From NCBI GenBank assembly GCA_029260075.1, contig JAJDDY010000076.1, forward strand, positions 1 to 64,000: a stretch of 64,000 nucleotides of DNA. Reading direction: 5' to 3'. The notes beneath the pieces were generated by a model, which did not search any database, was not told where the DNA came from, and saw nothing but the letters and a program-made list of their open reading frames with translations. The first letter of the stretch is position 1, and every line of letters begins with the position of its first letter. The position numbers and the translations under genes are program-made. Shown piece after piece: positions 1-64,000 of this stretch. Source of the DNA: Phycisphaerae bacterium. Its GTDB lineage: Bacteria > Planctomycetota > Phycisphaerae > UBA1845.

Positions 1-124
1 TAGACTGCATGTGGACACCGCGTTCCTCCTTTCAAGGCCAAACAACGTTCGTGATCAAACGTCTGTTTAGCCCCCGGAGAACCGGTGTCCAACTCGTTTC
101 AAGCCTTAAATCTCAACAACTTTT

Positions 125-799
125 TTGGAGGAGAACCAACAATACAGAGGCCGGGATTTCGTGGAGTTTTTTGCAGGCTCCGCTTCCATATCCGCCAGTC
201 TAGCCAACCGGGCGGTGCTGAATGACTCGGACCGGTTCCTCCACAGATACTTTCGGGAGTATGAGAGCCAGCCGATTGTGGAGACATTCACCGACAGGGA
301 TTTCTTCGCGAAGAGGTTCCAGGATGACTGGTACAGGTACCTCTATTACCTGCAGAAGATGTCGTTTTCCGGAATCTACAGGTGCAACAAGAAGGGGTTG
401 TATAATGCGCCGATTAGGGGGACTTACAAATCCGCGGCCGTGCATCTGAAGGATGATGTTGAACGGTCCATGGAGAGGTTCAAGGCGCTCAATCCCGCGC
501 TACACAATCTGGATTACTCGGATGTGCCGACACCGGAGAATCCGGATGTCGCAGTCTTGGACCCACCGTACGAATCCAAGCAGGCTGCGTACAATTCGGC
601 AAGCTTCGATTATGAACGATACTGGGATTTCGTTCACAAGTGCTTGGATGTGTTCAGGGTCGTCATCATCTTCGACTGCGTTAGGAACATGCGCACGCAC
701 GGTTTTCACGATTACGACACACGAAAGATGAGGGTCAATGGCAAACACAAGGGCTCTTTGGAAGCGATGTGCATCATCGACAACGACCCTGGAACCTGA
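125..799 (+). CDS. D12-class (Dam-like) adenine-N6 DNA methyltransferase, N-terminus short
   Basis: The 224-residue product carries an SAM-binding motif I of the form FVEFFAGSAS near its N-terminus and the catalytic motif IV DPPY in the middle (LDPPYES), the arrangement of the D12 (Dam) adenine-N6 methyltransferases. The part of the family before motif I (typically WAGGK-like) is missing, so the protein starts almost directly at motif I. The only in-frame start is TTG at 125; a GGAGGAG stretch at 127-133 looks like a ribosome site but no ATG follows it in frame. Either the start is unusual or the 5' end was lost. It is the first of seven DNA methyltransferase genes and has no endonuclease partner. 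Confidence 0.8.
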   Translation: MEENQQYRGRDFVEFFAGSASISASLANRAVLNDSDRFLHRYFREYESQPIVETFTDRDFFAKRFQDDWYRYLYYLQKMSFSGIYRCNKKGLYNAPIRGTYKSAAVHLKDDVERSMERFKALNPALHNLDYSDVPTPENPDVAVLDPPYESKQAAYNSASFDYERYWDFVHKCLDVFRVVIIFDCVRNMRTHGFHDYDTRKMRVNGKHKGSLEAMCIIDNDPGT

Positions 800-1361
800 C
801 CTGGGCGTACCGATGAAAGCCGCTCGATGTCGTAGCCAGGCGCACGGGCGTGCGATGGGCTGAATTGCAATGACCGGATACGGCTGCGACCGTATCGCCG
901 AGACTGGACAGCCTATTGCCCAACCTGAGCCGTTGCTACTTTACCTGACCACCGTCCGACGGCCAGGTTTCCGTGGCGTTCAAGTCGTTGATGGGACGCG
1001 GGCGTTCCGGTACGCGCCGCTGTTCCTGTCGGGACACCGTTCGCGCGGCATGTGCTCATCGAGTCATCATTGCCGGCGTGTCGCGTCTTGTCTCCGCCAG
1101 ATGGCCAACAACCCGACCTCAGCCTAGCGGTGCAAATCGTCACACCGGCGTGATCCTCCGGCGCGCTCACCGAGCCAGAACATCCGATCAGGACCACCAT
1201 GCATGACAAGCCGCACGCGCGCCGGCGGCCTACGACTTCCCAACGCTGACGCCCATCAAAACCAGTGATATTCCGGTCGTTACCGCACATCCTCGCATCA
1301 CGGCCCGGTCGCCGCACCACCATCTCCACGGGCGACTTTCCAGCGCGATGTATAGCTGGAT
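800..1361. other. Gap without recognisable gene
   Basis: Short open frames exist on both strands but none has a ribosome site, domain or codon pattern that I would trust. No tRNA-like fold, transposase remnant or strong terminator was seen. Confidence 0.5.
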
Positions 1362-2429
1362 ATGGATACTACACAAAGAAATAAGAAGTCACGGACTGAC
1401 GTTACCGGTGGGGCAAGGAATGCCCGTTTTGATTTCGTAGACATGTTCGCCGGCATCGGCGGCTTCCGCATTGGACTGGAGGCGTTGGGCGGAAAATGCG
1501 TTTACTCGGTGGAGTGCGACAAGTTCTCCCGGCGGACGTATGAGGAATGGTTCGGGTCGCCGCCGGAGGGAATTGACATACGCGACATCGATCCGGAATC
1601 GATTCCGGCGCATGCCATCATGGCTGGCGGATTTCCGTGTCAGGGATTCTCTCTGGCCGGCGTATCGAAGAAGAACAGCCTCGGCGAACCGCACGGCTTC
1701 GACGACAAGAAGCATGGTTACGCGTTCTTCAAACTGGCGGAAGTTGTGGCTGCTGCGCGTCCGATGGCTGTCCTCCTTGAGAATGTGAAAAACCTCCTCA
1801 CGCACGACAAGGGAAACACATGGCGCGTCATCCGTACGACACTGGAGAATCTCGGTTATGAGGTCTTCGTCGATGTGCTTGATGCCCAGTACTTTGGAGT
1901 ACCGCAGTGCCGGCAGCGTGTGTTCATCGTAGCGTTCGATAAGAGTCGTGTGCCTGGGCCTATCGATTTCTGTTTTCCCAAGTTCGGTGCTGGGTCTCGT
2001 CCACGCCTGATTGACATCCTAAACGCCCAACCCGACCCGGCGATGACGATTTCCGAGAGGGCCATGCGCGGCAATGAGAAGCACGCGGCGAGGCACAAGG
2101 AGAACAGAAACGGATTCGGTTACAAACTCGTTGACGTCCACGATGTCGGGCCGACGATGCCGGCGCACTACTCCAAAGGAGGCAAGGAAATCCTTATTCC
2201 GCAAGAGGGAATCATGCCAAGGAAGCTGAGTCCTCGCGAGGCCGCGAGGTATTTGGGCTTTCCGTCTCATCTGTCGATCGTGGTTTCCAACACACAAGCG
2301 TACCGGCAGTTCGGAAATGCCGTCGTTCCGGCCACCGTCGAAGCCGTCGGTGCGGAGGTCATCAACGTCCTCGAAAGACATTCGACTGCCGCGCAGTTGG
2401 ACGGGACGATGCCTCGAATGACCGGATGA
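1362..2429 (+). CDS. C5-cytosine DNA methyltransferase (Dcm-like), first copy
   Basis: A 355-residue enzyme with the ordered C5-methyltransferase motifs: I (DMFAGIGGFRIGLE), IV with the catalytic Cys (GGFPCQGFS), VI (ENV), VIII (QCRQRVFIVAF), a target-recognition stretch around residues 210-280, IX (RKLSPREAARYLGFP) and X (QFGNAVVP). All catalytic positions are intact, so it should methylate cytosine C5 in a short DNA target. Start is the ATG following a short basic leader. It has no adjacent restriction endonuclease; it lies between a Dam-like gene and an HTH-methylase gene, which suggests an orphan or protective methylase of a mobile element. Confidence 0.93.
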   Translation: MDTTQRNKKSRTDVTGGARNARFDFVDMFAGIGGFRIGLEALGGKCVYSVECDKFSRRTYEEWFGSPPEGIDIRDIDPESIPAHAIMAGGFPCQGFSLAGVSKKNSLGEPHGFDDKKHGYAFFKLAEVVAAARPMAVLLENVKNLLTHDKGNTWRVIRTTLENLGYEVFVDVLDAQYFGVPQCRQRVFIVAFDKSRVPGPIDFCFPKFGAGSRPRLIDILNAQPDPAMTISERAMRGNEKHAARHKENRNGFGYKLVDVHDVGPTMPAHYSKGGKEILIPQEGIMPRKLSPREAARYLGFPSHLSIVVSNTQAYRQFGNAVVPATVEAVGAEVINVLERHSTAAQLDGTMPRMTG

Positions 2430-2514
2430 CGCCGCGTGGTTACTCGGTGGCCGGCACATGGCGTGCTGCATAATGTTTCACGCGCAGGCCATGTGCCGAC
2501 CGATATCGGGAGAC

Positions 2515-4215
2515 ATGGGCACAAACGGAAACCTGGTGCAGATCCGGGAAGCGGCAAGGCTTTGCGGCTGCAGCCGAGATTCTCTACGTCGCTGGTCCCG
2601 TGCGGGGCTTGTCGAGAGTCGACGCGGCTCCAACGGTTACCGCCTCTTCGACACGCGCGACTTGGCGAAGCTCCTCGACGGCAAGGTGAAACGTCCGCGC
2701 CGCGTATCGCTTGACCGCGTACATCAGACATCGTTCCTCAAGAACACTCTTGTTGATGACTGCGTGCAACTCGTTTTCCTTCGCCCGCCAACGGCGGACG
2801 CTCGGGCGGGTGTCCATCCCGACCGCTTCGTTGGATTCATGCGACCGTACCTTGAAGAAGCGAAGCGTATCCTGGCCACGAAGGGATCGCTGATTCTCTG
2901 TGCCAAGGAATCATCCCGACGCAGCCGCGACCTCTATCTGGTGGATCTGATCCGTGTCGCTACCGAGGAGATCGGCCTGCGACTCCTCGACGAGTTTTGC
3001 TGGGTGCGATCGAAGGTGGCGCCCATCCGTCTCGGGCCTCGCAGACTACCCGACGGCTGGATGCGGTGTCTGCACTTCTCGCCGTCGTCGTCGCCGGATA
3101 CGTATCCGGAGCAGGTCGAGTCCCGCAACGGAAACGGCAAGTCGGTGACTGCCTCACCGGCCAACGTTCTGATCATGCCGCCGCAGCGCGGCGTCGAGTT
3201 CGACGCCGACACGCCCGTCGCTCTCGTCGAGCACTTCATACGTTACTGCACTGGCAACGGCGCTGTCGTGTGCGATCCGCTTGCAACGCCAGCGACTCCT
3301 CTTGCCGCGATAACAAGCGCAAGGCGATACATCTGCTACCAATCGAACAAAGCCAAGTACCACGCCATCATGGCGGCTGTGGCTGCGCAGGAGGAGAAGG
3401 ACCAAGCCGATCCTCCCGTCAACGAGATCAACGACCTGACGTCTTCCGAGTGGATGCGTTTTGGCGCGAGCGTCTGGTCGGCGCACAAGAACTCAGAGGA
3501 ACGGCGTATCACGACCGACGGCGAGCATCCCGCCGTCATGCCCGTCGAGCTTTGTACTCGCCTGATTCGCTGTTTGCTTCCGACACGAGATCCCGGTCCG
3601 GTTTTGGATCCATTCTCCGGCGCGGGCTCTACGCTGGTGGCCGCGCGCCAGCTAGGCAAGTGCGGCATCGGACTCGACATCAACGAGCAGTATGTCCGCT
3701 TGGCCAGACAACGGGGCGAGCGCGAGGGAACGTCATCGGCGGAGTTCAAGATTCATCACGGCGATGCCAGGAACGTTGCAGAGTTGGTTGAACACGGATC
3801 GGTCTCGATGGTCCTGACCAGCCCGCCATTCTGGAACATCCTCGAAGAGAAGCGCACGGTCGATGAGCGTCCCGTCCGAACGTACGCCAAGGCGAACGGC
3901 TGTCTCTCGCGTGTCCGGACGTATCCGAGCTTCATCAAACAACTTGCGGAGTGCTTCCGTGGAATCGAAGTCGTGATGCGACCCGGCGCGCCATGCGTGA
4001 TAGAGGTGATGGATCTGGCCAAGGGTCCGGACTTCTTCCCGTTCCATGTCGATCTTTGCCAGGCGATCCGCGACAGAACCGGTCTTCAACTGGTGGACAC
4101 GGTCATCTGGGACAGGACCAACGACTTCCACAACCATCGCCCGATCGGATGGGGACAGCGCTGGCTCTGGCGTCACGTACATTCCTATCTGTTGATCTTC
4201 CGCAAGTCCGGGTGA
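2515..4215 (+). CDS. MerR-type HTH fused to a degenerate and an intact N4/N6 DNA methylase domain
   Basis: The 566-residue product begins with a MerR/excisionase-like winged helix (residues about 5-55, LVQIREAARLCGCSRDSLRRW). It is followed by two tandem beta-class methyltransferase domains. In the first the TSPPY-like motif has become FLRPPT and the DPFxGSGT motif has become CDPLATPATP, so it is probably inactive. The second keeps DPFSGAGSTLVAARQLG and TSPPFWN and should be active on adenine N6 or cytosine N4. The start at 2515 places the HTH at the N-terminus; an ATG at 2458 in the same frame is possible. The N-terminal half is clearly paralogous to the next gene, sharing for example the blocks DEFxW and DGWxRC. 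Confidence 0.85.
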   Translation: MGTNGNLVQIREAARLCGCSRDSLRRWSRAGLVESRRGSNGYRLFDTRDLAKLLDGKVKRPRRVSLDRVHQTSFLKNTLVDDCVQLVFLRPPTADARAGVHPDRFVGFMRPYLEEAKRILATKGSLILCAKESSRRSRDLYLVDLIRVATEEIGLRLLDEFCWVRSKVAPIRLGPRRLPDGWMRCLHFSPSSSPDTYPEQVESRNGNGKSVTASPANVLIMPPQRGVEFDADTPVALVEHFIRYCTGNGAVVCDPLATPATPLAAITSARRYICYQSNKAKYHAIMAAVAAQEEKDQADPPVNEINDLTSSEWMRFGASVWSAHKNSEERRITTDGEHPAVMPVELCTRLIRCLLPTRDPGPVLDPFSGAGSTLVAARQLGKCGIGLDINEQYVRLARQRGEREGTSSAEFKIHHGDARNVAELVEHGSVSMVLTSPPFWNILEEKRTVDERPVRTYAKANGCLSRVRTYPSFIKQLAECFRGIEVVMRPGAPCVIEVMDLAKGPDFFPFHVDLCQAIRDRTGLQLVDTVIWDRTNDFHNHRPIGWGQRWLWRHVHSYLLIFRKSG

Positions 4216-4359
4216 GCGGCGAACGGCGGCGCCAGTTGCGCAACCATCAACCACAGCCATTTCGTCTCGTGCATTTCCTCGCGTGAAGCCATCCAAAACG
4301 CCGATCTGGATAAGGTTACGTCAGCGGCAACTTGTCCAAAGCAAGGAAGGTAGCAAGCC

Positions 4360-5379
4360 ATGTCAGCACGAAGCCTGCTCACGATCGCCAACGCAGCCAA
4401 GGTCAGCGGTCTCTCGGCAGCAACGTTGCGTCGCCTGGACGACCTGTTGAAACCCGCCAGAAGCGAGGGGGGATTTCGGCTCTACGATTTCGACAAGGTG
4501 ATGGACTATGTCGCCAATCGGAAACGCCCAAGCCGACGACGGCCTTGGATCGACCGGGTCTTCTGCCGGTCGTCCGCATCCATGCCGCAAATCCCCGATG
4601 AGTCGGTGGACCTGATCATCACGTCGCCTCCCTATGCCGGAAGAAGAGGTGGAGTTGATCCCGACCAATACGTTGATTGGTTCCGACCTTTTGCCGCAGA
4701 ATGTCGGCGAGTGATCAAGCGGCGCGGCAACTTCGTCATGGTCATAAAAGAGGGAGCGACCTCCGGAGTGCGACACCAGTACATTCACGACCTCGTCCGC
4801 GACCTGACGTCCGACAGCTTTGACTGGATTGACGAGTTTGTGTGGAGCAAGCCATGCCCGCTCCCCAAGTTGCCGCGCGACACGCTCAAGGACGGATGGG
4901 AGCGTTGCCACGTTTTCGGCATCAAGGGCGTGCGCGGCCGGATGTTTTTTCCCGACCAGGTTCGTCAGCCGCTCAAGCCCAGCCACAACACGGTTCCTAG
5001 GGCGCGCACCACCGCCGGAGGATTTACGTTCGGTGCCGACGGCTTCAACGAACTGGACGGTGCTTATCCTTCCAACGTATTGCATCTGTCGAACGCCTCG
5101 GAGAGCTTTCGCTTTAAGGGGGGAGCATTCCCCGTAGCACTCGCCGATTTCTTCATCCGCCTGTACACGCCCGACTCGCAAGCCGCAATCGTCCTCGATC
5201 CGTTCTGCGGTTCAGGAACCACGCCCGTAGCGGCGTTCAGTGCGGGACGGCATTATTGCGCGATCGACAACAGCCGAACGGCGTACCACATCACTATGGC
5301 CAGGCTCGCGGAAGCGCGCGAACAGCTCGGGCTCGTTGCAGATCCTGAAAACTCCCTTCCCGTTGAGGCCGTGGGCTGA
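4360..5379 (+). CDS. MerR-type HTH fused to N4/N6 DNA methyltransferase
   Basis: A 339-residue protein with an N-terminal MerR-like HTH (LLTIANAAKVSGLSAATLRR, residues 6-25) and a beta-class DNA methyltransferase domain carrying TSPPYAGRRGG and, near the C-terminus, LDPFCGSGTTPVAAF. Both catalytic and SAM motifs are intact. A good ribosome site (AGGAAGG) precedes the ATG. It matches the N-terminal half of the preceding gene over its whole length, so the two probably arose by duplication, with this copy retaining activity and the other domain decaying. The HTH may help recognise the target or control its own expression. No endonuclease is adjacent. Confidence 0.88.
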   Translation: MSARSLLTIANAAKVSGLSAATLRRLDDLLKPARSEGGFRLYDFDKVMDYVANRKRPSRRRPWIDRVFCRSSASMPQIPDESVDLIITSPPYAGRRGGVDPDQYVDWFRPFAAECRRVIKRRGNFVMVIKEGATSGVRHQYIHDLVRDLTSDSFDWIDEFVWSKPCPLPKLPRDTLKDGWERCHVFGIKGVRGRMFFPDQVRQPLKPSHNTVPRARTTAGGFTFGADGFNELDGAYPSNVLHLSNASESFRFKGGAFPVALADFFIRLYTPDSQAAIVLDPFCGSGTTPVAAFSAGRHYCAIDNSRTAYHITMARLAEAREQLGLVADPENSLPVEAVG

Positions 5380-5900
5380 GTCGGATTACCGGTGCGCCGG
5401 GCGCTCGGTATGCGATTCTCCGGCCTACGGTTTGGTGGCCGGACGGCGGCAGCGTAGTTCACCCTGAGCCGGCAACCAATCGCCTGATTACCTGAGAAGC
5501 GCCAAGAGGCCCACCCCCTCCCCAATCCTGACCGCGAACATACTGCCTCAGTCGCATGCCGCGAAGCTCATCGCTTCCAACGCACGTCCTCTACCTCCAC
5601 CCCTCCAGAAACTATTTCTCCAGGTTGGGCCGGTAACCGGCACGCTCCCGAGCGTATACCGGCGAACCGGAGCAGAACCAGAAGGTTTCCACTCTCGGAT
5701 CCGTAGGCATCGCGATCGGTAGCTCTTCATGTCTGACATGAGCGACGTGCTCGTGCCGCGACCATCCGGTCTTACTCTTAGGCGCACTGCGCCTCACGCC
5801 TGACCGCACGGACGTCGCTTTGAAAACTGCTTTGCGCTCGCGCTCCGTCTGCGCGCATCGCGGTGCCAACGGTCGGGCGCGCACCTGGAGAGGAAAGACC
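5380..5900. other. Gap with two copies of the CCGTAGGC motif
   Basis: No convincing gene. It holds one reverse copy (5423-5430) and one forward copy (5701-5708) of the CCGTAGGC octamer that recurs in the intergenic regions of this block. The last 15 bases carry the ribosome site of the next gene. Confidence 0.5.
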
Positions 5901-7499
5901 ATGGCAAACAACCGGAACAGAAGAAGTCGCAACGTCACATCCCGCCCCGCGACGACTCGTCGTCGCAAGCCCGACCCGGCTTCAAAAAAAGGACGGGTAT
6001 ATTCATCTATGAGTGACAAGAAGAAAAAACAAACACATCGGAAGGACACGATTTCGGTCGTCTCCTTGTTCAGTTCATTCGGTCTAGGTGACTTGGGCGT
6101 TCGGGCTGCTGGCGGGCGCATCCTCGCCATGGCGGAGATGGAAGAGAGTCGCTGCGAGTTCCTTCGCCGCAACTATCCCGATGCCCAAATAGTCCAGGGC
6201 GACATTTGGGAGACCAAGGACGAAGTGGTCAGGCGAGTGCGCGAGACACTCGGCGACGAAGAATTGTTTCTCGTGGTCGCCACGCCTCCGTGTCAGGGCA
6301 TGTCCCCGAACGGAATGGGAAGCCTGAACAAGTCAAAACGCGAAGGCAAGAGGGCTGAAATTGAAGCGCGGAACGAGTTGATTCTACCCGGCCTCGATGT
6401 CATCAAGCAACTCCGGCCACTGTATGTCTTCTTCGAGAACGTTGTGGAAATGCGCACGACGCGCATTCTCTATAAGGGCAAGCAGCGGTTTGTTCTCGAC
6501 GTAATCGCGAAGGAACTTGGATTCGAGTATGTCGGCAAGGACGAGGTTGTCGCCTTCTCTGCCTATGGCGTGCCGCAGAACCGTGAACGACTCATCTCGG
6601 TCTACACAAGAGACTCCAAGGGCACCGCAGCGTTGAAACGCGATGGCACGTTGCTTCCACCACGAACCCACGCTAGGCCAATCACACTTCGCAAGGCTAT
6701 CGGTCACTTCGAGGAACTGGATGGTCGCACAGCCGCGAAGTCGGAACACGACCCGCTGCACCGTGTGAAGAAACTCAATCAATATCATGCCGTCAGCCAT
6801 ACGCCGGAAGGTTGTACCGCGTTCAACAATCCGTGCAGCCACTGCGGCCATCCCAATGACTCGATGCCAAGGGGCAAGGGCAAAGACCGACGGCGGATTC
6901 AATGCAAGAATTGCCGCCGCCTCTTGCCGCGTCCAAAAATGAAGGACAAAGCGACCGGACGATGGGTCGCCACCAAGGGTTTTCCGACTTCACACAGACG
7001 CATGTGGTGGGACAAACCTGCGCCGACGGCCACGAAGAACCTCATGGTGGCGTCGTCGGATAACAAGCTTCACCCCGAACAGAACCGAACGCTGTCGCCC
7101 GCCGAGGTGCAGGTACTACAGACCGTTGACCGGTACGCCTATGACTGGGGCAAGAATCCAACGGACAAGGAACTGGGCGACGCCCTCGGTGAGGCGGTGC
7201 CGCCGCTTTTCTTCGAGAAGCTGACGCGCCACCTAGTGGCGATATCGACGGGGACGACCGACCCGGTCAAACTGCGGGATGGTTGCGACCGCGAACCGCG
7301 CCCGGCCACCGCGCGGACAAACCCCACGACGCCGCCGGCGCGAAAGAAGGCATCCGCACGCCGTCGTGGCCGCGCGACAAAGCCACGAAATCCAATCAAG
7401 TCAAAACCCCGTGGACGCAAAAAGGCAGAGCGCGGCACGAGCGCACCGTCCAGGCCTACGACTAAGGAAGACTCAAAACGAGGCGGAAATGGGGATTAG
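5901..7499 (+). CDS. C5-cytosine DNA methyltransferase with zinc ribbon and basic C-terminal tail
   Basis: The 532-residue product has C5-methyltransferase motifs I (VSLFSSFGLGDLGVRAAGG), IV (ATPPCQGMSPNG with the catalytic Cys), VI (FENV), VIII (QNRERLISVY) and recognisable IX and X blocks. Inserted in the target-recognition region is a CxxC...CxxC zinc ribbon (CSHCGH ... CKNC). About 85 C-terminal residues are Lys/Arg/Pro/Ala/Thr-rich and low-complexity, resembling histone-H1-like tails; a shorter basic leader precedes the catalytic domain. Start at 5901 is chosen because GAGAGGAAAG lies just upstream. The ring and tail suggest nonstandard target recognition or general DNA binding; this is inference. 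Confidence 0.88.
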   Translation: MANNRNRRSRNVTSRPATTRRRKPDPASKKGRVYSSMSDKKKKQTHRKDTISVVSLFSSFGLGDLGVRAAGGRILAMAEMEESRCEFLRRNYPDAQIVQGDIWETKDEVVRRVRETLGDEELFLVVATPPCQGMSPNGMGSLNKSKREGKRAEIEARNELILPGLDVIKQLRPLYVFFENVVEMRTTRILYKGKQRFVLDVIAKELGFEYVGKDEVVAFSAYGVPQNRERLISVYTRDSKGTAALKRDGTLLPPRTHARPITLRKAIGHFEELDGRTAAKSEHDPLHRVKKLNQYHAVSHTPEGCTAFNNPCSHCGHPNDSMPRGKGKDRRRIQCKNCRRLLPRPKMKDKATGRWVATKGFPTSHRRMWWDKPAPTATKNLMVASSDNKLHPEQNRTLSPAEVQVLQTVDRYAYDWGKNPTDKELGDALGEAVPPLFFEKLTRHLVAISTGTTDPVKLRDGCDREPRPATARTNPTTPPARKKASARRRGRATKPRNPIKSKPRGRKKAERGTSAPSRPTTKEDSKRGGNGD

Positions 7500-7619
7500 G
7501 GCGAGTTCGCCGCGCGAGGGGCGCGGCGTCGGATGCAGGCCGCCCATGAAGAAACAAGTAGTGCGTAAGTTTAGATAGAGGATGGCGTTGGCTGCGTAGC
7601 CACGCCGAGTGTTCGATTG

Positions 7620-7639
7620 CCCGGAATCAACATTCCGGG
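7620..7639 (+). other. Perfect 8-bp hairpin in the leader of the ATPase gene
   Basis: CCCGGAAT and ATTCCGGG flank a CAAC tetraloop, directly followed by the ribosome site AGAGGAGGAG at 7641-7650 and the ATG at 7658. It has no T-run, so it may act on translation or mRNA stability rather than termination. Confidence 0.6.
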
Positions 7640-7657
7640 CAGAGGAGGAGAAACAAG

Positions 7658-8608
7658 ATGAAGACGTTTGATAAGTACAAGAGGTTTTTTGGCTATCTGT
7701 TGACCTGGCTGGCCGGCGGCATCGAAAGCCTCGTTGTCGTGGGGTCGCCCGGGGTGGGCAAGTCGTGGGCGGTCAAGAGGCTGCTGAAAGGACGGCGGCA
7801 CCACTGGTTTTCCGCCCGCCAGTCCGCGCTTCAGGTCTACAAACGAATACACGACGACCCCTTTATCCCCGTTGTGTTCGACGACGTCTCGTCGATTCTG
7901 CGCGATGACAGCATGGTGGACATGATGAAGAACCTGTGCGAGCGCGGCACTAGCATTCTTCGTTGGGGAACGGACACGCCCAAGCTGGAGGGCAGGCCGA
8001 GAAGCTTTCGTTGCAACGCGCCGGTGCTGATTCTGCTCAATCGCATCCCGGCGAAGAATCCCGATTTGCTTGCGGTGCTGGATCGCTGCCAAAATTTCGA
8101 GTTCCGTCCCACGAAGCAGCAGGTCATCGCGTACATGCGCTCCTACTTCCCGAAGGACGGCAAACTCATCGACCTGCTGGAGGAGATGGCCGTCATGCCC
8201 AGCATCAGGACGTTGATGCTGGCGCGCGAATGGCAAGGGTCACCTCATCTTGACCTCCATGAAGAACTTCTGGCCGAGTGCGGCGTCCCGGACAGTGTGC
8301 GAACCCTGGTCGATATCATGGAACGCTTTCCGAAGGACGAGTGGTGTGACCGGTACAGGAAGGCCACGGGGCAGACCGACCGCCAGTTCAGAAGGAACCG
8401 GCGTTTGGCCGTGCAAGTGCTGGCGTGCCGCAGACCGGAGAAGGCATGTCCGGACGTCCGATTTTCAGTTCCCGAACCACCGCCGCCAAGCGCTTCACCA
8501 AAGGGCGACGAAAAAGATTCCGGAAATCCGGACATTGATAACCCGCTGCCGGGGTTCCCGGACATGTCGAATCGTCTACGTTGGTGGACTAACCCCGAGA
8601 ACAACTGA
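7658..8608 (+). CDS. P-loop (AAA-like) ATPase of unknown function
   Basis: A 316-residue protein with a clear Walker A (GSPGVGKSWAVKRLL, residues about 29-43) and Walker B (VVFDDVSS, about 68-75), a sensor-like ILLNRIP segment, and a Pro-rich, polar C-terminal 60 residues (EPPPPSASPKGDEKDSG) that looks disordered. The ATPase core resembles plasmid/phage AAA proteins, but I cannot assign it to a named family. A strong ribosome site (AGAGGAGGAG) supports the start. Its position in a methylase-rich, recombinase-containing block suggests a role in replication or maintenance of a mobile element. Confidence 0.75.
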   Translation: MKTFDKYKRFFGYLLTWLAGGIESLVVVGSPGVGKSWAVKRLLKGRRHHWFSARQSALQVYKRIHDDPFIPVVFDDVSSILRDDSMVDMMKNLCERGTSILRWGTDTPKLEGRPRSFRCNAPVLILLNRIPAKNPDLLAVLDRCQNFEFRPTKQQVIAYMRSYFPKDGKLIDLLEEMAVMPSIRTLMLAREWQGSPHLDLHEELLAECGVPDSVRTLVDIMERFPKDEWCDRYRKATGQTDRQFRRNRRLAVQVLACRRPEKACPDVRFSVPEPPPPSASPKGDEKDSGNPDIDNPLPGFPDMSNRLRWWTNPENN

Positions 8609-8672
8609 CACCGCTGGGCGCGGGGTGGGACATCGTCACCTCGCGCCCGCTGGGGTGTGGCGTTATGCGACA

Positions 8673-8721
8673 GCACTGCTCAGCTCACGAAACTGCGCAG
8701 TGAATTCGATATGTCAGTGTC
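8673..8721 (+). repeat. Imperfect direct repeat, copy A (hairpin-forming)
   Basis: About 48 bp beginning GCACTGCTCAGCTCACGAAA and ending near ATATGTCAGTGTC. It matches a second copy 250 bp downstream at roughly 85% by eye. Each copy contains an inverted pair CACTGC/GCAGTG or GCACTG/CAGTGC. It lies in a gene-free gap of 530 bp (8609-9140). Confidence 0.7.
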
Positions 8722-8922
8722 CATCAAGAAATCTATCGAGTCGTGTCTACCTCGACCGCCGTTGCTGTCGGAACGCGGGACGCGGTCGGGTGATGCCCCT
8801 TGAGCATGGTCTTGCGGTCGGTGCGTTGCCACGATCACCGGTCGCGGTTCGTCGCCAGGTGCGATGCCATGCGGACTGCGGGTTGCACGGAGCCGGACAG
8901 GCACTCGGCAGTTCGAAAGCTT

Positions 8923-8970
8923 GCACTGCCCAGCTCATGAAACTGCACAGTGCCGTGATATGTCACTATC
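8923..8970 (+). repeat. Imperfect direct repeat, copy B (hairpin-forming)
   Basis: Second copy of the 48-bp repeat, beginning GCACTGCCCAGCTCATGAAA and ending ATATGTCACTATC. The base changes between the copies partly keep the self-complementarity, which would fit a protein- or RNA-recognised element. The rest of the gap 8609-9140 shows no gene. Confidence 0.7.
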
Positions 8971-9140
8971 TGCCGTCCAGCCTTCTAAGGTCTTCACGTA
9001 GAAGTTTTGTCAGATTTGGTCCCGACTGTGGGTTGGCCCCCGAACCACCCCCACGGGCTCGAAAACGCACTCCTGGTGGGAAGTGCACCGGGTTTTTCCC
9101 CGCCCCCGGGTTCTTCGGGGCCCGCCTATTTCACGCGGAA

Positions 9141-9587
9141 TCAGGTCATCGACTTGCCTTCACGCTTGTCACCCGATCCTTCATCCGCCGTCGGGTCTCG
9201 GGGCTTTTCGTCTGTGCCGATCTCGGTTGCCTCACGCTTCGTCGCGGCCTCTTGCGCATCGTAGAACCACTCCTGCAGCTCGTAGTTGTACTTTTCGAAA
9301 CACTTCACGGCCTGGCCGGCAGCCATCACTGCCATAGCACGCGAAACAGGTTTTCCGTTGGCTAGGTCGTCCGCCAGCCGTCCGCAGAATTCGAGCGCGT
9401 CCAGCGTGTCCATCGGGCAGTACGGGGTGTGGCGAACATTCGGCACGTCGTCGCCAAGGCCATCATCGTCATCAAGCGGATCGACTGACTCGCTGGACCG
9501 CGTCTCGCAGTGCCACGGATGCGCCTCCAGAAAGTTGCAGTAGTCGTCGGTCAGCTCTTCGTGTGGATCGATGTCGCGCTCGTACAT
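9141..9587 (-). CDS. Hypothetical acidic protein
   Basis: A 148-residue, strongly acidic protein of unknown function (runs such as DPLDDDDGLGDD near residue 40 and a charged C-terminal tail rich in E/D/K). The middle contains a helical segment ALEFCGRLADDLANGKPV followed by AMAVMAAGQAVKCFEKYN. The start is fixed by GGAGGA seven bases upstream of the ATG at 9587. No transmembrane segment or recognisable domain. Its gene is convergent with the ATPase gene and lies upstream of the toxin-antitoxin pair on the same strand. Confidence 0.6.
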   Translation of the reverse strand: MYERDIDPHEELTDDYCNFLEAHPWHCETRSSESVDPLDDDDGLGDDVPNVRHTPYCPMDTLDALEFCGRLADDLANGKPVSRAMAVMAAGQAVKCFEKYNYELQEWFYDAQEAATKREATEIGTDEKPRDPTADEGSGDKREGKSMT

Positions 9588-9783
9588 TGTCTCTTCCTCC
9601 TCCAAAAGGGTCATGGTTCCAATGGTGGATTCTATCGGCGTGGGTTGCGGACTCGGGATCATCGCGCGGAGACCGTAGACCGGCATGTGCGCGTTTGAAG
9701 AACCAGCGAATTGTTCAGACGTATCGGTCCGCGACGTTGCATGTGAAAGGGATGAGCAGAAGGGCGCTGGAGGATACTTGTCG

Positions 9784-10131
9784 CTACGGATGAGGCGTTA
9801 TCGCGATGATGGTGATCTGGCGTCTGTCGGGTCCGTAGCACCAGAACACGCGGTAGGCTCCGGCTGTGTCGTTCTGAGCGTAGGCCTCGAAGACCTTGCC
9901 CTTCTCGTCATAGGGGTTGGTCAGGGTGTGGTACTCGTGGGTCGCAAGGCCCGGATGCTTCGGATTGCTGATCAGGTGCTGGATGCACTTGTGCACCTGC
10001 TTGAACAGCCCCTCGGCTTTGGTCGCCTTGGCTTTCTTGGATCGCCGGCGGGCGTTCAATGACGCCTCGGCCTTCGCCTTGAGTTCGTCGTAGGTCTTCT
10101 GAGCCTTGACGGTCCAGACCGGGGTGAACAT
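9784..10131 (-). CDS. RelE/ParE-superfamily-like toxin
   Basis: A 115-residue basic protein with the look of a RelE/ParE-type toxin: helical, Lys-rich N-terminal half and a beta-rich C-terminus (GAYRVFWCYGPDRRQITIIAITPHP-like strand-turn-strand; quoted here only in part: YRVFWCYGPDRRQITIIAI). The LATHEYHTL block followed by a YRVFW strand is typical of the RelE fold in 'cytotoxic translational repressor' proteins. Its start codon overlaps the stop of the upstream antitoxin gene by one base set (ATGA at 10131), the usual antitoxin-first arrangement. It probably cleaves mRNA or inhibits gyrase; which one cannot be told from the sequence. Confidence 0.7.
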   Translation of the reverse strand: MFTPVWTVKAQKTYDELKAKAEASLNARRRSKKAKATKAEGLFKQVHKCIQHLISNPKHPGLATHEYHTLTNPYDEKGKVFEAYAQNDTAGAYRVFWCYGPDRRQITIIAITPHP

Positions 10132-10409
10132 CAGCGGTCTTCAAGCTCGTCGGCCAACGCAGCATCGGCGTCGAGATCCGGCGGGGCCTCGCTGAACTCC
10201 TGGGACTTGGCCTCGCGCAGGCCGGTCTCGACAAGCTCCCTGGCCGTCGGGTTCTCAAGGAGCCATGCCTCTCGCTCGGGCAGGACGCGGGCGATGCTGA
10301 CCCGCATCTCCGTCTCGTCGATGACACGGACGATCACCGTCTTGTTCGCAAATGCCTTCCCCAGGGCTACACGCCCCTTGGCGTCCGTGTTCTTGGTTGA
10401 CTCGATCAT
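10131..10409 (-). CDS. Antitoxin partner of the RelE/ParE-like toxin
   Basis: A 92-residue protein immediately upstream of, and overlapping, the toxin gene. The N-terminal part has an AbrB-like segment (DAKGRVALGKAF) followed by beta strands (KTVIVRVIDETEMRVSIA). The C-terminal 40 residues are acidic and probably disordered, as is usual for the toxin-wrapping tail of an antitoxin (EFSEAPPDLDADAALADELE). ATG at 10409 is preceded by GGGAGAACTTGCC. It should bind DNA as an autoregulator and neutralise the toxin. Confidence 0.7.
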   Translation of the reverse strand: MIESTKNTDAKGRVALGKAFANKTVIVRVIDETEMRVSIARVLPEREAWLLENPTARELVETGLREAKSQEFSEAPPDLDADAALADELEDR

Positions 10410-10562
10410 GGCAAGTTCTCCCTTCCGCAAGAGTATACGCGATGGTGGGCAGGTGGGCAAGTGGGAAATGTCCACATCGGGCCTTTCGCGGGTCCGTTCC
10501 GGGCTCGAATCAGCAACGTCCGAGAATCAGCGGCGACAGAATACGGAATGAGACAGAGACCG

Positions 10563-10820
10563 ATGAAGTTCAGACTGCGGGGCGTGAAGAGGACGCCGAA
10601 GGGCAAGGTGCTGATCGTGCTGGAGATGGACGGCGGGCAGACGGCCCCGGCGACTGATCCCCAGAAGAAGGCGCTGAGCGACCGGGGCATGTGGATCGAC
10701 GGGCTGACCCGGAGCCAGGCGTGGTGGATCCACCAGTGGCTGTTCGAGAAGGTCACCTACGCCGTCCACCGCACGAAGGCGGAGATCGACCGGCTTCGGA
10801 AGAATCGGCGCGGAAACTAG
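10563..10820 (+). CDS. Hypothetical small basic protein
   Basis: An 85-residue basic protein (MKFRLRGVKRTPKGKVLIVL start, C-terminus KAEIDRLRKNRRGN) with a Trp-rich centre (GMWIDGLTRSQAWWIHQWLF). No family recognised. Divergent from the toxin-antitoxin operon. An in-frame ATG at 10548 is an alternative start; neither has a strong ribosome site. Confidence 0.5.
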   Translation: MKFRLRGVKRTPKGKVLIVLEMDGGQTAPATDPQKKALSDRGMWIDGLTRSQAWWIHQWLFEKVTYAVHRTKAEIDRLRKNRRGN

Positions 10821-11198
10821 GGGTAGGAATAGCGCTGCCTCTTGGCCTCTCGAGGAGCTGCTGTGTCCACGCTCATGGCCGAGCGCAGCGAGGGACAGAT
10901 CCACTTGAGTGGACGAGTCGTCAGTAAGCGCAGCCGAGCAAAACTCAGTTTCCAAACCTCTCATCTATAATATGGGTGGCAGGGTGGGGGTGAGGGTGGT
11001 ATAGATTCCTCCCCGTCGGCCGAACATGCCATTGACCTCTCAGCATCAATCCCGCACTCCGATTCGATTCCGTAGGCCGAACCCGCGCATTCCCGGATAA
11101 GGCGGAAGACGAACGCGGAGGCGCCAACGCCCACGGCGATTGGGAGACGCCGTCCAGCACATCGTCAGGCTCTGTGCAACGCCGAACGGAGGGAAACC
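10821..11198. other. Gap with one CCGTAGGC copy
   Basis: No gene seen. TATAAT occurs at about 10967-10972 followed by a G-rich, T-poor tract, and a TTCCGTAGGC copy lies at 11068-11077. The GGAGGG ribosome site of the next gene is at its right end. Confidence 0.4.
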
Positions 11199-11507
11199 GT
11201 GAACGAACAGAACGTACCGCTTGAGAGAACACTCTCGCAACTCAATTGGGACGGCATCGAAATCCCCACGGTTCTCGCGAACGTGTTTTGGGTCTTCCTG
11301 CTGCTTGGCCTGAGCAGCACGGAGATCATGCGCCATGTGCGCGAAAGCGCCCTCGCGGAGGACGGCACCGAAGCCTGCCGAAGACTGCTGGCCATGATCT
11401 TCGACGTTGCGCGGCAATCCGGGCGGTTGGAGCTTCTTCGAAGACCGCGCGTACGCGAGTTGGACGAGATTCTCAATCGCCTGGACGAACTGATCGCGGA
11501 AGACTGA
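11199..11507 (+). CDS. Hypothetical helical protein, GTG start
   Basis: A 102-residue, mostly helical protein. A hydrophobic stretch (PTVLANVFWVFLLLGLS, residues 23-39) could be an amphipathic or single membrane helix; the rest is charged helix (RVRELDEILNRLDELIAED at the C-terminus). GTG at 11199 is preceded by GGAGGG at ideal spacing, which supports expression. No recognised family. Confidence 0.55.
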   Translation: MNEQNVPLERTLSQLNWDGIEIPTVLANVFWVFLLLGLSSTEIMRHVRESALAEDGTEACRRLLAMIFDVARQSGRLELLRRPRVRELDEILNRLDELIAED

Positions 11508-11597
11508 CGATTCGGTGAACGACGTGCATGCGGACCGAGCTGCGCGGGCTCGCTCACGAACCGTAAGGACAATAAAAGGTGGTACGACACATTCGAG

Positions 11598-12239
11598 TCA
11601 CACGTCGAAGTCGAAGAGATCATCGATTCTCCCATCGTCATCCGTCGCCACGTGCGTGTAGATCGAAGTTATGGCCAGGGAACTGTGACCGGCGGCGTCG
11701 CGCACCTCTGCCAGCGAACGCTTGCCCGACGCTAGGGCGTGCGAGACGAACGAGTGCCGACCCGTGTGGATCGTCAACTCGTTCTGACGTTCCTTGCCGA
11801 GGCATTTGCACATGGAGATGTACCTCGACCGCGCGTTGTGTCGCGTGAGCTGCTTGCCGTAGACCGCCGTGGCCTGGGCACACACGAAGCCGTCGCCCGG
11901 TTTGGCGCCCCGGTTGACTCGATCTTCCCTCCATGCAGTCAGGTCCTCCAGCGTTCCGCGGTCCCACCACAGCGGCACACGACGCCCCTTGCCGCCCTTG
12001 GCGATTGTCTTGGGCACACGGATGTAGGGTCTGGCTATCGCGACACGAACGTCGCCGAGTTTGAGTCCCACGACCTCCGACGCACGCAACCCGCAACACG
12101 TCGCCAGCCGGAAAATCACGAGATTCTGGCGGGTGTTCGGTGAGCGGCGCTTGGCCGGGCGCTTGAGGTCCGCCAGGACGGCGGCGATCTCCGCGCGGCT
12201 CAGTATCTTCGTCTGGTCGATCTTCCACGATGTCGCCAT
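11598..12239 (-). CDS. Tyrosine recombinase, catalytic domain only
   Basis: A 213-residue site-specific recombinase of the phage integrase family. Catalytic residues are visible in order: Arg in CCGLRASEVVGLKLGD, the beta-hairpin Lys region (KTIAKGGKGRRVPL), His-x-x-Arg in HTGRHSFVSH, His in AGHSSLAITS and the nucleophile Tyr in IYTH. The usual N-terminal SAM-like core-binding domain is missing, so it is shorter than XerC/D or phage integrases. A fragmentary att site was not found. It is the best evidence that the surrounding block is or was mobile. Confidence 0.88.
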   Translation of the reverse strand: MATSWKIDQTKILSRAEIAAVLADLKRPAKRRSPNTRQNLVIFRLATCCGLRASEVVGLKLGDVRVAIARPYIRVPKTIAKGGKGRRVPLWWDRGTLEDLTAWREDRVNRGAKPGDGFVCAQATAVYGKQLTRHNARSRYISMCKCLGKERQNELTIHTGRHSFVSHALASGKRSLAEVRDAAGHSSLAITSIYTHVATDDDGRIDDLFDFDV

Positions 12240-12849
12240 GATTCGTCTCCCTGCAAGAACATGCCCATTAGTGCGCTCAGTTAGGCATTGCGAATTCGGA
12301 CGTTCGACTGCATGTGCATTTCAGTCGAAATGTTCACGAATCCGCATGACTGCCGGATATCGGGCTCCAAGGCCGCGTCTTTACAGCATCCCTTCGAAGA
12401 GGGGGACGCCGGCGAAGCCGGCGGCCTTCTTAACACGACAACCGATCGCACCGCCTTCTATTGTCTTCATCCACTCCGTTTCCGCCGGTGGGCGGGTCAT
12501 CCCTGTACACCCCCGTCATGAGTGTGCGTGCCCCTCGACATCATTGTGCGGAGTGTTCACGACTCCGGCCTACGGAAGAAAACCCCCACGAAGCGACCGA
12601 TACGTCTCCGTTTCAGGGGGCGAATTACGTCCAGGGGGCTTGGCCAAAAGTTCACGCGCACGAGCGCTAACTCAGGCCGGAGCACCCTTTTTTGCGCGCA
12701 TCGCCAACTCGACCCCCGTTCTATGGTGTTTTGATGGGGGTGCATGTTGCGGAGAAAGGGCGGAAAACAAACTCCAGACGAATAGAAACATTCGTGAATG
12801 GAAATGCGATCAGCGATTTCGGGCCGCAGCGGCCACATGGGGAGGGGAC
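12240..12849. other. Gap with one CCGTAGGC copy
   Basis: No trustworthy gene. A reverse copy of CCGTAGGC lies at 12568-12575, with the flank reading (reverse strand) CCGGAGTCGTGAAC; a similar GAAGTCGTGAAC follows the forward copy at 13891, hinting at a longer eroded repeat. Confidence 0.45.
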
Positions 12850-13590
12850 ATGGGAATACTCGGCAGACCGAAGCAACCACGATGCAGGCTTTGCAGCTCT
12901 GACAGGCCGTTGCCCTTTGGTGAGGACACATGCGATGTCTGCAAGAGAACCTGTCCCGCGTGTGGACGCAGAGTGCCATACGGTGGCAGGGGCGCCGCGA
13001 GAAAGCTATGTCCCCCTTGTGCGGAGCTGAACGTCGCCAGGCTGCGTTGTCCCTGCGGTCGCGTTTTCCGAAAGGGTTTGCGGCGCTACTGCTCCGTCGT
13101 GTGCCGACGGGCCGCTCTGAAAATCCGTTCCGGCGGAGAGGCTCCCGCGAACTGGAAGCCGGATCTGCCGAGCCTGGCGAAGGAGGAGAGCCTTCATGTG
13201 CATGCCGCGAAACTCATCGCGATGTGGTTCCGTGCGAAGTACAACTACGAGGGGCCGGCGAAGGACGTTGTCGCCAGCGGCGCGGCAGTCTGGCTCAAGC
13301 CCAATACGAGGATGTTCGAGGTCCGTCGAACTCAACTGGATTTTTCAGTACACGGCGGTCTGCCGGAGCGGATACCGATTGACGACGAGCCGAGGTTCGA
13401 TGCCCTCGACCCGCCGCCCGTGCGGTACATCCTGGTCAACCGCAGTTTCGACGCGCTCGCCGCCGTATCGTCCCATCCCGCCGACGTCATGCGGTGGACA
13501 CGCGAGCCGCGCTGGATCGCCCGGTACAACCAGGAGGACACGATGCTCCTGTGCCCCCGTTCCATGGCTGTAATCCAGCCGTGGCGTTGA
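12850..13590 (+). CDS. Hypothetical protein with multiple zinc-ribbon Cys pairs
   Basis: A 246-residue protein whose first 90 residues hold a series of CxxC-type pairs (CRLC, CDVC, CPAC, CPPC, CPCG, CSVVC), most likely two or three small zinc ribbons. The C-terminal 150 residues contain aromatic and charged segments (HAAKLIAMWFRAKYNYEG; WTREPRWIARYN) without a family I can name. GGAGGGG just before the ATG supports the start. A nucleic-acid-binding role in a mobile element is plausible but only inferred from the ribbons. Confidence 0.65.
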   Translation: MGILGRPKQPRCRLCSSDRPLPFGEDTCDVCKRTCPACGRRVPYGGRGAARKLCPPCAELNVARLRCPCGRVFRKGLRRYCSVVCRRAALKIRSGGEAPANWKPDLPSLAKEESLHVHAAKLIAMWFRAKYNYEGPAKDVVASGAAVWLKPNTRMFEVRRTQLDFSVHGGLPERIPIDDEPRFDALDPPPVRYILVNRSFDALAAVSSHPADVMRWTREPRWIARYNQEDTMLLCPRSMAVIQPWR

Positions 13591-14032
13591 CGCGATAACC
13601 TGATCGCAACGTATGCGTCGAGGATGGGCACCATCCATCGAATTGAGCTCGCCGCGAGCTCTGCCCGTCGAACAGTGTCATAATCCACGCGGTGGCCCCG
13701 GCGTCGTCAAACGCATCATCCGTTCCACGTCCATCGCGACGCAGCCGATTTCCGTCTTCGGCCTCGCCATACTCGAGCCGCAATACCGAGTTACCCCCTT
13801 TGAGCTAACCATCGTCTCCGATGCAGGAATCGCTTCCGCGTGACGTATGGGACGCACGACCGTTCAATCTGAAGAAAACCCAGCCCGACTCCGTAGGCGA
13901 AGTCGTGAACGAACAAGATGCAATGGGCGGACGCGATGCCCGCCTAATGGAGATGGTTCGGACTGCCAGAATCTGTCGCGCGTCCGATGGCAAACTGAGG
14001 GGAAATACAATGCGCACCAGTCGGGGACCACC
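13591..14032. other. Gap with one CCGTAGGC copy
   Basis: No gene seen. One forward CCGTAGGC copy at 13891-13898. Confidence 0.4.
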
Positions 14033-14179
14033 ATGGAAAGACGGAAGGACGGAGGAGCACCACAGCGTTCTGTTGCCATAGAGGTGCTGCGTTGGCCCGA
14101 ACGCAATAAGTTGCGATTGCTTGTGCAGAGGTATGAACGAGAACTTGACACGGTGCTCAGCAAGTTCGGCATGGGATGA
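14033..14179 (+). CDS. Possible small basic protein (48 aa)
   Basis: A 48-codon frame beginning MERRKDGGAPQRSVAIEVLR and ending in a helical segment (LVQRYERELDTVLSKFGMG). GGGGA lies six bases before the ATG and the stop is 15 bp before the next gene, so it may be cotranslated with it. No homologue recognised; it could be chance. Confidence 0.35.
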   Translation: MERRKDGGAPQRSVAIEVLRWPERNKLRLLVQRYERELDTVLSKFGMG

Positions 14180-14194
14180 CGACAGGGGAAAATC

Positions 14195-14953
14195 ATGGAA
14201 CACAACGCACACGGGAACGGCTTTCGACTTCGGACACGCCCGCGAACGCGGGAGTGCATCATGCTCTGGTTGGATGAGTTCGGCCTACACGACGCCGAGG
14301 ACGAGGCTGTCGAATGCCTCGTCAAACGGTTGGACACGCTTGATGCGCCGTTCGACCACGACCCTGAGCGGATCGAGGCCTTCATAGGCGATTTGATCGA
14401 GTGGCTGTCGGCAAGGGTGGACGGCCAGGGACAGAGGGTGCTCCTGGAAGCGAGCGCCATGGTGAGCGAGGCATTCGTCGAGGCTGGTGTTGTCGAAAAG
14501 CCGCGCTCTATCGCGCCGAAAGCGTCACAGGAGACCGACGACGCGCAGCTTGCGACGGACACACAGGACGAAGTCAACGCGGAGGCGAACTTCCGCGTCA
14601 TGCGTCGGGACTTGATCTACGCAAGCGCGATTGAGATCGAGCTTGCCGACGGATCGTGTGGCTTCGTGCTTCACCCTCCCTTCGACGGGAGAGTGAAGAT
14701 GAAGGCGGCAAGCGGCAGGTCGCGGTTCGTGACGCTCGACGACCTGACGGACGATAGCCGTCGAACCTTGCGCGCAGGGAGTGTTCGTCGCCGCGTCGAG
14801 GTTCATTCCCGTTGCAGCTTCCCCTCCTGTTCGCAGGCGATACGTCTGTTTTTGAGCGAGAGTCAACACGTCGAGAACATCGACGGTGAAAGAGAATGCG
14901 GGATCGCGGACCTGTTCTGGGGACGGTGCCCGAAGCACAAACGAGAGAAGTAG
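14195..14953 (+). CDS. Hypothetical protein
   Basis: A 252-residue protein. The N-terminal 100 residues are acidic and helical (DEAVECLVKRLDTLDAPF). The C-terminal 110 residues contain paired cysteines (CSFPSCSQAIRLF and ERECGIADLFWGRCPKHK) that could bind a zinc ion. The start has a good ribosome site (AGGGGAAAATC). It is followed closely by a membrane-protein gene on the same strand. No family recognised. Confidence 0.6.
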   Translation: MEHNAHGNGFRLRTRPRTRECIMLWLDEFGLHDAEDEAVECLVKRLDTLDAPFDHDPERIEAFIGDLIEWLSARVDGQGQRVLLEASAMVSEAFVEAGVVEKPRSIAPKASQETDDAQLATDTQDEVNAEANFRVMRRDLIYASAIEIELADGSCGFVLHPPFDGRVKMKAASGRSRFVTLDDLTDDSRRTLRAGSVRRRVEVHSRCSFPSCSQAIRLFLSESQHVENIDGERECGIADLFWGRCPKHKREK

Positions 14954-15005
14954 GGTTTGGTGTGTCACGCGGCGAACGCCGTGCTTGTCGCGGGAGCTAC
15001 GGAAG

Positions 15006-15629
15006 ATGACAGAAACAACGACGGACTGGTTCTGCTTCATTGTCGCATTTGGAGTCGTCGCACCCTGGCTGCTTGCCGGCGCGTGCCTGCTCACCGAGTG
15101 GACGTGCGAGACCCTGAAGCACTGCTGGCGAATGCAGACAGATCCGAACTACAGAGATGCCGAGATTCAGTTCAGATCCGATCTCGCCGAAGCGGGGTTG
15201 GACGGCAGGGGCATCAACGTCCGTTCATTGCTTCGGTGGTCGTCAGTTGTGGCGACGGCCTGCTTACTTCTACGCGACACACACTGGCTATGGTCGGCGG
15301 ATTGGCTGTGGGCGCTGAGCGTGCCGCTCATAATGCTGGAGTTCGCGGCCATCCTCGTCGCCGCCGGATGCCTTAACCTGACGGCCGTCTCGTTCGCCCA
15401 ACGCCTCAGAGCGTGCCGCGAGCCGGTTACCTGTCAAGGCACGGATGACGACGGCGACTGGGATGACCTACTGCAAGCGGCAGAGGCTCTCTCGGCGCAG
15501 TACGACGCAATCGTGGACGGCGACCGCGGCCACGCGGTGGCGGTGGCACATCGGCTGCACACCGGATTCGGGGACGAGGGTTCGGTGGAGACGTTGAGGC
15601 TCGTGAAGCGCGACCACGACGAACCGTGA
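15006..15629 (+). CDS. Hypothetical membrane protein
   Basis: A 207-residue protein with about three hydrophobic segments: residues 8-30 (FIVAFGVVAPWLLAGACLL), about 75-90, and 98-122 (ALSVPLIMLEFAAILVAAGC). The C-terminal 80 residues are soluble, acidic and helical (AAEALSAQYDAIVDGDRGHA). The ATG is preceded by GGAG. It follows the previous gene by about 50 bp and may share its transcript. Function unknown. Confidence 0.6.
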   Translation: MTETTTDWFCFIVAFGVVAPWLLAGACLLTEWTCETLKHCWRMQTDPNYRDAEIQFRSDLAEAGLDGRGINVRSLLRWSSVVATACLLLRDTHWLWSADWLWALSVPLIMLEFAAILVAAGCLNLTAVSFAQRLRACREPVTCQGTDDDGDWDDLLQAAEALSAQYDAIVDGDRGHAVAVAHRLHTGFGDEGSVETLRLVKRDHDEP

Positions 15630-15678
15630 AGATGATTGAGGACGGGTGTCGCAGGTGTGACGGCATATCGGGAACGTA

Positions 15679-15696
15679 CCCGCCCTGACGGGCGGG
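15679..15696 (+). other. GC-rich hairpin downstream of membrane-protein gene
   Basis: CCCGCCC and GGGCGGG form a perfect 7-bp stem around TGAC, 50 bases after the preceding stop codon. No T-run follows, so it may be a processing or Rho-associated structure rather than an intrinsic terminator. Confidence 0.45.
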
Positions 15697-15782
15697 CTCT
15701 CGAAGCGGGATCGGGATCGCCGAGCGAGGCGCGTCCCTCGGCCCGTGGGAAAGTGTGACGCATTGGCGGGGGTGGGGAAACG

Positions 15783-16343
15783 ATGGCTCTGTTTGACAAC
15801 ATGACGGGCGGGCTACCGGAGCGGCACGCCATTGTCGCGATCTCGTCACTTGCCGTACTTGCGGTATTGGCGGCGGTCGCGTGTTGGCGTTTCCGCCGCG
15901 CGGCCGCCTGCCGACCGCACGCGATGGAACGCCGCTCGTGGACCTATTGCCCGAAATGTGGTCATCCGAGGCCGGAGGCAGATGATGCGACAAGGTTACC
16001 CGTTTCTCCGCTGCCGTCCGACCTGCTTCGGCGAGGCTGGACGCGATCCCCTGCGCTGGACCGGGACGGTCGCGTCGTGTTCCCGTCGGACGAACGGGCC
16101 GACGTTGTGGCGTGGAGCCTGTGGGGAGCGGGCAACGCGCTGGAGGCTGGGTCGCCGCGTTGGAGCGCGTGGATCGGCGCCGTGACGGACATCCTCGCCG
16201 AGCGCCACGGCGGAACGAGCGTTACCGCCTTCAACAGGCATCCTAGCACGTCGCGGTTGCAGGTGATCGAGGTGGCACGCGAGGCGGAGATGCGTGCTGG
16301 ATTGTCTGTGCCGCGCAGCGGTCCGAACACCACGGCGGTTTGA
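15783..16343 (+). CDS. Hypothetical membrane-anchored protein with CxxC
   Basis: A 186-residue protein with one N-terminal transmembrane helix (IVAISSLAVLAVLAAVACW, residues 17-35) and, after a basic stretch, a single CPKCGHP zinc-type knuckle near residue 57. The remaining soluble part is rich in Arg, Ala and Trp. A G-rich ribosome site (GGGGTGGGGAAACG) precedes the ATG. Function unknown; it resembles its upstream neighbour only in being membrane bound. Confidence 0.55.
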   Translation: MALFDNMTGGLPERHAIVAISSLAVLAVLAAVACWRFRRAAACRPHAMERRSWTYCPKCGHPRPEADDATRLPVSPLPSDLLRRGWTRSPALDRDGRVVFPSDERADVVAWSLWGAGNALEAGSPRWSAWIGAVTDILAERHGGTSVTAFNRHPSTSRLQVIEVAREAEMRAGLSVPRSGPNTTAV

Positions 16344-16660
16344 TATTCCTTTTCTGCAAGCGGCGACCTCGTGAGAACAAACGATGCCGGAAGGAAGGAC
16401 GCGAGGGAGATCATCCGGGCGCAAGAGCCTGGTTCGCCTTGGGCGCGACTGCGGGAGATGGGGAGCGACGTATACCGACCGTCTCGGCGGCATACCCCCA
16501 CCCCCTCCTCCGAGTCGAATGCGAGTGATGTCTCATGCGGCGATTGAGCGTTCGCCGGCTTCGGTCCTGAGTTCGTCACGGCAACACGAAGTCGAAGGGC
16601 CCGCTGACTCACGACGCCCGACGGGGATACCGGCTGAATCAGCCGCCTACTCCGATCTAT
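16344..16660. other. Gap without recognisable gene
   Basis: Neither strand shows a supported gene. It is downstream of two convergent genes. Confidence 0.4.
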
Positions 16661-17788
16661 CTACCCGACGTCGCGCCTCGCGACGCCCTCCGACGAGATG
16701 AGGGCCAAGTATCGTGTACACGGCGCCGCACTCTGCCACATCTCATCGCTTACGGTGACCGGATGCAGCCAATTCGTCTGCCGCCCGGCTTGGTCGAACT
16801 TCTTGATGCCGCGCCTGGCGCGCGCGGCCACGGCTTCCAGCGCGGGGATGTCGGCATCCGCGGAGTCCATCCAAGTGGCGGCGGTGGTACTCATGGCGGA
16901 AAGGCACGCGACGAAACGCAACGTGCTCGACACGTCGTCGAATCCGAGGGGCGGACGATCGCCCAAAGACTCGCCGGTGGCCGTTCGCAGCGAGTCGTGA
17001 CAGGTGAGAAGCCGCGGTATCACGACCTGCGCGGCTACGGCGTCATGCCATTCCCCATTCTCGTCCTTCGTCTTCCCACTCCTGTACGTCATCAGCCAGT
17101 CGGCGTTCATGACCGCCAGCGTGCGCCCCGCGCGACACATCCAAGCCTCCCGTCCTTCGGGCGAGTCGACCGGCGATCCGCAGAAGAACCAACGCCGGCT
17201 GCCGTCGCCCACCACGATCAGGTCCTCAAGAGACGGGGCGCCGAGGGACTGTCTGTCGTAGGCCGCAAGGTGGTACTCGTAGCGTTCCTTGAGCGCGGCC
17301 AGGTCCGCGACGTCACCGTCGAGACAGCCGAGGTAGTACAGACGGTGTCCGAGGAGATTGGCGCGCACGAGGTCGAATGCGGAAACGAGGCCGTCACGCA
17401 CGGCGCGGGTCCACGATGCCCAGACGACGCTGTGGGCGTCGACGGAAGGATTGCCGTCGGCGTCCCGGTCGCCGTGTACGATCCTCGCGTCGCACGGGGT
17501 AAGCGGAACCAGCCGCGAGGGGTCATCCGGTCGTCCGGTGAGCGCATCGTCGGACAGGGGCGGGTCATTCGCCCCGATCCATGCGACCACCCTGTCGGCT
17601 GCGTCCTCCGCTTCGCGCTCCGTTGAGTCCTCCGGAAACGTCTGCATCGCCGGAGTCTGCCTCCCATCGAACCTCCGAAGGTTCGAGTCCGAATCCCGAC
17701 GGGACGTTGTGCCCTTCGCCCTACGCTCGTCCTCACGCACACGCACGCGGCGTTTCCGTTTTCGTTCCTGTCTCTTGTTCTTGTCCAT
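16661..17788 (-). CDS. Hypothetical protein with basic N-terminus
   Basis: A 375-residue protein. The first 35 residues are extremely basic (DKNKRQERKRKRRVRVREDE), as in DNA- or RNA-binding tails. The rest is soluble alpha/beta with Trp-rich segments (SVVWASWTRAVRDGLVSAF; GSRRWFFCGSPVDSPEGREA). AGGGGAAATATC precedes the ATG at 17788. A long frame on the opposite strand is a shadow. No family recognised. Confidence 0.6.
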   Translation of the reverse strand: MDKNKRQERKRKRRVRVREDERRAKGTTSRRDSDSNLRRFDGRQTPAMQTFPEDSTEREAEDAADRVVAWIGANDPPLSDDALTGRPDDPSRLVPLTPCDARIVHGDRDADGNPSVDAHSVVWASWTRAVRDGLVSAFDLVRANLLGHRLYYLGCLDGDVADLAALKERYEYHLAAYDRQSLGAPSLEDLIVVGDGSRRWFFCGSPVDSPEGREAWMCRAGRTLAVMNADWLMTYRSGKTKDENGEWHDAVAAQVVIPRLLTCHDSLRTATGESLGDRPPLGFDDVSSTLRFVACLSAMSTTAATWMDSADADIPALEAVAARARRGIKKFDQAGRQTNWLHPVTVSDEMWQSAAPCTRYLALISSEGVARRDVG

Positions 17789-18179
17789 GATATTTCCCCT
17801 TTTGCGGGCGACCCGCCCGCGTTGGTTTCGCAAGCCCGCACCATGCGGACTCCCTATAGACATATACCCCTTTTTTTGAGAAGCCCGAGAGCGGCTCGCC
17901 TTGATGGCCGGCTTTCCGGGGAGTCACGGTCGCAAACGGCGGTTGTGAAGCAAATGGGTCGCCGAGTTCATGCGTTCGCGCAAGTCGTATGTGGCGCCGC
18001 CTCGATCACTTCGCCAATGACCTCCTGTGGTCTCGGATCAGCGGCTCGATCGGGCTCACAGACGATGTTCTGCGACAGCCGTCCCGCCGGACGGATTCCG
18101 ATTCGCGCGTATAGAAGGACAGAGGGAAGCAGTCCGACGGTCGGACGGCCTCCAAACGACTTTCAGAGGAGGGACACAG
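17789..18179. other. Divergent gap
   Basis: Lies between two divergently transcribed hypothetical genes and presumably holds both promoters; no clear -35/-10 pair was identified. The ribosome site GAGGAGGGACACAG of the right-hand gene is at the end. Confidence 0.35.
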
Positions 18180-18716
18180 ATGCGTAACGGAAACCGGAAG
18201 ACACGAGGGGAAGGTGAATTCGTCGGCGAGTCGGGTCGTAGAGATGGACAGGTACCGGACGATCTGTCATTGAGGCTACTTCGGATCATCAACGAGGCTG
18301 CGGATGACTTCGATCAAACGGGCGTCTGTCCCACGCACGCGATTGTCATCGACGGGAAGGGAAAAGGTGCCGTCCTGTTGCCGGACTGCCTGCCCGACGA
18401 GAACACGAAGGACGTCTTTGCCGGACTGATCGCGCGTACCGCCGCCGACCTGAACGCGGTCGCGGTGGTCTTTCTGGCTGAGATATGGATGCCCGGCGAG
18501 AACTGGGACGGCGTGACGGCGCCATCGCAGTGCGCCGATCAGCGCGAGGCACTTTTTGTTTCCGCCGAGACATTCGACACAACGGCGGCTTTCCTCTGGC
18601 CGATTCTCCGGGACACCGCCGGCGTTCGTTTGGCGGAGCGACAGTCCCTTGGCGCCGAATACGAGGGAGGCCGGTTTGCGGGTCTGCTTCCACGTCCGGG
18701 CGACGGGCAGAACTGA
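18180..18716 (+). CDS. Hypothetical protein
   Basis: A 178-residue soluble protein. The middle has an alpha/beta pattern (THAIVIDGKGKGAVLLPDCL; LNAVAVVFLAEIWMPGENWD) that resembles small phage or plasmid proteins of unknown function. ATG is preceded by a strong GAGGAGGG. Followed 50 bp downstream by a perfect 11-bp hairpin built from two CCGTAGGC motifs. Confidence 0.6.
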   Translation: MRNGNRKTRGEGEFVGESGRRDGQVPDDLSLRLLRIINEAADDFDQTGVCPTHAIVIDGKGKGAVLLPDCLPDENTKDVFAGLIARTAADLNAVAVVFLAEIWMPGENWDGVTAPSQCADQREALFVSAETFDTTAAFLWPILRDTAGVRLAERQSLGAEYEGGRFAGLLPRPGDGQN

Positions 18717-19384
18717 ACCCGCTCAAAACCGGCCGGGCAGGCTACGTCCGAAGAAGCTCGCCATGCCGTAGGCATGTTGGGCATGCCTACGGAAACGAAC
18801 CCTTCGGGTGCGGACATTCGGATGTGCCTGTTGGGTTTTGCTCGTTGGCCGGGCGAGTCGATTGGACGGGGATGCCCCGTCGTCCTGGCATGACGCCGGT
18901 CTTCAAACATTCCCAACTCGTCGTCGGCGTGTTTTCCGTAGGCAGTCGCTCCTGCATCCACATCTGCTGCCGGAACCGGAACTTCCGGCCAGGCCGGTTG
19001 ATTATTCCGTAGGCGGCGCCGACTTCGCCCCGTATCCGAGTACGCGGCGGCATCGCCCTTCGGAACAACCGTCGCGCACCGTAGGCACGACGGGGCAAAC
19101 CTGATGATGCAGATCCTCGGCATGCGGACGCTCGCACACTCGAAGCACAGACGCATCCGAGCGGTCGGTCCGATCGAGGTCACTCCAACGTAGAGCAGGG
19201 AATTGTTCCGTAGGCGATGGATCCCCGCGCGGCAAGGTGTATGTGGGCGTGGGTTCGCGCGCTGCCGATCTTTGCGAGCGCTTCGTGTCTCGGCCCGGCG
19301 AGCCGCCGGGCATTCCGGCGACACCACTTCGACTGAATCGCCGGAGGGGCGGGGTCCCATCGCTCATAGCGAAAAGGAATAGCC
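18717..19384. other. Gap with six CCGTAGGC copies
   Basis: No supported gene. The octamer CCGTAGGC occurs at 18766, 18785 (reverse), 18936, 19007, 19079 and 19208, the densest cluster in the window. Most copies are preceded by TT. A CCGGCCAGGCC block at about 18984 recurs near 19606. Confidence 0.55.
18766..18792. repeat. Perfect 11-bp inverted repeat made of two CCGTAGGC motifs
   Basis: CCGTAGGCATG and CATGCCTACGG surround a TTGGG loop, 50 bp after the stop of the hypothetical gene ending at 18716. It shows that the dispersed octamer can be organised as a palindrome, like REP elements. Confidence 0.75.
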
Positions 19385-19561
19385 ATGAACGTCACACCGC
19401 AACTCGAATTCCGCGACGAGTCGATGCTCCTCGTCCTGTGTCGCAAGCCGTCACTACTTTGGACGGCTCGTCTTCCGGCTCCCGCGTCTTTTCAACTCGA
19501 TCTTACCGGTCGGACCATCTTTCGAGATTCTTCTGAGCGCAAATCAAGAGAACTTCCGTAG
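19385..19561 (+). CDS. Possible small protein (58 aa)
   Basis: A 58-codon frame (MNVTPQLEFRDESMLLVLCR at the start) with an AAGGAA ribosome site before the ATG. Its TAG stop is the central TAG of a CCGTAGGC copy. No family recognised; it may be chance. Confidence 0.3.
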   Translation: MNVTPQLEFRDESMLLVLCRKPSLLWTARLPAPASFQLDLTGRTIFRDSSERKSRELP

Positions 19562-19698
19562 GCAGGACGCCCCTCACTCTCAAAGCAAACGTCGGGACGA
19601 GTGTTCCCGGCCAGGCCAGTTGATGCCGGCCTGCTGACGCCGCCGCGATCGCCACGGCGTTCGCAAGCGGCAACCGGTGCGCTTTTGGAAAGGAGCAC

Positions 19699-21012
19699 AT
19701 GATGCCACGGAAGCATACGATATCGAAACCCCGGATTCCAACGAAGTCCCGTCGCACGCCCACGCCGTGCAAACGGGACAAACCGGAACCACGACCATCC
19801 CGGCCAAGAGGTCGTGGACGCCACGATCCGCGCAACGCGCCACCCCGCCGGAATACCAAGAAGGAGATCAACGGTATGTCCCTTCTGACGGGCGCCGGGG
19901 GCTTCGATATCGGCCTTGGGAATGCTGGAATCGTCACCCGCTGCGCCGTGGAGCGCGACCGCGACTGCTGTGCGACTATCAAACTCAACCGTCCAGAACT
20001 TCCGGTGTTGTCCCGGGACATCTGCGACGTCACCGCCGAAGACCTGCTTGCCGCCGCCAACCTCAAGAAAGGTCAGGTGGACATCATGTTCGGCGGGCCA
20101 CCATGCCAGTCGTTCAGCGACGCGGGGAAAGGGCATGGCTTCGACGACGAGCGCGCCAACGCGTTCATCGCTTTCCTCAACCTCATTGCGGCGATTATGC
20201 CCCGGTACGCGCTGATCGAGAACGTTCGGGGTCTTCTTTCCAAGCCGGGACCGGGTTATCCGTTCGCCGGCGGCGCCATGGTCTTCGTGATGAAGCGCCT
20301 GAAGGCGTGCGGATACCACGTGACGTTCACCCTTTACAACGCGGCCGACTACGGCGTCCCGCAAGGTCGAAAACGCGTCTTTCTCATCGCGTCGTTGGAC
20401 GGCGCATTGCCCCTCGTCTCGCCCACGCACTCGGAAAACGGCGCGGACGGACTGGCGCCGCGGCCAACCCTTGGGGACGCCATCGGCGGAATCGACTCGA
20501 CGAACATCCACGCTACCGGATTCTCCGAGAGGCTCATGCGCTACCTCCGGAAACTCAAGCCCGGTCAGAACTGGCGCGACCTTTCGCCGAAGGATCAGCG
20601 CGCCGCCATGGGCGCCGCGTACAACGCGACGTCGGGCGGGCGGTCGAGTTACTTCCGGCGTCTGGCCTGGGACAAGCCCAGCCCGACGTTGTTGACGTCT
20701 CCCACACAGAAGGCCACGCCGTTCTGCCACCCGGTCGAGGATCGCCCACTGAGTGTCGAGGAGTACGCGGCGATTCAGCAGTTCCCGGCGGATTGGCGAT
20801 TCGCCGGAAGCCTGGCAAGCGTCTACCGGCAAATCGGAAACGCCGTGCCGATCGGCATGGCCGAGGCGATCGGGCGACACATCGTGCGTTGGGACGCGAT
20901 GAGTGCCAGTGCCCGCGAACGTTTCGCCAAAGAATGCGCCGCGTCGGGGCACATGCAGCCGCGCAACTGCAGCCACGAACACTTCGAGGCGCTATCCAGC
21001 GAAGTCCACTGA
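19699..21012 (+). CDS. C5-cytosine DNA methyltransferase, third copy
   Basis: A 437-residue enzyme with a basic leader of about 55 residues (rich in Arg, Pro and Lys) followed by the C5-methyltransferase core: motif I (GAGGFDIGLGNAG), IV (GGPPCQSFSDAG with catalytic Cys), VI (ENV), VIII (QGRKRVFLIA), IX (LSVEEYAAIQQFP) and X (QIGNAVPIGM). The motif sequences differ enough from the other two C5 genes in the window to indicate separate acquisition rather than recent duplication. AAGGAG precedes the ATG. The ACG-rich C-terminus after motif X is about 45 residues. No endonuclease is adjacent. Confidence 0.92.
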   Translation: MMPRKHTISKPRIPTKSRRTPTPCKRDKPEPRPSRPRGRGRHDPRNAPPRRNTKKEINGMSLLTGAGGFDIGLGNAGIVTRCAVERDRDCCATIKLNRPELPVLSRDICDVTAEDLLAAANLKKGQVDIMFGGPPCQSFSDAGKGHGFDDERANAFIAFLNLIAAIMPRYALIENVRGLLSKPGPGYPFAGGAMVFVMKRLKACGYHVTFTLYNAADYGVPQGRKRVFLIASLDGALPLVSPTHSENGADGLAPRPTLGDAIGGIDSTNIHATGFSERLMRYLRKLKPGQNWRDLSPKDQRAAMGAAYNATSGGRSSYFRRLAWDKPSPTLLTSPTQKATPFCHPVEDRPLSVEEYAAIQQFPADWRFAGSLASVYRQIGNAVPIGMAEAIGRHIVRWDAMSASARERFAKECAASGHMQPRNCSHEHFEALSSEVH

Positions 21013-21091
21013 TGATCAAAGCGAGGAACGTAGAGGCCGCGCGGCGGTCGCGTTCAGGGTATGTACGAATCTACTTTTGAGGAGAGGAACA

Positions 21092-22054
21092 ATGAGTAAA
21101 CGTGACAAGAAAAAAGTGAACAAAGCGCGGTACGCGAATGCGAAAACGGCAAGAGACGCCGCGGCAGCGCCTTCGGAAACGGGGGCAAAGAAACAGCAGG
21201 TCTTCGTGACGTCCGACGGTCGAGTCATCGAGTGCGACGATCCGATGGCAGTTGTACGAGAACAAACACGTTTCGCGGATGCCGAGGTCAGGCCGTGGCA
21301 AGCGAAACTCGTACCGGGCGACTGTTTCTTCAAGGTCGTGAACGATCTCCCCATTTTCGGCGAGGTCTTGGAAGTCTATGATGAAACGCATGTAAGGCAC
21401 TTCCGATTGGCACGGTGCTTCTCGACGGCGTGTCCCGACGGAGAGCTTGGCGATATCCATGTCGCCGATGTGCGCGAGGAGATCACGCGGCGCGAGTTTG
21501 ACCGCGCGCAGCGCGTTGGCTGGGGTGGATTCATATGTGACGGTTTCGCGGATTCGGTTGGCGAGGAGTTCGGCGTCGAAGATGCCACTGCTGTCGCCAT
21601 TCTATCCGAAGCGGCGTCGATGCCTGATTGCGGCAAGAAGTCCATCGCTACCGTTGCGTTTCGCTGCCGTGTTCGTGCGTATCAAGTGTCGGGTGTGTTG
21701 AATCGCAGAGAGTGCGTTGGCAGGCACATCGTGCCATTCTTTGACCGCAATGTGCGGTATGTAATGAGAAGCGGGTACGAATCATTTTACTGGATGCTTG
21801 ATGGCTATGCGGATCATGCGGATATCGCCCAAGTCATCAAGACCGCGTACCGCGCCGCAGAGGGCCATGAAGTGCCAGAGGTGTATCTCTTGAATGTCGC
21901 TACCGGCAAGGCGAAGGCGCTTTCCGATGCCGCCGACCTCGATCGTGACCTTTGGGGACCGATCAGCGTTTTCGGCTTGACACGCTTTGAGATGATGGCT
22001 GTGTTTCCGTCGTGGCTGTTTGATGCGGTGTCGGCAAACGCCGCGTGGGACTAG
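21092..22054 (+). CDS. Hypothetical protein
   Basis: A 320-residue soluble protein with a Lys/Ala-rich N-terminal 35 residues and a mixed alpha/beta body (GWGGFICDGFADSVGEEFGV; YGVE-like turns; VYLLNVATGKAKALSDAAD). The start is fixed by GAGGAGAGG eight bases before the ATG. It lies 80 bp after the C5-methyltransferase gene on the same strand and may be cotranscribed. No family recognised. A stable hairpin follows it. Confidence 0.6.
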   Translation: MSKRDKKKVNKARYANAKTARDAAAAPSETGAKKQQVFVTSDGRVIECDDPMAVVREQTRFADAEVRPWQAKLVPGDCFFKVVNDLPIFGEVLEVYDETHVRHFRLARCFSTACPDGELGDIHVADVREEITRREFDRAQRVGWGGFICDGFADSVGEEFGVEDATAVAILSEAASMPDCGKKSIATVAFRCRVRAYQVSGVLNRRECVGRHIVPFFDRNVRYVMRSGYESFYWMLDGYADHADIAQVIKTAYRAAEGHEVPEVYLLNVATGKAKALSDAADLDRDLWGPISVFGLTRFEMMAVFPSWLFDAVSANAAWD

Positions 22055-22078
22055 ACCGCAGGTTCAGGATTGACGGGC

Positions 22079-22115
22079 GGTGCGTGGCCGAGTCGTATCG
22101 CGTCGGCCGCGCACC
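22079..22115 (+). terminator. Stable hairpin 25 nt after stop, no T-run
   Basis: GGTGCGTGGCCGA (22079-22091) can pair with TCGGCCGCGCACC (22103-22115), 13 bp including one U-G pair, around an 11-nt loop. It lacks a following T-run, so its role in termination is an inference from position. Confidence 0.45.
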
Positions 22116-22301
22116 GCGTTCCTGACGAAAGAGCAGCCCTCTGTGAATGCCACCGCAACTGATCCGATCGCCAAGTCGCGCGGACGACCTCATGCCTGCG
22201 AACCGGAAAGTCAATCGCGGAGATAGAACAGAGGGTGGACGGAACACTCCGCTCCACCCGGCTTCGGGCGGTTCCCGGACAACCAACGATAGGAGTTCAG
22301 C

Positions 22302-22673
22302 ATGGATGAAGACGGGATACGGGAATTGGCCTTCGTGGTCGGCAATCCGCAACAGCAGCCGCTGAGCACACTCAGTACAAGAGCTGCCGGATACGTCTTC
22401 GCGGGCGAAGACATCGAGGCGGAGACACTTGAGGACGTGTCCCGGTGGGCGGCGTCGGAGGCCGGCGATGAACTGATCCAGGAGTACAAGGGAAAGTTCG
22501 ACGCGCGGAAGGCCGCAATCGGACTGATCGCCGTGGAACAGAGTCTCATCATGGCGGGCAGCAACCTGACTGACCTCTGGCCTCTCAGGTACCTGCTGCG
22601 GGCCGTGGCCGAGTTTGTTGACCCATCGTACCTGTCGCCGCGGGACGACCGCGACGCCGAACTGGAGGATTGA
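22302..22673 (+). CDS. Hypothetical acidic helical protein
   Basis: A 123-residue acidic protein with long helices (FDARKAAIGLIAVEQSLIMA; WPLRYLLRAVAEFVDPSYL) and a very acidic C-terminus. AGGAG precedes the ATG. No family recognised; its size and composition fit a small phage or plasmid accessory protein. Confidence 0.55.
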   Translation: MDEDGIRELAFVVGNPQQQPLSTLSTRAAGYVFAGEDIEAETLEDVSRWAASEAGDELIQEYKGKFDARKAAIGLIAVEQSLIMAGSNLTDLWPLRYLLRAVAEFVDPSYLSPRDDRDAELED

Positions 22674-23402
22674 TGGTGGACCCTCATATGGGCTGTGACG
22701 AGGACATTCGCCTGCTTGCTGGACACGCAACCATGGCGGTGCGTCGCATGCCATACATCGTGCCGTGCCCTCCGGGCACGGCTCCTTCGAACGCATCCCC
22801 ACCGCCGAGGTCCGCCTTCCCGGTAATCCCGTGGCGCACTCGCTCAAATCCGCGCCAAGCCCTGACCGGCGATTGGGGCGATGGCCAGACCGGAACGCGG
22901 TGCCGCCAAGGGGAGGTTGGGGCGCCTCATCGCGTCGATGCCGCGTGGGAGGGACACCGCGCATAACGGCCGAGTCACTGGCGAGGAAATGGTCGTCGCG
23001 TTCGGCAACCACCTAGTCACCTGCCGCGCGGCCACGAAAGCGTCGCAGGCGAAACGTGCCGGATCACGTCGCCTCTCGGCGTGGCTTCCGAGCAGGGGCG
23101 AAAGGGGACGGGTGGTTCATCGGATGCCACGAACATGTCTCTCTCCGGCGCACCAACCGTAGCGCGCCTGCGTTCACGGAAGACAAACCACGCCACCTCC
23201 GAGTGCCTGGCCAGCCAGCGGGCGAAGTCGATCGTCTGATCCTCAGTACGCATGCGTATGCCCGCGAGGGGTTGGACTTTATTAACGCACGTACGTTGAA
23301 GTGGCTGACCGCGCGGCGGTGAAGGCGGAGCACGACGAAGCAGAACTAGGTGCGAAATATCGCAGTCGGCACGCTGCACCGGTCCGGCCTTCGGCTCGGC
23401 CG
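22674..23402. other. Gap without recognisable gene
   Basis: About 730 bp in which no frame on either strand has both a ribosome site and a believable composition. It is downstream of two convergent genes. No CCGTAGGC copy here. Confidence 0.4.
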
Positions 23403-24146
23403 TCAGGAGTCCACCCGCTCCAGCCGTTGACTTGCCACGTCGCAGTACCGCGTCTCCTTCTCGATCAGGATGAACCTTCGGCCCAACCGTTTGCACGCGA
23501 CGCCGGTTGTCCCCGACCCCGCGAACGGATCCAGAATCAGGTCATCTTCCTGGCGCGAGTAGACGCGGATCGCCCACAGAGGAAGTTCGGTCGGGAACGC
23601 GGCGCAGTGGCTGTCGAGTCGTGCCGACGACGTCCAGTCGTCGCCGATGACGCCCCTTTGGGAGAGCTTCCTGTCGTTGACGAATTCGACCTTCGACCCG
23701 TTTCTTTTCCTGAACGTCCAGACGTGCTCATAGTCGAAGACGGGCCTGGGATGGCTGTTGCACACGAAGGGTATCCCCATCCTGGCGAACCGCTTACTCC
23801 AGATGCGCGTGGCCTGAAGGTCCATCCCCGCCGTCTCGACGCCCCATTTGAAGTAGTTCACGGTCGCGGGATAGCAGGCAGGTATGTCGGCGGCGTAGAA
23901 TCGGTTTCCCGAGTTGAAGTAGTCCCCGAAGTTGACGACGGCGTACCCGCCGGGCTTGAGCACCCGGCACCACTCCATGAAGGACGCTTCCATCAAACGG
24001 CCGTATTCGCAGGAAGTCGCAGTGCGTTCGTACTCCTTCCCGACGAAGTACGGCGGGGACGTGACAATCAGGTCGATTCCGTCGTCTTCGATGTTCTTCA
24101 ACACGTCCAGGCAATCTCCCTGGTACAATCTGTTCTCCGCCAGCAT
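23403..24146 (-). CDS. Site-specific N4-cytosine or N6-adenine DNA methyltransferase
   Basis: A 247-residue compact methylase of the beta class: the catalytic [11 protein letters not shown] lies near residue 30 and the SAM-binding [19 protein letters not shown] near residue 205, i.e. the motif IV before motif I order of this class. N-terminus [13 protein letters not shown] is the usual beginning. GGGGAG lies upstream of the ATG at 24146. Enzymes of this size are often phage or orphan methylases. Which base is methylated cannot be decided from the motif. Confidence 0.9.
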
Positions 24147-24746
24147 TGGATGGCTCCCCTTGACAACGGTTGCCCGTGGCCCATTGCCACGTGTACACCC
24201 CGCTGTGCCGGCGGCGCGGTCTGCCTACGGAGTTTGCTCATCAAGAGATGGGAAGGAACGCGGTGGGCCGGGAGCGGCACCGTGGTCCGGGGGGATGCAC
24301 GGCTCGCAGGGGCGGGCTGGAGCGAGGGTGGCGGCTCTTCCTCTGCTTGGATGTGCCGGCCTCCAGTGTCTTATGGGTCCCTTCAGCTCCCGGGCTTCGC
24401 GCGAAGCCGCACCTATTTCGGGATGTCCTGCGCCGTGCGTAGTCCGGGATGTCCGGTCCCCGCCTACGGCTTGGCCGTCGAATCGGGACTCGAAACCGCA
24501 GGCGGGAATGCCCGGCATGTTTGCCCGCTCGGCATATGTGGCCTTGCTCAACCACATCGCGCGAGACCTGCTGCCAGCATCGCGCGAGACCTGCTGCCAG
24601 CAATTCGTTCGCTCGGCAGGTCGTCGGATGGGCGTTGGCTAAAAAGTAACTCAACAAGAATGGGTATATTGAGAGGTGGGAAGGACATCCCGTCCCACTC
24701 GACGCCGGACGGTTCTCCGGCGCCCCTGCGGGGGAAGGAGTGCGCT
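24147..24746. other. Gap with repeats
   Basis: No gene seen. Two reverse copies of CCGTAGGC (24223-24230, 24462-24469) and the 23-bp tandem duplication lie here. The right end holds GGGGAAGGAG, the ribosome site of the DUF5131 gene. Confidence 0.5.
24555..24600 (+). repeat. Two perfect tandem copies of a 23-bp unit
   Basis: The unit begins CATCGCGCGAGACCTGCTGC and is repeated exactly, at 24555-24577 and 24578-24600. With only two contiguous copies and no spacer it is a tandem duplication, not a CRISPR. Confidence 0.85.
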
Positions 24747-25451
24747 ATGGGCGATTCAGCGATCGAATGGACAGAGAAGACATGGAATCCGGTGACGGGC
24801 TGCACGAAGGTCAGTCCGGGATGCAAGAACTGCTATGCCGAGACCCTGACGCGGCGGCTGACGGCGATGGGACAGGCGAAGTACGCCAACCGGTTCGCGC
24901 TGACCGTTCACGAGAATTCGCTTGCGGAACCGCTGCGGTGGAAACAGCCGCAACTTATTTTCGTGAACTCGATGAGTGACCTCTTCCACGAGGACGTTCC
25001 CATGGACTTCATCCAGCGGGCGCTTGACGTGATGCACCAGGCCCACTGGCACCGGTTCCAGATTCTGACGAAGCGGTCGGAGAGGGTATTCCTGCTTGAT
25101 GGTGACATCGACTGGCCGTCCAACGTATGGATGGGCGTTAGCGTGGAGGACAACGATAACCTGTTTCGTATCGATCATCTCCGCGCCACGACGGCGAAGG
25201 TCAAGTTCCTGTCGCTTGAACCACTCCTCGGGCCGCTACCGGATCTCAGCCTGGACGGCATCGACTGGGTCATCGTCGGGGGCGAGTCGGGGCCTGGCGC
25301 GCGGCCGATGGCTGAGTCCCGGGTGACGGACATTCGTGACGTCTGCGTAGCGAAAGGCGTTCCGTTCTTCTTCAAGCAATGGGGCGGGGTGAACAAGAAG
25401 CGGAACGGGCGGGATCTCGAAGGTCGCGTTTGGGACGAGATGCCGGAGTGA
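24747..25451 (+). CDS. Phage Gp37/Gp68-type protein (DUF5131), radical-SAM-like
   Basis: A 234-residue protein starting [20 protein letters not shown] and then CKNCYAE, the conserved Cys cluster of the phage Gp37Gp68/DUF5131 family, which resembles a radical-SAM-type iron-sulphur motif. Other family blocks are [31 protein letters not shown] and [14 protein letters not shown]. Biochemical role is not established; the gene is common in phages and mobile elements. A strong ribosome site (GGGGAAGGAG) sets the start. It is the last gene of the methylase-rich block. Confidence 0.88.
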
Positions 25452-25671
25452 GGTGCGTAGGGATAGGCAATCTGGCCTACGGATTCGTTCGGCCACGACG
25501 CGCACTCGGCGGACATCGGTTACCGGGTGCGCGTCGCACACCCTGTGAAGCGAACGGCATGAAGTCTCGCCAAGTTTCGACCGGGACGCCGTAAGCAATT
25601 GCCGCGATGTTTGGCGTAGCGACTCCGCCCGGACATACGGACACGGCATACTGGTTGCACGCGAAAGGCCG

Positions 25672-27141
25672 TCAGGCCAGCGACCTCAACCACCCCATCA
25701 CCGCCCAAGTCGCCTCCAGATCCTCGCGGTTGTAGTCGAGGATCTCCTGCATGATTTCCTCGCGGTCGGACTCGTCGTCGGTCTCAACGGCCTCGATGTA
25801 GCGGGCGATCGACCAGTCACCGCCGTACTCGTCGAGCGTGCGCCGGTAGTCGGCGCGCCGCTCGACCACTTTCAGGCTGTAGCTTGGGTCCGGGAGCACG
25901 ACGGCGTCGCGGGTAACAGGGAGCAGATCGACGCAGTTGCGGAGTACGCGCTGTGCCAGGCCTGAGACGTCCCCGTACCGCTCGATGTATGTTCTTATCT
26001 TGGACGTCTCGTAGTGGTGCCAGTGGATGAAGGGGATGTCGCCGTAGGCCTCGAAGATGGCGCCGGACTGCTCCAGGAAATCCAGCCAACCCCGGCGATC
26101 TCCGTCGGGACCGAATGCGGCGACCGCGGCCTGATACTCGCCGGAGTTCGCGCCGAAGACCTGCGTGCCCCACAGGTAGACCTTGTCGAACTCGTCCAAC
26201 TGTGGCGGCACGCCTTCAAGATCAAACATCACGTAGTGGTCTGCGACGGGCAGCGCGGGCGGGAAGAGGACCGTCATGCTGTTGGATGCGGTCGCCCGTG
26301 CTTGCTCAAGGATGCGACCCGCCTTACGACCGACCCTCTGACTTCGACTCCCCCACGGCCGCGTGAACGCCGCGAGCGTTGTCTCGTCGAACCGGTCGAG
26401 CAACTGTTCGGGTGTCGCAGCGCCGTCGCGCCTGAGTGCCCGGACCAGCCCCTGATCCACGCCATAGACAAGCGCCACGTCGCTGCGGTTCTCGGCCTCC
26501 GTCCAGCACCGCTTGCGGAATCCGCATGCCTGGCACTTCGACCAGCCCACAGGCGAGTACGGTGGCGCGTCCAGGAGTGTCGTTCTCTTAATTTCCTGAA
26601 GCGCGCGAATGGCACGATCCCCACCGTCGTACGGAACTTCGACGATCGAGGAGTCGCCGAGAACGACCTCCAGCGCGATCGGCGGCGTGCCGATCGTCTG
26701 CTCGAACAGCCAGCCGTAGATTTCAAGCTGGCGGAGGATTTCAGGGTGATGTTCCTCATCCGCGTGGAGCGAGAGCTTGCAGTCGCGGACGCGGTAACCG
26801 GCGCCGTCACGGATCAGAAAGTCCGGGATGCCAACAACCCGCACGTCTGTACCGTCTATCTGAATCGTACTTTGGAAGACAGGTTGATAGAGAGTGTGCT
26901 CGCCGAGTTCGATGAGTTCGCGCGTGCGATCGATCCGCTCCTCGAACGTCCCCTCGCTCAGTTCCGTAACGTCACCTAGTTCCGCCAGATGGCTGGACTC
27001 GTGTCGTTGACCGAGACGCACCAACACCTGCTGGTACGCGCCCGGCTCCGCTTGCGGCTCACCGTGCGCGAGCAGCCACGGTCGCAGTTCGCAGAGGGAA
27101 GGGCAATGGTGGGAATAAATTGTCGCGGCGGACAGGTCCAC
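25672..27141 (-). CDS. TM0106-family RecB-like nuclease with RNase-H-like domain
   Basis: A 489-residue protein with the two-domain layout of the TM0106 RecB-like family. The N-terminal 230 residues form a PD-(D/E)xK nuclease (GIPDFLIRDG ... YRVRDCKLS around residues 103-123) with a Cys at residue 13 and a CQACGFRKRC cluster near 205-214 that could hold an iron-sulphur cluster as in Cas4/AddB. The C-terminal part begins VMFDLEG and ends YNREDLEATW, the DEDD-type RNase-H-like fold. It should cut nucleic acids; the true role is unknown. Gene convergent with the DUF5131 gene. Confidence 0.85.
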   Translation of the reverse strand: MDLSAATIYSHHCPSLCELRPWLLAHGEPQAEPGAYQQVLVRLGQRHESSHLAELGDVTELSEGTFEERIDRTRELIELGEHTLYQPVFQSTIQIDGTDVRVVGIPDFLIRDGAGYRVRDCKLSLHADEEHHPEILRQLEIYGWLFEQTIGTPPIALEVVLGDSSIVEVPYDGGDRAIRALQEIKRTTLLDAPPYSPVGWSKCQACGFRKRCWTEAENRSDVALVYGVDQGLVRALRRDGAATPEQLLDRFDETTLAAFTRPWGSRSQRVGRKAGRILEQARATASNSMTVLFPPALPVADHYVMFDLEGVPPQLDEFDKVYLWGTQVFGANSGEYQAAVAAFGPDGDRRGWLDFLEQSGAIFEAYGDIPFIHWHHYETSKIRTYIERYGDVSGLAQRVLRNCVDLLPVTRDAVVLPDPSYSLKVVERRADYRRTLDEYGGDWSIARYIEAVETDDESDREEIMQEILDYNREDLEATWAVMGWLRSLA

Positions 27142-27259
27142 TTCCCGGTCTCCAATGGATTTCTTCGCCCAAGGCCCACCACTACCGAACCGATTCCGTT
27201 CGGAACAAACGACGTACTGACGTCACATTGCCTAGAGCGTAACAATCGGTTGGCTCCGC

Positions 27260-28402
27260 CTACGCCGGCGTCAGTTTCGCCGGTTCTTCCAAAACCTTGA
27301 GGATCGCCTTCGCGCAGTAGACCCGATCGCGTTGCGCGTCGCCGACCTCTTCAAGAATCGCAGCGTCCTGCAACTTCCTGATCGCCCGTTGTGCGGTCGT
27401 GAAGGCGACCTCCAACTGCTCGGCGGCCTGTGTCGCTGTCACGAACGGATTCGCTGCGAGCAAGTCCAGCAGCAACGCGGGGGTCTTTGAGGACGCCCCG
27501 GCGACTTTCATGCGCCACGTCTCCAGGAGTTGGTTGATTCGTTGCGCCCGGCTCACGGCGTCCTCCGACTGACGTGCGACACCGTTTAAGAAATACTCGA
27601 GCCATGCCTCCCATTCGCCGTGGAGGCTGACGTCCAGGAGACGCTCGTAGTAGTCGCGGCGTGTCGCCTCGAAGAACGCACTCAAATACAACAACGGCGT
27701 CGGTAGGATGTCGCGCTCCACCAGAAGCAGCGTTATCAGCAACCTCCCAACCCGACCGTTTCCGTCGAGGAATGGGTGGATTGCCTCGAACTGATAGTGG
27801 ATGTACGCGGCGTGAATCAGCGGTGGCAGACTTCTCTCTCGAAGCGACCGTTCCCAATCGCCCAAGCAATTCATAAGTTCTTCGGGTGGTGGCGGGACGT
27901 ATGTGGCGTTGGCCAAGGTACATCCGGGTGGACCGATCCAGTTCTGCGTTCGGCGGAACTCGCCCGGTGTGGCGTGGCCACCCCTCACTCCTTCCATCAG
28001 GACGCCGTGCAGCTCTTTGACCATTCGGAGGGACAGCGGAAGCTCGGGCAATCTTTGCAGACCATGCTCCAGTGCGGCGACATAGTTACCGACTTCTCGA
28101 AGGTCGTCCGGGCTTCGATTGACGGCGGCACCGGCCTCGGCCGCCAGAAGCTCACCCAAGGTAGCCTGCGTTCCTTCGATGCGACTGGAAAGTACCGCCT
28201 CGCGTCTCACGAAAGGACGCATCAGCAAGTGTGGGTTCGGCAAACGCGCACCCTCGCCCGCGAGGCGGCCGATCAGGCGGTCGGCGTCCGAGAGGGCGCC
28301 GACGATTCTGGGTGACCAATCGAGGGCTGGTGGCAGCGGGTTCGGCACGAACGCCGAGTACCCGGCCGAGCAACGAACTTGCCTTCCAGATGCTTCTGCC
28401 AT
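27260..28402 (-). CDS. Fic-family AMP-transferase-like protein
   Basis: A 380-residue Fic protein. The catalytic motif HPFLDGNGRVGR is at about residues 209-220 and is complete (His, Asp, Gly-Asn-Gly, Arg). An N-terminal inhibitory helix with SSRIEGT at about 72-78 matches the S/T-xxx-E-G/N motif of class II, self-inhibited Fic proteins. A C-terminal winged-helix (LAANPFVTATQAAEQLEVAF; TTAQRAIRKLQDAAIL) follows, as in the Fic/DOC 'DUF4172-like plus HTH' family. It probably transfers AMP to proteins. ATG at 28402 is preferred; a TTG at 28441 in the same frame is possible. Confidence 0.9.
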   Translation of the reverse strand: MAEASGRQVRCSAGYSAFVPNPLPPALDWSPRIVGALSDADRLIGRLAGEGARLPNPHLLMRPFVRREAVLSSRIEGTQATLGELLAAEAGAAVNRSPDDLREVGNYVAALEHGLQRLPELPLSLRMVKELHGVLMEGVRGGHATPGEFRRTQNWIGPPGCTLANATYVPPPPEELMNCLGDWERSLRERSLPPLIHAAYIHYQFEAIHPFLDGNGRVGRLLITLLLVERDILPTPLLYLSAFFEATRRDYYERLLDVSLHGEWEAWLEYFLNGVARQSEDAVSRAQRINQLLETWRMKVAGASSKTPALLLDLLAANPFVTATQAAEQLEVAFTTAQRAIRKLQDAAILEEVGDAQRDRVYCAKAILKVLEEPAKLTPA

Positions 28403-28600
28403 GATGCCAGCGATCCTGACGGGGAGCGGCGGCGAAAACAAGACACCACGCTATTAGCGAAATCGTAGCGAATCGCAAACACTCTGTCAATCCGCTATCG
28501 AGCGGTCCAACGTGTGAGCGGCAGCCGAGAACGTCGGTTTGCCACCAACCACGCCCCGGCAACGCGATCCAATGCAGAGTTTTCGGACTCCCTGATCCAG

Positions 28601-28639
28601 ATGTTGACTTCCTGTAGGAATAGCGTATAATGTCAACAT
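28601..28639 (+). promoter_or_regulatory. Strong promoter inside an 8-bp inverted repeat (autoregulator site)
   Basis: TTGACT (28604-28609) and TATAAT (28626-28631) are separated by 16 bp. The whole promoter is bracketed by ATGTTGAC (28601-28608) and GTCAACAT (28632-28639), a perfect inverted repeat. Binding there would occlude RNA polymerase, so the HTH protein encoded next probably represses itself. The predicted +1 rules out the upstream ATG at 28630 as a normal start. Confidence 0.8.
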
Positions 28640-28683
28640 TGACTTCTCTGGAATCTGTGCCGATTGTGTCAACAGGTGAAACC

Positions 28684-29895
28684 ATGATCGCAAAACGAAT
28701 CAGACAGGCAAGAATCGCGTCGGGGATGACCCAAGATGAGGTAGTCGATGCGCTCGCAGCAGAAGGCGTCTCTCTGACCAAGGGAGGGCTGTCGAAGTAC
28801 GAACGCGGCGGTAGCACGCCTCGGCCTACGGTTCTTGTTGCGCTCGGCCGGGTCTTGGGGGTCGAATCGTCCTATTTCTTCGACGAGCCGACCTTGAACG
28901 TCGAGTGGCTTGCATTCCGAAAGGCATCGCGCCTAGGGAAGAAACGCCAGGAACGTGTCAAAGCTCTCGCTGAGTCGCAGCTCGAAGTATTCATGTCACT
29001 TTGGCACGCGCTCGAGCCGACCGTTGGCGATGGAGCGCAACCACCCCGGATCCCTGTCAGGAAGCTAGAAGACGCCGAAGATGCTGCCACATCACTCCGG
29101 TCGCACTGGCGATTGGGGGACCAGCCAATCGATAGCGTGACCGGTGCCATTGAGGATGGTGGCGGCGTAGTCCTGCAATCGGGCGGAGAAGACGATCTCT
29201 TCGACGGGCTTTCGGGTTGGGTAAACCAATCTATCCCGGTCGCTGTCGTCAGCTCGGCAGTGTCCGACGACCGTCGCCGGTTCAGCTTGGCGCACGAACT
29301 TGGGCATCTCTTCATGGATGTTGGCGACGTCGATAACGAAACCGAAGAGAAACTTGCGCACCGGTTTGCTGCTGCATTCCTCGTCACGGCGGCGACCGCG
29401 CGTCGCGAACTTGGCACGCAGCGCCGGCACCTTGACTTCCGCGAGCTAGCCACGCTCAAAACGAAACACGGATTGAGCATGCAGGCCTGGATCTACCGAG
29501 CGGCTGATCTCAGCATCATCGAGCAGTCACACGCGCGAACTCTCTTCATGGAGATGAGTTCCCGTGGATGGCGACGTGTTGAGCCAGTCCAATTTCAGGG
29601 AGCGGAACGTCCGCAGAAGATGCGCCAGTTGGCGATTCGGGCACTTGCCGAGGGATTGCTTACGCACGTGCAAGCTGAGCGCATTTGTCCTGGCGTCACA
29701 TGCGATGTTGATGATAGGCAGCCGATCGGCGCCCTTGACGCCCGCTCACTCCTTCGTATGCCCAAGAACGAGCGGGATAGGTTGATGAGGCAAGCGGCGA
29801 CGTCGGTTGCTGACGAGTACCAGGACGACGGTGGCTTTTCGGGCTTCGAGTCGCTCTCCGAAGGAGACCACTGTGACCAGTCCATCGAAGAGTGA
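28684..29895 (+). CDS. XRE-family HTH fused to ImmA/IrrE metallopeptidase
   Basis: A 403-residue protein with an N-terminal HTH_3 domain (RIRQARIASGMTQDEVVDAL, residues 5-24) and an ImmA/IrrE-type zinc peptidase with HELGHLFMD at 204-212 (HExxH plus downstream E). Such proteins bind DNA and cleave a partner repressor or themselves in response to a signal. ATG at 28684 lies 45 bp after the predicted transcription start. The gene overlaps a MazF-like toxin gene and precedes the CBASS operon, which recalls the CapP-type metallopeptidase regulators of CBASS; that link is inference. Confidence 0.9.
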   Translation: MIAKRIRQARIASGMTQDEVVDALAAEGVSLTKGGLSKYERGGSTPRPTVLVALGRVLGVESSYFFDEPTLNVEWLAFRKASRLGKKRQERVKALAESQLEVFMSLWHALEPTVGDGAQPPRIPVRKLEDAEDAATSLRSHWRLGDQPIDSVTGAIEDGGGVVLQSGGEDDLFDGLSGWVNQSIPVAVVSSAVSDDRRRFSLAHELGHLFMDVGDVDNETEEKLAHRFAAAFLVTAATARRELGTQRRHLDFRELATLKTKHGLSMQAWIYRAADLSIIEQSHARTLFMEMSSRGWRRVEPVQFQGAERPQKMRQLAIRALAEGLLTHVQAERICPGVTCDVDDRQPIGALDARSLLRMPKNERDRLMRQAATSVADEYQDDGGFSGFESLSEGDHCDQSIEE

Positions 29896-30235
29896 TCCGC
29901 TCCGCGGCGAGGTCTGGACCATCAGGTTCGATCCAACCAAGGGCGCAGAGATGGGCAAGACGCGCCCGGCGGTGGTCATCAACCCGCGATCCATCGGAAG
30001 ACTCCCGCTCCGAATCGTTGTGCCCGTCACAGTGTGGGCGGACAGGTATGCCGAAATCCCGTGGCTCGTCCATCTGAGACCCAACGAGCGGAACGGTTTG
30101 GCCAAAGCATCGGTAGCCGACTGCTTTCAGGTGAAGTCGGTGTCTCTGAAGCGGTTTGTTTCGCGTCTGGGCGAACTTCATGCTGACGCTATTGACGAAA
30201 TAGGCGCGGCCATCGCGCTCTGCGTGGGGGCCTAG
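29873..30235 (+). CDS. MazF/PemK-family endoribonuclease toxin-like protein
   Basis: A 120-residue protein with the MazF/PemK core: GEVWTIRFDPTKGAEMGKTRP and then AVVINPRSIGRL, IVVPVT and KASVADCFQVKSVSLKRF are the characteristic strands of this mRNA-interferase family. It starts with GTG at 29873, 23 bp inside the end of the XRE-ImmA gene with GAAGGAG upstream, so it is translationally coupled to it. No small antitoxin of the MazE type is present; the XRE-ImmA protein may serve as regulator or antitoxin. Confidence 0.85.
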   Translation: MTSPSKSDPLRGEVWTIRFDPTKGAEMGKTRPAVVINPRSIGRLPLRIVVPVTVWADRYAEIPWLVHLRPNERNGLAKASVADCFQVKSVSLKRFVSRLGELHADAIDEIGAAIALCVGA

Positions 30236-30352
30236 CGCGACATGATCCGAGTGTTTTCGTACGTCGGGACCTGCATTCAAACGCGGGTCGCAGTCTTATT
30301 TGCAGTGTCCGAGATCGTCGGCAGATGGGTACCGGCGGATTAGAGGCGGTGG

Positions 30353-31324
30353 ATGATGCGTGAGTTAGGTGGAAACGGTTCCCGACTCCAGACGGGACAA
30401 GGACGGCCTTCGGGATACGGGACGGGGAATGTGGAGGCGGTTGGCGTTCTCGACAGCCGTGTGCTTCCGGACCAGGAATTCGCTGGATTGTGGGATGCAA
30501 TCGTGCTTGACCAAGCCCAGAAGGACCGCGTTCTAGGGCAAGCCGTCTTGAACTTCTCTCTGCGTGGCAAGGTCGATCGCGGCCGATTACCTATGCACGG
30601 TTTGATTCTCCTTCACGGCCCGCCGGGGACGGGCAAGACGTCCTTCGCTCGCGCGCTTGCGTCCCGCGTCGCTGAAATCTTTGTTGGCCGTGGGGCGTTT
30701 CTCTTCATCGAGGTTGACCCCCACGGGCTGGCAAGCGCATCGCTAGGCAAGAGCCAGCGTGCCGTAAGCGACTTGCTAGGGCTGACGATCGCCGAGCAGG
30801 CGACACGTGGTCCACTCATCGTGCTGCTTGACGAGGTCGAAGCGCTTGCGGCGGACCGGTCGAAGTTGAGTCTGGACGCCAACCCTATCGATGTCCACCG
30901 TGCCACGGACGCTGTTCTCACGCAATTGGATCAGTTGGCGGGCCGATTCTCAAACCTGCTGTTCCTAGCGACTAGCAACTTCACACGCGCGATAGACAAA
31001 GCGTTGGTGTCGCGAGCTGACCTTGTGGAGTACATCGGGCTGCCCGAAGCCGAAGCGTGTCGCAGGATTCTCATCGATGCCGTTGAAGGGCTCGCCGTCG
31101 CGCATCCCAAGGTACGCGGCGTGCTCAACGAGGCTGCGTTCGAGAGCGCTGTCCGAACCTGCGCGGGGCTCGACGCACGGCAGATTCGAAAGACGGTTCT
31201 GGCCGCTTGTGCGCTCAACAAGAACATTGCTCTTGCCCCGGAACGTCTAACCGCTGAGGACTTGCTCCACGCCGTACAACAGGCGCAGAAACAGGCGGTG
31301 CGAATTAAGGAGGATAGCGAGTGA
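30353..31324 (+). CDS. cap6: TRIP13/Pch2-like AAA+ ATPase of type III CBASS
   Basis: A 323-residue AAA+ ATPase: Walker A GPPGTGKTS (89-97), Walker B LIVLLDEVE (about 155-163) and sensor 1 LATSNFTRAID. In type III CBASS the TRIP13-like protein remodels HORMA proteins and shuts off the CD-NTase. The gene is the first of a five-gene operon with HORMA, CD-NTase and effector genes, which identifies it as the Cap6 component. The next gene begins with a GTG overlapping its stop (GTGA). The first of two adjacent ATGs is annotated as start. Confidence 0.9.
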   Translation: MMRELGGNGSRLQTGQGRPSGYGTGNVEAVGVLDSRVLPDQEFAGLWDAIVLDQAQKDRVLGQAVLNFSLRGKVDRGRLPMHGLILLHGPPGTGKTSFARALASRVAEIFVGRGAFLFIEVDPHGLASASLGKSQRAVSDLLGLTIAEQATRGPLIVLLDEVEALAADRSKLSLDANPIDVHRATDAVLTQLDQLAGRFSNLLFLATSNFTRAIDKALVSRADLVEYIGLPEAEACRRILIDAVEGLAVAHPKVRGVLNEAAFESAVRTCAGLDARQIRKTVLAACALNKNIALAPERLTAEDLLHAVQQAQKQAVRIKEDSE

Positions 31325-31794
31325 CCGTTCTTGCCCGAACCATCCGCGCGACCCCACATCGCGCTTCCAACGAGGCTTGGGATGTCATCGTTGCTTTGCT
31401 TGCTCCAAACGCAGGCCCGGCTCGAGAGGAGTTGAACCGGGTGACTGGGATTGCGTCAGCGCTAATCACATCCGAGGTGCCGAAGGACGATCCGATCGTC
31501 GTTTTGGGTGCTGGCCCGCGCGTACGCATTTACTGTGTCTTCAATGAGGACGCGGTGACAGGCGACAACGCCCGCGAGGAGAAGCTGCCAAGCTCGCCCA
31601 CCGACGGCGATTGGTCGATGAGCCTGCCTTGTCCCGAAGAGGATCTCACGTGGGTCAAGGCGGCGCTGGCAAACAAATCGACGCGCATCACCGCCCGCAA
31701 AGTCGGAGAAGCCGTGGGAGCCCAATCTGACCGGGGCGAAGCGCAGGTCGTAGCATCAACCGCCATCAACAGGGAGGTGTTCCTCCGACCATGA
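31321..31794 (+). CDS. Unassigned CBASS-operon protein between TRIP13 and HORMA
   Basis: A 157-residue soluble protein of no family I can name. Notable segments are REELNRVTGIASALITSE, DPIVVLGAGPRVRIYCVFNE, SPTDGDWSMSLPCPEEDL and STRITARKVGEAV, the last resembling a conserved catalytic or ligand-binding turn. The GTG start overlaps the TRIP13 gene stop, and its own stop overlaps the ATG of the HORMA gene (ATGA at 31791), so it is tightly coupled to both. That position argues for a real CBASS component, possibly a second HORMA-like or closure-motif partner; this is inference. Confidence 0.75.
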   Translation: MTVLARTIRATPHRASNEAWDVIVALLAPNAGPAREELNRVTGIASALITSEVPKDDPIVVLGAGPRVRIYCVFNEDAVTGDNAREEKLPSSPTDGDWSMSLPCPEEDLTWVKAALANKSTRITARKVGEAVGAQSDRGEAQVVASTAINREVFLRP

Positions 31795-32297
31795 GTACAT
31801 TCGTCATCGTCAACACCTTTACCCATTCCGCAACATATGTGGCGGACAAGGTACTGCTTTCGCTCAAGGACATCATCCGCGACAGCGGACTCAGTCCCGA
31901 GAAGCTCGCAAACGAATGGCGCACGCTCCAACACGGGATCAGCACGTGGCTGGCGAGCAAGGATTTGCAAGCTGTGCACCTGGAGGTATTCAATCCCTAT
32001 ACGGATAGCCTGATCGGCCGTTGGGACTTCGACCTTTACTACGGGACGGCAGGCGACGGCGCCATGTGGGTCAACACTGAGGACATCAAATACCACATTC
32101 TTAAGGCTGGCCATTGGCCTTCAACATGCGAATATCGCATCGTCACGACGATAAAGCCCGGCAGCACTCTGGCGAGTGGATGGTCCGGTACTACCTTCCG
32201 TTCGACGGAGGGGTTTGTTCGGCAAAGCATCGGCACCACGATCGACGGCAACGGGTATGTCAGCGCCGGAACGGCGTATTGGAGGAAGTCATCGTGA
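31791..32297 (+). CDS. cap7: Bacterial HORMA-domain protein of type III CBASS
   Basis: A 168-residue protein matching bacterial HORMA proteins from memory: THSATYVADKVLLSLKDIIR near the N-terminus, WRTLQHGISTWLASKDLQAV, VFNPYTDSLIGRWDFDLYYG and a C-terminal SIGTTIDGNG ... GTAYWRK. Known E. coli CBASS HORMA proteins share these blocks. HORMA proteins bind closure peptides and activate the CD-NTase; TRIP13 reverses this. The start overlaps the preceding gene and the CD-NTase start (GTG at 32294) overlaps its stop. Confidence 0.92.
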   Translation: MSTFVIVNTFTHSATYVADKVLLSLKDIIRDSGLSPEKLANEWRTLQHGISTWLASKDLQAVHLEVFNPYTDSLIGRWDFDLYYGTAGDGAMWVNTEDIKYHILKAGHWPSTCEYRIVTTIKPGSTLASGWSGTTFRSTEGFVRQSIGTTIDGNGYVSAGTAYWRKSS

Positions 32298-33187
32298 TCA
32301 ACGTCGCAGATGCCTTTAGCAAGTTCCGCAGCCGTTTGGAATTGACCAACAAAGAGCAGGAGGACGCCTCGCGCAGGCACAAAGAGATTCGCGATTACCT
32401 AAGAACCAAGTTCGACATCGATCGCGATTTTCTGACCGGGTCGTACAAGCGATGGACCAAGACCAAGCCGCTCAAGGACGTGGATATCCTCTGTGTGCTC
32501 GGAGAAAAGGAAAGTCATCGACGAGATGAGCCGCCAGCGGATCTACTCAAGGAATTTGAAGATGCTCTTGTCGCGAAGTACGGCCGGAGCAACGTATCTC
32601 GCCAGCGTCGCTCCGTGACGGTTGACTTCGGCGTCAAACCCAATGCGGACGAAGATACGGATGGAAAAGTCATGAGTTTTGATGTCGTTCCCGCGTTCAA
32701 CAAGAGCAAACACTATGAGATTCCTGATACGAGCAACCCTAATGGATGGACGGAAACCGACCCTGAGATTCACTATCAAAAAGCCGTGGTGGCTCAAGAC
32801 AACTACGACAGGCAATGGAAGGGCATCGTAAGGATGGCCAAGAAGTGGAATGCCCACCGTGAAAAGCCGGTGAAGCCGTCGTTTTTGATCGAGGTAATGG
32901 CTCTGGAACTGCTTGTGCCACCCTTCGGGGGCGATTTTCGTTACGAGCTCAAAGGACTGTTCGCGTCACTGGCCGATCGCATCCACGAAGCCTGGCCTGA
33001 TCCGGCCGGGCTGGGACCGCCGGTAAGCGACGGCATGGACAATACGGCGCGCGACACTGCGAAGCAGGAATTGTTGAGCGCCTCCAATGCGGCTGCCGTT
33101 GCTATTCAGCTTGAACGGACGGGCAAGAACGGCGACGCGCTGCGTGCATGGCGCGACTTGTTCGGTCCGCTTTTTCCACTCTCTTGA
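32294..33187 (+). CDS. CD-NTase (cyclic oligonucleotide synthase) of CBASS
   Basis: A 297-residue nucleotidyltransferase. The catalytic GS (TGSYKR, residues 48-53), the DVD metal-binding pair at 62-64 (PLKDVDILCVLG) and the third Asp at 130 (VMSFDVVPAF) are all present, followed by a helical C-terminal domain. It should make a cyclic di- or trinucleotide when activated by the HORMA protein. Clade C or D is likely given the HORMA/TRIP13 partners, but the exact product cannot be predicted. GTG start overlaps the HORMA gene stop, with GGAGGAAG upstream. Confidence 0.93.
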   Translation: MINVADAFSKFRSRLELTNKEQEDASRRHKEIRDYLRTKFDIDRDFLTGSYKRWTKTKPLKDVDILCVLGEKESHRRDEPPADLLKEFEDALVAKYGRSNVSRQRRSVTVDFGVKPNADEDTDGKVMSFDVVPAFNKSKHYEIPDTSNPNGWTETDPEIHYQKAVVAQDNYDRQWKGIVRMAKKWNAHREKPVKPSFLIEVMALELLVPPFGGDFRYELKGLFASLADRIHEAWPDPAGLGPPVSDGMDNTARDTAKQELLSASNAAAVAIQLERTGKNGDALRAWRDLFGPLFPLS

Positions 33188-33196
33188 CGAGGGCGA

Positions 33197-34687
33197 ATGC
33201 CGATGGCGAACGCAGTTGCAGCGAGACTTAAGGGCGATGACTACCAACATCTCTTTGCGTGGTGGCTCGCATTAGAATTGCTGATGCCACGGCGCACCGT
33301 GGTAACGGTTATCGTCGAGGACGCGAATGCTGTCTCTGTCGACGATGTGACCCTGCTGCGCGAGGAGGGTGCCCAGTTCGCCGACCGTTACCACCAAATC
33401 AAGTACCACGTCGATCATCGGAAGGGTTACTGCGTCGACGCGCTGACGGAACAAGAAGGAAAGAAGTGCAGTCTACTTCAGAAGTGGTTCCGATCCTGGG
33501 AGACTCTGGTCGCGGGTCGTCCGGACCGACCGCTTGAGATTGAGATCGTCAGCAATTGGTCCTGGGTGGCGGGCGACGAATTGGGCGGATTTCTGGATGG
33601 AGTGTCGAACGGCTTTAAGGAAAAGTTCTTCACGGCCCCCGACAAAACTAAGGAATTGACGCTGCGGACGAAGCTGGCGGACCATGTTCGCGCCACACTG
33701 GAGCGTTTTGACGCGTTTGCTCGTACGCTACGATTCCACTTCGGCTCTGGCTGCTGGAAGGACATGATCGAGCGTACAGCAGAGCGGATGGAGAACAATG
33801 GTCTAAGGTATGATGAGAACGCGTTGCTCATGGCTGTTGGCATCGTCAGGGGGTGGGTGAAAGCAGGTCGGCAGGAAATCAACAAGGACGCGCTGGAGGC
33901 GGTCATCGCGCAGCACGATCTTAGATTGCCGAAGGATGAGCGACCTGCAGTCAATATTTACGTGGCGACTATTAAGGACCAGAAGTCTAATATTGCGCCG
34001 GACTATTCTCTCGATTGGCGGCATTACTTCACTGGCAACCCAGCGATGCGGGGGCACGATACGGTGGACCCGGCTGATTGGAACGGCAAAATGCTGCCCG
34101 AACTCCGGCAGATCGAATCGCAGATCTGCTCCGAATCGACGAGTCGATTCGTGCGTGTCCGGGGACTAGCACGCCTGTCGGCGTGGTTTGCGCTCGGCCA
34201 CGTGTTCTCCGATGTGGCGGGGTATACGATCGAGGTCGATCAGCAAGGAGAGCTTTGGCAAAGCGATGCGAATCCAAGCACTGATTTCACCCTCACAAGC
34301 ACCGGCTTCGATGAGATCGCCCTCGATGCGGACGGGGATGTCGTCGCGGTTGGGATCAGTGTAAGCCACAATGCGGAAAGCGATATCCGCCAGCATCTTC
34401 AGCACCGGACTGAGCAGATCAAGGCCGCCATGTTCGTGCGGCCAACCCGGATCCTTGACATGTGTTGTCTACGGCACGCTAGCGATGCTGTGGCTCTTGC
34501 AAATGGCGTGAAACCGTTGATCCGCGACTTCGTCAGTCATCAAAGAGCTCAACGTGTATTTCTGTTTTACGCAGGCCCCTTGAGCGGCGCGTGTTTCATA
34601 GGCCGCCGGTTGAACGCCGTGTGCCGGGAGATTCAGATCATGGAATGGTCGAACCCGGGCTACATGCCATCGTTTACGCTGGCGTGA
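33197..34687 (+). CDS. cap4: Cap4-like CBASS effector: DUF4297 nuclease plus SAVED domain
   Basis: A 496-residue effector. The N-terminal part begins RLKGDDYQHLFAWWLALELL and contains the PD-(D/E)xK-type residues Glu41, Asp49/50 and the QIK at 67-69 (VEDANAVSVDDV; YHQIKYH), as in the DUF4297 nuclease of Cap4. The C-terminal half ends with the SAVED-type pattern GDVVAVGISVSHNAESDI ... VFLFYAGPLSGACFIG, the cyclic-nucleotide sensor. Binding of the messenger should activate indiscriminate dsDNA cleavage and abortive infection. It starts 10 bp after the CD-NTase stop and ends the operon. Converges with the minus-strand six-gene operon. Confidence 0.9.
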   Translation: MPMANAVAARLKGDDYQHLFAWWLALELLMPRRTVVTVIVEDANAVSVDDVTLLREEGAQFADRYHQIKYHVDHRKGYCVDALTEQEGKKCSLLQKWFRSWETLVAGRPDRPLEIEIVSNWSWVAGDELGGFLDGVSNGFKEKFFTAPDKTKELTLRTKLADHVRATLERFDAFARTLRFHFGSGCWKDMIERTAERMENNGLRYDENALLMAVGIVRGWVKAGRQEINKDALEAVIAQHDLRLPKDERPAVNIYVATIKDQKSNIAPDYSLDWRHYFTGNPAMRGHDTVDPADWNGKMLPELRQIESQICSESTSRFVRVRGLARLSAWFALGHVFSDVAGYTIEVDQQGELWQSDANPSTDFTLTSTGFDEIALDADGDVVAVGISVSHNAESDIRQHLQHRTEQIKAAMFVRPTRILDMCCLRHASDAVALANGVKPLIRDFVSHQRAQRVFLFYAGPLSGACFIGRRLNAVCREIQIMEWSNPGYMPSFTLA

Positions 34688-34779
34688 AGCAGGCTGCGAT
34701 TGATGGATACCCCCTGTTGTCGGGTTCGATTCGCGCGGGTGCCCCGCCTCCAAAGGAGAGAGGTCGCCGGCCCAGCCAT

Positions 34780-35610
34780 CTACCCAGGATACTCATCTAT
34801 TGGCATTCCTCCAAGGTTTGTCATTGCCGCGGCGGCCTCGATCGCCCGACCGAAGCGATCATATAACCGTGACGTGTCAATGGAGACGAAGCGAGGTGTC
34901 AGATTGAATCCACCGACCACGTTAGCCCCACCAAGGTAACCAAGAGCCCTAAGGACGAAATTGCCCAAGGTTCCGTCCATCGGCACCACGATGTTGCATT
35001 CACATGCCGCCTTGTCGATGAGAAGTGGGAACATCCGAGTCTGTTTATACCCGCGACTCTTCAGCTCTTTGACGATCAGCTCGGCGCTATCCAGGCTCTC
35101 ATCCACCGATTCCAGATAGCCTCTCTCGTTGTCCGCCGCCAGGACACCGATGACGGGCTGAACACCGAGCTTCTCGCAGATTCTCGCGGCCTGTGTCGCA
35201 AGATAGCATCGTCCCGCTACAGTGGCGTCGTCGTGCTGAACCACCGGCGTCAGAAACCACTCGTTTTCGCGCAAATCCTGAACAAGGCATGGGCACATCA
35301 AGTCCCGGGAGAAACCGAATTGCCGGTTCATGCTCTCATGGTAATGCGTGTAGTAGAGCTGCCCACGTACGACGGCGTCAACACGACCGCTTGCAACCAA
35401 CGACGCGAGCGCCTCACCGATGGCCGGTTCACTTTCAGCGCAAACGCTTTCGTAGCCGGGAACATCGGCTCCCACGGCGACAATATCCGCGAATTGAGCA
35501 CCATCTTCAAGGCCAGCCAGGAACTCCGGCGTGACGCGAACAACTCCAATCGCCACGCGCCGACGTGACGCGCACGCGCTCTTCCGCAATGCTTCCAGCA
35601 GCCCCGTCAT
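34780..35610 (-). CDS. MtxX/Mmp4-like phosphotransacetylase-fold protein
   Basis: A 276-residue protein with the pattern of methanogenesis-marker-4/MtxX, a branch of the phosphate acetyl/butyryl transferase superfamily: RVAIGVVR at the start, SGRVDAVVRGQLYYTHYHES, PVIGVLAADNERGYLESVDE, the block VPMDGTLGNFVLRALGYLGG and VSIDTSRLYDRFG. The family's reaction is unknown; a role in activated acyl or phosphoryl transfer is inferred only from the fold. It is the last gene of a six-gene operon and is not in a methanogen context. ATG at 35610 (GGAAGA upstream) is preferred; an upstream GTG at 35667 is possible. Confidence 0.75.
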   Translation of the reverse strand: MTGLLEALRKSACASRRRVAIGVVRVTPEFLAGLEDGAQFADIVAVGADVPGYESVCAESEPAIGEALASLVASGRVDAVVRGQLYYTHYHESMNRQFGFSRDLMCPCLVQDLRENEWFLTPVVQHDDATVAGRCYLATQAARICEKLGVQPVIGVLAADNERGYLESVDESLDSAELIVKELKSRGYKQTRMFPLLIDKAACECNIVVPMDGTLGNFVLRALGYLGGANVVGGFNLTPRFVSIDTSRLYDRFGRAIEAAAAMTNLGGMPIDEYPG

Positions 35611-35673
35611 GATGCAATCTTCCCGAGAGTCACTGTTCCGGCTTGCACCCAACTGTACATTGAACACGCCGGA

Positions 35674-36348
35674 TCATTCCGCGCCGGCGGTCAGCAACCC
35701 CTTGCTGCGAAGCTGCGCATGTAGGTCCGCCCAGAATTTCGCGTGAGCATCGATCCCTGCCTGGGTCCAGGTAGCACGCGCGGCATGCATCTTTTCCCTG
35801 TCCTTGGTTTCGGCTTGCTCTTCCAGATACTGAATCGCGGCGTCGATATGCTCGGCGTGCTGTGCTTCGACTTCGGTTCGATGGGCTGCGAAGTACGCCA
35901 GATCGAGGTTGTCGCCGCCAAGCTTTCGCCGGAGACATTCCTCCAAAGGTTGGAGGAACGTCTGGGAGATCGCCTCTGTACCCGGGCCCAGCACGCATAG
36001 GCTTTCGTATGTGTTCTGCTCGGCGAAAACGTCGTAGAACCAGTTCTCCGCTGCCCGGGTCTCGTCCGTGGGATGATATTGCTCCACACCGGCGACACCG
36101 AAGGACGCCATCGTGCGGTCCAGCAAAGCCAAGTGTGAAGGCTCCCCGTCAAGAGAGCCGCATTCCTCGACTAGATTGGGCAACAACCACTGCCAGATGC
36201 GCTCGTGTTCGGATCGGCCGATCACCAAAGCCAGCCACTGCGGAAACCGGTGGACTAAATAGCGGTATTCAAGGAGCACCGTCTCCACGGCCCGTCGCGG
36301 AATATCGCGCAACCATTCGACATCAATCACATGTGCGCTCGTTCCCAT
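35674..36348 (-). CDS. Haem-oxygenase-like di-iron oxidase/oxygenase (HDO-type)
   Basis: A 224-residue all-helical protein that looks like an 'iron-containing redox enzyme' of the haem-oxygenase-like superfamily (relatives: CADD, PqqC, TenA-fold proteins). Ligand candidates are Glu in LVEECGS (about residue 62), the acidic YHPTDETRAAE segment (about 90-100), Glu in YESLCVLGPGTEAISQTF and the final cluster AAHRTEVEAQHAEHIDAA with the H-x3-E-x3-H-x2-H spacing. Such enzymes oxidise amino- or fatty-acid substrates with O2. Its ATG is adjacent to the upstream stop codon, and the downstream gene starts within 65 bp, so it is in the operon. Substrate unknown. Confidence 0.75.
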   Translation of the reverse strand: MGTSAHVIDVEWLRDIPRRAVETVLLEYRYLVHRFPQWLALVIGRSEHERIWQWLLPNLVEECGSLDGEPSHLALLDRTMASFGVAGVEQYHPTDETRAAENWFYDVFAEQNTYESLCVLGPGTEAISQTFLQPLEECLRRKLGGDNLDLAYFAAHRTEVEAQHAEHIDAAIQYLEEQAETKDREKMHAARATWTQAGIDAHAKFWADLHAQLRSKGLLTAGAE

Positions 36349-38682
36349 CTATACCTCCTCCTTGACAAACAGTTCGACTTGTTCAACCTCGTTTGCCTTT
36401 GGGCTAAAAAACAACGTCACGGGACCATCCGCCGAGATCTTCACGGCGAACGCACTTAGACCGGGCAAGTTACTCGCAAGTGTAAGAACGAAGGACTGCG
36501 CGGTTCGGGCCTTGGTTCCTTCGGCCTTCGCTAGTTCATGATTGCAAATCACTTGTTTGCCGAACGCACGAATGTATCCATCCGCTGCGTCCGGAGATTC
36601 GCGATCGGGCCCGCAAAGAACTATGGCACCGTCGATCATCGCCGCTCGCACGATGAGATTGCCAACATCGGGGTCCAGCGCCCACTGTTTTTCGTGATGG
36701 CATGATTCTCCAGAAGTTCCTGCTTCAACGACGCGCTCAGTGGATCCCGAATCAACCGCACGCAGCAAATATCTTCCGGTCACCCAACGCGGCTGTTTTG
36801 GTTCGGGTGTGTCACCCTTCCCAAAGGAAATGCCATGAAACACACGCGTGCCATTCGTTGGAGGGCCGCCTTGCGAAACTACACGCCCTTCGGTTTTGGG
36901 AACCTCAGTTTCCGCGTCCTCGTACAACGCATTTTTCAAGCCCTCATCGTTCCATGGTGTCGGCAAGTAGACGATGAAGCCGCCGTGGGCGTCTTCCCGA
37001 ACCATCGAAGAGGTTTGCAGCGCCGCGTTGCACACAGCACTTACGAGCGATCGAAGTCGCCCTGGGTCTTGGCATGCGTCCGTCCATTTCTCCACTCGAT
37101 CGTCTTCAAGAGGATCCTGATACCTCCGCCATCCCTTTCCATCCCGGTATCCGAGAAGTCGGCCGCCATGAAAGACACGAATGTGCGACCCTGGGCCGAC
37201 GACCGCTCCCACTGCCCAGCGAAACGTTTTGGTTAGAAACACGTACGGTCGGTACTCTTGTGACCACAAGACACCGTCGGACCAGCCCATTAAGGCTTCC
37301 TCAAAATCGGCGAGTTCGATGACCTTGAGAGGCGCGGGTGCGTTGTGTTCATTGAACGCTTTTCCAAGGTAAGGAACCACCACGGCGCGGTCTTCAGGTC
37401 CTTCGATCAAATGCACATGTGTGAGTGGAGATAGGTCGACCAGCGATAAGTAGCCTGGGTCTTTTGTCCGCCAGGTGATCGGAACGGAGCCAAGCTCTAG
37501 CGGACGCTTTCCGGGCCAAAAACGGAGCAGGCCCGCGGCGCCGAGAAGAAAGCCAATACGGAGGTGCCGTCCTTCAAGCTTCTCGTCACAGAATCGGGCA
37601 CAATAGTCGAGAAAAGACTGTGTGGTGCACATCACCGCTTCGGAAAAGTCGGATCCCCAGCACTCCTTGCCGCGAGCGGCCTTCGCGATGTTTCGAAGGA
37701 GCGTCTCCGGGACGCCGGTGCCCCTAAACGGACTTGAATCGCCCGTGTACTTGGATCTTACGGGGTCGTCCGCAACTTGTCCCTGCTGCCCCATTACCAG
37801 TTCCACTACTTGCTGCAGGGGTACGCAGCCATTGGGCTTTTCCGGATTGAGCGTGTCCGGGCTGATAATTGTCACGCCTGCCACTGTTCCAAAGGGATAC
37901 TCCGGGCGGAGCAACAAGGTGATGGTTTCCCTTCCGAAAAGTGCCGTTCCGGGATCTGTCTCTCCTACAGCGTAGGTGCTCAATTGGAAAATGGCCGACA
38001 TGATAGCTCGATAAGCGACGACCGAAGGCGTGATTCGCATTTTCTGGCAGAGCTTCTGTGCCCCGCACGCATAGTCATTGAAAGACATACCATGGGGCGC
38101 AAACAACGCTTCAATGATGTTGCGGTCCGCCCCATGCCTGGCCAACCTTAACATGTCGGGGCTGACAAATACCCCCATTCGCTCGTAGTGAAGGTCGAAT
38201 CTGGAACCCAACAACGTCTCAAGAAGTTGCTTTTCTTGAGCCCATGGCCGAAGTTTCCCACCCTGCCAGACATTAAAGAACTTTCCCGGATCATCGTCTT
38301 CGCGTTTTTCGGCATCGAAGTGATGACAGCTTTCGCCATTCTCAAGGCCATAGGTCACCCGGACGCAGAGTGCGAGCGGTTTTGATGGCCCTCTGTTGGC
38401 CGGCGAGGATGAGTAGCATAATGAATCCAGAACATGGTTTAGGGTGTGCAAACCTGACTCGGTGTTCTTTTCTTGTATTTGCTTTGCCCTAGGCTGGGCC
38501 ACGGCGTTCGGATGTGTCTTGATTGTGACCGCCGGGGCGTCGCAGTGGAGCACATTGCGCAGGTGATATCCGATGCAGTATTTCTTCACGGAGGCAGGCA
38601 TGACTTCTGCGATGTCCTTCGCGTACTTCGCAGCCATAGTGCTCAGGTACGATGTGATTCTGTCCTCGGACTCGGGTTTCAT
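36349..38682 (-). CDS. Large protein ending in a DisA_N/DAC-like nucleotide domain
   Basis: A 777-residue protein. The last 100 residues have the DisA_N (diadenylate cyclase) pattern: DGA at about 684-686 (IDGAIVLCGPD) and, about 40 residues later, EGTKARTAQSF at 721-731, corresponding to the GTRHRAA motif, then a strand-rich end (AFAVKISADGPVTLFF). The RHR triplet is altered to KAR, so it may bind rather than make nucleotides, as in the DACNV-type sensor domains known to me. The first 680 residues match nothing I recognise; there is a Cys/His-containing N-terminal region. ATG overlaps the ABC ATPase stop (ATGA). Confidence 0.65.
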   Translation of the reverse strand: MKPESEDRITSYLSTMAAKYAKDIAEVMPASVKKYCIGYHLRNVLHCDAPAVTIKTHPNAVAQPRAKQIQEKNTESGLHTLNHVLDSLCYSSSPANRGPSKPLALCVRVTYGLENGESCHHFDAEKREDDDPGKFFNVWQGGKLRPWAQEKQLLETLLGSRFDLHYERMGVFVSPDMLRLARHGADRNIIEALFAPHGMSFNDYACGAQKLCQKMRITPSVVAYRAIMSAIFQLSTYAVGETDPGTALFGRETITLLLRPEYPFGTVAGVTIISPDTLNPEKPNGCVPLQQVVELVMGQQGQVADDPVRSKYTGDSSPFRGTGVPETLLRNIAKAARGKECWGSDFSEAVMCTTQSFLDYCARFCDEKLEGRHLRIGFLLGAAGLLRFWPGKRPLELGSVPITWRTKDPGYLSLVDLSPLTHVHLIEGPEDRAVVVPYLGKAFNEHNAPAPLKVIELADFEEALMGWSDGVLWSQEYRPYVFLTKTFRWAVGAVVGPGSHIRVFHGGRLLGYRDGKGWRRYQDPLEDDRVEKWTDACQDPGRLRSLVSAVCNAALQTSSMVREDAHGGFIVYLPTPWNDEGLKNALYEDAETEVPKTEGRVVSQGGPPTNGTRVFHGISFGKGDTPEPKQPRWVTGRYLLRAVDSGSTERVVEAGTSGESCHHEKQWALDPDVGNLIVRAAMIDGAIVLCGPDRESPDAADGYIRAFGKQVICNHELAKAEGTKARTAQSFVLTLASNLPGLSAFAVKISADGPVTLFFSPKANEVEQVELFVKEEV

Positions 38683-39362
38683 GAAGTTACCCTCGTATCT
38701 ACTTCGGATAGGTCATCCAAGCCGTCCGGCGTAAGTCGCAGTGTCCGCCCTCGCAGTAGCTGGGCCGTCTCGAGGTCGTGCGTGACTAGAACGATGGACC
38801 GACCGCTCTTCGCAATGTCGAGCAGCGCGTCCGCAATCATGCGCCGCCGCCTGAAGTCGACGTTGGAACTTACTTCATCCAACAACAGCAACGGGGTCTC
38901 GGCGGCGAATCCGCGGGCGAGCGACACGCGCTGCTGTTCGCCACCGGACAGCGAATGCGGGTATTGCCGAGCAACGCCTCCCACTTCCAGCGCCTCCATG
39001 TACCGCATCGCTGCGCGGCGAGCCGTCCGTCGGGGTTCGTCGTGCAGAAGCCGTCGCACCAGGGCGACGTTGTCCAGGGCGCTGAGATGGTCCCAGAGAT
39101 TCGCGTGCTGAGTGACCAGGCAGAGGCGGTGGTTGCCGTTCGTCACCCCATTGTGCTGCGCGGGCTGTCCACCAATGGTGACTTGGCCCTCGACGTCCGT
39201 CATGCCGGCGATCGCGCGCAGGAGCGTGGTCTTGCCCACGCCGCTGGGGCCCACGATGGTAACGATTTCGCCCATGGAGACTTCGAGGTCCACGTTCTTG
39301 AAGAGCTCGCGGTCGCCGAAGGCCTTGGAGACCCCTTCCAGCTTAACCAATGGATCAGGCAT
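38679..39362 (-). CDS. ABC transporter ATPase, polar amino acid type
   Basis: A 227-residue ABC ATPase: Walker A GPSGVGKTT (about residues 38-46), signature LSGGEQQRVSLARGF, Walker B LLLDEVSSNVD and the switch His (VTHDLE). Length and N-terminus (LVKLEGVSKAFGDRELFKN) fit the amino acid (PAAT/HisP-like) family. It overlaps the permease gene upstream by 8 bp and the DAC-like gene downstream by 4 bp. Powers the importer formed with the next two upstream genes. Confidence 0.92.
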   Translation of the reverse strand: MPDPLVKLEGVSKAFGDRELFKNVDLEVSMGEIVTIVGPSGVGKTTLLRAIAGMTDVEGQVTIGGQPAQHNGVTNGNHRLCLVTQHANLWDHLSALDNVALVRRLLHDEPRRTARRAAMRYMEALEVGGVARQYPHSLSGGEQQRVSLARGFAAETPLLLLDEVSSNVDFRRRRMIADALLDIAKSGRSIVLVTHDLETAQLLRGRTLRLTPDGLDDLSEVDTRVTS

Positions 39363-40035
39363 GGCGAAACCGTTTCGACAGGCGATCTTCGAACAGTTGC
39401 ACGAAGATGGCTAGCGGTAGAATCAGCGCAAGATAGAGTAAAGCCAGCGTCGTATAAAACTCCAGCGGACGAAACGTGTCCTGAATAAGGCGGCCCGTCA
39501 CATAGAACAACTCACCCACGCAAATGAACGATGCCAGCGCCGTCAGCTTCAGCGTGTTGACCGCCTGGCCCAGTGTCGGGGCGATCGACCTCCAGACAGT
39601 CTGGGGGAACACAATGTGTCGTAGCACCTGCCAGCGATTGAAGTGCAGACCCGATGCGGCGTCGAGTTGTCCGACGGGAATGGCCTCGTAGCCTGCGCGG
39701 ATGATCTCGGCTTGTAACGCGGAGAAATTAAGGCTGAGCCCGGCGACAGCAACCCAGAACGGCGGGATGCTTGCATTGGGCCCGAGCAGAATCGGTAAGC
39801 AGAAGAAGAGCCAGATCAAAACGACGAGGACGGGGAGATCACGAAAAACCTCGATGTAGATCCGCGCGATCCAGAATACGGGGCGTAAGCGGGATTGGCG
39901 CATGATGGCCACCAGCACACCTATGACAGCACCGACGGCGACGGTGACAAGCGTAAGGACCAGAGTGACCAGCATGCCCCACGCCAGCACGTCGCTGTTG
40001 CGCCAGACCCAGGTGAAGTCCCACGTGTAGTTCAT
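39355..40035 (-). CDS. ABC transporter permease, polar amino acid type
   Basis: A 226-residue membrane protein with about five hydrophobic helices and the EAA-type cytoplasmic loop (GYEAIPVGQLDAASGLHFNR, then IVFPQTVWR) typical of His/Glu/Gln/Arg/opine permeases. Alone it would form a homodimer, since no second permease gene is present. The start overlaps the binding-protein gene by 4 bp. Operon member. Confidence 0.92.
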   Translation of the reverse strand: MNYTWDFTWVWRNSDVLAWGMLVTLVLTLVTVAVGAVIGVLVAIMRQSRLRPVFWIARIYIEVFRDLPVLVVLIWLFFCLPILLGPNASIPPFWVAVAGLSLNFSALQAEIIRAGYEAIPVGQLDAASGLHFNRWQVLRHIVFPQTVWRSIAPTLGQAVNTLKLTALASFICVGELFYVTGRLIQDTFRPLEFYTTLALLYLALILPLAIFVQLFEDRLSKRFRHA

Positions 40036-40895
40036 TCTGAATCTTGCCCCGCAGCGTGCAGACGCGGCGTGTCGTAGAGGAGCTGGACTTCGTACTTCTC
40101 CTGGTACTGCTCCAGCCGTCCCGTGGCCTTCAAGTACGTGATCGATGCGTCCAGGAATCGCAGAAGGCCGTCATCTGTTGCGCGGACGGACCATGCCAGG
40201 GGCAACATTTCGACTTGTTTGCCGCCCATGAGCACCGGCGTGACCTCGGGGTGTTCCTTGGCGTACGCAGCCACCGTGACGGTGTTCATCAGGCCGATGT
40301 CGGCGCGCCCCGAAGTCACCGCGACTAGGGGCGCGGTCAGATCGCCTCCAGCGATTGCGAGCAACTCGGCCTCAGGCAAGTGTCGCTGGCAATACTCCTC
40401 GAGGGCCTGACCTTGCAGCACTGCGATCTTGAGGCCCGGTTTGCCGAGGTCTTTGATAGACGTTGGCCGAAACCCGCCGTCCGTCCTCACGACGCCGCTG
40501 TTCCCGACGTATGTCACCGGCTGCGTAAAAGCGACCGCAGCCGCACGTGGGATCGTGATGAAGGTAGCACCCACGCAGAAGTCAAACTGGCCGGACTTCA
40601 GCCCAGCCGCGAAATTCGCGAGCGTCGTCTCGTGCCAAGTCGTCTTGACGTTGAGGCCCTTGGCGATTTCTCGCACCATGTCTGGATAGATCCCGCTCAA
40701 GTCGCCTGTTCGCTCATCCCGCTGGACGCATGGGGCCCAGACGAGATACCCGACCCGCATTTCGCCGCGATCGATGATTCGCTGCAGGGTGTCGGTTTGT
40801 GGCGGAGAGGATCTTGCCTGGGGCGCCCGGTCACAACCAGAGACACTCAGCAGGGTGAGGGTGGCGATCAAGAAGACGACTTTTTCGAGTTTCAT
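40032..40895 (-). CDS. Lipoprotein substrate-binding protein of the ABC importer
   Basis: A 287-residue family 3 solute-binding protein. Residues 1-20 form a lipoprotein signal with lipobox LSVSGC. The SBP_bac_3 body is evident from MRVGYLVWAPCVQRDERTGD, LSGIYPDMVREIAKGLNVK and FDFCVGATFITIPRAAAVAF. It begins the six-gene operon; GAGG lies upstream of the ATG at 40895. The ligand is probably an amino acid or a related zwitterion; what it is would define the pathway. Confidence 0.92.
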   Translation of the reverse strand: MKLEKVVFLIATLTLLSVSGCDRAPQARSSPPQTDTLQRIIDRGEMRVGYLVWAPCVQRDERTGDLSGIYPDMVREIAKGLNVKTTWHETTLANFAAGLKSGQFDFCVGATFITIPRAAAVAFTQPVTYVGNSGVVRTDGGFRPTSIKDLGKPGLKIAVLQGQALEEYCQRHLPEAELLAIAGGDLTAPLVAVTSGRADIGLMNTVTVAAYAKEHPEVTPVLMGGKQVEMLPLAWSVRATDDGLLRFLDASITYLKATGRLEQYQEKYEVQLLYDTPRLHAAGQDSE

Positions 40896-41690
40896 GGGGG
40901 AGCCTCTATAGTAGCAACACAGCCTATCGCACGACAGACGGCCGCTGAGTAGTAGGATAACCGGAAGCAGCGTTCTCGTCAGGACCGATTAGGACTGGTT
41001 TTGTATGCCGCGCAGGGAGCACGGATCGGCCCTTGAAACCACCGGAGAGACGTTATTGGTGTGGGCCAGCTTGCGTAGAACGCTGCAGAGGCATCGAACG
41101 GCGGCGCTGTGGAGACTACCGCGGAAGCGGCGAGTTGAGCTTGACGCGGAAGGGGAAAACCGCTGCCAACAGCACAGGCAGGGCGCAAGCCTGAGGTGGC
41201 CTAGCGGCGTTTCGAGCGGTTTAGGGCGCGGGCCAGTTTCGAAGTTCCCCTCGGCGAAACCAGTGATTGCGGGCAAGAATGGCCTATTTCGCCCCCTCCG
41301 TGGTTTGCGGCCGGCTGAGGGTCTTTTTGCGTCCGAGGGCCTGCCGAGACGGCGTGTCCCGTCGGCGTTCGAGACAATATGGTGAAAAGCAACGACGGCC
41401 ATTATGAAGTGCTGGAGTATCTCTCGGGATGCGCTTGAGAGGCCGAGCAGATCGTCAAGTGGCCAAGGCCTTCGAGCACGCGATGTGCCTCCTCAAAGGG
41501 TAACCACCGCTACATAATCCCTGGAATCGGGCGTGGAGCGGCCCCGAACGCTCAACCCATCGGTGAGGTACACTCCTCCTGCGAGACGTTCCGCTCAGGT
41601 GAACGATCTGCTGGATTTGTGTACCGGCCCGAATCGCCGGATTCGGGCCCCTTGGACCCCAAAGCCCTCGTTCTCGACCCTCTCCTGGGG
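40896..41690. other. Long gap upstream of the six-gene operon and the czc block
   Basis: About 800 bp between divergent units. Both strands have moderate open frames (for example 41005-41385) but no domain or ribosome site supports them. It contains one strong hairpin (41626-41649) and must hold the promoter of the minus-strand operon, which I could not place. Confidence 0.45.
41626..41649. other. Perfect 10-bp hairpin with GCCG tetraloop
   Basis: GGCCCGAATC and GATTCGGGCC are exact complements around GCCG, 40 bp upstream of the ArsR promoter. Could act as terminator-like insulator or a protein site. Confidence 0.6.
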
Positions 41691-41718
41691 TTGACATCTC
41701 GTTCTTCATTTCTATAAT
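41691..41718 (+). promoter_or_regulatory. Sigma-70-type promoter of the arsR/czc operon
   Basis: TTGACA (41691-41696) and TATAAT (41713-41718) with a 16-bp spacer. A short dyad TTCGT/ACGAA (41718-41722 and 41729-41733) overlaps the start region and may be part of the ArsR operator. Confidence 0.75.
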
Positions 41719-41752
41719 TCGTGAAATGACGAAGTTACGCTGCGAGGCTCCA

Positions 41753-42163
41753 ATGCGACGACGTGTAAGAGACGGACTGTGCGAGATCGACTCGGTTGAC
41801 TCGGCGAGTGTCGAGGAAGCAAGAGCCGCGCTTCCAAGACGCACGGTGCTGGAGCAGGTGGCCGAGGCCCTCAAAGTGCTCGCTCATCCAAACCGACTTC
41901 GCGTGCTCGAAGCCTTGGACGGCCGTGAACTGTGCGTTTGTGACCTCGCGGCCGCGCTGGATGTTTCGATGTCGACACTTTCGCAGCAGCTTCGCGAGCT
42001 TCGGAGGTTGGGTGCGATTGGGTATCGAGTCTCGGGAAAGTTCGCATATTACTCGATCGCTGATCGTTTCTGGTTGGAACTCGTTCGGTCGGTGACGAGC
42101 CATGCTACCGATGAAGGGTCGAACAGAGGTGCCGTACCAAGCGTGAGATCGGCTGCACAATGA
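41753..42163 (+). CDS. ArsR/SmtB-family metal(loid) sensor, first copy
   Basis: A 136-residue winged-helix repressor: ALKVLAHPNRLRVLEALDGR and then ELCVCDLAAALDVSMSTLSQ, with the CVC pair in the position of the arsenite-type alpha3 site. The start at 41753 is chosen because GAGG lies upstream and the transcript from the promoter above would start near 41725; the earlier ATG at 41726 would leave no leader. Its stop overlaps the ATG of the next gene. Presumably represses the czc operon that follows. Confidence 0.9.
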   Translation: MRRRVRDGLCEIDSVDSASVEEARAALPRRTVLEQVAEALKVLAHPNRLRVLEALDGRELCVCDLAAALDVSMSTLSQQLRELRRLGAIGYRVSGKFAYYSIADRFWLELVRSVTSHATDEGSNRGAVPSVRSAAQ

Positions 42164-42510
42164 TGCGAATGCTGGCAACACTCATTGTATCGTGGGGCCT
42201 GATTGGCGTACCGGCGCTCTGCCAGGGCGGGATACTTGTTGAATGCTGCGAGGATGCCTGCCCAGGAGAAAGCGAACCATCTGAGCCATGCCAGTGCTCG
42301 TCCTGCTTGGAGCTGTGCAACGCAGCCGTTTCGCACACGGAGCAGAGCAGCGGTTCGAACATCGAGCGCAACGTGTCGCCGATGGATGCGGCGATCCCGC
42401 CCGTCATGATTTGGCGCGAGAATGTGCGTGAAGGTAGCACTGCCTGGCTCGCGTATTTGATACGGGAGCACCTTCCGTACCCTGTACCCGATCGACCACT
42501 TCTCGTCTGA
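42160..42510 (+). CDS. Small secreted Cys-rich protein
   Basis: A 116-residue protein with an N-terminal signal peptide (LATLIVSWGLIGVPALCQGG) and a Cys-rich core: ECCEDACPGES ... PCQCSSCLELCN, nine Cys within about 25 residues. The spacing suits metal-thiolate binding in the periplasm. Translationally coupled to the upstream ArsR gene (ATG overlaps its stop). A role as a periplasmic metal scavenger is inferred from context; no family recognised. Confidence 0.6.
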   Translation: MMRMLATLIVSWGLIGVPALCQGGILVECCEDACPGESEPSEPCQCSSCLELCNAAVSHTEQSSGSNIERNVSPMDAAIPPVMIWRENVREGSTAWLAYLIREHLPYPVPDRPLLV

Positions 42511-42692
42511 TTGTCAACCCAACATAGACAGCGAACCTCACGCCGTTCGTGGCGGCATTGGGTTCGTGCGTCACCCGGCCAGCAGACGGAACCATCGTCG
42601 GGTGCTGTGACTGCGGTCTTCCACAGATCGCTTCAATGACGGGATGCCGTGAGCTTCTTGGTATGCAAGACACGGAATTCGGAGATAAGCGA

Positions 42693-44321
42693 ATGAAAAC
42701 AAACAGACCTTACGGGGGCCGATACATGGTCCTCATGGTGTCGCTACTGGTGCAGACAGCATGGCCTGCCTGGGCCGACGAGTCTGGTGAGTCGGATTTC
42801 TGCGCGACGCACAGAATCGCGGAGTCGAGGTGCCCGTTCTGCAATCCCAAGTTGATTGAGTCGCTGGGTTTTTGCGCTGGGCACGACGTGCCGGAGGCAC
42901 TGTGTACACGATGCAATTCATCCCTGATTCCTGCCTTCAAGGCTGAGGGCGATTGGTGTGGTGAGCATAGCCTACCGGAATCGCAGTGTGTGGCGTGCAA
43001 TCCGAGCGTAAAGGACACGTGGGCGTCGATGCGACCCAAACCGGACCCAAGCGCGCAGCGAGATCCGGCAAGACTCTGGTGTTCGGAGCACGACGTTTAC
43101 GAAGATGAGTGTTTCATCTGCCACCCCAACTTGAAGAACAAGCCGGCGAGTGAAGCGGCCAGCGGACTGATGTGCAAAGAGCACGATGTACTGGAGCAGG
43201 AGTGTGGAATCTGTCACCCGGAGATCGCTTCCGACCTGAAACCGGGAGAAAGCCTGAAGATTCGGCAGATCTCGCGGAGTTCTGCGACCAAGGCGGGAAT
43301 CACGACGGCAAGACCGCGGCCAGGTGAGGCGTCACCGGGCATCAGCGTTTTCTGCGAGGTGCGCTACAACCAGAACCACCTGGCCCGAATCACGCCTCTT
43401 GCGCCCGGCGTGATTGATCGCGTGCTCGTTGACGTTGGACAGGTTGTGGCGGAGGGTGACATCCTTGTCGAGATCGCTTCCTCGGCGATCGCGGTCGCGA
43501 AGCGAGACTACCTGCTGGCCGTTGTGGATATGAGACTGAAATCCCTGACACTTGAGCGCAAAGCGAAGTTGCTCGAAAAAAAGATTACTGCTGAAGCGAT
43601 ATACCAAGAGGCCGAAGCCGAGTTCGCAATGGCGAAAGTTGCTACGACAACCGCGCGACAAACGCTGCTGAACTATCGCTTCACCGACGCGGATATCAGG
43701 CAGATTGAAAGCACGAAGTCGAGTTCGTCATTGATGAACGTCAGGGCCCCTTACACGGGTACTTTGGTGGAGCGTGCCGCGGTGGTCGGGGAGGCTGTCG
43801 AGCCCGGTGCACAGCTCTTTACTCTGGCCAATCTCTCAACCATGTGGCTCGAACTTGCCGTCCCGGAAAACCAAATCGCGAGTATGCATCCGGGCCATGT
43901 TGTCGAAGCGACCTTTAGCGGGTTACCCGGCGAAACGATCCAAGGTGAACTTGTTTGGATCGACTCGCGCGTTGATGAACGGAACCGGCTAGTCAGAGCG
44001 CGCGCACTGGTTCCAAACCCTGATGTAAGACTGAAGAGCGGCATGTTTGGCGAGGTCAAGGTGGTACTCGGCAAATCGGTGAGCATGCTCCGCTTACCGC
44101 CATCAGCTTTGCAGCGGTTTGAGGGGCGACCGTACGTCTTTGTGAAGGAGAACGAGGACTTGTTTCAATTGCGGCGAGTCACGGTGGGCGCCAGAGACGC
44201 TCATTCCGTCGAAATCCTCGCGGGCATTCTCGCAACCGACGAAGTAGTTGTGTCGGGCGGCTTCACGATGAAATCTGAGTTCCTCAAGTCGCGCCTGGGT
44301 GCCGGCTGCGTGGACGATTAG
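42693..44321 (+). CDS. RND periplasmic adaptor (CzcB-like) with five metal-binding repeats
   Basis: A 542-residue membrane-fusion protein. After a signal peptide come five tandem motifs of the form C-x2-H-x3-E-x2-C-x2-C-(N/H)-P, between residues about 35 and 185 (FCATHRIAESRCPFCNP, WCSEHDVYEDECFICHPNL and so on). The rest is the adaptor: lipoyl-type SAPLAPGVIDRVLVDVGQ-like hairpin, a helical segment with ITAEAIYQEAEAEFAMAK, and ALQRFEGRPYVFVKENEDLF. The repeats should bind soft metals in the periplasm. It precedes the pump gene by 18 bp. Confidence 0.9.
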   Translation: MKTNRPYGGRYMVLMVSLLVQTAWPAWADESGESDFCATHRIAESRCPFCNPKLIESLGFCAGHDVPEALCTRCNSSLIPAFKAEGDWCGEHSLPESQCVACNPSVKDTWASMRPKPDPSAQRDPARLWCSEHDVYEDECFICHPNLKNKPASEAASGLMCKEHDVLEQECGICHPEIASDLKPGESLKIRQISRSSATKAGITTARPRPGEASPGISVFCEVRYNQNHLARITPLAPGVIDRVLVDVGQVVAEGDILVEIASSAIAVAKRDYLLAVVDMRLKSLTLERKAKLLEKKITAEAIYQEAEAEFAMAKVATTTARQTLLNYRFTDADIRQIESTKSSSSLMNVRAPYTGTLVERAAVVGEAVEPGAQLFTLANLSTMWLELAVPENQIASMHPGHVVEATFSGLPGETIQGELVWIDSRVDERNRLVRARALVPNPDVRLKSGMFGEVKVVLGKSVSMLRLPPSALQRFEGRPYVFVKENEDLFQLRRVTVGARDAHSVEILAGILATDEVVVSGGFTMKSEFLKSRLGAGCVDD

Positions 44322-44339
44322 AGGGAACGGGCCACCATC

Positions 44340-47300
44340 ATGTTAAATAGTCTTGTAGAATTCGCGCTCAAGAATCGCCTACTGGTGTTGCTTCTATTCG
44401 TGCTTTGTGTTGGGCTCGGCGGTTGGACCCTCGTACACATCCCCGTGGACGCCTTTCCCGACACAACGCCCGTGCAGGTGCAAATCAACACTGTTGCGCC
44501 TGCACTGAACCCGGAGGAGATCGAGCAGCAGATTACGCTGCCCGTCGAGCTTTCCATCGGGGGATTGCCGGGGCTTTCAAGCGTTCGCTCAATATCGAAG
44601 TTCGGGCTTTCGCAAGTTGTCGCCATCTTTGACGACTCATCCAGTATAACGGACGCAAGGCAATATGTGTCTGAACGACTGGCCGGAGTGGAGCTTCCCG
44701 ACGGCATCAGCAGACCGGAACTTGGGCCGATCGCCACCGGGTTGGGTGAGATCTTTCATTACATCGTGCGATCAGAAGACCCGAATCGTTCGCTCGAAGA
44801 CCTACGTACGATTCACGATTGGGTCATCAAGCCGGAATTGAGGAAGGTCCCCGGTGTTGCCGAGGTAAACTCTTGGGGCGGCAAAGAAAAGCAGTTCCAT
44901 GTCATCGTCTCACCCGAATCGCTCCTGAAATACGACCTCACGCTTGACGACGTTTTTGAGACACTCGAAGAGAACAACCACAACGTCGGTGGCGGACAGA
45001 TTGTTTCGGGCGGTGAGTCGAGACTTGTTCATGGCATCGGACGTGTAACCAGTATCGAAGAAATCGAGAACATCGTCATTGCAGCGTACGACGGCACGCC
45101 GCTTTTTATTAGGGACATCGCCGAGGTAGCCATCGGACACGAGATACGCCGTGGCGCGGTAACCGCACAAGGTCGCGGCGAAGCCGTGCTCGGCCTCGGG
45201 TTCATGCTCATGGGAGAGAACAGCAAGGTCGTCACGGAGTTGCTCAAGGAGCGACTCGAAGGCGTCAAAAAATCTCTTCCGGGCGACGTCATCGTCGAAA
45301 TCGTCTACGACCGCACTGATCTGGTACGCGAGGTCATCAGCACCGTCAAGCACAATCTCACGGCCGGCGCCGTGCTTGTTATCATCGTGCTCTTCGTCTT
45401 ATTGGGAAACGTCCGTGCCGGTTTGGTCGTGGCGATTTCGATTCCCATTGCCATGCTGTTCGCCGTACTGGGAATGTACGAGTTCGGCATTGCCGCCAGC
45501 CTCTTGAGTCTCGGAGCCATCGACTTCGGCGTGATCGTGGATGGCTCCGTGGTGATGACGGAAGCGAACCTCAGGACCCTCGCCGAACGTCAGACTGAAC
45601 TTGGTCGTCCCCTGAAACGCGGCGAGCGTCTGCGTTGCATCATCGACTCCAGCAAGCAGGTCGTTCGACCGACCGTGTTTGGCCTCGGCATCATTATGGT
45701 GGTGTTCTTTCCCATCCTCATGCTTGAGGGCATCGAAGGAAAAATGTTTCGACCCATGGCGTGGACGTTCATTTTTGCCTTAGCGGGCGCGCTGATCGTC
45801 GCTGTCACGCTCTCACCGATCTTGGGCTACTATTTCCTGCCCCGCAAGGTTAGCGAGAACACCGGTCTCATTGGACGGGCGCTGGTGGCGGTTTACGGAT
45901 TGCTGCTCAAATGGGCCTTGCGGCTGCGAGTCGTAGTGCTGCCGGCTGTTGCCATTCTACTTGTGGCAACCGGTTTTTTGGCCCTCCGGCTGGGCGGCGA
46001 ATTCATTCCGCGTCTAAGCGAGGGTTCCACGGTGATCAACACGATACGTCTGGCCGGCGTCTCTATTGACGAATCGGTTGATTACAACTCGCGCATCGAG
46101 CGTCTTCTCCTGGAGAAGTTCCCGGACGAAATCCGCCATGTGTGGAGTCGCATCGGAACGGCCGAAGTTGCGACCGACCCGATGGGTATCGAACTCACCG
46201 ATATCTTCATCTCGCTGAAGCCGCGCGAAGCCTGGTCGCGTGCTACGACGCAAGCCGAGCTAAGCGAGCTCATGCAGCAGGAGGTTGCAGACCTGCCTGG
46301 CCTGAACATGGTGTTTACGCAGCCGATTGAGATGCGACTCAACGAGATGATTTCGGGCATACGCTCCGATCTGGGGATCAAGATCTATGGTGACGATTTC
46401 GACGAGCTCATTCGGCTGAGCAATCGTGTTCAGGAGATCCTCATCGACATCGACGGAGCGTCGGACATCGCTGTGGATCAGGTGACCGGCCAGCCAACGC
46501 TACGAATCAGCGTGGACCGGCAGAAAATCGCGCGGTTCGGGATACCCGCCCGTAGCGTCCTCGATTTCGTTGAGACCGTGGGTACGCGACGCGTGGGAGA
46601 GGTTTTTGAAGGGCAACGGAAGTTCCCACTCGTGGTGCGGCTTCCCGACGAATACCGCACGGACAGCGAGCTTCTCGCCGCTACCCTGGTTCCCACTGAG
46701 ATTGGGCCGCGCGTGCCACTCAGCGAGCTGGCCCAGATCGAGGATACCGAAGGGGCGTCCACGATCAATCGCGAATGGAGTCGCCGCCTGATTCGCGTGC
46801 AGTGCAACGTCGTTGGAAGAGATACGACGTCCTTTGTCACGGAGGCGAAAGCACGAATTGACAACGAGATGTCGCTTCCCGAAGGCTATGTGATCGACTG
46901 GGGCGGTCAGTTTGAGAATCTCGAACGGGCGAGGATACGCTTGAGCATTCTCGTGCCGCTCACGCTGATTCTCGTGTTCTTTCTTCTGTTCTTCAGTCTC
47001 AAGAGCCTTCGAGATGTGCTGCTCATCTACACGGGCATTCCTTTCGCAATGGTCGGGGCTGTGTTGGCCTTGCATTTTTCGGGACTCCCCTTCAGTGTAA
47101 GTGCTGCCGTGGGGTTCATCGTTCTCGGGGGCATCGCCGTTCTCAACGGCCAGATACTGGTTTCCGCAATTCGGCCGCTTCGAGAAGCTGGCGCGAGTCT
47201 TCATGGGGCGGTTACAACGGCGGCAAGGCAACGACTTCGCCCGGTGTTGGCCACCGCGGTCACTGATGCGGTGGGGTTCTTGCCCATGGCTATCTCGACC

Positions 47301-47441
47301 GGCGTCGGCGCCGAGGTGCAGCGCCCACTTGCAACGGTCGTGATTGGAGGAATTGTGACCTCGACACTACTAACGCTGTTCATTCTGCCGCTTCTATACG
47401 AACTGTTCGGCGGCAAGGAAGCGGAGACTCCTCGTGCGTGA
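44340..47441 (+). CDS. Heavy-metal RND efflux pump (CzcA/CusA family)
   Basis: A 1033-residue RND transporter, the usual length. N-terminal TM1 (NRLLVLLLFVLCVGLGGWTL) leads to the porter domain; TM4 carries AIDFGVIVDGSVVMTE, i.e. the DFGxxVDGxVxxxE proton-relay pattern of the heavy-metal efflux (HME) subfamily; other TM signatures are VVFFPILMLEGIEGKMFRP and VAVTLSPILGYYFLPRK. It should export divalent Co/Zn/Cd ions or Cu/Ag with the adaptor encoded upstream. No outer-membrane factor gene is present in the window. Confidence 0.93.
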   Translation: MLNSLVEFALKNRLLVLLLFVLCVGLGGWTLVHIPVDAFPDTTPVQVQINTVAPALNPEEIEQQITLPVELSIGGLPGLSSVRSISKFGLSQVVAIFDDSSSITDARQYVSERLAGVELPDGISRPELGPIATGLGEIFHYIVRSEDPNRSLEDLRTIHDWVIKPELRKVPGVAEVNSWGGKEKQFHVIVSPESLLKYDLTLDDVFETLEENNHNVGGGQIVSGGESRLVHGIGRVTSIEEIENIVIAAYDGTPLFIRDIAEVAIGHEIRRGAVTAQGRGEAVLGLGFMLMGENSKVVTELLKERLEGVKKSLPGDVIVEIVYDRTDLVREVISTVKHNLTAGAVLVIIVLFVLLGNVRAGLVVAISIPIAMLFAVLGMYEFGIAASLLSLGAIDFGVIVDGSVVMTEANLRTLAERQTELGRPLKRGERLRCIIDSSKQVVRPTVFGLGIIMVVFFPILMLEGIEGKMFRPMAWTFIFALAGALIVAVTLSPILGYYFLPRKVSENTGLIGRALVAVYGLLLKWALRLRVVVLPAVAILLVATGFLALRLGGEFIPRLSEGSTVINTIRLAGVSIDESVDYNSRIERLLLEKFPDEIRHVWSRIGTAEVATDPMGIELTDIFISLKPREAWSRATTQAELSELMQQEVADLPGLNMVFTQPIEMRLNEMISGIRSDLGIKIYGDDFDELIRLSNRVQEILIDIDGASDIAVDQVTGQPTLRISVDRQKIARFGIPARSVLDFVETVGTRRVGEVFEGQRKFPLVVRLPDEYRTDSELLAATLVPTEIGPRVPLSELAQIEDTEGASTINREWSRRLIRVQCNVVGRDTTSFVTEAKARIDNEMSLPEGYVIDWGGQFENLERARIRLSILVPLTLILVFFLLFFSLKSLRDVLLIYTGIPFAMVGAVLALHFSGLPFSVSAAVGFIVLGGIAVLNGQILVSAIRPLREAGASLHGAVTTAARQRLRPVLATAVTDAVGFLPMAISTGVGAEVQRPLATVVIGGIVTSTLLTLFILPLLYELFGGKEAETPRA

Positions 47442-47495
47442 CATGCCGGTAGCAGTAACTGCCTTCGCAGCACGCTCCAATTGGGGATCAAAGCC

Positions 47496-49652
47496 GTGAA
47501 ACGAGACCACAATTCATCGAAGACAATCACTCTCCGCATCGCCGGTATGGACTGTCCTGACGAGATCAAAGAGCTTACATGTGCCTTCAACGCGCAGGGC
47601 GGCATCCTCGACCTTTCGTTCAATCTGATGCGAGGCACGATAACGGTCAGCTTCGACCCGTCGGCCACTGATTCCGAGCAAATCATCTCGATCGTGCGGG
47701 CCACCGGCATGAGAGCGACCCTGTTTTCTGATCGTGCCGCATCGCCCAACGACCGAGATGGCGGCGAACGTAAAGCGCTCAGCTTGACCGTCATGGCGGG
47801 ACTTGGCACTGCTGTCGGGCTTGCGCTGGGATGGCTGCCCGTTATTGCGTTCCATAACACGCCTTGGCCATCAGCCATCGCATACTCAATCGCGATCGCC
47901 GCCGCCTGGTGGCACATCGCCCCGAAGGCGTGGCGCGCCGCTAGGCGTCTTCGACTGGATATGAATGTGCTCATGACCATCGCCGTCGTGGGAGCGATTG
48001 GTCTTGGCGAATGGTTCGAGGCTTCGACCGTGGCGTTTCTCTTCATGCTTTCCAACTGGCTGGAAAGTTGGAGCGTCAGCCGCGCCCGCAGAGCCATCCA
48101 GTCATTGATGGAACTGGCTCCGCCTATCGCGCGTGTCCAACACGGCGATGGGACAGAGGCTGAAATCGACACCGGCGCAGTCCAGGTCGGAAATCGGGTC
48201 GTCGTCAAGCCCGGCGAGAAGTTCCCGCTCGATGGACGAGTCATCGAGGGAAGTACATCCGCCAACCAGGCGCCGATCACGGGTGAATCGATCCCGGTTG
48301 ACAAAACGGTCGGCGACGAGGTGTTTGCCGGTACGATCAATCAGGAGGGAGCCGTCGTCGTTGAGGTGACAAAGCCGGTCGGGAATACGGTGTTGGCCGG
48401 TGTGATTCGTTTAGTAGAGGAGGCTCAGGCCCGGAGTTCGCCGTCGGAACGGTTCGTCGATAGGTTTGCGCTTTACTATACGCCGGCCGTGATCGTGGTG
48501 GCGGTCCTTGTCTTCGTCCTTCCTCCGCTCGCCGCGGGAGGTGGCTGGGGCACGTGGCTGTACCGGTCGCTCGTCTTGCTCGTCATCGCGTGCCCGTGCG
48601 CGCTGGTCATTTCAACTCCGGTCACGATAGTCAGCGGACTGACGGCTGCCGCGCGCAATGGCGTACTTATCAAAGGCGGCGAATATCTGGAAGCGGTCGG
48701 GAAGGCCGATGTCATCGCCTTTGACAAGACCGGAACGCTGACCCTCGGACGCCCGATCGTCGAGAAGGTCATCCCGATCAACAACACCACTGTTTCCCGT
48801 TTGCTTGAACTTGCATCCGCCGTTGAGCAACGCAGCGAACATTGGATCGCCCAAGCGATCGTCGCGCACGCACGGAAAGAGGGCATCGTTGCTCCGCCCT
48901 GCGACAACTACATCGCAATCGCCGGAAAAGGGGCGAAGGCGCAGGTCGATGGCAAGACTTACCTGATCGGCAACCATCGGTTGCTCGAAGAGGAAGGCAT
49001 CTGCACGGAGGAAGTTCACGGGACTATGCTGGAGCATGAGGACTGTCACCACACCGTGGTCGCGTTGAGTTCTGAGGACGGCCCGCTGGGCGTGTTTCTT
49101 CTGGCGGATTCCGCTCGAGGAGAGGCACGCTTGAGTGTCGAGGAGTTGCGCGCGTGCGGTGTCTCGTCGATCGTGATGCTTACCGGCGACAACGAAGGAA
49201 CGGCCCGAGCCGTCGCGCAGGAGTGCGGCGTTACCGAATACCGAGCCGAATTGCTCCCCGCCGACAAGGTCCAAGCGATCGAGGACTACAAGGCACGAGG
49301 GCAGCGCGTAGTCATGGTGGGAGACGGGATCAATGATGCACCGGCATTGGCGGTCGCAACCGTCGGAATCGCCATGGGCGGCGGCGGTACGGACGCTTCG
49401 TTAGAGACGGCCGACATCGGCTTGATGACAGACGACCTGCGAAAGCTGCCCTGGCTGATTCGGCACAGTCGCCGGACGCAAGGGATCATCGCGCAGAACA
49501 TCGCCTTGTCCCTTTCGGTCAAGGTCCTCTTCGCTGCTCTGGCAGTTTTCGGATTGGCTAATCTCTGGATGGCGATCGCGGCGGATACAGGCGCGTCGCT
49601 GGTGGTGACATTCAACGGCTTACGACTGCTTCGCACGAAACCGAGCGGGTGA
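47496..49652 (+). CDS. P1B-type heavy-metal ATPase (Zn/Cd/Pb type)
   Basis: A 718-residue P-type ATPase. An N-terminal HMA-like domain has GMDCPDEI instead of CxxC. Then TM helices, ITGESIPVDKTV, the CPC metal site (VIACPCALVIS), the phosphorylation site DKTGTLTLG and the hinge GDGINDAPAL. In the nucleotide-binding domain the normally invariant HP dipeptide (SEHP) reads SEHWIAQAI, an unusual change. Eight TM segments are expected. GTG at 47496 is preferred over a TTG at 47481. The pattern fits ZntA-like export of Zn, Cd or Pb. Confidence 0.92.
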   Translation: MKRDHNSSKTITLRIAGMDCPDEIKELTCAFNAQGGILDLSFNLMRGTITVSFDPSATDSEQIISIVRATGMRATLFSDRAASPNDRDGGERKALSLTVMAGLGTAVGLALGWLPVIAFHNTPWPSAIAYSIAIAAAWWHIAPKAWRAARRLRLDMNVLMTIAVVGAIGLGEWFEASTVAFLFMLSNWLESWSVSRARRAIQSLMELAPPIARVQHGDGTEAEIDTGAVQVGNRVVVKPGEKFPLDGRVIEGSTSANQAPITGESIPVDKTVGDEVFAGTINQEGAVVVEVTKPVGNTVLAGVIRLVEEAQARSSPSERFVDRFALYYTPAVIVVAVLVFVLPPLAAGGGWGTWLYRSLVLLVIACPCALVISTPVTIVSGLTAAARNGVLIKGGEYLEAVGKADVIAFDKTGTLTLGRPIVEKVIPINNTTVSRLLELASAVEQRSEHWIAQAIVAHARKEGIVAPPCDNYIAIAGKGAKAQVDGKTYLIGNHRLLEEEGICTEEVHGTMLEHEDCHHTVVALSSEDGPLGVFLLADSARGEARLSVEELRACGVSSIVMLTGDNEGTARAVAQECGVTEYRAELLPADKVQAIEDYKARGQRVVMVGDGINDAPALAVATVGIAMGGGGTDASLETADIGLMTDDLRKLPWLIRHSRRTQGIIAQNIALSLSVKVLFAALAVFGLANLWMAIAADTGASLVVTFNGLRLLRTKPSG

Positions 49653-49673
49653 TACCAGACTTGACGACCCCAC

Positions 49674-50066
49674 GTGATTAGCGCCGCGATAGACTCGTCA
49701 CTACGATCAAGAATGCCACGGAGGCCAAGCTTGGCATCGACGCGGATGAATCACTTGAGGATCCCAAACAGAGAGGTTCCGGCAAGCGGCTCCCGAATCA
49801 GATTCGCGAGTCATGCAGTGGGTCGGGTCGTCATCGGCACCAACCTGGCTCTGGTGTTCTTCGCCTTGCTCGCCGGCTTCGCCGGAAAGCTCGCGACGGG
49901 AAAGGTCCCTTTCGTCCCAGCCGCGATACTCGTGGCCGGGGCGTTGCCGGGCGCTCAGTTGGGAAGCGCGCTCAGCAACTGCACACGGCCAGCTTGGCTG
50001 CGATTCCAGGCGGCGATCGTGGTTGTTCTGGCGGCACTCAGGATCGGAGCCGACGCTATCAAATAG
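49674..50066 (+). pseudogene. C-terminal remnant of a TauE/SafE-type permease
   Basis: From about 49818 the reading frame gives the final 80 residues of the TauE/SafE family (VIGTNLALVFFALLAGFAGK, KVPFVPAAILVAGALPGAQL, SALSNCTRPAWLRFQAAIVV). The normal N-terminal helices and the GGG-type motif are missing; the upstream 140 bp give an unrelated polar sequence. The gene is therefore probably truncated. It sits between the P-type ATPase and the haem lipoprotein. Confidence 0.65.
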
Positions 50067-50250
50067 GTGGTCAGCGGCCGACTACGCAGGCGCTCGGGCT
50101 CAGGATCAGACTGGCACGGGAAATGCGAGACGGATGTGTCGGATGAAACTCGGATCGGGCCGGGCCGGATGCCGGCGTGGCGCTCTGTTCGCCACGCCAG
50201 TGCTCTCGGACTATAAGGACTCGGATAAGATTTACGGAAAGGAAATTGCG

Positions 50251-51354
50251 ATGAAAGGTCTTTATGGTGGTGTGGCATTCGGCGTGGGACTGGCCCTTGC
50301 GACGGTCAGCTCCGGATGCGGGTTTGGCTTCGTGCCGGGCGGGATGCATGGCACGAACGGCGACGGCGGCGAGCCGACGGGCCTCACGGCACAAGTTGCG
50401 GAGAAGGCGCTAACGATCGGTGAGCAGATCGGTGGCGAGGACGGCTTCGGCGGCGTTGCTGCGGACGGATATCTTTCGCACATGGAGGATCACATGGGTT
50501 TCCATGCGATGGACGACCTGGCCGACCCCGACAGGCACATGACGATCGTACTCCTGAACGGATCGGACGAGGATTCGACCTTTGACGTTGTCTACATCGC
50601 CAGCCACATGGGCATCGACGAGCAAGTGCTGCAAGTGGACGTTCCGGCGAGCGACGAGTTGACGGTCGAGCTGCCTTGCGCCGAGATCATCGGGCTTGGA
50701 AGCCTCACGCTCGTTGGTGAGACCGCTGTACACCTGGGTGATGGCACTGAGTTCGAAAACGCGATGTGCGTTCCCGCGTTCCTCGGGTCGGACTACCTCT
50801 GTGATAGCGCATATCACGGGTTCTTGATGGCGGATGTCGACGACCTCGACGGCGATGGCGATACGGCTGAACTCATCGTCACCACGGAGGCCTTCGGATT
50901 CCACACCGGCCCCGCCGGAACCGGTGGACACGGGCACATGGGGGCGGCTGCACCATCTTTGTCCGAGGAAGCGACGAACGGAGAACGTATCTTCAAGACC
51001 GGTTACAACATTGACGGTGAACGAATCGCATTCGATGCTGGGGCACCATGGCTCCACATGCTTGGAGGCGGCTGCGCGGCCTGCCACGGAGCCGACGGCA
51101 CCGGGGGGCGATGGGCCATGATGTCGCTTCAGACCGCCCCAGACATACGCTACTCCCGCCTTACCGAGGATGAACATGCGGCGGATGAAGGCCACCCACC
51201 ATACGACGATGAACTCATCGGCCGGGCTGTTCGCGAAGGTTTGAATCCAGATGGAGAAACACTGAGTTGGCCCATGCCCCGGTGGGATCTTTCGAACCGA
51301 GACATGGCGGACCTGATCGATTACCTAAGAACGCTCGACGGCGAGAGTCCGTAG
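50251..51354 (+). CDS. Haem c lipoprotein with C-terminal cytochrome domain
   Basis: A 367-residue secreted protein. Lipoprotein signal with TVSSGC near residue 21, followed by a Gly/Thr/Asn linker. The central 200 residues form beta-rich repeats ending in HTGPAGTGGHGHMGAA. The C-terminal 90 residues are a class I cytochrome c with the haem motif CAACH (GGGCAACHGADGTGGR) and a distal WPMPRWDLSNRDMADL. It should shuttle electrons at the outer face of the cytoplasmic or outer membrane. ATG follows AAAGGAAATTGCG. Next to the arsM-like unit, suggesting a link to metalloid redox chemistry. Confidence 0.8.
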   Translation: MKGLYGGVAFGVGLALATVSSGCGFGFVPGGMHGTNGDGGEPTGLTAQVAEKALTIGEQIGGEDGFGGVAADGYLSHMEDHMGFHAMDDLADPDRHMTIVLLNGSDEDSTFDVVYIASHMGIDEQVLQVDVPASDELTVELPCAEIIGLGSLTLVGETAVHLGDGTEFENAMCVPAFLGSDYLCDSAYHGFLMADVDDLDGDGDTAELIVTTEAFGFHTGPAGTGGHGHMGAAAPSLSEEATNGERIFKTGYNIDGERIAFDAGAPWLHMLGGGCAACHGADGTGGRWAMMSLQTAPDIRYSRLTEDEHAADEGHPPYDDELIGRAVREGLNPDGETLSWPMPRWDLSNRDMADLIDYLRTLDGESP

Positions 51355-51409
51355 GAACGAAGTGACCCGGGACAGGATCGCAACCGGTATCCCTGGTGCA
51401 GGATGATGC

Positions 51410-51577
51410 ATGCGGCCGCCCGCCCAAGAGGGCAACAAGTTTCACATGGCCGTGTTCGTCTCGTTCGTACTCGGCGTGGCACTCTATGTCGGACTGCTTG
51501 ACGGACTTGTGGCCAACACGCTCGCCCGCGTGTCCTTTTCTCAATCCGTCACAATCCTTGACCTGTTTGGAAGATGA
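51410..51577 (+). CDS. Small single-TM protein coupled to the arsM-like gene
   Basis: A 55-residue protein with one hydrophobic helix (MAVFVSFVLGVALYVGLLDG, residues 13-32) and a short polar C-terminus. Its TGA stop overlaps an ATG (ATGA at 51574) 21 bp before the proposed start of the arsM-like gene, and the overlap suggests translational coupling. No family recognised. Not large enough to exclude chance. Confidence 0.45.
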   Translation: MRPPAQEGNKFHMAVFVSFVLGVALYVGLLDGLVANTLARVSFSQSVTILDLFGR

Positions 51578-51594
51578 CCGGAGGGGCTATACGC

Positions 51595-52326
51595 ATGGAT
51601 GCCGAGACAATCTACGACCAAGTGCGGCAACGTTTCTCTTCCGTCGCCACCGATCCGGCTTCCGAAAGACGCTTCGAGATCGGCTGGACCAGCGCGCTGA
51701 AGCTGGGCTACGATGCGGCGACACTGACCAACTTACCAGTCGGCGCCGTGGAATCCTTCGCCGGCGTCGGCAACCCGCTCGCACTGGATCCGCTCGCGAA
51801 CGGCATGACGGTTCTCGACCTGGGGTGCGGGGCGGGGATGGACACGATCATCAGCGCGCGGATGGTCGGACCGAGCGGCAGGGTGATCGGCATTGATATG
51901 ACCGACGAGATGGTCAACCAAGCTCAGCAGGCTTGCGCCGAAAGCGGACTTGCCAATGTCGAGATCAAGACTGGCATGGCTCACGCGCTCGATGTGGATG
52001 ACGAATCCGTCGATGTCGTCGTCTCCAACGGCGTCATCAATCTCTGCCCTAACAAAGAGAAGGTACTCGCCGAGCTACATCGCGTACTCAAGCCCGGCGG
52101 GCGGTTGCAGGTGGCCGACATGTCGCTCGTAGATGGCGTGAACCCCGAGTTGCTGGAGCGGGTCGGCGAATGGTCCGACTGAGTGTGCGGCGCGATTCCA
52201 GGAAGGTCTTTCCTGGCCAAGTTGAGAGACGCTGGATTCATCGACGCCCGAATCGTGGGGACAACCGGCTACCACACATCCCAGTTCACGGAAGGCATGT
52301 TATTCTTCGCGCGGAAGAGTCTATGA
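51595..52326 (+). CDS. ArsM-like SAM methyltransferase, probable selenoprotein (UGA = Sec196)
   Basis: A class I SAM methyltransferase of the arsenite methyltransferase family: GAVESFAGVGNPLAL, motif I VLDLGCGAGMDTII, VIGIDMTDEMVNQA, VSNGVINLCPNKEKVLAELH and VLKPGGRLQVADM. After the segment RVGEWSD an in-frame TGA (52180-52182) occurs at the position of the conserved Cys in W-x-x-C-V-A-G-A; the frame continues VCGAIPGRSFLAKLRDAGF and FTEGMLFFARKSL and stops at 52324-52326. A SECIS-like hairpin follows the TGA. The other arsenite-binding Cys of ArsM (NCVINL) is Gly here (NGVINL). ATG at 51595 has GGAGG upstream; with Sec the protein has 243 residues. Confidence 0.85.
52180..52182 (+). other. 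In-frame UGA, candidate selenocysteine codon
   Basis: Follows GAATGGTCCGAC (EWSD) and precedes GTGTGCGGCGCG (VCGA). Coincides with the Cys of the conserved C-V-A-G-A block of ArsM-like proteins. Reading it as stop would remove the last 47 codons, which otherwise keep family sequence. Confidence 0.82.
52198..52216 (+). promoter_or_regulatory. Bacterial SECIS-like hairpin
   Basis: CCAGGAA (52198-52204) and TTCCTGG (52210-52216) pair perfectly around a GGTCT loop. The loop begins 23 nt after the UGA, within the 16-37 nt window of bacterial SECIS models, and has G in its first two positions. The GGUC(U) loop matches that of known bacterial SECIS elements as I remember them (for example E. coli fdhF). 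Confidence 0.82.
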
Positions 52327-52425
52327 CGCTGTTGGCGTGCGACTGTAGGCGAGGCGGTCAGCGACGGAGGCTAATAGAGACGGATGCTTCAGGCAATCTG
52401 GGATACGCGAGGCCACCCGAACAGT

Positions 52426-53583
52426 TTACGGTACGGTAGCGGCCACCTCTTCCGATGGCTTGCGCTCGCTGCCTTTTCGCGTTAGTGCCCCAACGCCGTT
52501 GATGACGGCGCAGGTCGGGCATGAGCAGACGCCGGAACGGAAGTTGTTCACAATGGCCTCGGTGGGGCAATTCTCGATACACGCCCCGCAAGCCTGGCAA
52601 GCGTCGAGGTTCACGACTGCGTACTTCTTCGCCGCGCTATCATACGCGAACAAATCGGCCGGGCAAACGATATCGCACAGATGACAGCCGATGCACTTCT
52701 CGGGGAGGATTTCAACGTGCGTATTCTTCACGCCGAGAATGAGTTCTGTTGCGTCTTGTCGCCAGAGCGGCGACCAGCTCGGCATATCATAACCGACGAA
52801 CGCGGAGATAACCATAATCCACCCCGTCCACCCAATCAGATGCCATGGATCGGGCGGGCCAGTCACTTCGGTAAACACCACGAAGACGGCAGCGCCCAGA
52901 ATGCCGAGCGACAGACCCTTTTGCACGCCGGGTTTCCCCGGCAACCAGAACGCCAGGACGCTGCAAAGCACGGAAAAGACGAACAGCAGGGCCAGCGTTC
53001 CCCACAACAGACCGGGGAGCCACACCGAAGCGAGCAGAAGAGGCAATATGAGGAGAAGAGCCACGTTGAAACCGAGATTGGTCCCCATCACGAACCGGTC
53101 TTTGAGATTGAACTTCAAATGCCTGTGTTCGCGCTCGGTTCTCGACTTTCCGTTGCGCAGATACGCGGATAGGTCTTTGACATGCGCCGGTCCGAAGCGC
53201 GGCTTCCATTCGGTACGCTCCTTCAGTGACCAGATGTTCACACCACTAGCCGAAAGCTGCGGGAGAATCAGCCGTCGGTGGTCTACGAGGTTTTCGATGC
53301 CGCTTGTTTTGAGAATCGAGACGACCGTATCCGCCGTGAAATCGCCCGCACCGCCAGCACACCATACGTTGACGCCTTTCGTCGGAGCGACGAGGAGCCA
53401 TGCATCGATACCGTCGCGTTCAAGCGTCTCCATCACTGTTCGGACAGTAAGCTCGAAGTTCGCCGTCACGAGCACCGGTGATGAGCGGCCAGGATTTCCA
53501 ACGCGGCGAAGGCCGGGCTTAGTCGGGAATGGAAAGAGCCGGCCGAAGAGGAACCAGATATCTTTGAGCAGGTTCCACATCAT
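52426..53583 (-). CDS. HgcAB-like corrinoid-binding/ferredoxin fusion protein
   Basis: A 385-residue protein joining HgcA-like and HgcB-like parts. Residues 72-81 are NVWCAGGAGD, close to the HgcA cap-helix motif N(V/I)WCA(A/G)GK but with Ala in place of Lys; Cys75 would be the lower cobalt ligand. The corrinoid domain includes VDHRRLILPQLSASGV. About four TM helices follow (residues 160-260). The C-terminal 90 residues hold two 4Fe-4S motifs (CIGCHLCDIVCP; CQACGACIENCP) and end with VCSCPTC. Methyl transfer to a metal(loid) is plausible; mercury methylation is not proven. Last gene of a five-gene operon. Confidence 0.82.
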   Translation of the reverse strand: MMWNLLKDIWFLFGRLFPFPTKPGLRRVGNPGRSSPVLVTANFELTVRTVMETLERDGIDAWLLVAPTKGVNVWCAGGAGDFTADTVVSILKTSGIENLVDHRRLILPQLSASGVNIWSLKERTEWKPRFGPAHVKDLSAYLRNGKSRTEREHRHLKFNLKDRFVMGTNLGFNVALLLILPLLLASVWLPGLLWGTLALLFVFSVLCSVLAFWLPGKPGVQKGLSLGILGAAVFVVFTEVTGPPDPWHLIGWTGWIMVISAFVGYDMPSWSPLWRQDATELILGVKNTHVEILPEKCIGCHLCDIVCPADLFAYDSAAKKYAVVNLDACQACGACIENCPTEAIVNNFRSGVCSCPTCAVINGVGALTRKGSERKPSEEVAATVP

Positions 53584-54218
53584 GCCCTCTCCGCAACGAC
53601 GAGAGCCAACGTGCCGAGGAGATATCGCTCGGCGGACGCGACCCTGAAGCCGGCCGCCGCGAGCCGACTATCAAGCAACCGTAGCGCGTGTGTCGTGTTC
53701 TGCGTGAGCAGGAGCGTGACAGCCGCAAGGGGCAACCGGACGCAGTAGAAGGGGATTCGTTGCCACCAGGCGTCCGGCCGTACTTCATCCGCTACGATCA
53801 ACTTCCCATTGGGTTTGAGCAAACCACGCGTGGCCCGCAGAACATACCGCTGTTCGTCCTCCGACAGTTCGCTGAGGGACAGGGTGGCAACGATGCGGTC
53901 GAACCGGTCCGATCCCAGCATGCCGATTTCGGTCGCGGTCATGTGAAGGAACTCCGCATCGGGTGCCGAAGTTCGAGCGACGCTCAGCATCGGCTCGGAA
54001 ACGTCGATGCCCACGACTTGGGCGCCTCGATTGGTCATCAAAGCAGCAAGCGAGCCTGATCCGCAGCCGATTTCCAGCACGGCATTGCCCGGTTGAATCC
54101 AGACTGAGGCTATCTCACGCTTGATGCGATCGACACGCCCGAGCGTCAGGATTCGCATTCCCCGATCATACTTGGCCGGGGTTTGCTCCAGAATCTTCAT
54201 GTAGACTAGCGTTGACAT
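53580..54218 (-). CDS. SAM methyltransferase next to HgcAB-like protein (CpaM-like)
   Basis: A 212-residue class I SAM methyltransferase: motif I NAVLEIGCGSGSLAAL, post-I VVGIDVSEPML and a downstream VADEVRPDAWWQRIPF. I recall an NCBI family 'corrinoid protein-associated methyltransferase CpaM' defined by neighbourhood to HgcAB-like fusions; this gene overlaps such a gene by 4 bp, so CpaM is a good name. It may feed methyl groups to the corrinoid protein. Start overlaps the upstream membrane-protein gene by 53 bp; an ATG at 54200 is possible. Confidence 0.8.
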   Translation of the reverse strand: MSTLVYMKILEQTPAKYDRGMRILTLGRVDRIKREIASVWIQPGNAVLEIGCGSGSLAALMTNRGAQVVGIDVSEPMLSVARTSAPDAEFLHMTATEIGMLGSDRFDRIVATLSLSELSEDEQRYVLRATRGLLKPNGKLIVADEVRPDAWWQRIPFYCVRLPLAAVTLLLTQNTTHALRLLDSRLAAAGFRVASAERYLLGTLALVVAERA

Positions 54219-54681
54219 TATTCGCTATCGCTTTCGGTGCCCGTTTGAGCATCCATGTGTAACCCACCAGAATCGAAAGAACCGTCAGCCCGAATGTAAG
54301 TGGCTTGGTGATGGCAAGGAACTTCGGGCCGAACAGACCGAGGTAGATGGGGAGCATGGGCGACCCACAACAGCCTGTCAGAAAACAGACGCTCGCCCAT
54401 AGGACGCCACTTAGCGTAACCCCTCCCGCTGAAGCGAGAAGGGCCTCTCGTCGCATCTTCACGATGCGAGTAAAGCAAAACGCCGCGAAGGCTCCGGCGA
54501 AAGCGTACGAAAGCCCAAGCCAATACTCACCCGACTCGGTGTAACGTGTCCAGCGTGACTCTTCCGGCCGGTCGAACTCGTAGGTTGCCCACCGACCCGC
54601 GTTTACCGGCTGCGTCCGCGTACTGTAGAGGAAGTGTCCCAGAAGGACGGCCATGAAAACAGCCGGGATCGCCCACTTCAT
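54166..54681 (-). CDS. Polytopic membrane protein of the HgcAB-like operon
   Basis: A 171-residue membrane protein with about four helices (IPAVFMAVLLGHFLY; EYWLGLSYAFAGAFAAF; ALLASAGGVTLSGVLWA; PLTFGLTVLSILVGYTW) and a GCCGSPMLP motif in the third-fourth helix loop. The paired Cys could bind a metal or be redox active. Overlaps its neighbours on both sides (54678-54681 and 54166-54218), so it is part of the operon. No family recognised. Confidence 0.7.
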   Translation of the reverse strand: MKWAIPAVFMAVLLGHFLYSTRTQPVNAGRWATYEFDRPEESRWTRYTESGEYWLGLSYAFAGAFAAFCFTRIVKMRREALLASAGGVTLSGVLWASVCFLTGCCGSPMLPIYLGLFGPKFLAITKPLTFGLTVLSILVGYTWMLKRAPKAIANNVNASLHEDSGANPGQV

Positions 54682-55100
54682 GGTACGACGTCCACACGCT
54701 TCGCGTCGAAGACCAAGCCTCTGTCACTCTCGACAACTTGGCCGGTAATCTCGACGACGGTCTTCGGCTCAGGAAGTGGGCCGGTAAACTTCACCGGCAA
54801 GTTGTGCTTCGCACACGTGAGTACTCCGCATGATTCAAACTCGCGAGAGTCGATGACGGAAAAAACGCCCTGCGATTTGTTGACGGCCGACACGACCGCG
54901 CGGAGGGTCACTTCGTGGTCAAATCTCTCGGGGCTGTCGGCAAGCTCATCGACATGAACACTCTCGGACGAGGCTCCCACCTTGGCAGAGATGGCGTCGT
55001 CGTTCGCAACGGCGTCTGCGCTGTCACGGATGAATGCATATGTGATGCCGCCAACCAGGACAGCCCCCGCCAGAGCGACAGCAACGGTTCCCGTTCTCAT
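54678..55100 (-). CDS. Membrane-anchored protein with OB-fold-like domain
   Basis: A 140-residue protein with a hydrophobic N-terminal anchor (VAVALAGAVLVGGITYAFI) and a soluble beta-rich part with HEVTLRAVVSAVNKSQGVFS, a Cys pair (ESCGVLTCAKHN) and VVEITGQVVESDRGLVFDAK, which resembles an OB fold like that of CcmE. Start overlaps the ArsR gene stop (ATGA). It may handle a metal or haem outside the membrane; function is unknown. Confidence 0.65.
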   Translation of the reverse strand: MRTGTVAVALAGAVLVGGITYAFIRDSADAVANDDAISAKVGASSESVHVDELADSPERFDHEVTLRAVVSAVNKSQGVFSVIDSREFESCGVLTCAKHNLPVKFTGPLPEPKTVVEITGQVVESDRGLVFDAKRVDVVP

Positions 55101-55492
55101 GATGCAGCCCTCTTTCCTCGGAAACGCCTCGATACGCGCCCTCCGGCGTCTTCCGTCAGGCACCACCCGTGGTCCAGGAGCGTCACGACACACGGATCAA
55201 CGATGCGATAGTGAATCTGCAACCCGTTCCGTCGAGGTTCCACGATCCCGCGGTCGGCAAGCCGCTGGAGTTGGTTCGAGACGGCCTGCGGCTTCATGCT
55301 AAGAGCCTCAGCAAGCTCGGTCACACAAAGCTCCCCGGCTCGGACGAGCGCGTGGAGCATGCGAAGCCGTGTCCCGTTAGCGAGCGTTTTGAACGTCGAT
55401 TCCAGCGCAAGGCCCTGCCGCTTCGTGAGCAGCGGACGGCTGTCCAGTTCAGGTTTCGGTGGGCGACAGCCTTTGGTCTTGTTCGTACCCAT
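55097..55492 (-). CDS. ArsR-family repressor of the HgcAB-like operon
   Basis: A 131-residue ArsR-type winged helix: FKTLANGTRLRMLHALVRAG, ELCVTELAEALSMKPQAVSN and an effector end with VDPCVVTLLDHGWCLTEDAG. It lacks the CVC arsenite site (CVT instead); the paired Cys near residues 102 and 111 in the last helix resembles CmtR-type sensors. First gene of the five-gene minus operon; its promoter overlaps a perfect 8-bp inverted repeat, the likely operator. Confidence 0.88.
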   Translation of the reverse strand: MGTNKTKGCRPPKPELDSRPLLTKRQGLALESTFKTLANGTRLRMLHALVRAGELCVTELAEALSMKPQAVSNQLQRLADRGIVEPRRNGLQIHYRIVDPCVVTLLDHGWCLTEDAGGRVSRRFRGKRAAS

Positions 55493-55519
55493 GCGGATCC
55501 TCCAAACGTCGTCAATCGA

Positions 55520-55554
55520 TATTACACTATATCGTGTAATAGTGGCATAGTCAA
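55520..55554 (-). promoter_or_regulatory. Promoter and ArsR operator of the HgcAB-like operon
   Basis: On the minus strand TTGACT (55549-55554) and TATAGT (55526-55531) are 17 bp apart. A perfect inverted repeat TATTACAC/GTGTAATA (55520-55527 and 55534-55541, 6-bp centre) covers the -10 region, typical of ArsR/SmtB operators. Confidence 0.85.
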
Positions 55555-55664
55555 GGGGCTGGGTAGGAGTTTTCGCGTGCCCTTCACGCCAGCTTGAAGG
55601 GCACGCGAAGGATCGAAGATTGCGGTCCTGACCGTCGCGGGCAGTCCAGAAAAGGGGCCGCGGC

Positions 55665-55692
55665 TTGACAACGCCCAGATTAATGGTACAAT
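55665..55692 (+). promoter_or_regulatory. Promoter of the arsR-arsP operon
   Basis: TTGACA (55665-55670) and TACAAT (55687-55692), spacer 16 bp, 12 bp before the ArsR start. The -10 lies in a small dyad ATGG/CCAT that may be the operator. Confidence 0.75.
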
Positions 55693-55704
55693 TGCCATAG
55701 AGCC

Positions 55705-56031
55705 ATGAAACCAAAGCCACGACAACTGTACGAAGCCCGTGCCAAGGTCGCCAAAGCTCTGGCCCATCCGAGCCGGTTGCTCATACTGGACGCCCTGGCT
55801 GAGAAGGAAATGTGCGTGTGCGATTTGACCGACCTTGTCGGGGCGGATCAGTCCACCGTGTCCAAGCACTTGGCTGTCTTGAAGAACGCAGGCATTGTGG
55901 CCGATCGCAAGGAGGGCGTCATGATCTTCTACAGCTTGAAGGTCGCATGCCTTCGCGGATTCTGGAGCTGTGTTGAGGGTGTATTAAAGCAGAACCTGAA
56001 GGAACAGCAGGCGGTGATGAGGTCCTCTTGA
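55705..56031 (+). CDS. ArsR-family As(III)-type repressor
   Basis: A 108-residue ArsR protein: VAKALAHPSRLLILDALAEK, EMCVCDLTDLVGADQSTVSK with the CVC arsenite motif in alpha3, then HLAVLKNAGIVADRKEGVMI. It is very close to the start of transcription (12 bp after the -10). It should control the downstream arsP to arsG genes. Confidence 0.92.
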   Translation: MKPKPRQLYEARAKVAKALAHPSRLLILDALAEKEMCVCDLTDLVGADQSTVSKHLAVLKNAGIVADRKEGVMIFYSLKVACLRGFWSCVEGVLKQNLKEQQAVMRSS

Positions 56032-56146
56032 GCGCGGTATCCAATGCATTTCGTTTTTGTTTTGTCACATCCATGGCAACATGGCCATGGAGGCATGCAT
56101 ATTGCTGGGTGTATTGAGTCCGCTGGTGGACTAGGGAGTTAGATCG

Positions 56147-57457
56147 ATGGCTGCAAAGCAGTGGAAGATATTCGCCGCGTTCGCGGTCATTTTCGTCGTA
56201 TCCTATGGCCTCCCGCTATCGAACCCGAAAGTAACGGCGGCAATCCTCGAAGCTTTCAAGATGGTTCAGTGGTACGCCCGGAACCATACGCTTGCGTGTG
56301 TGGTGCCTGCGCTCTTCATCGCGGGAGGGATCATCACGTTTCTGTCTAAGGAAGCCGTGTTGCGGCACCTCGGACCGAAGGCCAACAAGGTCGAGGCTTA
56401 CTCCGTGGCTTCCGTTTCGGGCACTGTGCTGGCGGTTTGTTCGTGCAGCGTGCTGCCGATGTTCGCCGGAATCTACAGAGTGGGCGCGGGGCTTGGACCG
56501 GCCTCGGCATTCCTTTACTCCGGCCCGGCCTTAAACATCCTCGCAATTTTCCTGACGGCTCGCGTGCTCGGTTTTGAAATTGGGCTCTGGCGCGCGGTGG
56601 GTGCGATTGTCTTCGGCATCGTCATCGGCTTGATCATGGCCGTCATCTTCCGGAAGGACGAGCAGGTACGCAGCGAAGCCATGGCCGACTTGCCCGACTC
56701 GCCCCCTGCTCGGCGACCCCTCTGGCAGACCGTTCTCTACTTTGCCTGCATGATGGCTTTTCTGGTTTTCAGCGACTGGTACAACCCCGGCAACGTGATT
56801 GTGCATCGAACGGACGGTGTCGAGATTCCCGCCGTACTCATGCAGGAAACAAAGGACGAAGTCGTCGTACAGGTGGACCGGCCTGTCGCGGGCATGAAGG
56901 TAGGCGACAAGATCACGCTCGCCAAAACAGAGATCGAACACATTGAAGAAGCGCAGGGCTTGGTCATCACGATCTTCCACATGAAGTGGTACCTAGCCGG
57001 GGTGATGGGCTTAGCCGTGCTCTTGATGGTCTGGCGGTGGTTCGAGCCCCACGAGGTGAAGGAGTGGATGCACAACACGTGGGACTTCGCCAAGCTCCTG
57101 GTGCCGCTCTTGTTTGGCGGTGTGTTCGTCGTGGGGTTCCTTGGCGCTCTTCTGCCGGATAAGCAGGTGGCCGCACTTGTCGGCGACAACAGTTTCCAGT
57201 CAAACGTGATCGCCTCGGTCGTTGGATGCCTGTTCTACTTCGCCACCTTGACGGAGATTCCGATTCTGCAGGCACTCTTCGAGCACGGAATGCATAAGGG
57301 CCCGGCCCTGGCGTTGCTGCTGGCTGGCCCGGCATTGTCGCTGCCGAGCCTGCTGGTGATTCGGTCAGTCATTGGACTTAAGAAGACCGCGGTGTTCACC
57401 GTGCTGGTCGTGGTAATGGCAACGATCGTCGGAATGATCTACGGCTCAATCGCATAA
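56147..57457 (+). CDS. arsP: ArsP-like permease (organoarsenical exporter family)
   Basis: A 436-residue membrane protein with eight to ten helices. The family motif CSCSVLPMFAGIYRVGAGLG is complete (residues about 101-120) and GPALNILAIFLTAR follows; a second half with ALLLAGPALSLPSLLVIRSV repeats the pattern. It belongs to the permease family PF03773, whose ArsP members export trivalent methylarsenicals. A 90-residue soluble loop between halves (about 190-290) is unusual in small family members. ATG follows GGGAGTTAGATCG. Confidence 0.88.
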   Translation: MAAKQWKIFAAFAVIFVVSYGLPLSNPKVTAAILEAFKMVQWYARNHTLACVVPALFIAGGIITFLSKEAVLRHLGPKANKVEAYSVASVSGTVLAVCSCSVLPMFAGIYRVGAGLGPASAFLYSGPALNILAIFLTARVLGFEIGLWRAVGAIVFGIVIGLIMAVIFRKDEQVRSEAMADLPDSPPARRPLWQTVLYFACMMAFLVFSDWYNPGNVIVHRTDGVEIPAVLMQETKDEVVVQVDRPVAGMKVGDKITLAKTEIEHIEEAQGLVITIFHMKWYLAGVMGLAVLLMVWRWFEPHEVKEWMHNTWDFAKLLVPLLFGGVFVVGFLGALLPDKQVAALVGDNSFQSNVIASVVGCLFYFATLTEIPILQALFEHGMHKGPALALLLAGPALSLPSLLVIRSVIGLKKTAVFTVLVVVMATIVGMIYGSIA

Positions 57458-57468
57458 GGAGATTCGAG

Positions 57469-57852
57469 ATGGCGAACGGTTGTTGTAGTAACGACACGAA
57501 TGAAACGCTCATCTTCACGTGTGCAGGTGCGGCGCACTCCGGGCAGGTGTCCAATCGGGCCGGGATTGGGTTGGCGCAGGAGGGCGTGGGGAACCTGTTC
57601 TGCGTCGCGGCCATGGGGGCCGAGATTCCAGACAAGATGGATCGAGCCCGCAATGCTGGGAAACGTGTGGTGATCGACGGCTGCGAGGATCACTGCGCAC
57701 GGAAGATCATGGAGAAGGCGAGCCTACCAGTCGAGGTCCACGTAGACGTGACGAACCTCGGCATCGAGAAAAAGCCTGAGAAACCACAACTCATCAACGA
57801 CGCAAAGCGCGTGATGGAAGAAATACGGACGTTATTGTCTGCGGCCAGCTGA
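57469..57852 (+). CDS. DGC-domain putative zinc-binding protein
   Basis: A 127-residue protein with an N-terminal GCCSND, TCAGAAHSGQVSNRAGIGLA, CVAAMGAEIP and the D-G-C motif (VIDGCEDHCARKIM) that defines the DGC family (PF08859). It is commonly found with ArsP-type permeases in operons. Three or four Cys clusters could bind zinc or arsenite. Ribosome site AAGGAG follows the ArsP gene by 11 bp. Confidence 0.85.
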   Translation: MANGCCSNDTNETLIFTCAGAAHSGQVSNRAGIGLAQEGVGNLFCVAAMGAEIPDKMDRARNAGKRVVIDGCEDHCARKIMEKASLPVEVHVDVTNLGIEKKPEKPQLINDAKRVMEEIRTLLSAAS

Positions 57853-57974
57853 TCGTGAACGCGATTAGCGCGAGCCCCTGATATGGAAAACAAACTGCGG
57901 CCTCGAGGACTGAGCCCATACGTGCAGGGTAAGCCTCGTGATCAGCCGGCAGGCGGCAAAGACGAGGAGATATC

Positions 57975-58232
57975 ATGAAAATCAAAGTGTTAGGACCGGG
58001 GTGCCCAAAGTGCTCTGCGCTGGCGGCTAGCGTTCAAGTCGCGGCCGACGGACTTGGGCTCCAATACGAGTTAGAGAAGATTTCGGACATCATCGAGATT
58101 ACCAATCACGGGGTGATGGCAACGCCGGCGCTGGTGATTGACGGAAAAGTGACCGTCAGCGGCAAGGTGCCGAGCGAGGCGGAAATCACCACCATGCTGA
58201 CGTCGGCACTTGCGAGCGGGGAGTCCGCCTGA
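57975..58232 (+). CDS. Small thioredoxin-fold redox protein
   Basis: An 85-residue thioredoxin-fold protein with the active-site CPKC (VLGPGCPKCSALAASVQVAA) and GVMATPALVIDGKVTVSGKV, i.e. the cis-Pro loop. It matches TIGR00412 'redox-active disulfide protein 2'. Often a partner of ArsP and DGC proteins. Ribosome site GGAG at good spacing. It probably reduces disulfides in the metalloid pathway. Confidence 0.9.
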   Translation: MKIKVLGPGCPKCSALAASVQVAADGLGLQYELEKISDIIEITNHGVMATPALVIDGKVTVSGKVPSEAEITTMLTSALASGESA

Positions 58233-58270
58233 GTCACTCGCGAGCCGGTATTTTGAGAACGAGAGATGCC

Positions 58271-58936
58271 ATGAAGAGTGTAACAACGATAGTCTTGCTC
58301 GTCTTTGTCGCCGTAACCGTTGTCTATCTTGTGGTCGGCGGACCCCGTAGTGCTTCGACCGCCCCGAGCAAAACGGCGACGTCCGATGTACCGCCGACGA
58401 TGGCCGGATCGGAGACCTCCAGCGAGGACGTTCTTACTCACGAGGGTCAAGCCAACGGCGGCCCCTCCGCCGACGATTCCGCTGCGGGCGATTCTGCCGC
58501 CGTGACTCCGGTCTCCGTCACTAAGTTGCCCGAGGCTAAGCAGCTTGAAACGCGCCATGCCAAAGCGTTGGTGGCGCAGGAGGAGGCGCCGCCCGGCCGC
58601 AAAGTCATCGCGTACTATTTCCATCGCACGCAACGGTGTCGAACGTGCTTGACCATGGAAGCCTACGCTGAGCAGGCACTGAAGGACGGGCTTTCCGAGG
58701 AGCTGGAGTCGGGAGTTTTGGAGTGGCGTGCCATTAACGTGGAGGAGTCGGAGCACGAACACTTCGTCAAGGAATACGAACTGTACTCCAGCGAACTCGT
58801 GATGGTGGAAACCGAGGGCGGACAGGTGACGCGATCGAAGAAGCTCAAGCAGATCTGGGATCTCGTGGGCGATGAAGGGACATTCAAAACATTCGTCCGT
58901 GATGAGGCGCAGGCGTACTTGGAGGCCATCCCGTAA
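58271..58936 (+). CDS. arsF: ArsF-like membrane-anchored thioredoxin-family protein
   Basis: A 221-residue protein with an N-terminal anchor (VTTIVLLVFVAVTVVYLVVG), a Ser/Thr/Ala-rich linker and a thioredoxin-like domain with YFHRTQRCRTCLTMEAYAEQ, CRTC being the likely redox pair. I recall NCBI's 'nitrophenyl compound nitroreductase subunit ArsF' family for such proteins preceding ArsG. Its stop overlaps the ATG of the next gene (TAATGG at 58934). Exported side of the membrane. Confidence 0.8.
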   Translation: MKSVTTIVLLVFVAVTVVYLVVGGPRSASTAPSKTATSDVPPTMAGSETSSEDVLTHEGQANGGPSADDSAAGDSAAVTPVSVTKLPEAKQLETRHAKALVAQEEAPPGRKVIAYYFHRTQRCRTCLTMEAYAEQALKDGLSEELESGVLEWRAINVEESEHEHFVKEYELYSSELVMVETEGGQVTRSKKLKQIWDLVGDEGTFKTFVRDEAQAYLEAIP

Positions 58937-59625
58937 TGGACGACACGGTACTTGCGATCGGTTCGGCCATATGGCTTGGCATCCTGACTGCGATCAGCCC
59001 GTGTCCGCTCGCAACCAACATCGCAGCCGTGTCGTTTATCGCACGGCGCGTGGACAATCCAAGGGCAGCCGTCCTTACCGGTGTGCTCTATGCAATCGGT
59101 AGAAGCCTAGTTTATGTTACGCTCGGAGCGCTGCTCGTCGCGAGCGTGATGGCTGCGCCTTCCGTGTCACACTGGCTTCAGAAATACATGAACAAGATTC
59201 TGGGGCCCGTGCTGATCCTGGTCGGCATGATCCTACTCGACTTGATTAGCGTCGGGTCGTTTGGCGGCGGCCTCGGCGAGCGCGTTGGCAAGCGCGTAGA
59301 GGGCTGGGGCATTTGGTCAGGGTTGGCGCTCGGCGTTGTGTTCGCACTCTCGTTCTGCCCGTCATCCGCTGCGCTGTTTTTCGGTAGCCTTGTGCCACTA
59401 TCGATTAAGTTCGAATCGTCTCTGTTGCTCCCCTCGATATACGGGGCCAGCACCGCCCTTCCTGTCATCGTTTTCGCAGTCCTGATTGCCGTGGGAGCCA
59501 AGGCGGTCGGCAGGGCGTTTAACAGGGTGGCCTCGTTTGAGCGATGGGCGCGTCTAGTCACGGGGATCATCTTCATTGCGATAGGTGTTTACTTCGCACT
59601 GAGGTTCGTCTTTGGAATCGTGTAG
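58936..59625 (+). CDS. arsG: ArsG-like aromatic arsenical efflux permease
   Basis: A 229-residue membrane protein of the DsbD/CcdA-like permease type: the N-terminal helix pair contains AISPCPLATNIAAVSFIARR and the second half ALSFCPSSAALFFGSLVPLS, each with the conserved Cys-Pro. It matches 'aromatic aminobenezylarsenical efflux permease ArsG'. Translationally coupled to the ArsF-like gene. It would carry electrons or arsenicals across the membrane together with ArsF. Confidence 0.85.
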   Translation: MDDTVLAIGSAIWLGILTAISPCPLATNIAAVSFIARRVDNPRAAVLTGVLYAIGRSLVYVTLGALLVASVMAAPSVSHWLQKYMNKILGPVLILVGMILLDLISVGSFGGGLGERVGKRVEGWGIWSGLALGVVFALSFCPSSAALFFGSLVPLSIKFESSLLLPSIYGASTALPVIVFAVLIAVGAKAVGRAFNRVASFERWARLVTGIIFIAIGVYFALRFVFGIV

Positions 59626-59764
59626 CAGAAAGGAGGTATTGATCGAAAAGACCTAGTTGTTTTAGATGGCGCGGCTGAGGGAGGTCGACGGAAACACCGC
59701 CGTGTTCGGGGTCGCGTCGCAACAAGATCGTTCTTTCACAGCATCTGGAACAGGAGTACATTTG

Positions 59765-60616
59765 ATGAGCGAATCAGATCGACGAGTTTTCTTGAAGTGC
59801 GCCGCTGGCGCGGGGCTCGGCGCGGTGATGATGTCGAAAGGCTGCGGTGTCATACCGGGAACCGACATCCCCGGTTCGGGAACGAACGGCGGCGGAACCG
59901 GCACGATTGCTTGGCCGGCGACGTACAGCAAGCTGGATGTCGAGACCGTGCGCAAGCGCGGACATGCCGGGTACTACGCGGGTGACTGCTGTTACGGTTC
60001 CTTTCATGCCATCGTCGAGTCACTCTCCGAGGCCGTTGGTGAGCCGTTCACCAGTTTCCCAAGCGACATGATGCGTTACGGCAAGGGCGGCATGTACGGG
60101 TACGGAACGCTTTGCGGAGCGCTCAACGGCGCAGCGGCAGCGATCCAGATGGTGACGGATGAGGAGACCGCCGCCATGGTCATCACCGAGCTTCTCAACT
60201 GGTATGCAACCGCGGCGCTTCCTACGGACCAGTCCAATCAGTACGCCGTGAACCACGAGTTTCTGGTAGATGAGCTGAAAGCCGAAGGGGCGTTACATCA
60301 GAACGTGGCCGGCAATGTTCTGTGCCATATTTCTGTCAGCAAATGGTCGCAGGAAGCAGGATTTGCCAGCAAGTCGCCCGAGCGCAAGGAACGCTGTGCC
60401 CGATTAGCAGGCGACGTGGCAGCCAAGGCGGTTGAGTTGCTCAATGCCGTAAATGACGAGACTTTTGCCCCGGCATTGACCAGTCTCGGAGAACAGGCCG
60501 GATGCATGGAGTGCCACAAGCCGGGCCTCGACTTTGACGGCGGCAACTTCACGCAGGGCAAGATGGATTGCATGGCGTGCCACGTGGAGCCGGTGATTCC
60601 ATCGCACGGCGGGTAA
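59765..60616 (+). CDS. C_GCAxxG_C_C family protein with Tat lipoprotein signal and haem motifs
   Basis: A 283-residue secreted protein. Twin-arginine motif DRRVFLKCAAGAGLGAV is followed by a lipobox MMSKGC. The body carries the C_GCAxxG_C_C pattern (GDCCYGSFHAIVES ... YGYGTLCGALNGAAAAI), and the C-terminus has two haem motifs CMECH and CMACH, as in split-Soret cytochromes. It should bind c-type haem outside the cytoplasmic membrane and may accept electrons from the ArsF/ArsG pair. AGGAG precedes the ATG. Last gene of the arsR-arsP operon. Confidence 0.82.
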   Translation: MSESDRRVFLKCAAGAGLGAVMMSKGCGVIPGTDIPGSGTNGGGTGTIAWPATYSKLDVETVRKRGHAGYYAGDCCYGSFHAIVESLSEAVGEPFTSFPSDMMRYGKGGMYGYGTLCGALNGAAAAIQMVTDEETAAMVITELLNWYATAALPTDQSNQYAVNHEFLVDELKAEGALHQNVAGNVLCHISVSKWSQEAGFASKSPERKERCARLAGDVAAKAVELLNAVNDETFAPALTSLGEQAGCMECHKPGLDFDGGNFTQGKMDCMACHVEPVIPSHGG

Positions 60617-60721
60617 TCCACGCTCGTCTTGCGCGCTGAAGACCATGAATCTCGTTCCGGAAGCGGCGGCGTATACGAGCCGGCGCGTCCGATCATTCGA
60701 CGTGTGCGCTTGCGATTTGAT

Positions 60722-61891
60722 TCAGGGATGCTCAGATAGTGTGGCGGCGTAGCCAGCGGCCTTCACGGTCTCAACCACTTGATCGGCAACACGCAAACTG
60801 TCGGCTGTGTACCGAACCACGGCCGACTTGGATGGGTAGTCAACCTCAACGGACGCCACATTCGGTAGCTTGGCTAGCGTGGCACGCAGCCCCGTTGCGC
60901 ATCCCTCGCAGGTCATTCCTTCGATGCGGAACTTGACCGCGGCGAGGCGAACATCCGGCGCGAGAGCGCTCCCCGATGTCGGCGAGGCGAACAGGTGACC
61001 GACATAGTTCGGAAAGAACACGAACGCACCGACCAAGCCCGTGGCCGTCCACAGCATGATCCGACTAAACGCACGCAGCCTCCGGTTGGGAGCCGCACAG
61101 GCGGAGTCCGCGGTGCATGTCTCCCGACGGAAGTAAACGGTGTAGAACCCGAGGCCTAGCATGACTAGCGCGCCAGCGATGAAATACGGGCGGTACGCCT
61201 CGAAGAAGCCGGCCACTCCCGCCGCCGACGCCCCGAACGCGATCATAATCAGCGGGAGCCAGCAGCAGGCCGACGAGAAGATCGCAGCTAGCACAGATCC
61301 GCTCGCCGCAAGAATGCCTGTTCGCCGACGGGTCGCCTCAATGCCGCGAGCGCCCGTTTCTGTTCTGCAACAATCCTCACGTACCTCGCCCGTGAGTCCG
61401 GCCTGTCCAGAATCGGAAACGCAGCAGTCCTCGTGGCCGCCGACACCGCATCGTGTCGATGCCTGCTCGCGGCCAGCAAGTTTGAACCCTTGCTCCACAA
61501 CCTCCTGCACGCTCTTCAGGCAACAACCGCCCAACGGGTTCGTCTGCTCGCAACGACAGCCCGGCCCCTTCATCGCCGCCTTGATGCTGTCCACCATCGT
61601 CGATTGGCCCGTCCGACGGATCTCATCGTAAGTTTCCTCGATGCTGCGGTCGAAACAGTAGCACACTGGCCGCGGCGACGATGTTTCCTTCAAGCCGAAC
61701 CGAACAGAGAGGTCGGACTTGCCGAAGGCGGCGTCGGCCGCGCCGAAGTAGACCGTCTCGCATTCCGGCGCGAGGCAGACGTGGTACTGCTCGTCACTGA
61801 TGTCCGGGCGTCGCTCTGGGCGCAGCAGGCTATCGAGCGTCACGCGCTTGACCTTGCGTCCGTGGTTCCCACATTGAGGGCAACGCGGCAT
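60722..61891 (-). CDS. CopZ-like / MerT / MerP fusion protein
   Basis: A 389-residue fusion. Residues 1-60 have CPQCGNHG and CLAPEC zinc-type pairs; residues 75-140 are BFD-like with Cys for a [2Fe-2S] cluster (VCYCFDRSIEETYDEIR; GPGCRCEQTNPLGGCC), as in CopZ of Archaeoglobus. The membrane part is MerT-like (SSACCWLPLIMIAFGASAAG, three helices). The C-terminus is a MerP/HMA domain with GMTCEGCATGLRATLAKL. It should bind and move Hg(II) or another soft metal inward. GGAG lies upstream of the ATG at 61891. Confidence 0.88.
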   Translation of the reverse strand: MPRCPQCGNHGRKVKRVTLDSLLRPERRPDISDEQYHVCLAPECETVYFGAADAAFGKSDLSVRFGLKETSSPRPVCYCFDRSIEETYDEIRRTGQSTMVDSIKAAMKGPGCRCEQTNPLGGCCLKSVQEVVEQGFKLAGREQASTRCGVGGHEDCCVSDSGQAGLTGEVREDCCRTETGARGIEATRRRTGILAASGSVLAAIFSSACCWLPLIMIAFGASAAGVAGFFEAYRPYFIAGALVMLGLGFYTVYFRRETCTADSACAAPNRRLRAFSRIMLWTATGLVGAFVFFPNYVGHLFASPTSGSALAPDVRLAAVKFRIEGMTCEGCATGLRATLAKLPNVASVEVDYPSKSAVVRYTADSLRVADQVVETVKAAGYAATLSEHP

Positions 61892-61937
61892 CGGTGTATC
61901 TCCGACGCGGCCTGGGTTCGGCCGGTTCTTGTCATGC

Positions 61938-62258
61938 TTAGCCTTTGTTCGCGCAGCAGGACGGCAACTCCGGTTGCTGCGTGTCGGCGATCCTGCCATT
62001 CTTGTGGAGCGGGCAGCGGTCCCTGCAAACCAACTCCCCAGTCAACGGGCAGACGATCCGACCTGGGCAGTCGGGGCGGTTCGGATCGACGGTCGGGCAT
62101 TCGTCCCGGCAAACGATCTCGCCCGTCTGTGGGCAGGTGATCTTCCCGGGGCAGTCCGGGCGTTCGGCACGCGCCTCGGCAAAGACGATGCTTGCGACGG
62201 CAACGAGTCCCAGGGTTGCGGCAGAAGCCAGCGTCAGAGTCTTGAATGTTCTCATCAT
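61938..62258 (-). CDS. Secreted Cys-rich protein with two 28-residue repeats
   Basis: A 106-residue protein with a signal peptide (LTLASAATLGLVAVASIVFA) and two near-identical repeats, each RPDCPG-(K/R)-I-x-C-P-x-T-G-E-x-V-C-R-D-x-C-P, plus a final SCCANKG. Eight Cys sit in the repeats. Translationally coupled to the merR gene (ATGA overlap at 62255-62258). A periplasmic mercury-binding protein is a reasonable guess; no family recognised. Confidence 0.65.
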   Translation of the reverse strand: MMRTFKTLTLASAATLGLVAVASIVFAEARAERPDCPGKITCPQTGEIVCRDECPTVDPNRPDCPGRIVCPLTGELVCRDRCPLHKNGRIADTQQPELPSCCANKG

Positions 62259-62680
62259 TTCGATCTCCGTTTTCCGCGTTTCCGTTTCAAGTCCGCCACG
62301 ACGGCGCACCCTTTCTTCGATTTGCGGCAGCGCTGAAGGGCGTCGGCCAGGGTGGATCGCACGCGAGTCAAATCCGCGAGCTTCTCATCCACCTCGGTCA
62401 GCCGCCGCTCGATCAACGCCTGCACCTCCTTACACGGCGAATCCCCGTTCAGCTCCAAGAGCGCGCGGATGTCGTCCAGCGTGAACCCGACGGCCTGAGC
62501 TGCGCGGACGAACTCCAGCCGCTCGACGGCTCCGTCGTCGTACAGGCGGTAGCCCGCCCGGCTCCGGTCGGTCGGTGACAGCAAGCCCTCCCGCTCGTAG
62601 TACCTCAATGTAGTGGCGGCCACACCCGCCGCTTGGGCCACTTCGCCGATGGTCAGTCGCTCCGCATTTTCCGTTGTCAT
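62255..62680 (-). CDS. merR: MerR-family metal-responsive regulator
   Basis: A 141-residue MerR protein with HTH TIGEVAQAAGVAATTLRYYE and a dimerisation helix. Three Cys fit the Hg(II) site: Cys in DSPCKEVQAL, Cys in QRCRKSKKGC and the second Cys of that block; the first two are 35 residues apart, as in classical MerR (Cys82 and Cys117), while the last spacing is 7 instead of 9. It controls the three-gene minus operon from a promoter with a MerR-type long spacer. Confidence 0.88.
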   Translation of the reverse strand: MTTENAERLTIGEVAQAAGVAATTLRYYEREGLLSPTDRSRAGYRLYDDGAVERLEFVRAAQAVGFTLDDIRALLELNGDSPCKEVQALIERRLTEVDEKLADLTRVRSTLADALQRCRKSKKGCAVVADLKRKRGKRRSK

Positions 62681-62696
62681 GGCCTCACCTCCCTGG

Positions 62697-62728
62697 ATTA
62701 TACACCTTACACCTACATGTAAGGTCAA
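62697..62728 (-). promoter_or_regulatory. MerR-type promoter and operator
   Basis: On the minus strand TTGACC (62723-62728) and TATAAT (62697-62702) are separated by 20 bp, longer than normal, as in MerR-activated promoters. An exact inverted repeat ACCTTACA/TGTAAGGT (62704-62711 and 62718-62725) with a 6-bp centre fills the spacer. It directs merR and the two metal genes after it. Confidence 0.9.
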
Positions 62729-62974
62729 GGACAGGCCGGCTTTTTTTTTCGATCCCGCGACGCTGTGGTCCCCGGTCCCACGAATGGGGTTCCGCGGCCA
62801 GGGCAACTCCGTCGGTCCGCGGCGGCGTGATCGTCATGGAAACGGTCACATCCACGAAACCGGAGAAGGCGGCCTCGCCTGCGAAACGAACCATGCTCTC
62901 ACGTATTCAGCAAGCCAGGCATACGCCCGTTTTCGGACGTCGGCGGCAGCGGATGAAGCGGATTCGCGACGGCC

Positions 62975-63004
62975 TTGACAACCCACTCAAGGATACATAT
63001 GCTT
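62975..63004 (+). promoter_or_regulatory. Putative promoter of the arsR-acr3 unit
   Basis: TTGACA (62975-62980) and TATGCT (62999-63004), 18-bp spacer, just ahead of the ArsR start at 63013. The transcript would have little or no leader. Confidence 0.55.
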
Positions 63005-63012
63005 ATCCGTAT

Positions 63013-63360
63013 ATGACAGCAAGCCTGACGGTAACACAGGATGTTTTCCGCGCTTTCGCGGACCCGACTCGGCTGCGGATTCTGAACCTGCTGGCCGAGC
63101 GTGAGGTGTGCGTGTGCGACCTTTGCAGCGTGCTGGACGAAATCCAGCCGAAGGTCTCTCGCCACCTAGCCTACCTGCGACGGGCCGGCTTGGTTGATGT
63201 CCGGCAAGAGGGTAAGTGGAAGCACTATCGAATCAAACGGAACGCGCAGGGCCTGGAGCGCACGCTGATTAACTGCGTGAAGTCTTGCCTTCGCGAGATC
63301 GACGTGTTGCAGGAAGACCTTGAACGCCTACGCAGCGGCCAAGGTGCGTGTTGTGAATAA
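63013..63360 (+). CDS. ArsR-family As(III)-type repressor, fourth copy
   Basis: A 115-residue ArsR protein with VCVCDLCSVLDEIQPKVSRH (CVC arsenite motif) and a C-terminal CCE, the extra Cys pair seen in many arsenite sensors. Start at 63013 follows a promoter closely; longer upstream in-frame sequence lacks the family pattern. It should control the ACR3 gene that follows by 36 bp. Confidence 0.9.
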   Translation: MTASLTVTQDVFRAFADPTRLRILNLLAEREVCVCDLCSVLDEIQPKVSRHLAYLRRAGLVDVRQEGKWKHYRIKRNAQGLERTLINCVKSCLREIDVLQEDLERLRSGQGACCE

Positions 63361-63396
63361 GGACTGCATCGCGAAGGCGACGCTTACGGAGCATCG

Positions 63397-64000
63397 ATGA
63401 TGGAACGTGCGTGTGCGGCGAACGCGACCGGGAAACGCAAGAAGCTCTCGTTTCTCGATCGCTTCCTAACGCTTTGGATTTTCCTGGCGATGGCGGTCGG
63501 AGTAGGCGGTGGCTACTTGTACCCCGGCGTCGAGAGTTTCATCAACCAGTTTCAAGTTGGGACGACCAATATCCCGATCGCCATTGGGCTGATCCTGATG
63601 ATGTACCCGCCGTTGGCGAAAGCGAGGTACGAGGAACTCGGCGACGTGTTCCGCGACTACAAGATCCTGGGCCTTTCGCTGGTGCAAAACTGGATCATCG
63701 GACCGGTCCTAATGTTCGCGTTGGCAGTGCTTTTCCTAAGCGGCTACCCAGAGTACATGGTCGGATTGATCATGATCGGGCTTGCACGCTGTATCGCCAT
63801 GGTCATCGTTTGGAATGACCTGGCCGAAGGCGACACGGAGTACGCTGCCGGCTTGGTGGCGTTCAACTCGATCTTTCAGGTCCTGTTTTTCTCAGTGTAC
63901 GCTTGGCTGTTTATCACGGTTCTTCCACCGCTCTTTGGCCTGAAAGGCGCAGTCGTCGCGATCACGATCGGGCAGATCGCCAAGAGCGTGTTCATCTATC
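63397..64000 (+). CDS. acr3: ACR3-family arsenite efflux permease (partial, runs off the end)
   Basis: The first 201 residues of an ACR3 transporter: [60 protein letters not shown] and [20 protein letters not shown], where the Cys in LARC is the conserved thiolate of ACR3. ACGGAGC precedes the two adjacent ATGs (63397 and 63400). It is the arsenite exporter matched to the upstream ArsR. Confidence 0.93.

Follow-up and report, generated by a model that had tools for sequence, protein, structure and literature searches.

The analysed window, a 64,000-nt stretch of a contig of a Phycisphaerae bacterium, carries an ArsM-like SAM methyltransferase gene, whose features are collected in Table 1 together with its main neighbours. 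The only internal stop in the frame 51595-52326 is the TGA at 52180-52182, and the frame closes with a second TGA at 52324-52326. As stated in the original prediction, 47 codons separate the internal TGA from this normal stop. Around the internal TGA the residues read W-S-D-U-V-C-G-A. A second in-frame ATG lies further upstream, at 51574, but the ATG at 51595 is favoured as start because a GGAGG motif is located about 10 nt upstream of it.

Table 1. Features of the ArsM-like gene and its surroundings (positions in the window)
Feature	Position	Strand	Basis or remark
ArsM-like SAM methyltransferase gene, one predicted Sec, 243 residues	51595..52326	+	Frame, NCBIfam models, AlphaFold model
Codon GTC, Val58 in GVGNP	51766..51768	+	Aligned with As ligand CmArsM Cys72; coordinate by residue count from 51595
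Codon GGC, Gly146 in NGVINL	52030..52032	+	Aligned with As ligand CmArsM Cys174; coordinate by residue count from 51595
UGA codon, predicted Sec196	52180..52182	+	Aligned with CmArsM Cys224 / human AS3MT Cys206
47 coding codons 3' of the UGA	52183..52323	+	Conservation compared with relatives
Hairpin (candidate bacterial SECIS; GGUCU loop on a 7-bp stem)	52198..52216	+	Geometry and comparison across genes
HgcAB-like corrinoid/ferredoxin fusion protein	52426..53583	-	NF043039, 357 bits (cut-off 285); convergent with the Sec gene
CpaM corrinoid protein-associated methyltransferase	53580..54218	-	NF043040, 267 bits (cut-off 180)
Metal(loid) cassette	55705-59625	+	Regulator, permease, DGC, thioredoxin-like, ArsG

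RND efflux and P-type ATPase genes are found upstream of the methyltransferase gene. Downstream, the HgcAB-like fusion contains an NVWCAGGAG motif, and two ArsR/SmtB regulators are encoded beyond CpaM. The cassette comprises an ArsR/SmtB regulator, a permease resembling SaoE/SO_0444 (below cut-offs), a DGC protein, an MTH895/ArsE thioredoxin-like protein, a product without assignment (58253-58936) and an ArsG permease scoring above its cut-off with 283.7 bits. Together, these neighbours suggest a region that may serve metal(loid) detoxification. A split-Soret cytochrome c-like protein with a C_GCAxxG_C_C domain is encoded at 59666-60616 (+), with 188.6 bits against a cut-off of 400. On the other side, the methyltransferase gene adjoins a gene (50217-51354) for a putative lipoprotein that contains a c-type haem domain; similar lipoproteins near the TGA-containing gene of two relatives (L067, 5765-6514; L068, 7910-8608) may be a matter of chance.

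The AlphaFold model of the protein has a pLDDT of 94.4 and displays the ArsM fold with its SAM-binding domain. In a PDB search with this model, the top 13 matches were all ArsM/AS3MT structures. CmArsM (PDB 4fr0, 6cx6), CrArsM (5evj) and human AS3MT (8xt7) share the fold with TM-scores of 0.66-0.78 by query length, although the window protein, at 243 residues, is shorter than the 321-387 residues of their PDB chains. The best NCBIfam matches, all aligned over the whole protein, are NF041537 (ArsM/AhpD double selenoprotein; 267.5 bits, cut-off 510), NF047649 (MTase/UXPK-star; 251.1 bits, cut-off 460) and NF041536 (ArsM/DUF2284 selenoprotein; 240.3 bits, cut-off 575). These three families are two-domain fusions, whereas the window protein stands alone and scores below each cut-off; membership of NF041537 takes a fused AhpD domain and at least 510 bits, and this second domain is absent. 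The match to NF008823 reaches 207.8 bits, against a curated cut-off of 263. The Sec-containing arsenite methyltransferase (PRK11873/NF008823, e.g. WP_011987699.1) belongs to the same fold family, and the U-V-C-G of the window protein fits its UxxG motif.

The host genome (4.9 Mb, 97% complete) was searched for selA, selB, selC and selD, as the original prediction had proposed, and contains all four. The matches to selA (570 bits), selB (337.7 bits) and selD (370.2 bits) each exceed the curated cut-off, as does that to tRNA-Sec (69.4 bits), for which ARAGORN gives the anticodon TCA. The host selD carries an in-frame TGA of its own (SCAGUAGK); the Sec motif of SelD is given as UxxK in a review (PMC13188914).

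Next, relatives were searched in the family, class and phylum of the window. The family and class searches yielded six relatives with a TGA and the phylum search 22 more, including the closest homologues (47-55% identity). Each of these 28 other ArsM-like frames has a single TGA, and in the alignment it always falls in the TGA column of the window. Among 70 aligned homologues, this column holds TGA in 29 (window included; hereafter Sec rows) and Cys in 40, with one row truncated; the Sec count is slightly inflated because L096 and L099 are near-copies, and since the Sec rows are related, their counts overstate independence. The TGA had been placed at the Cys of a conserved W-x-x-C-V-A-G-A block, and the homologues indeed have Cys or Sec (TGA) at exactly this position. 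Amino-acid identity to the five nearest relatives is 49-57% after the TGA and 47-53% before it, so the 47 codons following the TGA are conserved equally to those upstream. The recurrence of the TGA in 28 other genomes, which approximates the proposed check for an assembly error, makes a sequencing error in the present assembly very unlikely. A selA match above cut-off was obtained in 26 of the 28 genomes carrying these other Sec-type genes and was not found in the remaining two, drafts of 210 and 510 contigs. A single-protein scan of genome contigs gave only one Cys-type match. Among the matches listed by a plasmid tblastn, identities were 37-45% and most annotations were arsenite or generic methyltransferase.

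The 7-bp hairpin of the original prediction proved exact, with the arms CCAGGAA (52198-52204) and TTCCTGG (52210-52216) enclosing the loop GGTCT (52205-52209). The stem follows the TGA after 15 nt, and its loop starts at the 23rd nt after the TGA. As expected of a bacterial SECIS element, it lies downstream of the UGA and has a G within the first two loop bases. Considered alone, the hairpin is weak evidence and not exceptional: folding of the 55 nt that hold it was not significant (z = -0.32), and an equally stable hairpin of such geometry occurs in 6% of 60-mers drawn at random from the window. Compared across genes, its role as a SECIS becomes convincing. Downstream of the 29 TGAs, the best hairpin with SECIS geometry has a median energy of -10.4 kcal/mol; downstream of the 40 Cys codons, the median is -3.45 kcal/mol (Mann-Whitney p = 3e-11, for rows that are not phylogenetically independent). 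Such a hairpin was found in all 29 Sec-type genes, and in 28 of them the loop starts 17-23 nt after the TGA. Near relatives retain the stem of the window, e.g. L081 with CCAGGAA-GGTCG-TTCCTGG. The Sec relatives in the window's own family use a different pairing register at a nearly unchanged loop distance, so that the position of the hairpin is kept and not its sequence. Rfam gave no match for the whole window or for 52100-52400, which is unsurprising because bacterial SECIS elements vary in sequence.

Based on the frame, the Sec machinery, the Sec/Cys column, the conserved hairpin and coding sequence, and the fold, the gene almost certainly encodes a selenoprotein in which the UGA at 52180 would be read as Sec. 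This upholds the central claim of the original prediction, to which the 28 other TGA genomes add weight. Two other explanations of the TGA are highly improbable. A genuine stop or pseudogene lesion would leave a protein of 195 residues that keeps most of the SAM-binding domain, and the non-significant single-sequence hairpin would agree with it, but the TGA stands at the identical column of 28 other genomes in otherwise open frames, the downstream codons are conserved like the upstream ones, and the host possesses a complete Sec machinery. Insertion of Trp or Cys instead of Sec, whether through suppression or a variant code, would match the Cys of the homologues; against it stand the dedicated tRNA-Sec(UCA), SelA, SelB and SelD of the host, the use of TGA as the final stop of the same frame, and a host SelD that is itself recoded at the classical Sec site, and we give it hardly any credence. 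As a selenoprotein gene, the locus would work by SelB with Sec-tRNA(UCA) recoding the UGA at 52180, aided by the hairpin, and Sec196 would take the place of the catalytic As ligand Cys224 of ArsM.

Selenoproteins of this type have been described before. In the lists of prokaryotic selenoproteins given in reviews, arsenite methyltransferase (PRK11873/NF008823, UxxG) is included, and the latest review places it under 'experimentally verified' selenoproteins (PMC9312934, PMC13188914). A marine survey of 2008 had already listed a Sec arsenite methyltransferase (PMC2398784). Since ArsM-type selenoproteins with UxxG are thus catalogued in the lists of these reviews and in NCBIfam, the window gene adds a further case of a known type, and the novelty implied by the original prediction does not hold.

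The As ligands of CmArsM are Cys72, Cys174 and Cys224. Inorganic As(III) is methylated only when all three are present, and MMA requires Cys174 and Cys224 (PMC3877260). Compared to CmArsM, CrArsM and AS3MT, the window protein has Sec for one Cys ligand, aligned with CmArsM Cys224 and human AS3MT Cys206, and Gly and Val for the others. The three As(III)-binding cysteines are thus represented by Val, Gly and Sec (CmArsM 72, 174 and 224). The Gly in place of the second arsenite-binding Cys (NGVINL versus NCVINL), already noticed earlier, was confirmed by alignment, and Cys homologues read GCGNP where the window protein reads GVGNP. All 29 Sec rows have Sec at 224, Gly at 174 and Val or Leu at 72 (CmArsM numbering). 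The Cys rows are Cys/Cys/Cys in 36 of 40 cases and Cys/Gly/Ala in the other four. Across 69 homologues, Sec in the 224 column always occurs without the other two As-binding cysteines. An N-terminal CC is absent from the Sec rows and present in most Cys/Cys/Cys rows.

In the tree, which has no outgroup, the Cys/Cys/Cys rows form one side of a branch with support of 99/94, and the four Cys/Gly/Ala rows (L046, L055, L058 and L103) nest among the Sec rows. This placement in a tree without outgroup suggests that the Cys/Gly/Ala proteins may stem from a later Sec-to-Cys change, as possible reversions. The idea that genomes of this type have no Sec machinery had a mixed outcome, with selA above the cut-off in two of the four and no such match in the other two.

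As to the substrate, the protein might act together with the HgcAB-like protein and CpaM encoded next to it, in a corrinoid-dependent pathway that methylates or demethylates metals. Both proteins score above their cut-offs and their genes are convergent neighbours at 52426-54218, yet they are not co-directional with the Sec gene, and organisms with fused HgcAB tested to date do not methylate Hg (PMC5893877). Moreover, in the 21 relative loci inspected, neither the HgcAB-like and CpaM genes nor the permease or ArsG were found beside the Sec-type gene, and the weak CpaM matches at these loci fall within the ArsM-like gene itself. A shared operon was not found by all-against-all clustering of the relatives' flanking ORFs. 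The partnership is therefore unlikely, and since none of the inspected relatives showed this linkage, the neighbourhood says little on the substrate.

Another reading, in line with the filing in the reviews' lists, is that of a selenoprotein acting as an ordinary arsenite methyltransferase, with small thiols such as GSH providing the other As ligands. It agrees with the ArsM fold, with Sec at the catalytic As ligand position, with the family annotation as arsenite methyltransferase and with the arsenic-type genes nearby (ArsR/SmtB regulators, ArsG), and it is a plausible though somewhat doubtful explanation: every one of the 29 Sec members has Gly and Val/Leu in place of two of the three As(III) ligands and also lacks the N-terminal CC, and the C174A mutant of CmArsM has no activity on iAs or MMA (PMC3877260). 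In addition, the host genome encodes a separate Cys/Cys/Cys ArsM (L010), which together with the ligand loss makes unaided classical As(III) methylation unlikely. The original prediction had questioned a classical As(III) substrate on the grounds of one lost ligand, and this doubt is strengthened because the equivalent of Cys72 is also lost in 29 of 29 Sec rows. We lean towards the view that the Sec protein is not a classical arsenite methyltransferase, since no member of the Sec lineage retains either of the other two thiols that bind As(III). In such a non-classical enzyme, the Sec selenolate would most probably be the sole protein ligand or nucleophile, presenting a soft, singly coordinated substrate to SAM for methylation. 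Candidate substrates would be As species that are partly methylated or bound to a thiol, and other soft metal(loid)s, for example Se, Te or Hg. Whether the whole Sec-type lineage is functionally distinct, with one Sec for three thiols and a non-arsenite substrate, so that 'arsenite methyltransferase' would be a lineage-wide misannotation, we regard as evenly balanced.

Judged from the alignments, the new element here appears to be the constant loss of the other two As ligands in the Sec lineage, which was not encountered in the consulted passages of the reviews cited above. For the gene itself, the Sec call would correct an annotation that stops at the TGA at 52180. The association of Sec with the loss of two ligands permits a simple enzymology test and calls into question whether this recurring selenoprotein lineage is rightly annotated for arsenite. 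If the proposed distinction is true, the Sec-type lineage would act on Se, Te or Hg, or on an As species bound through a single thiol.
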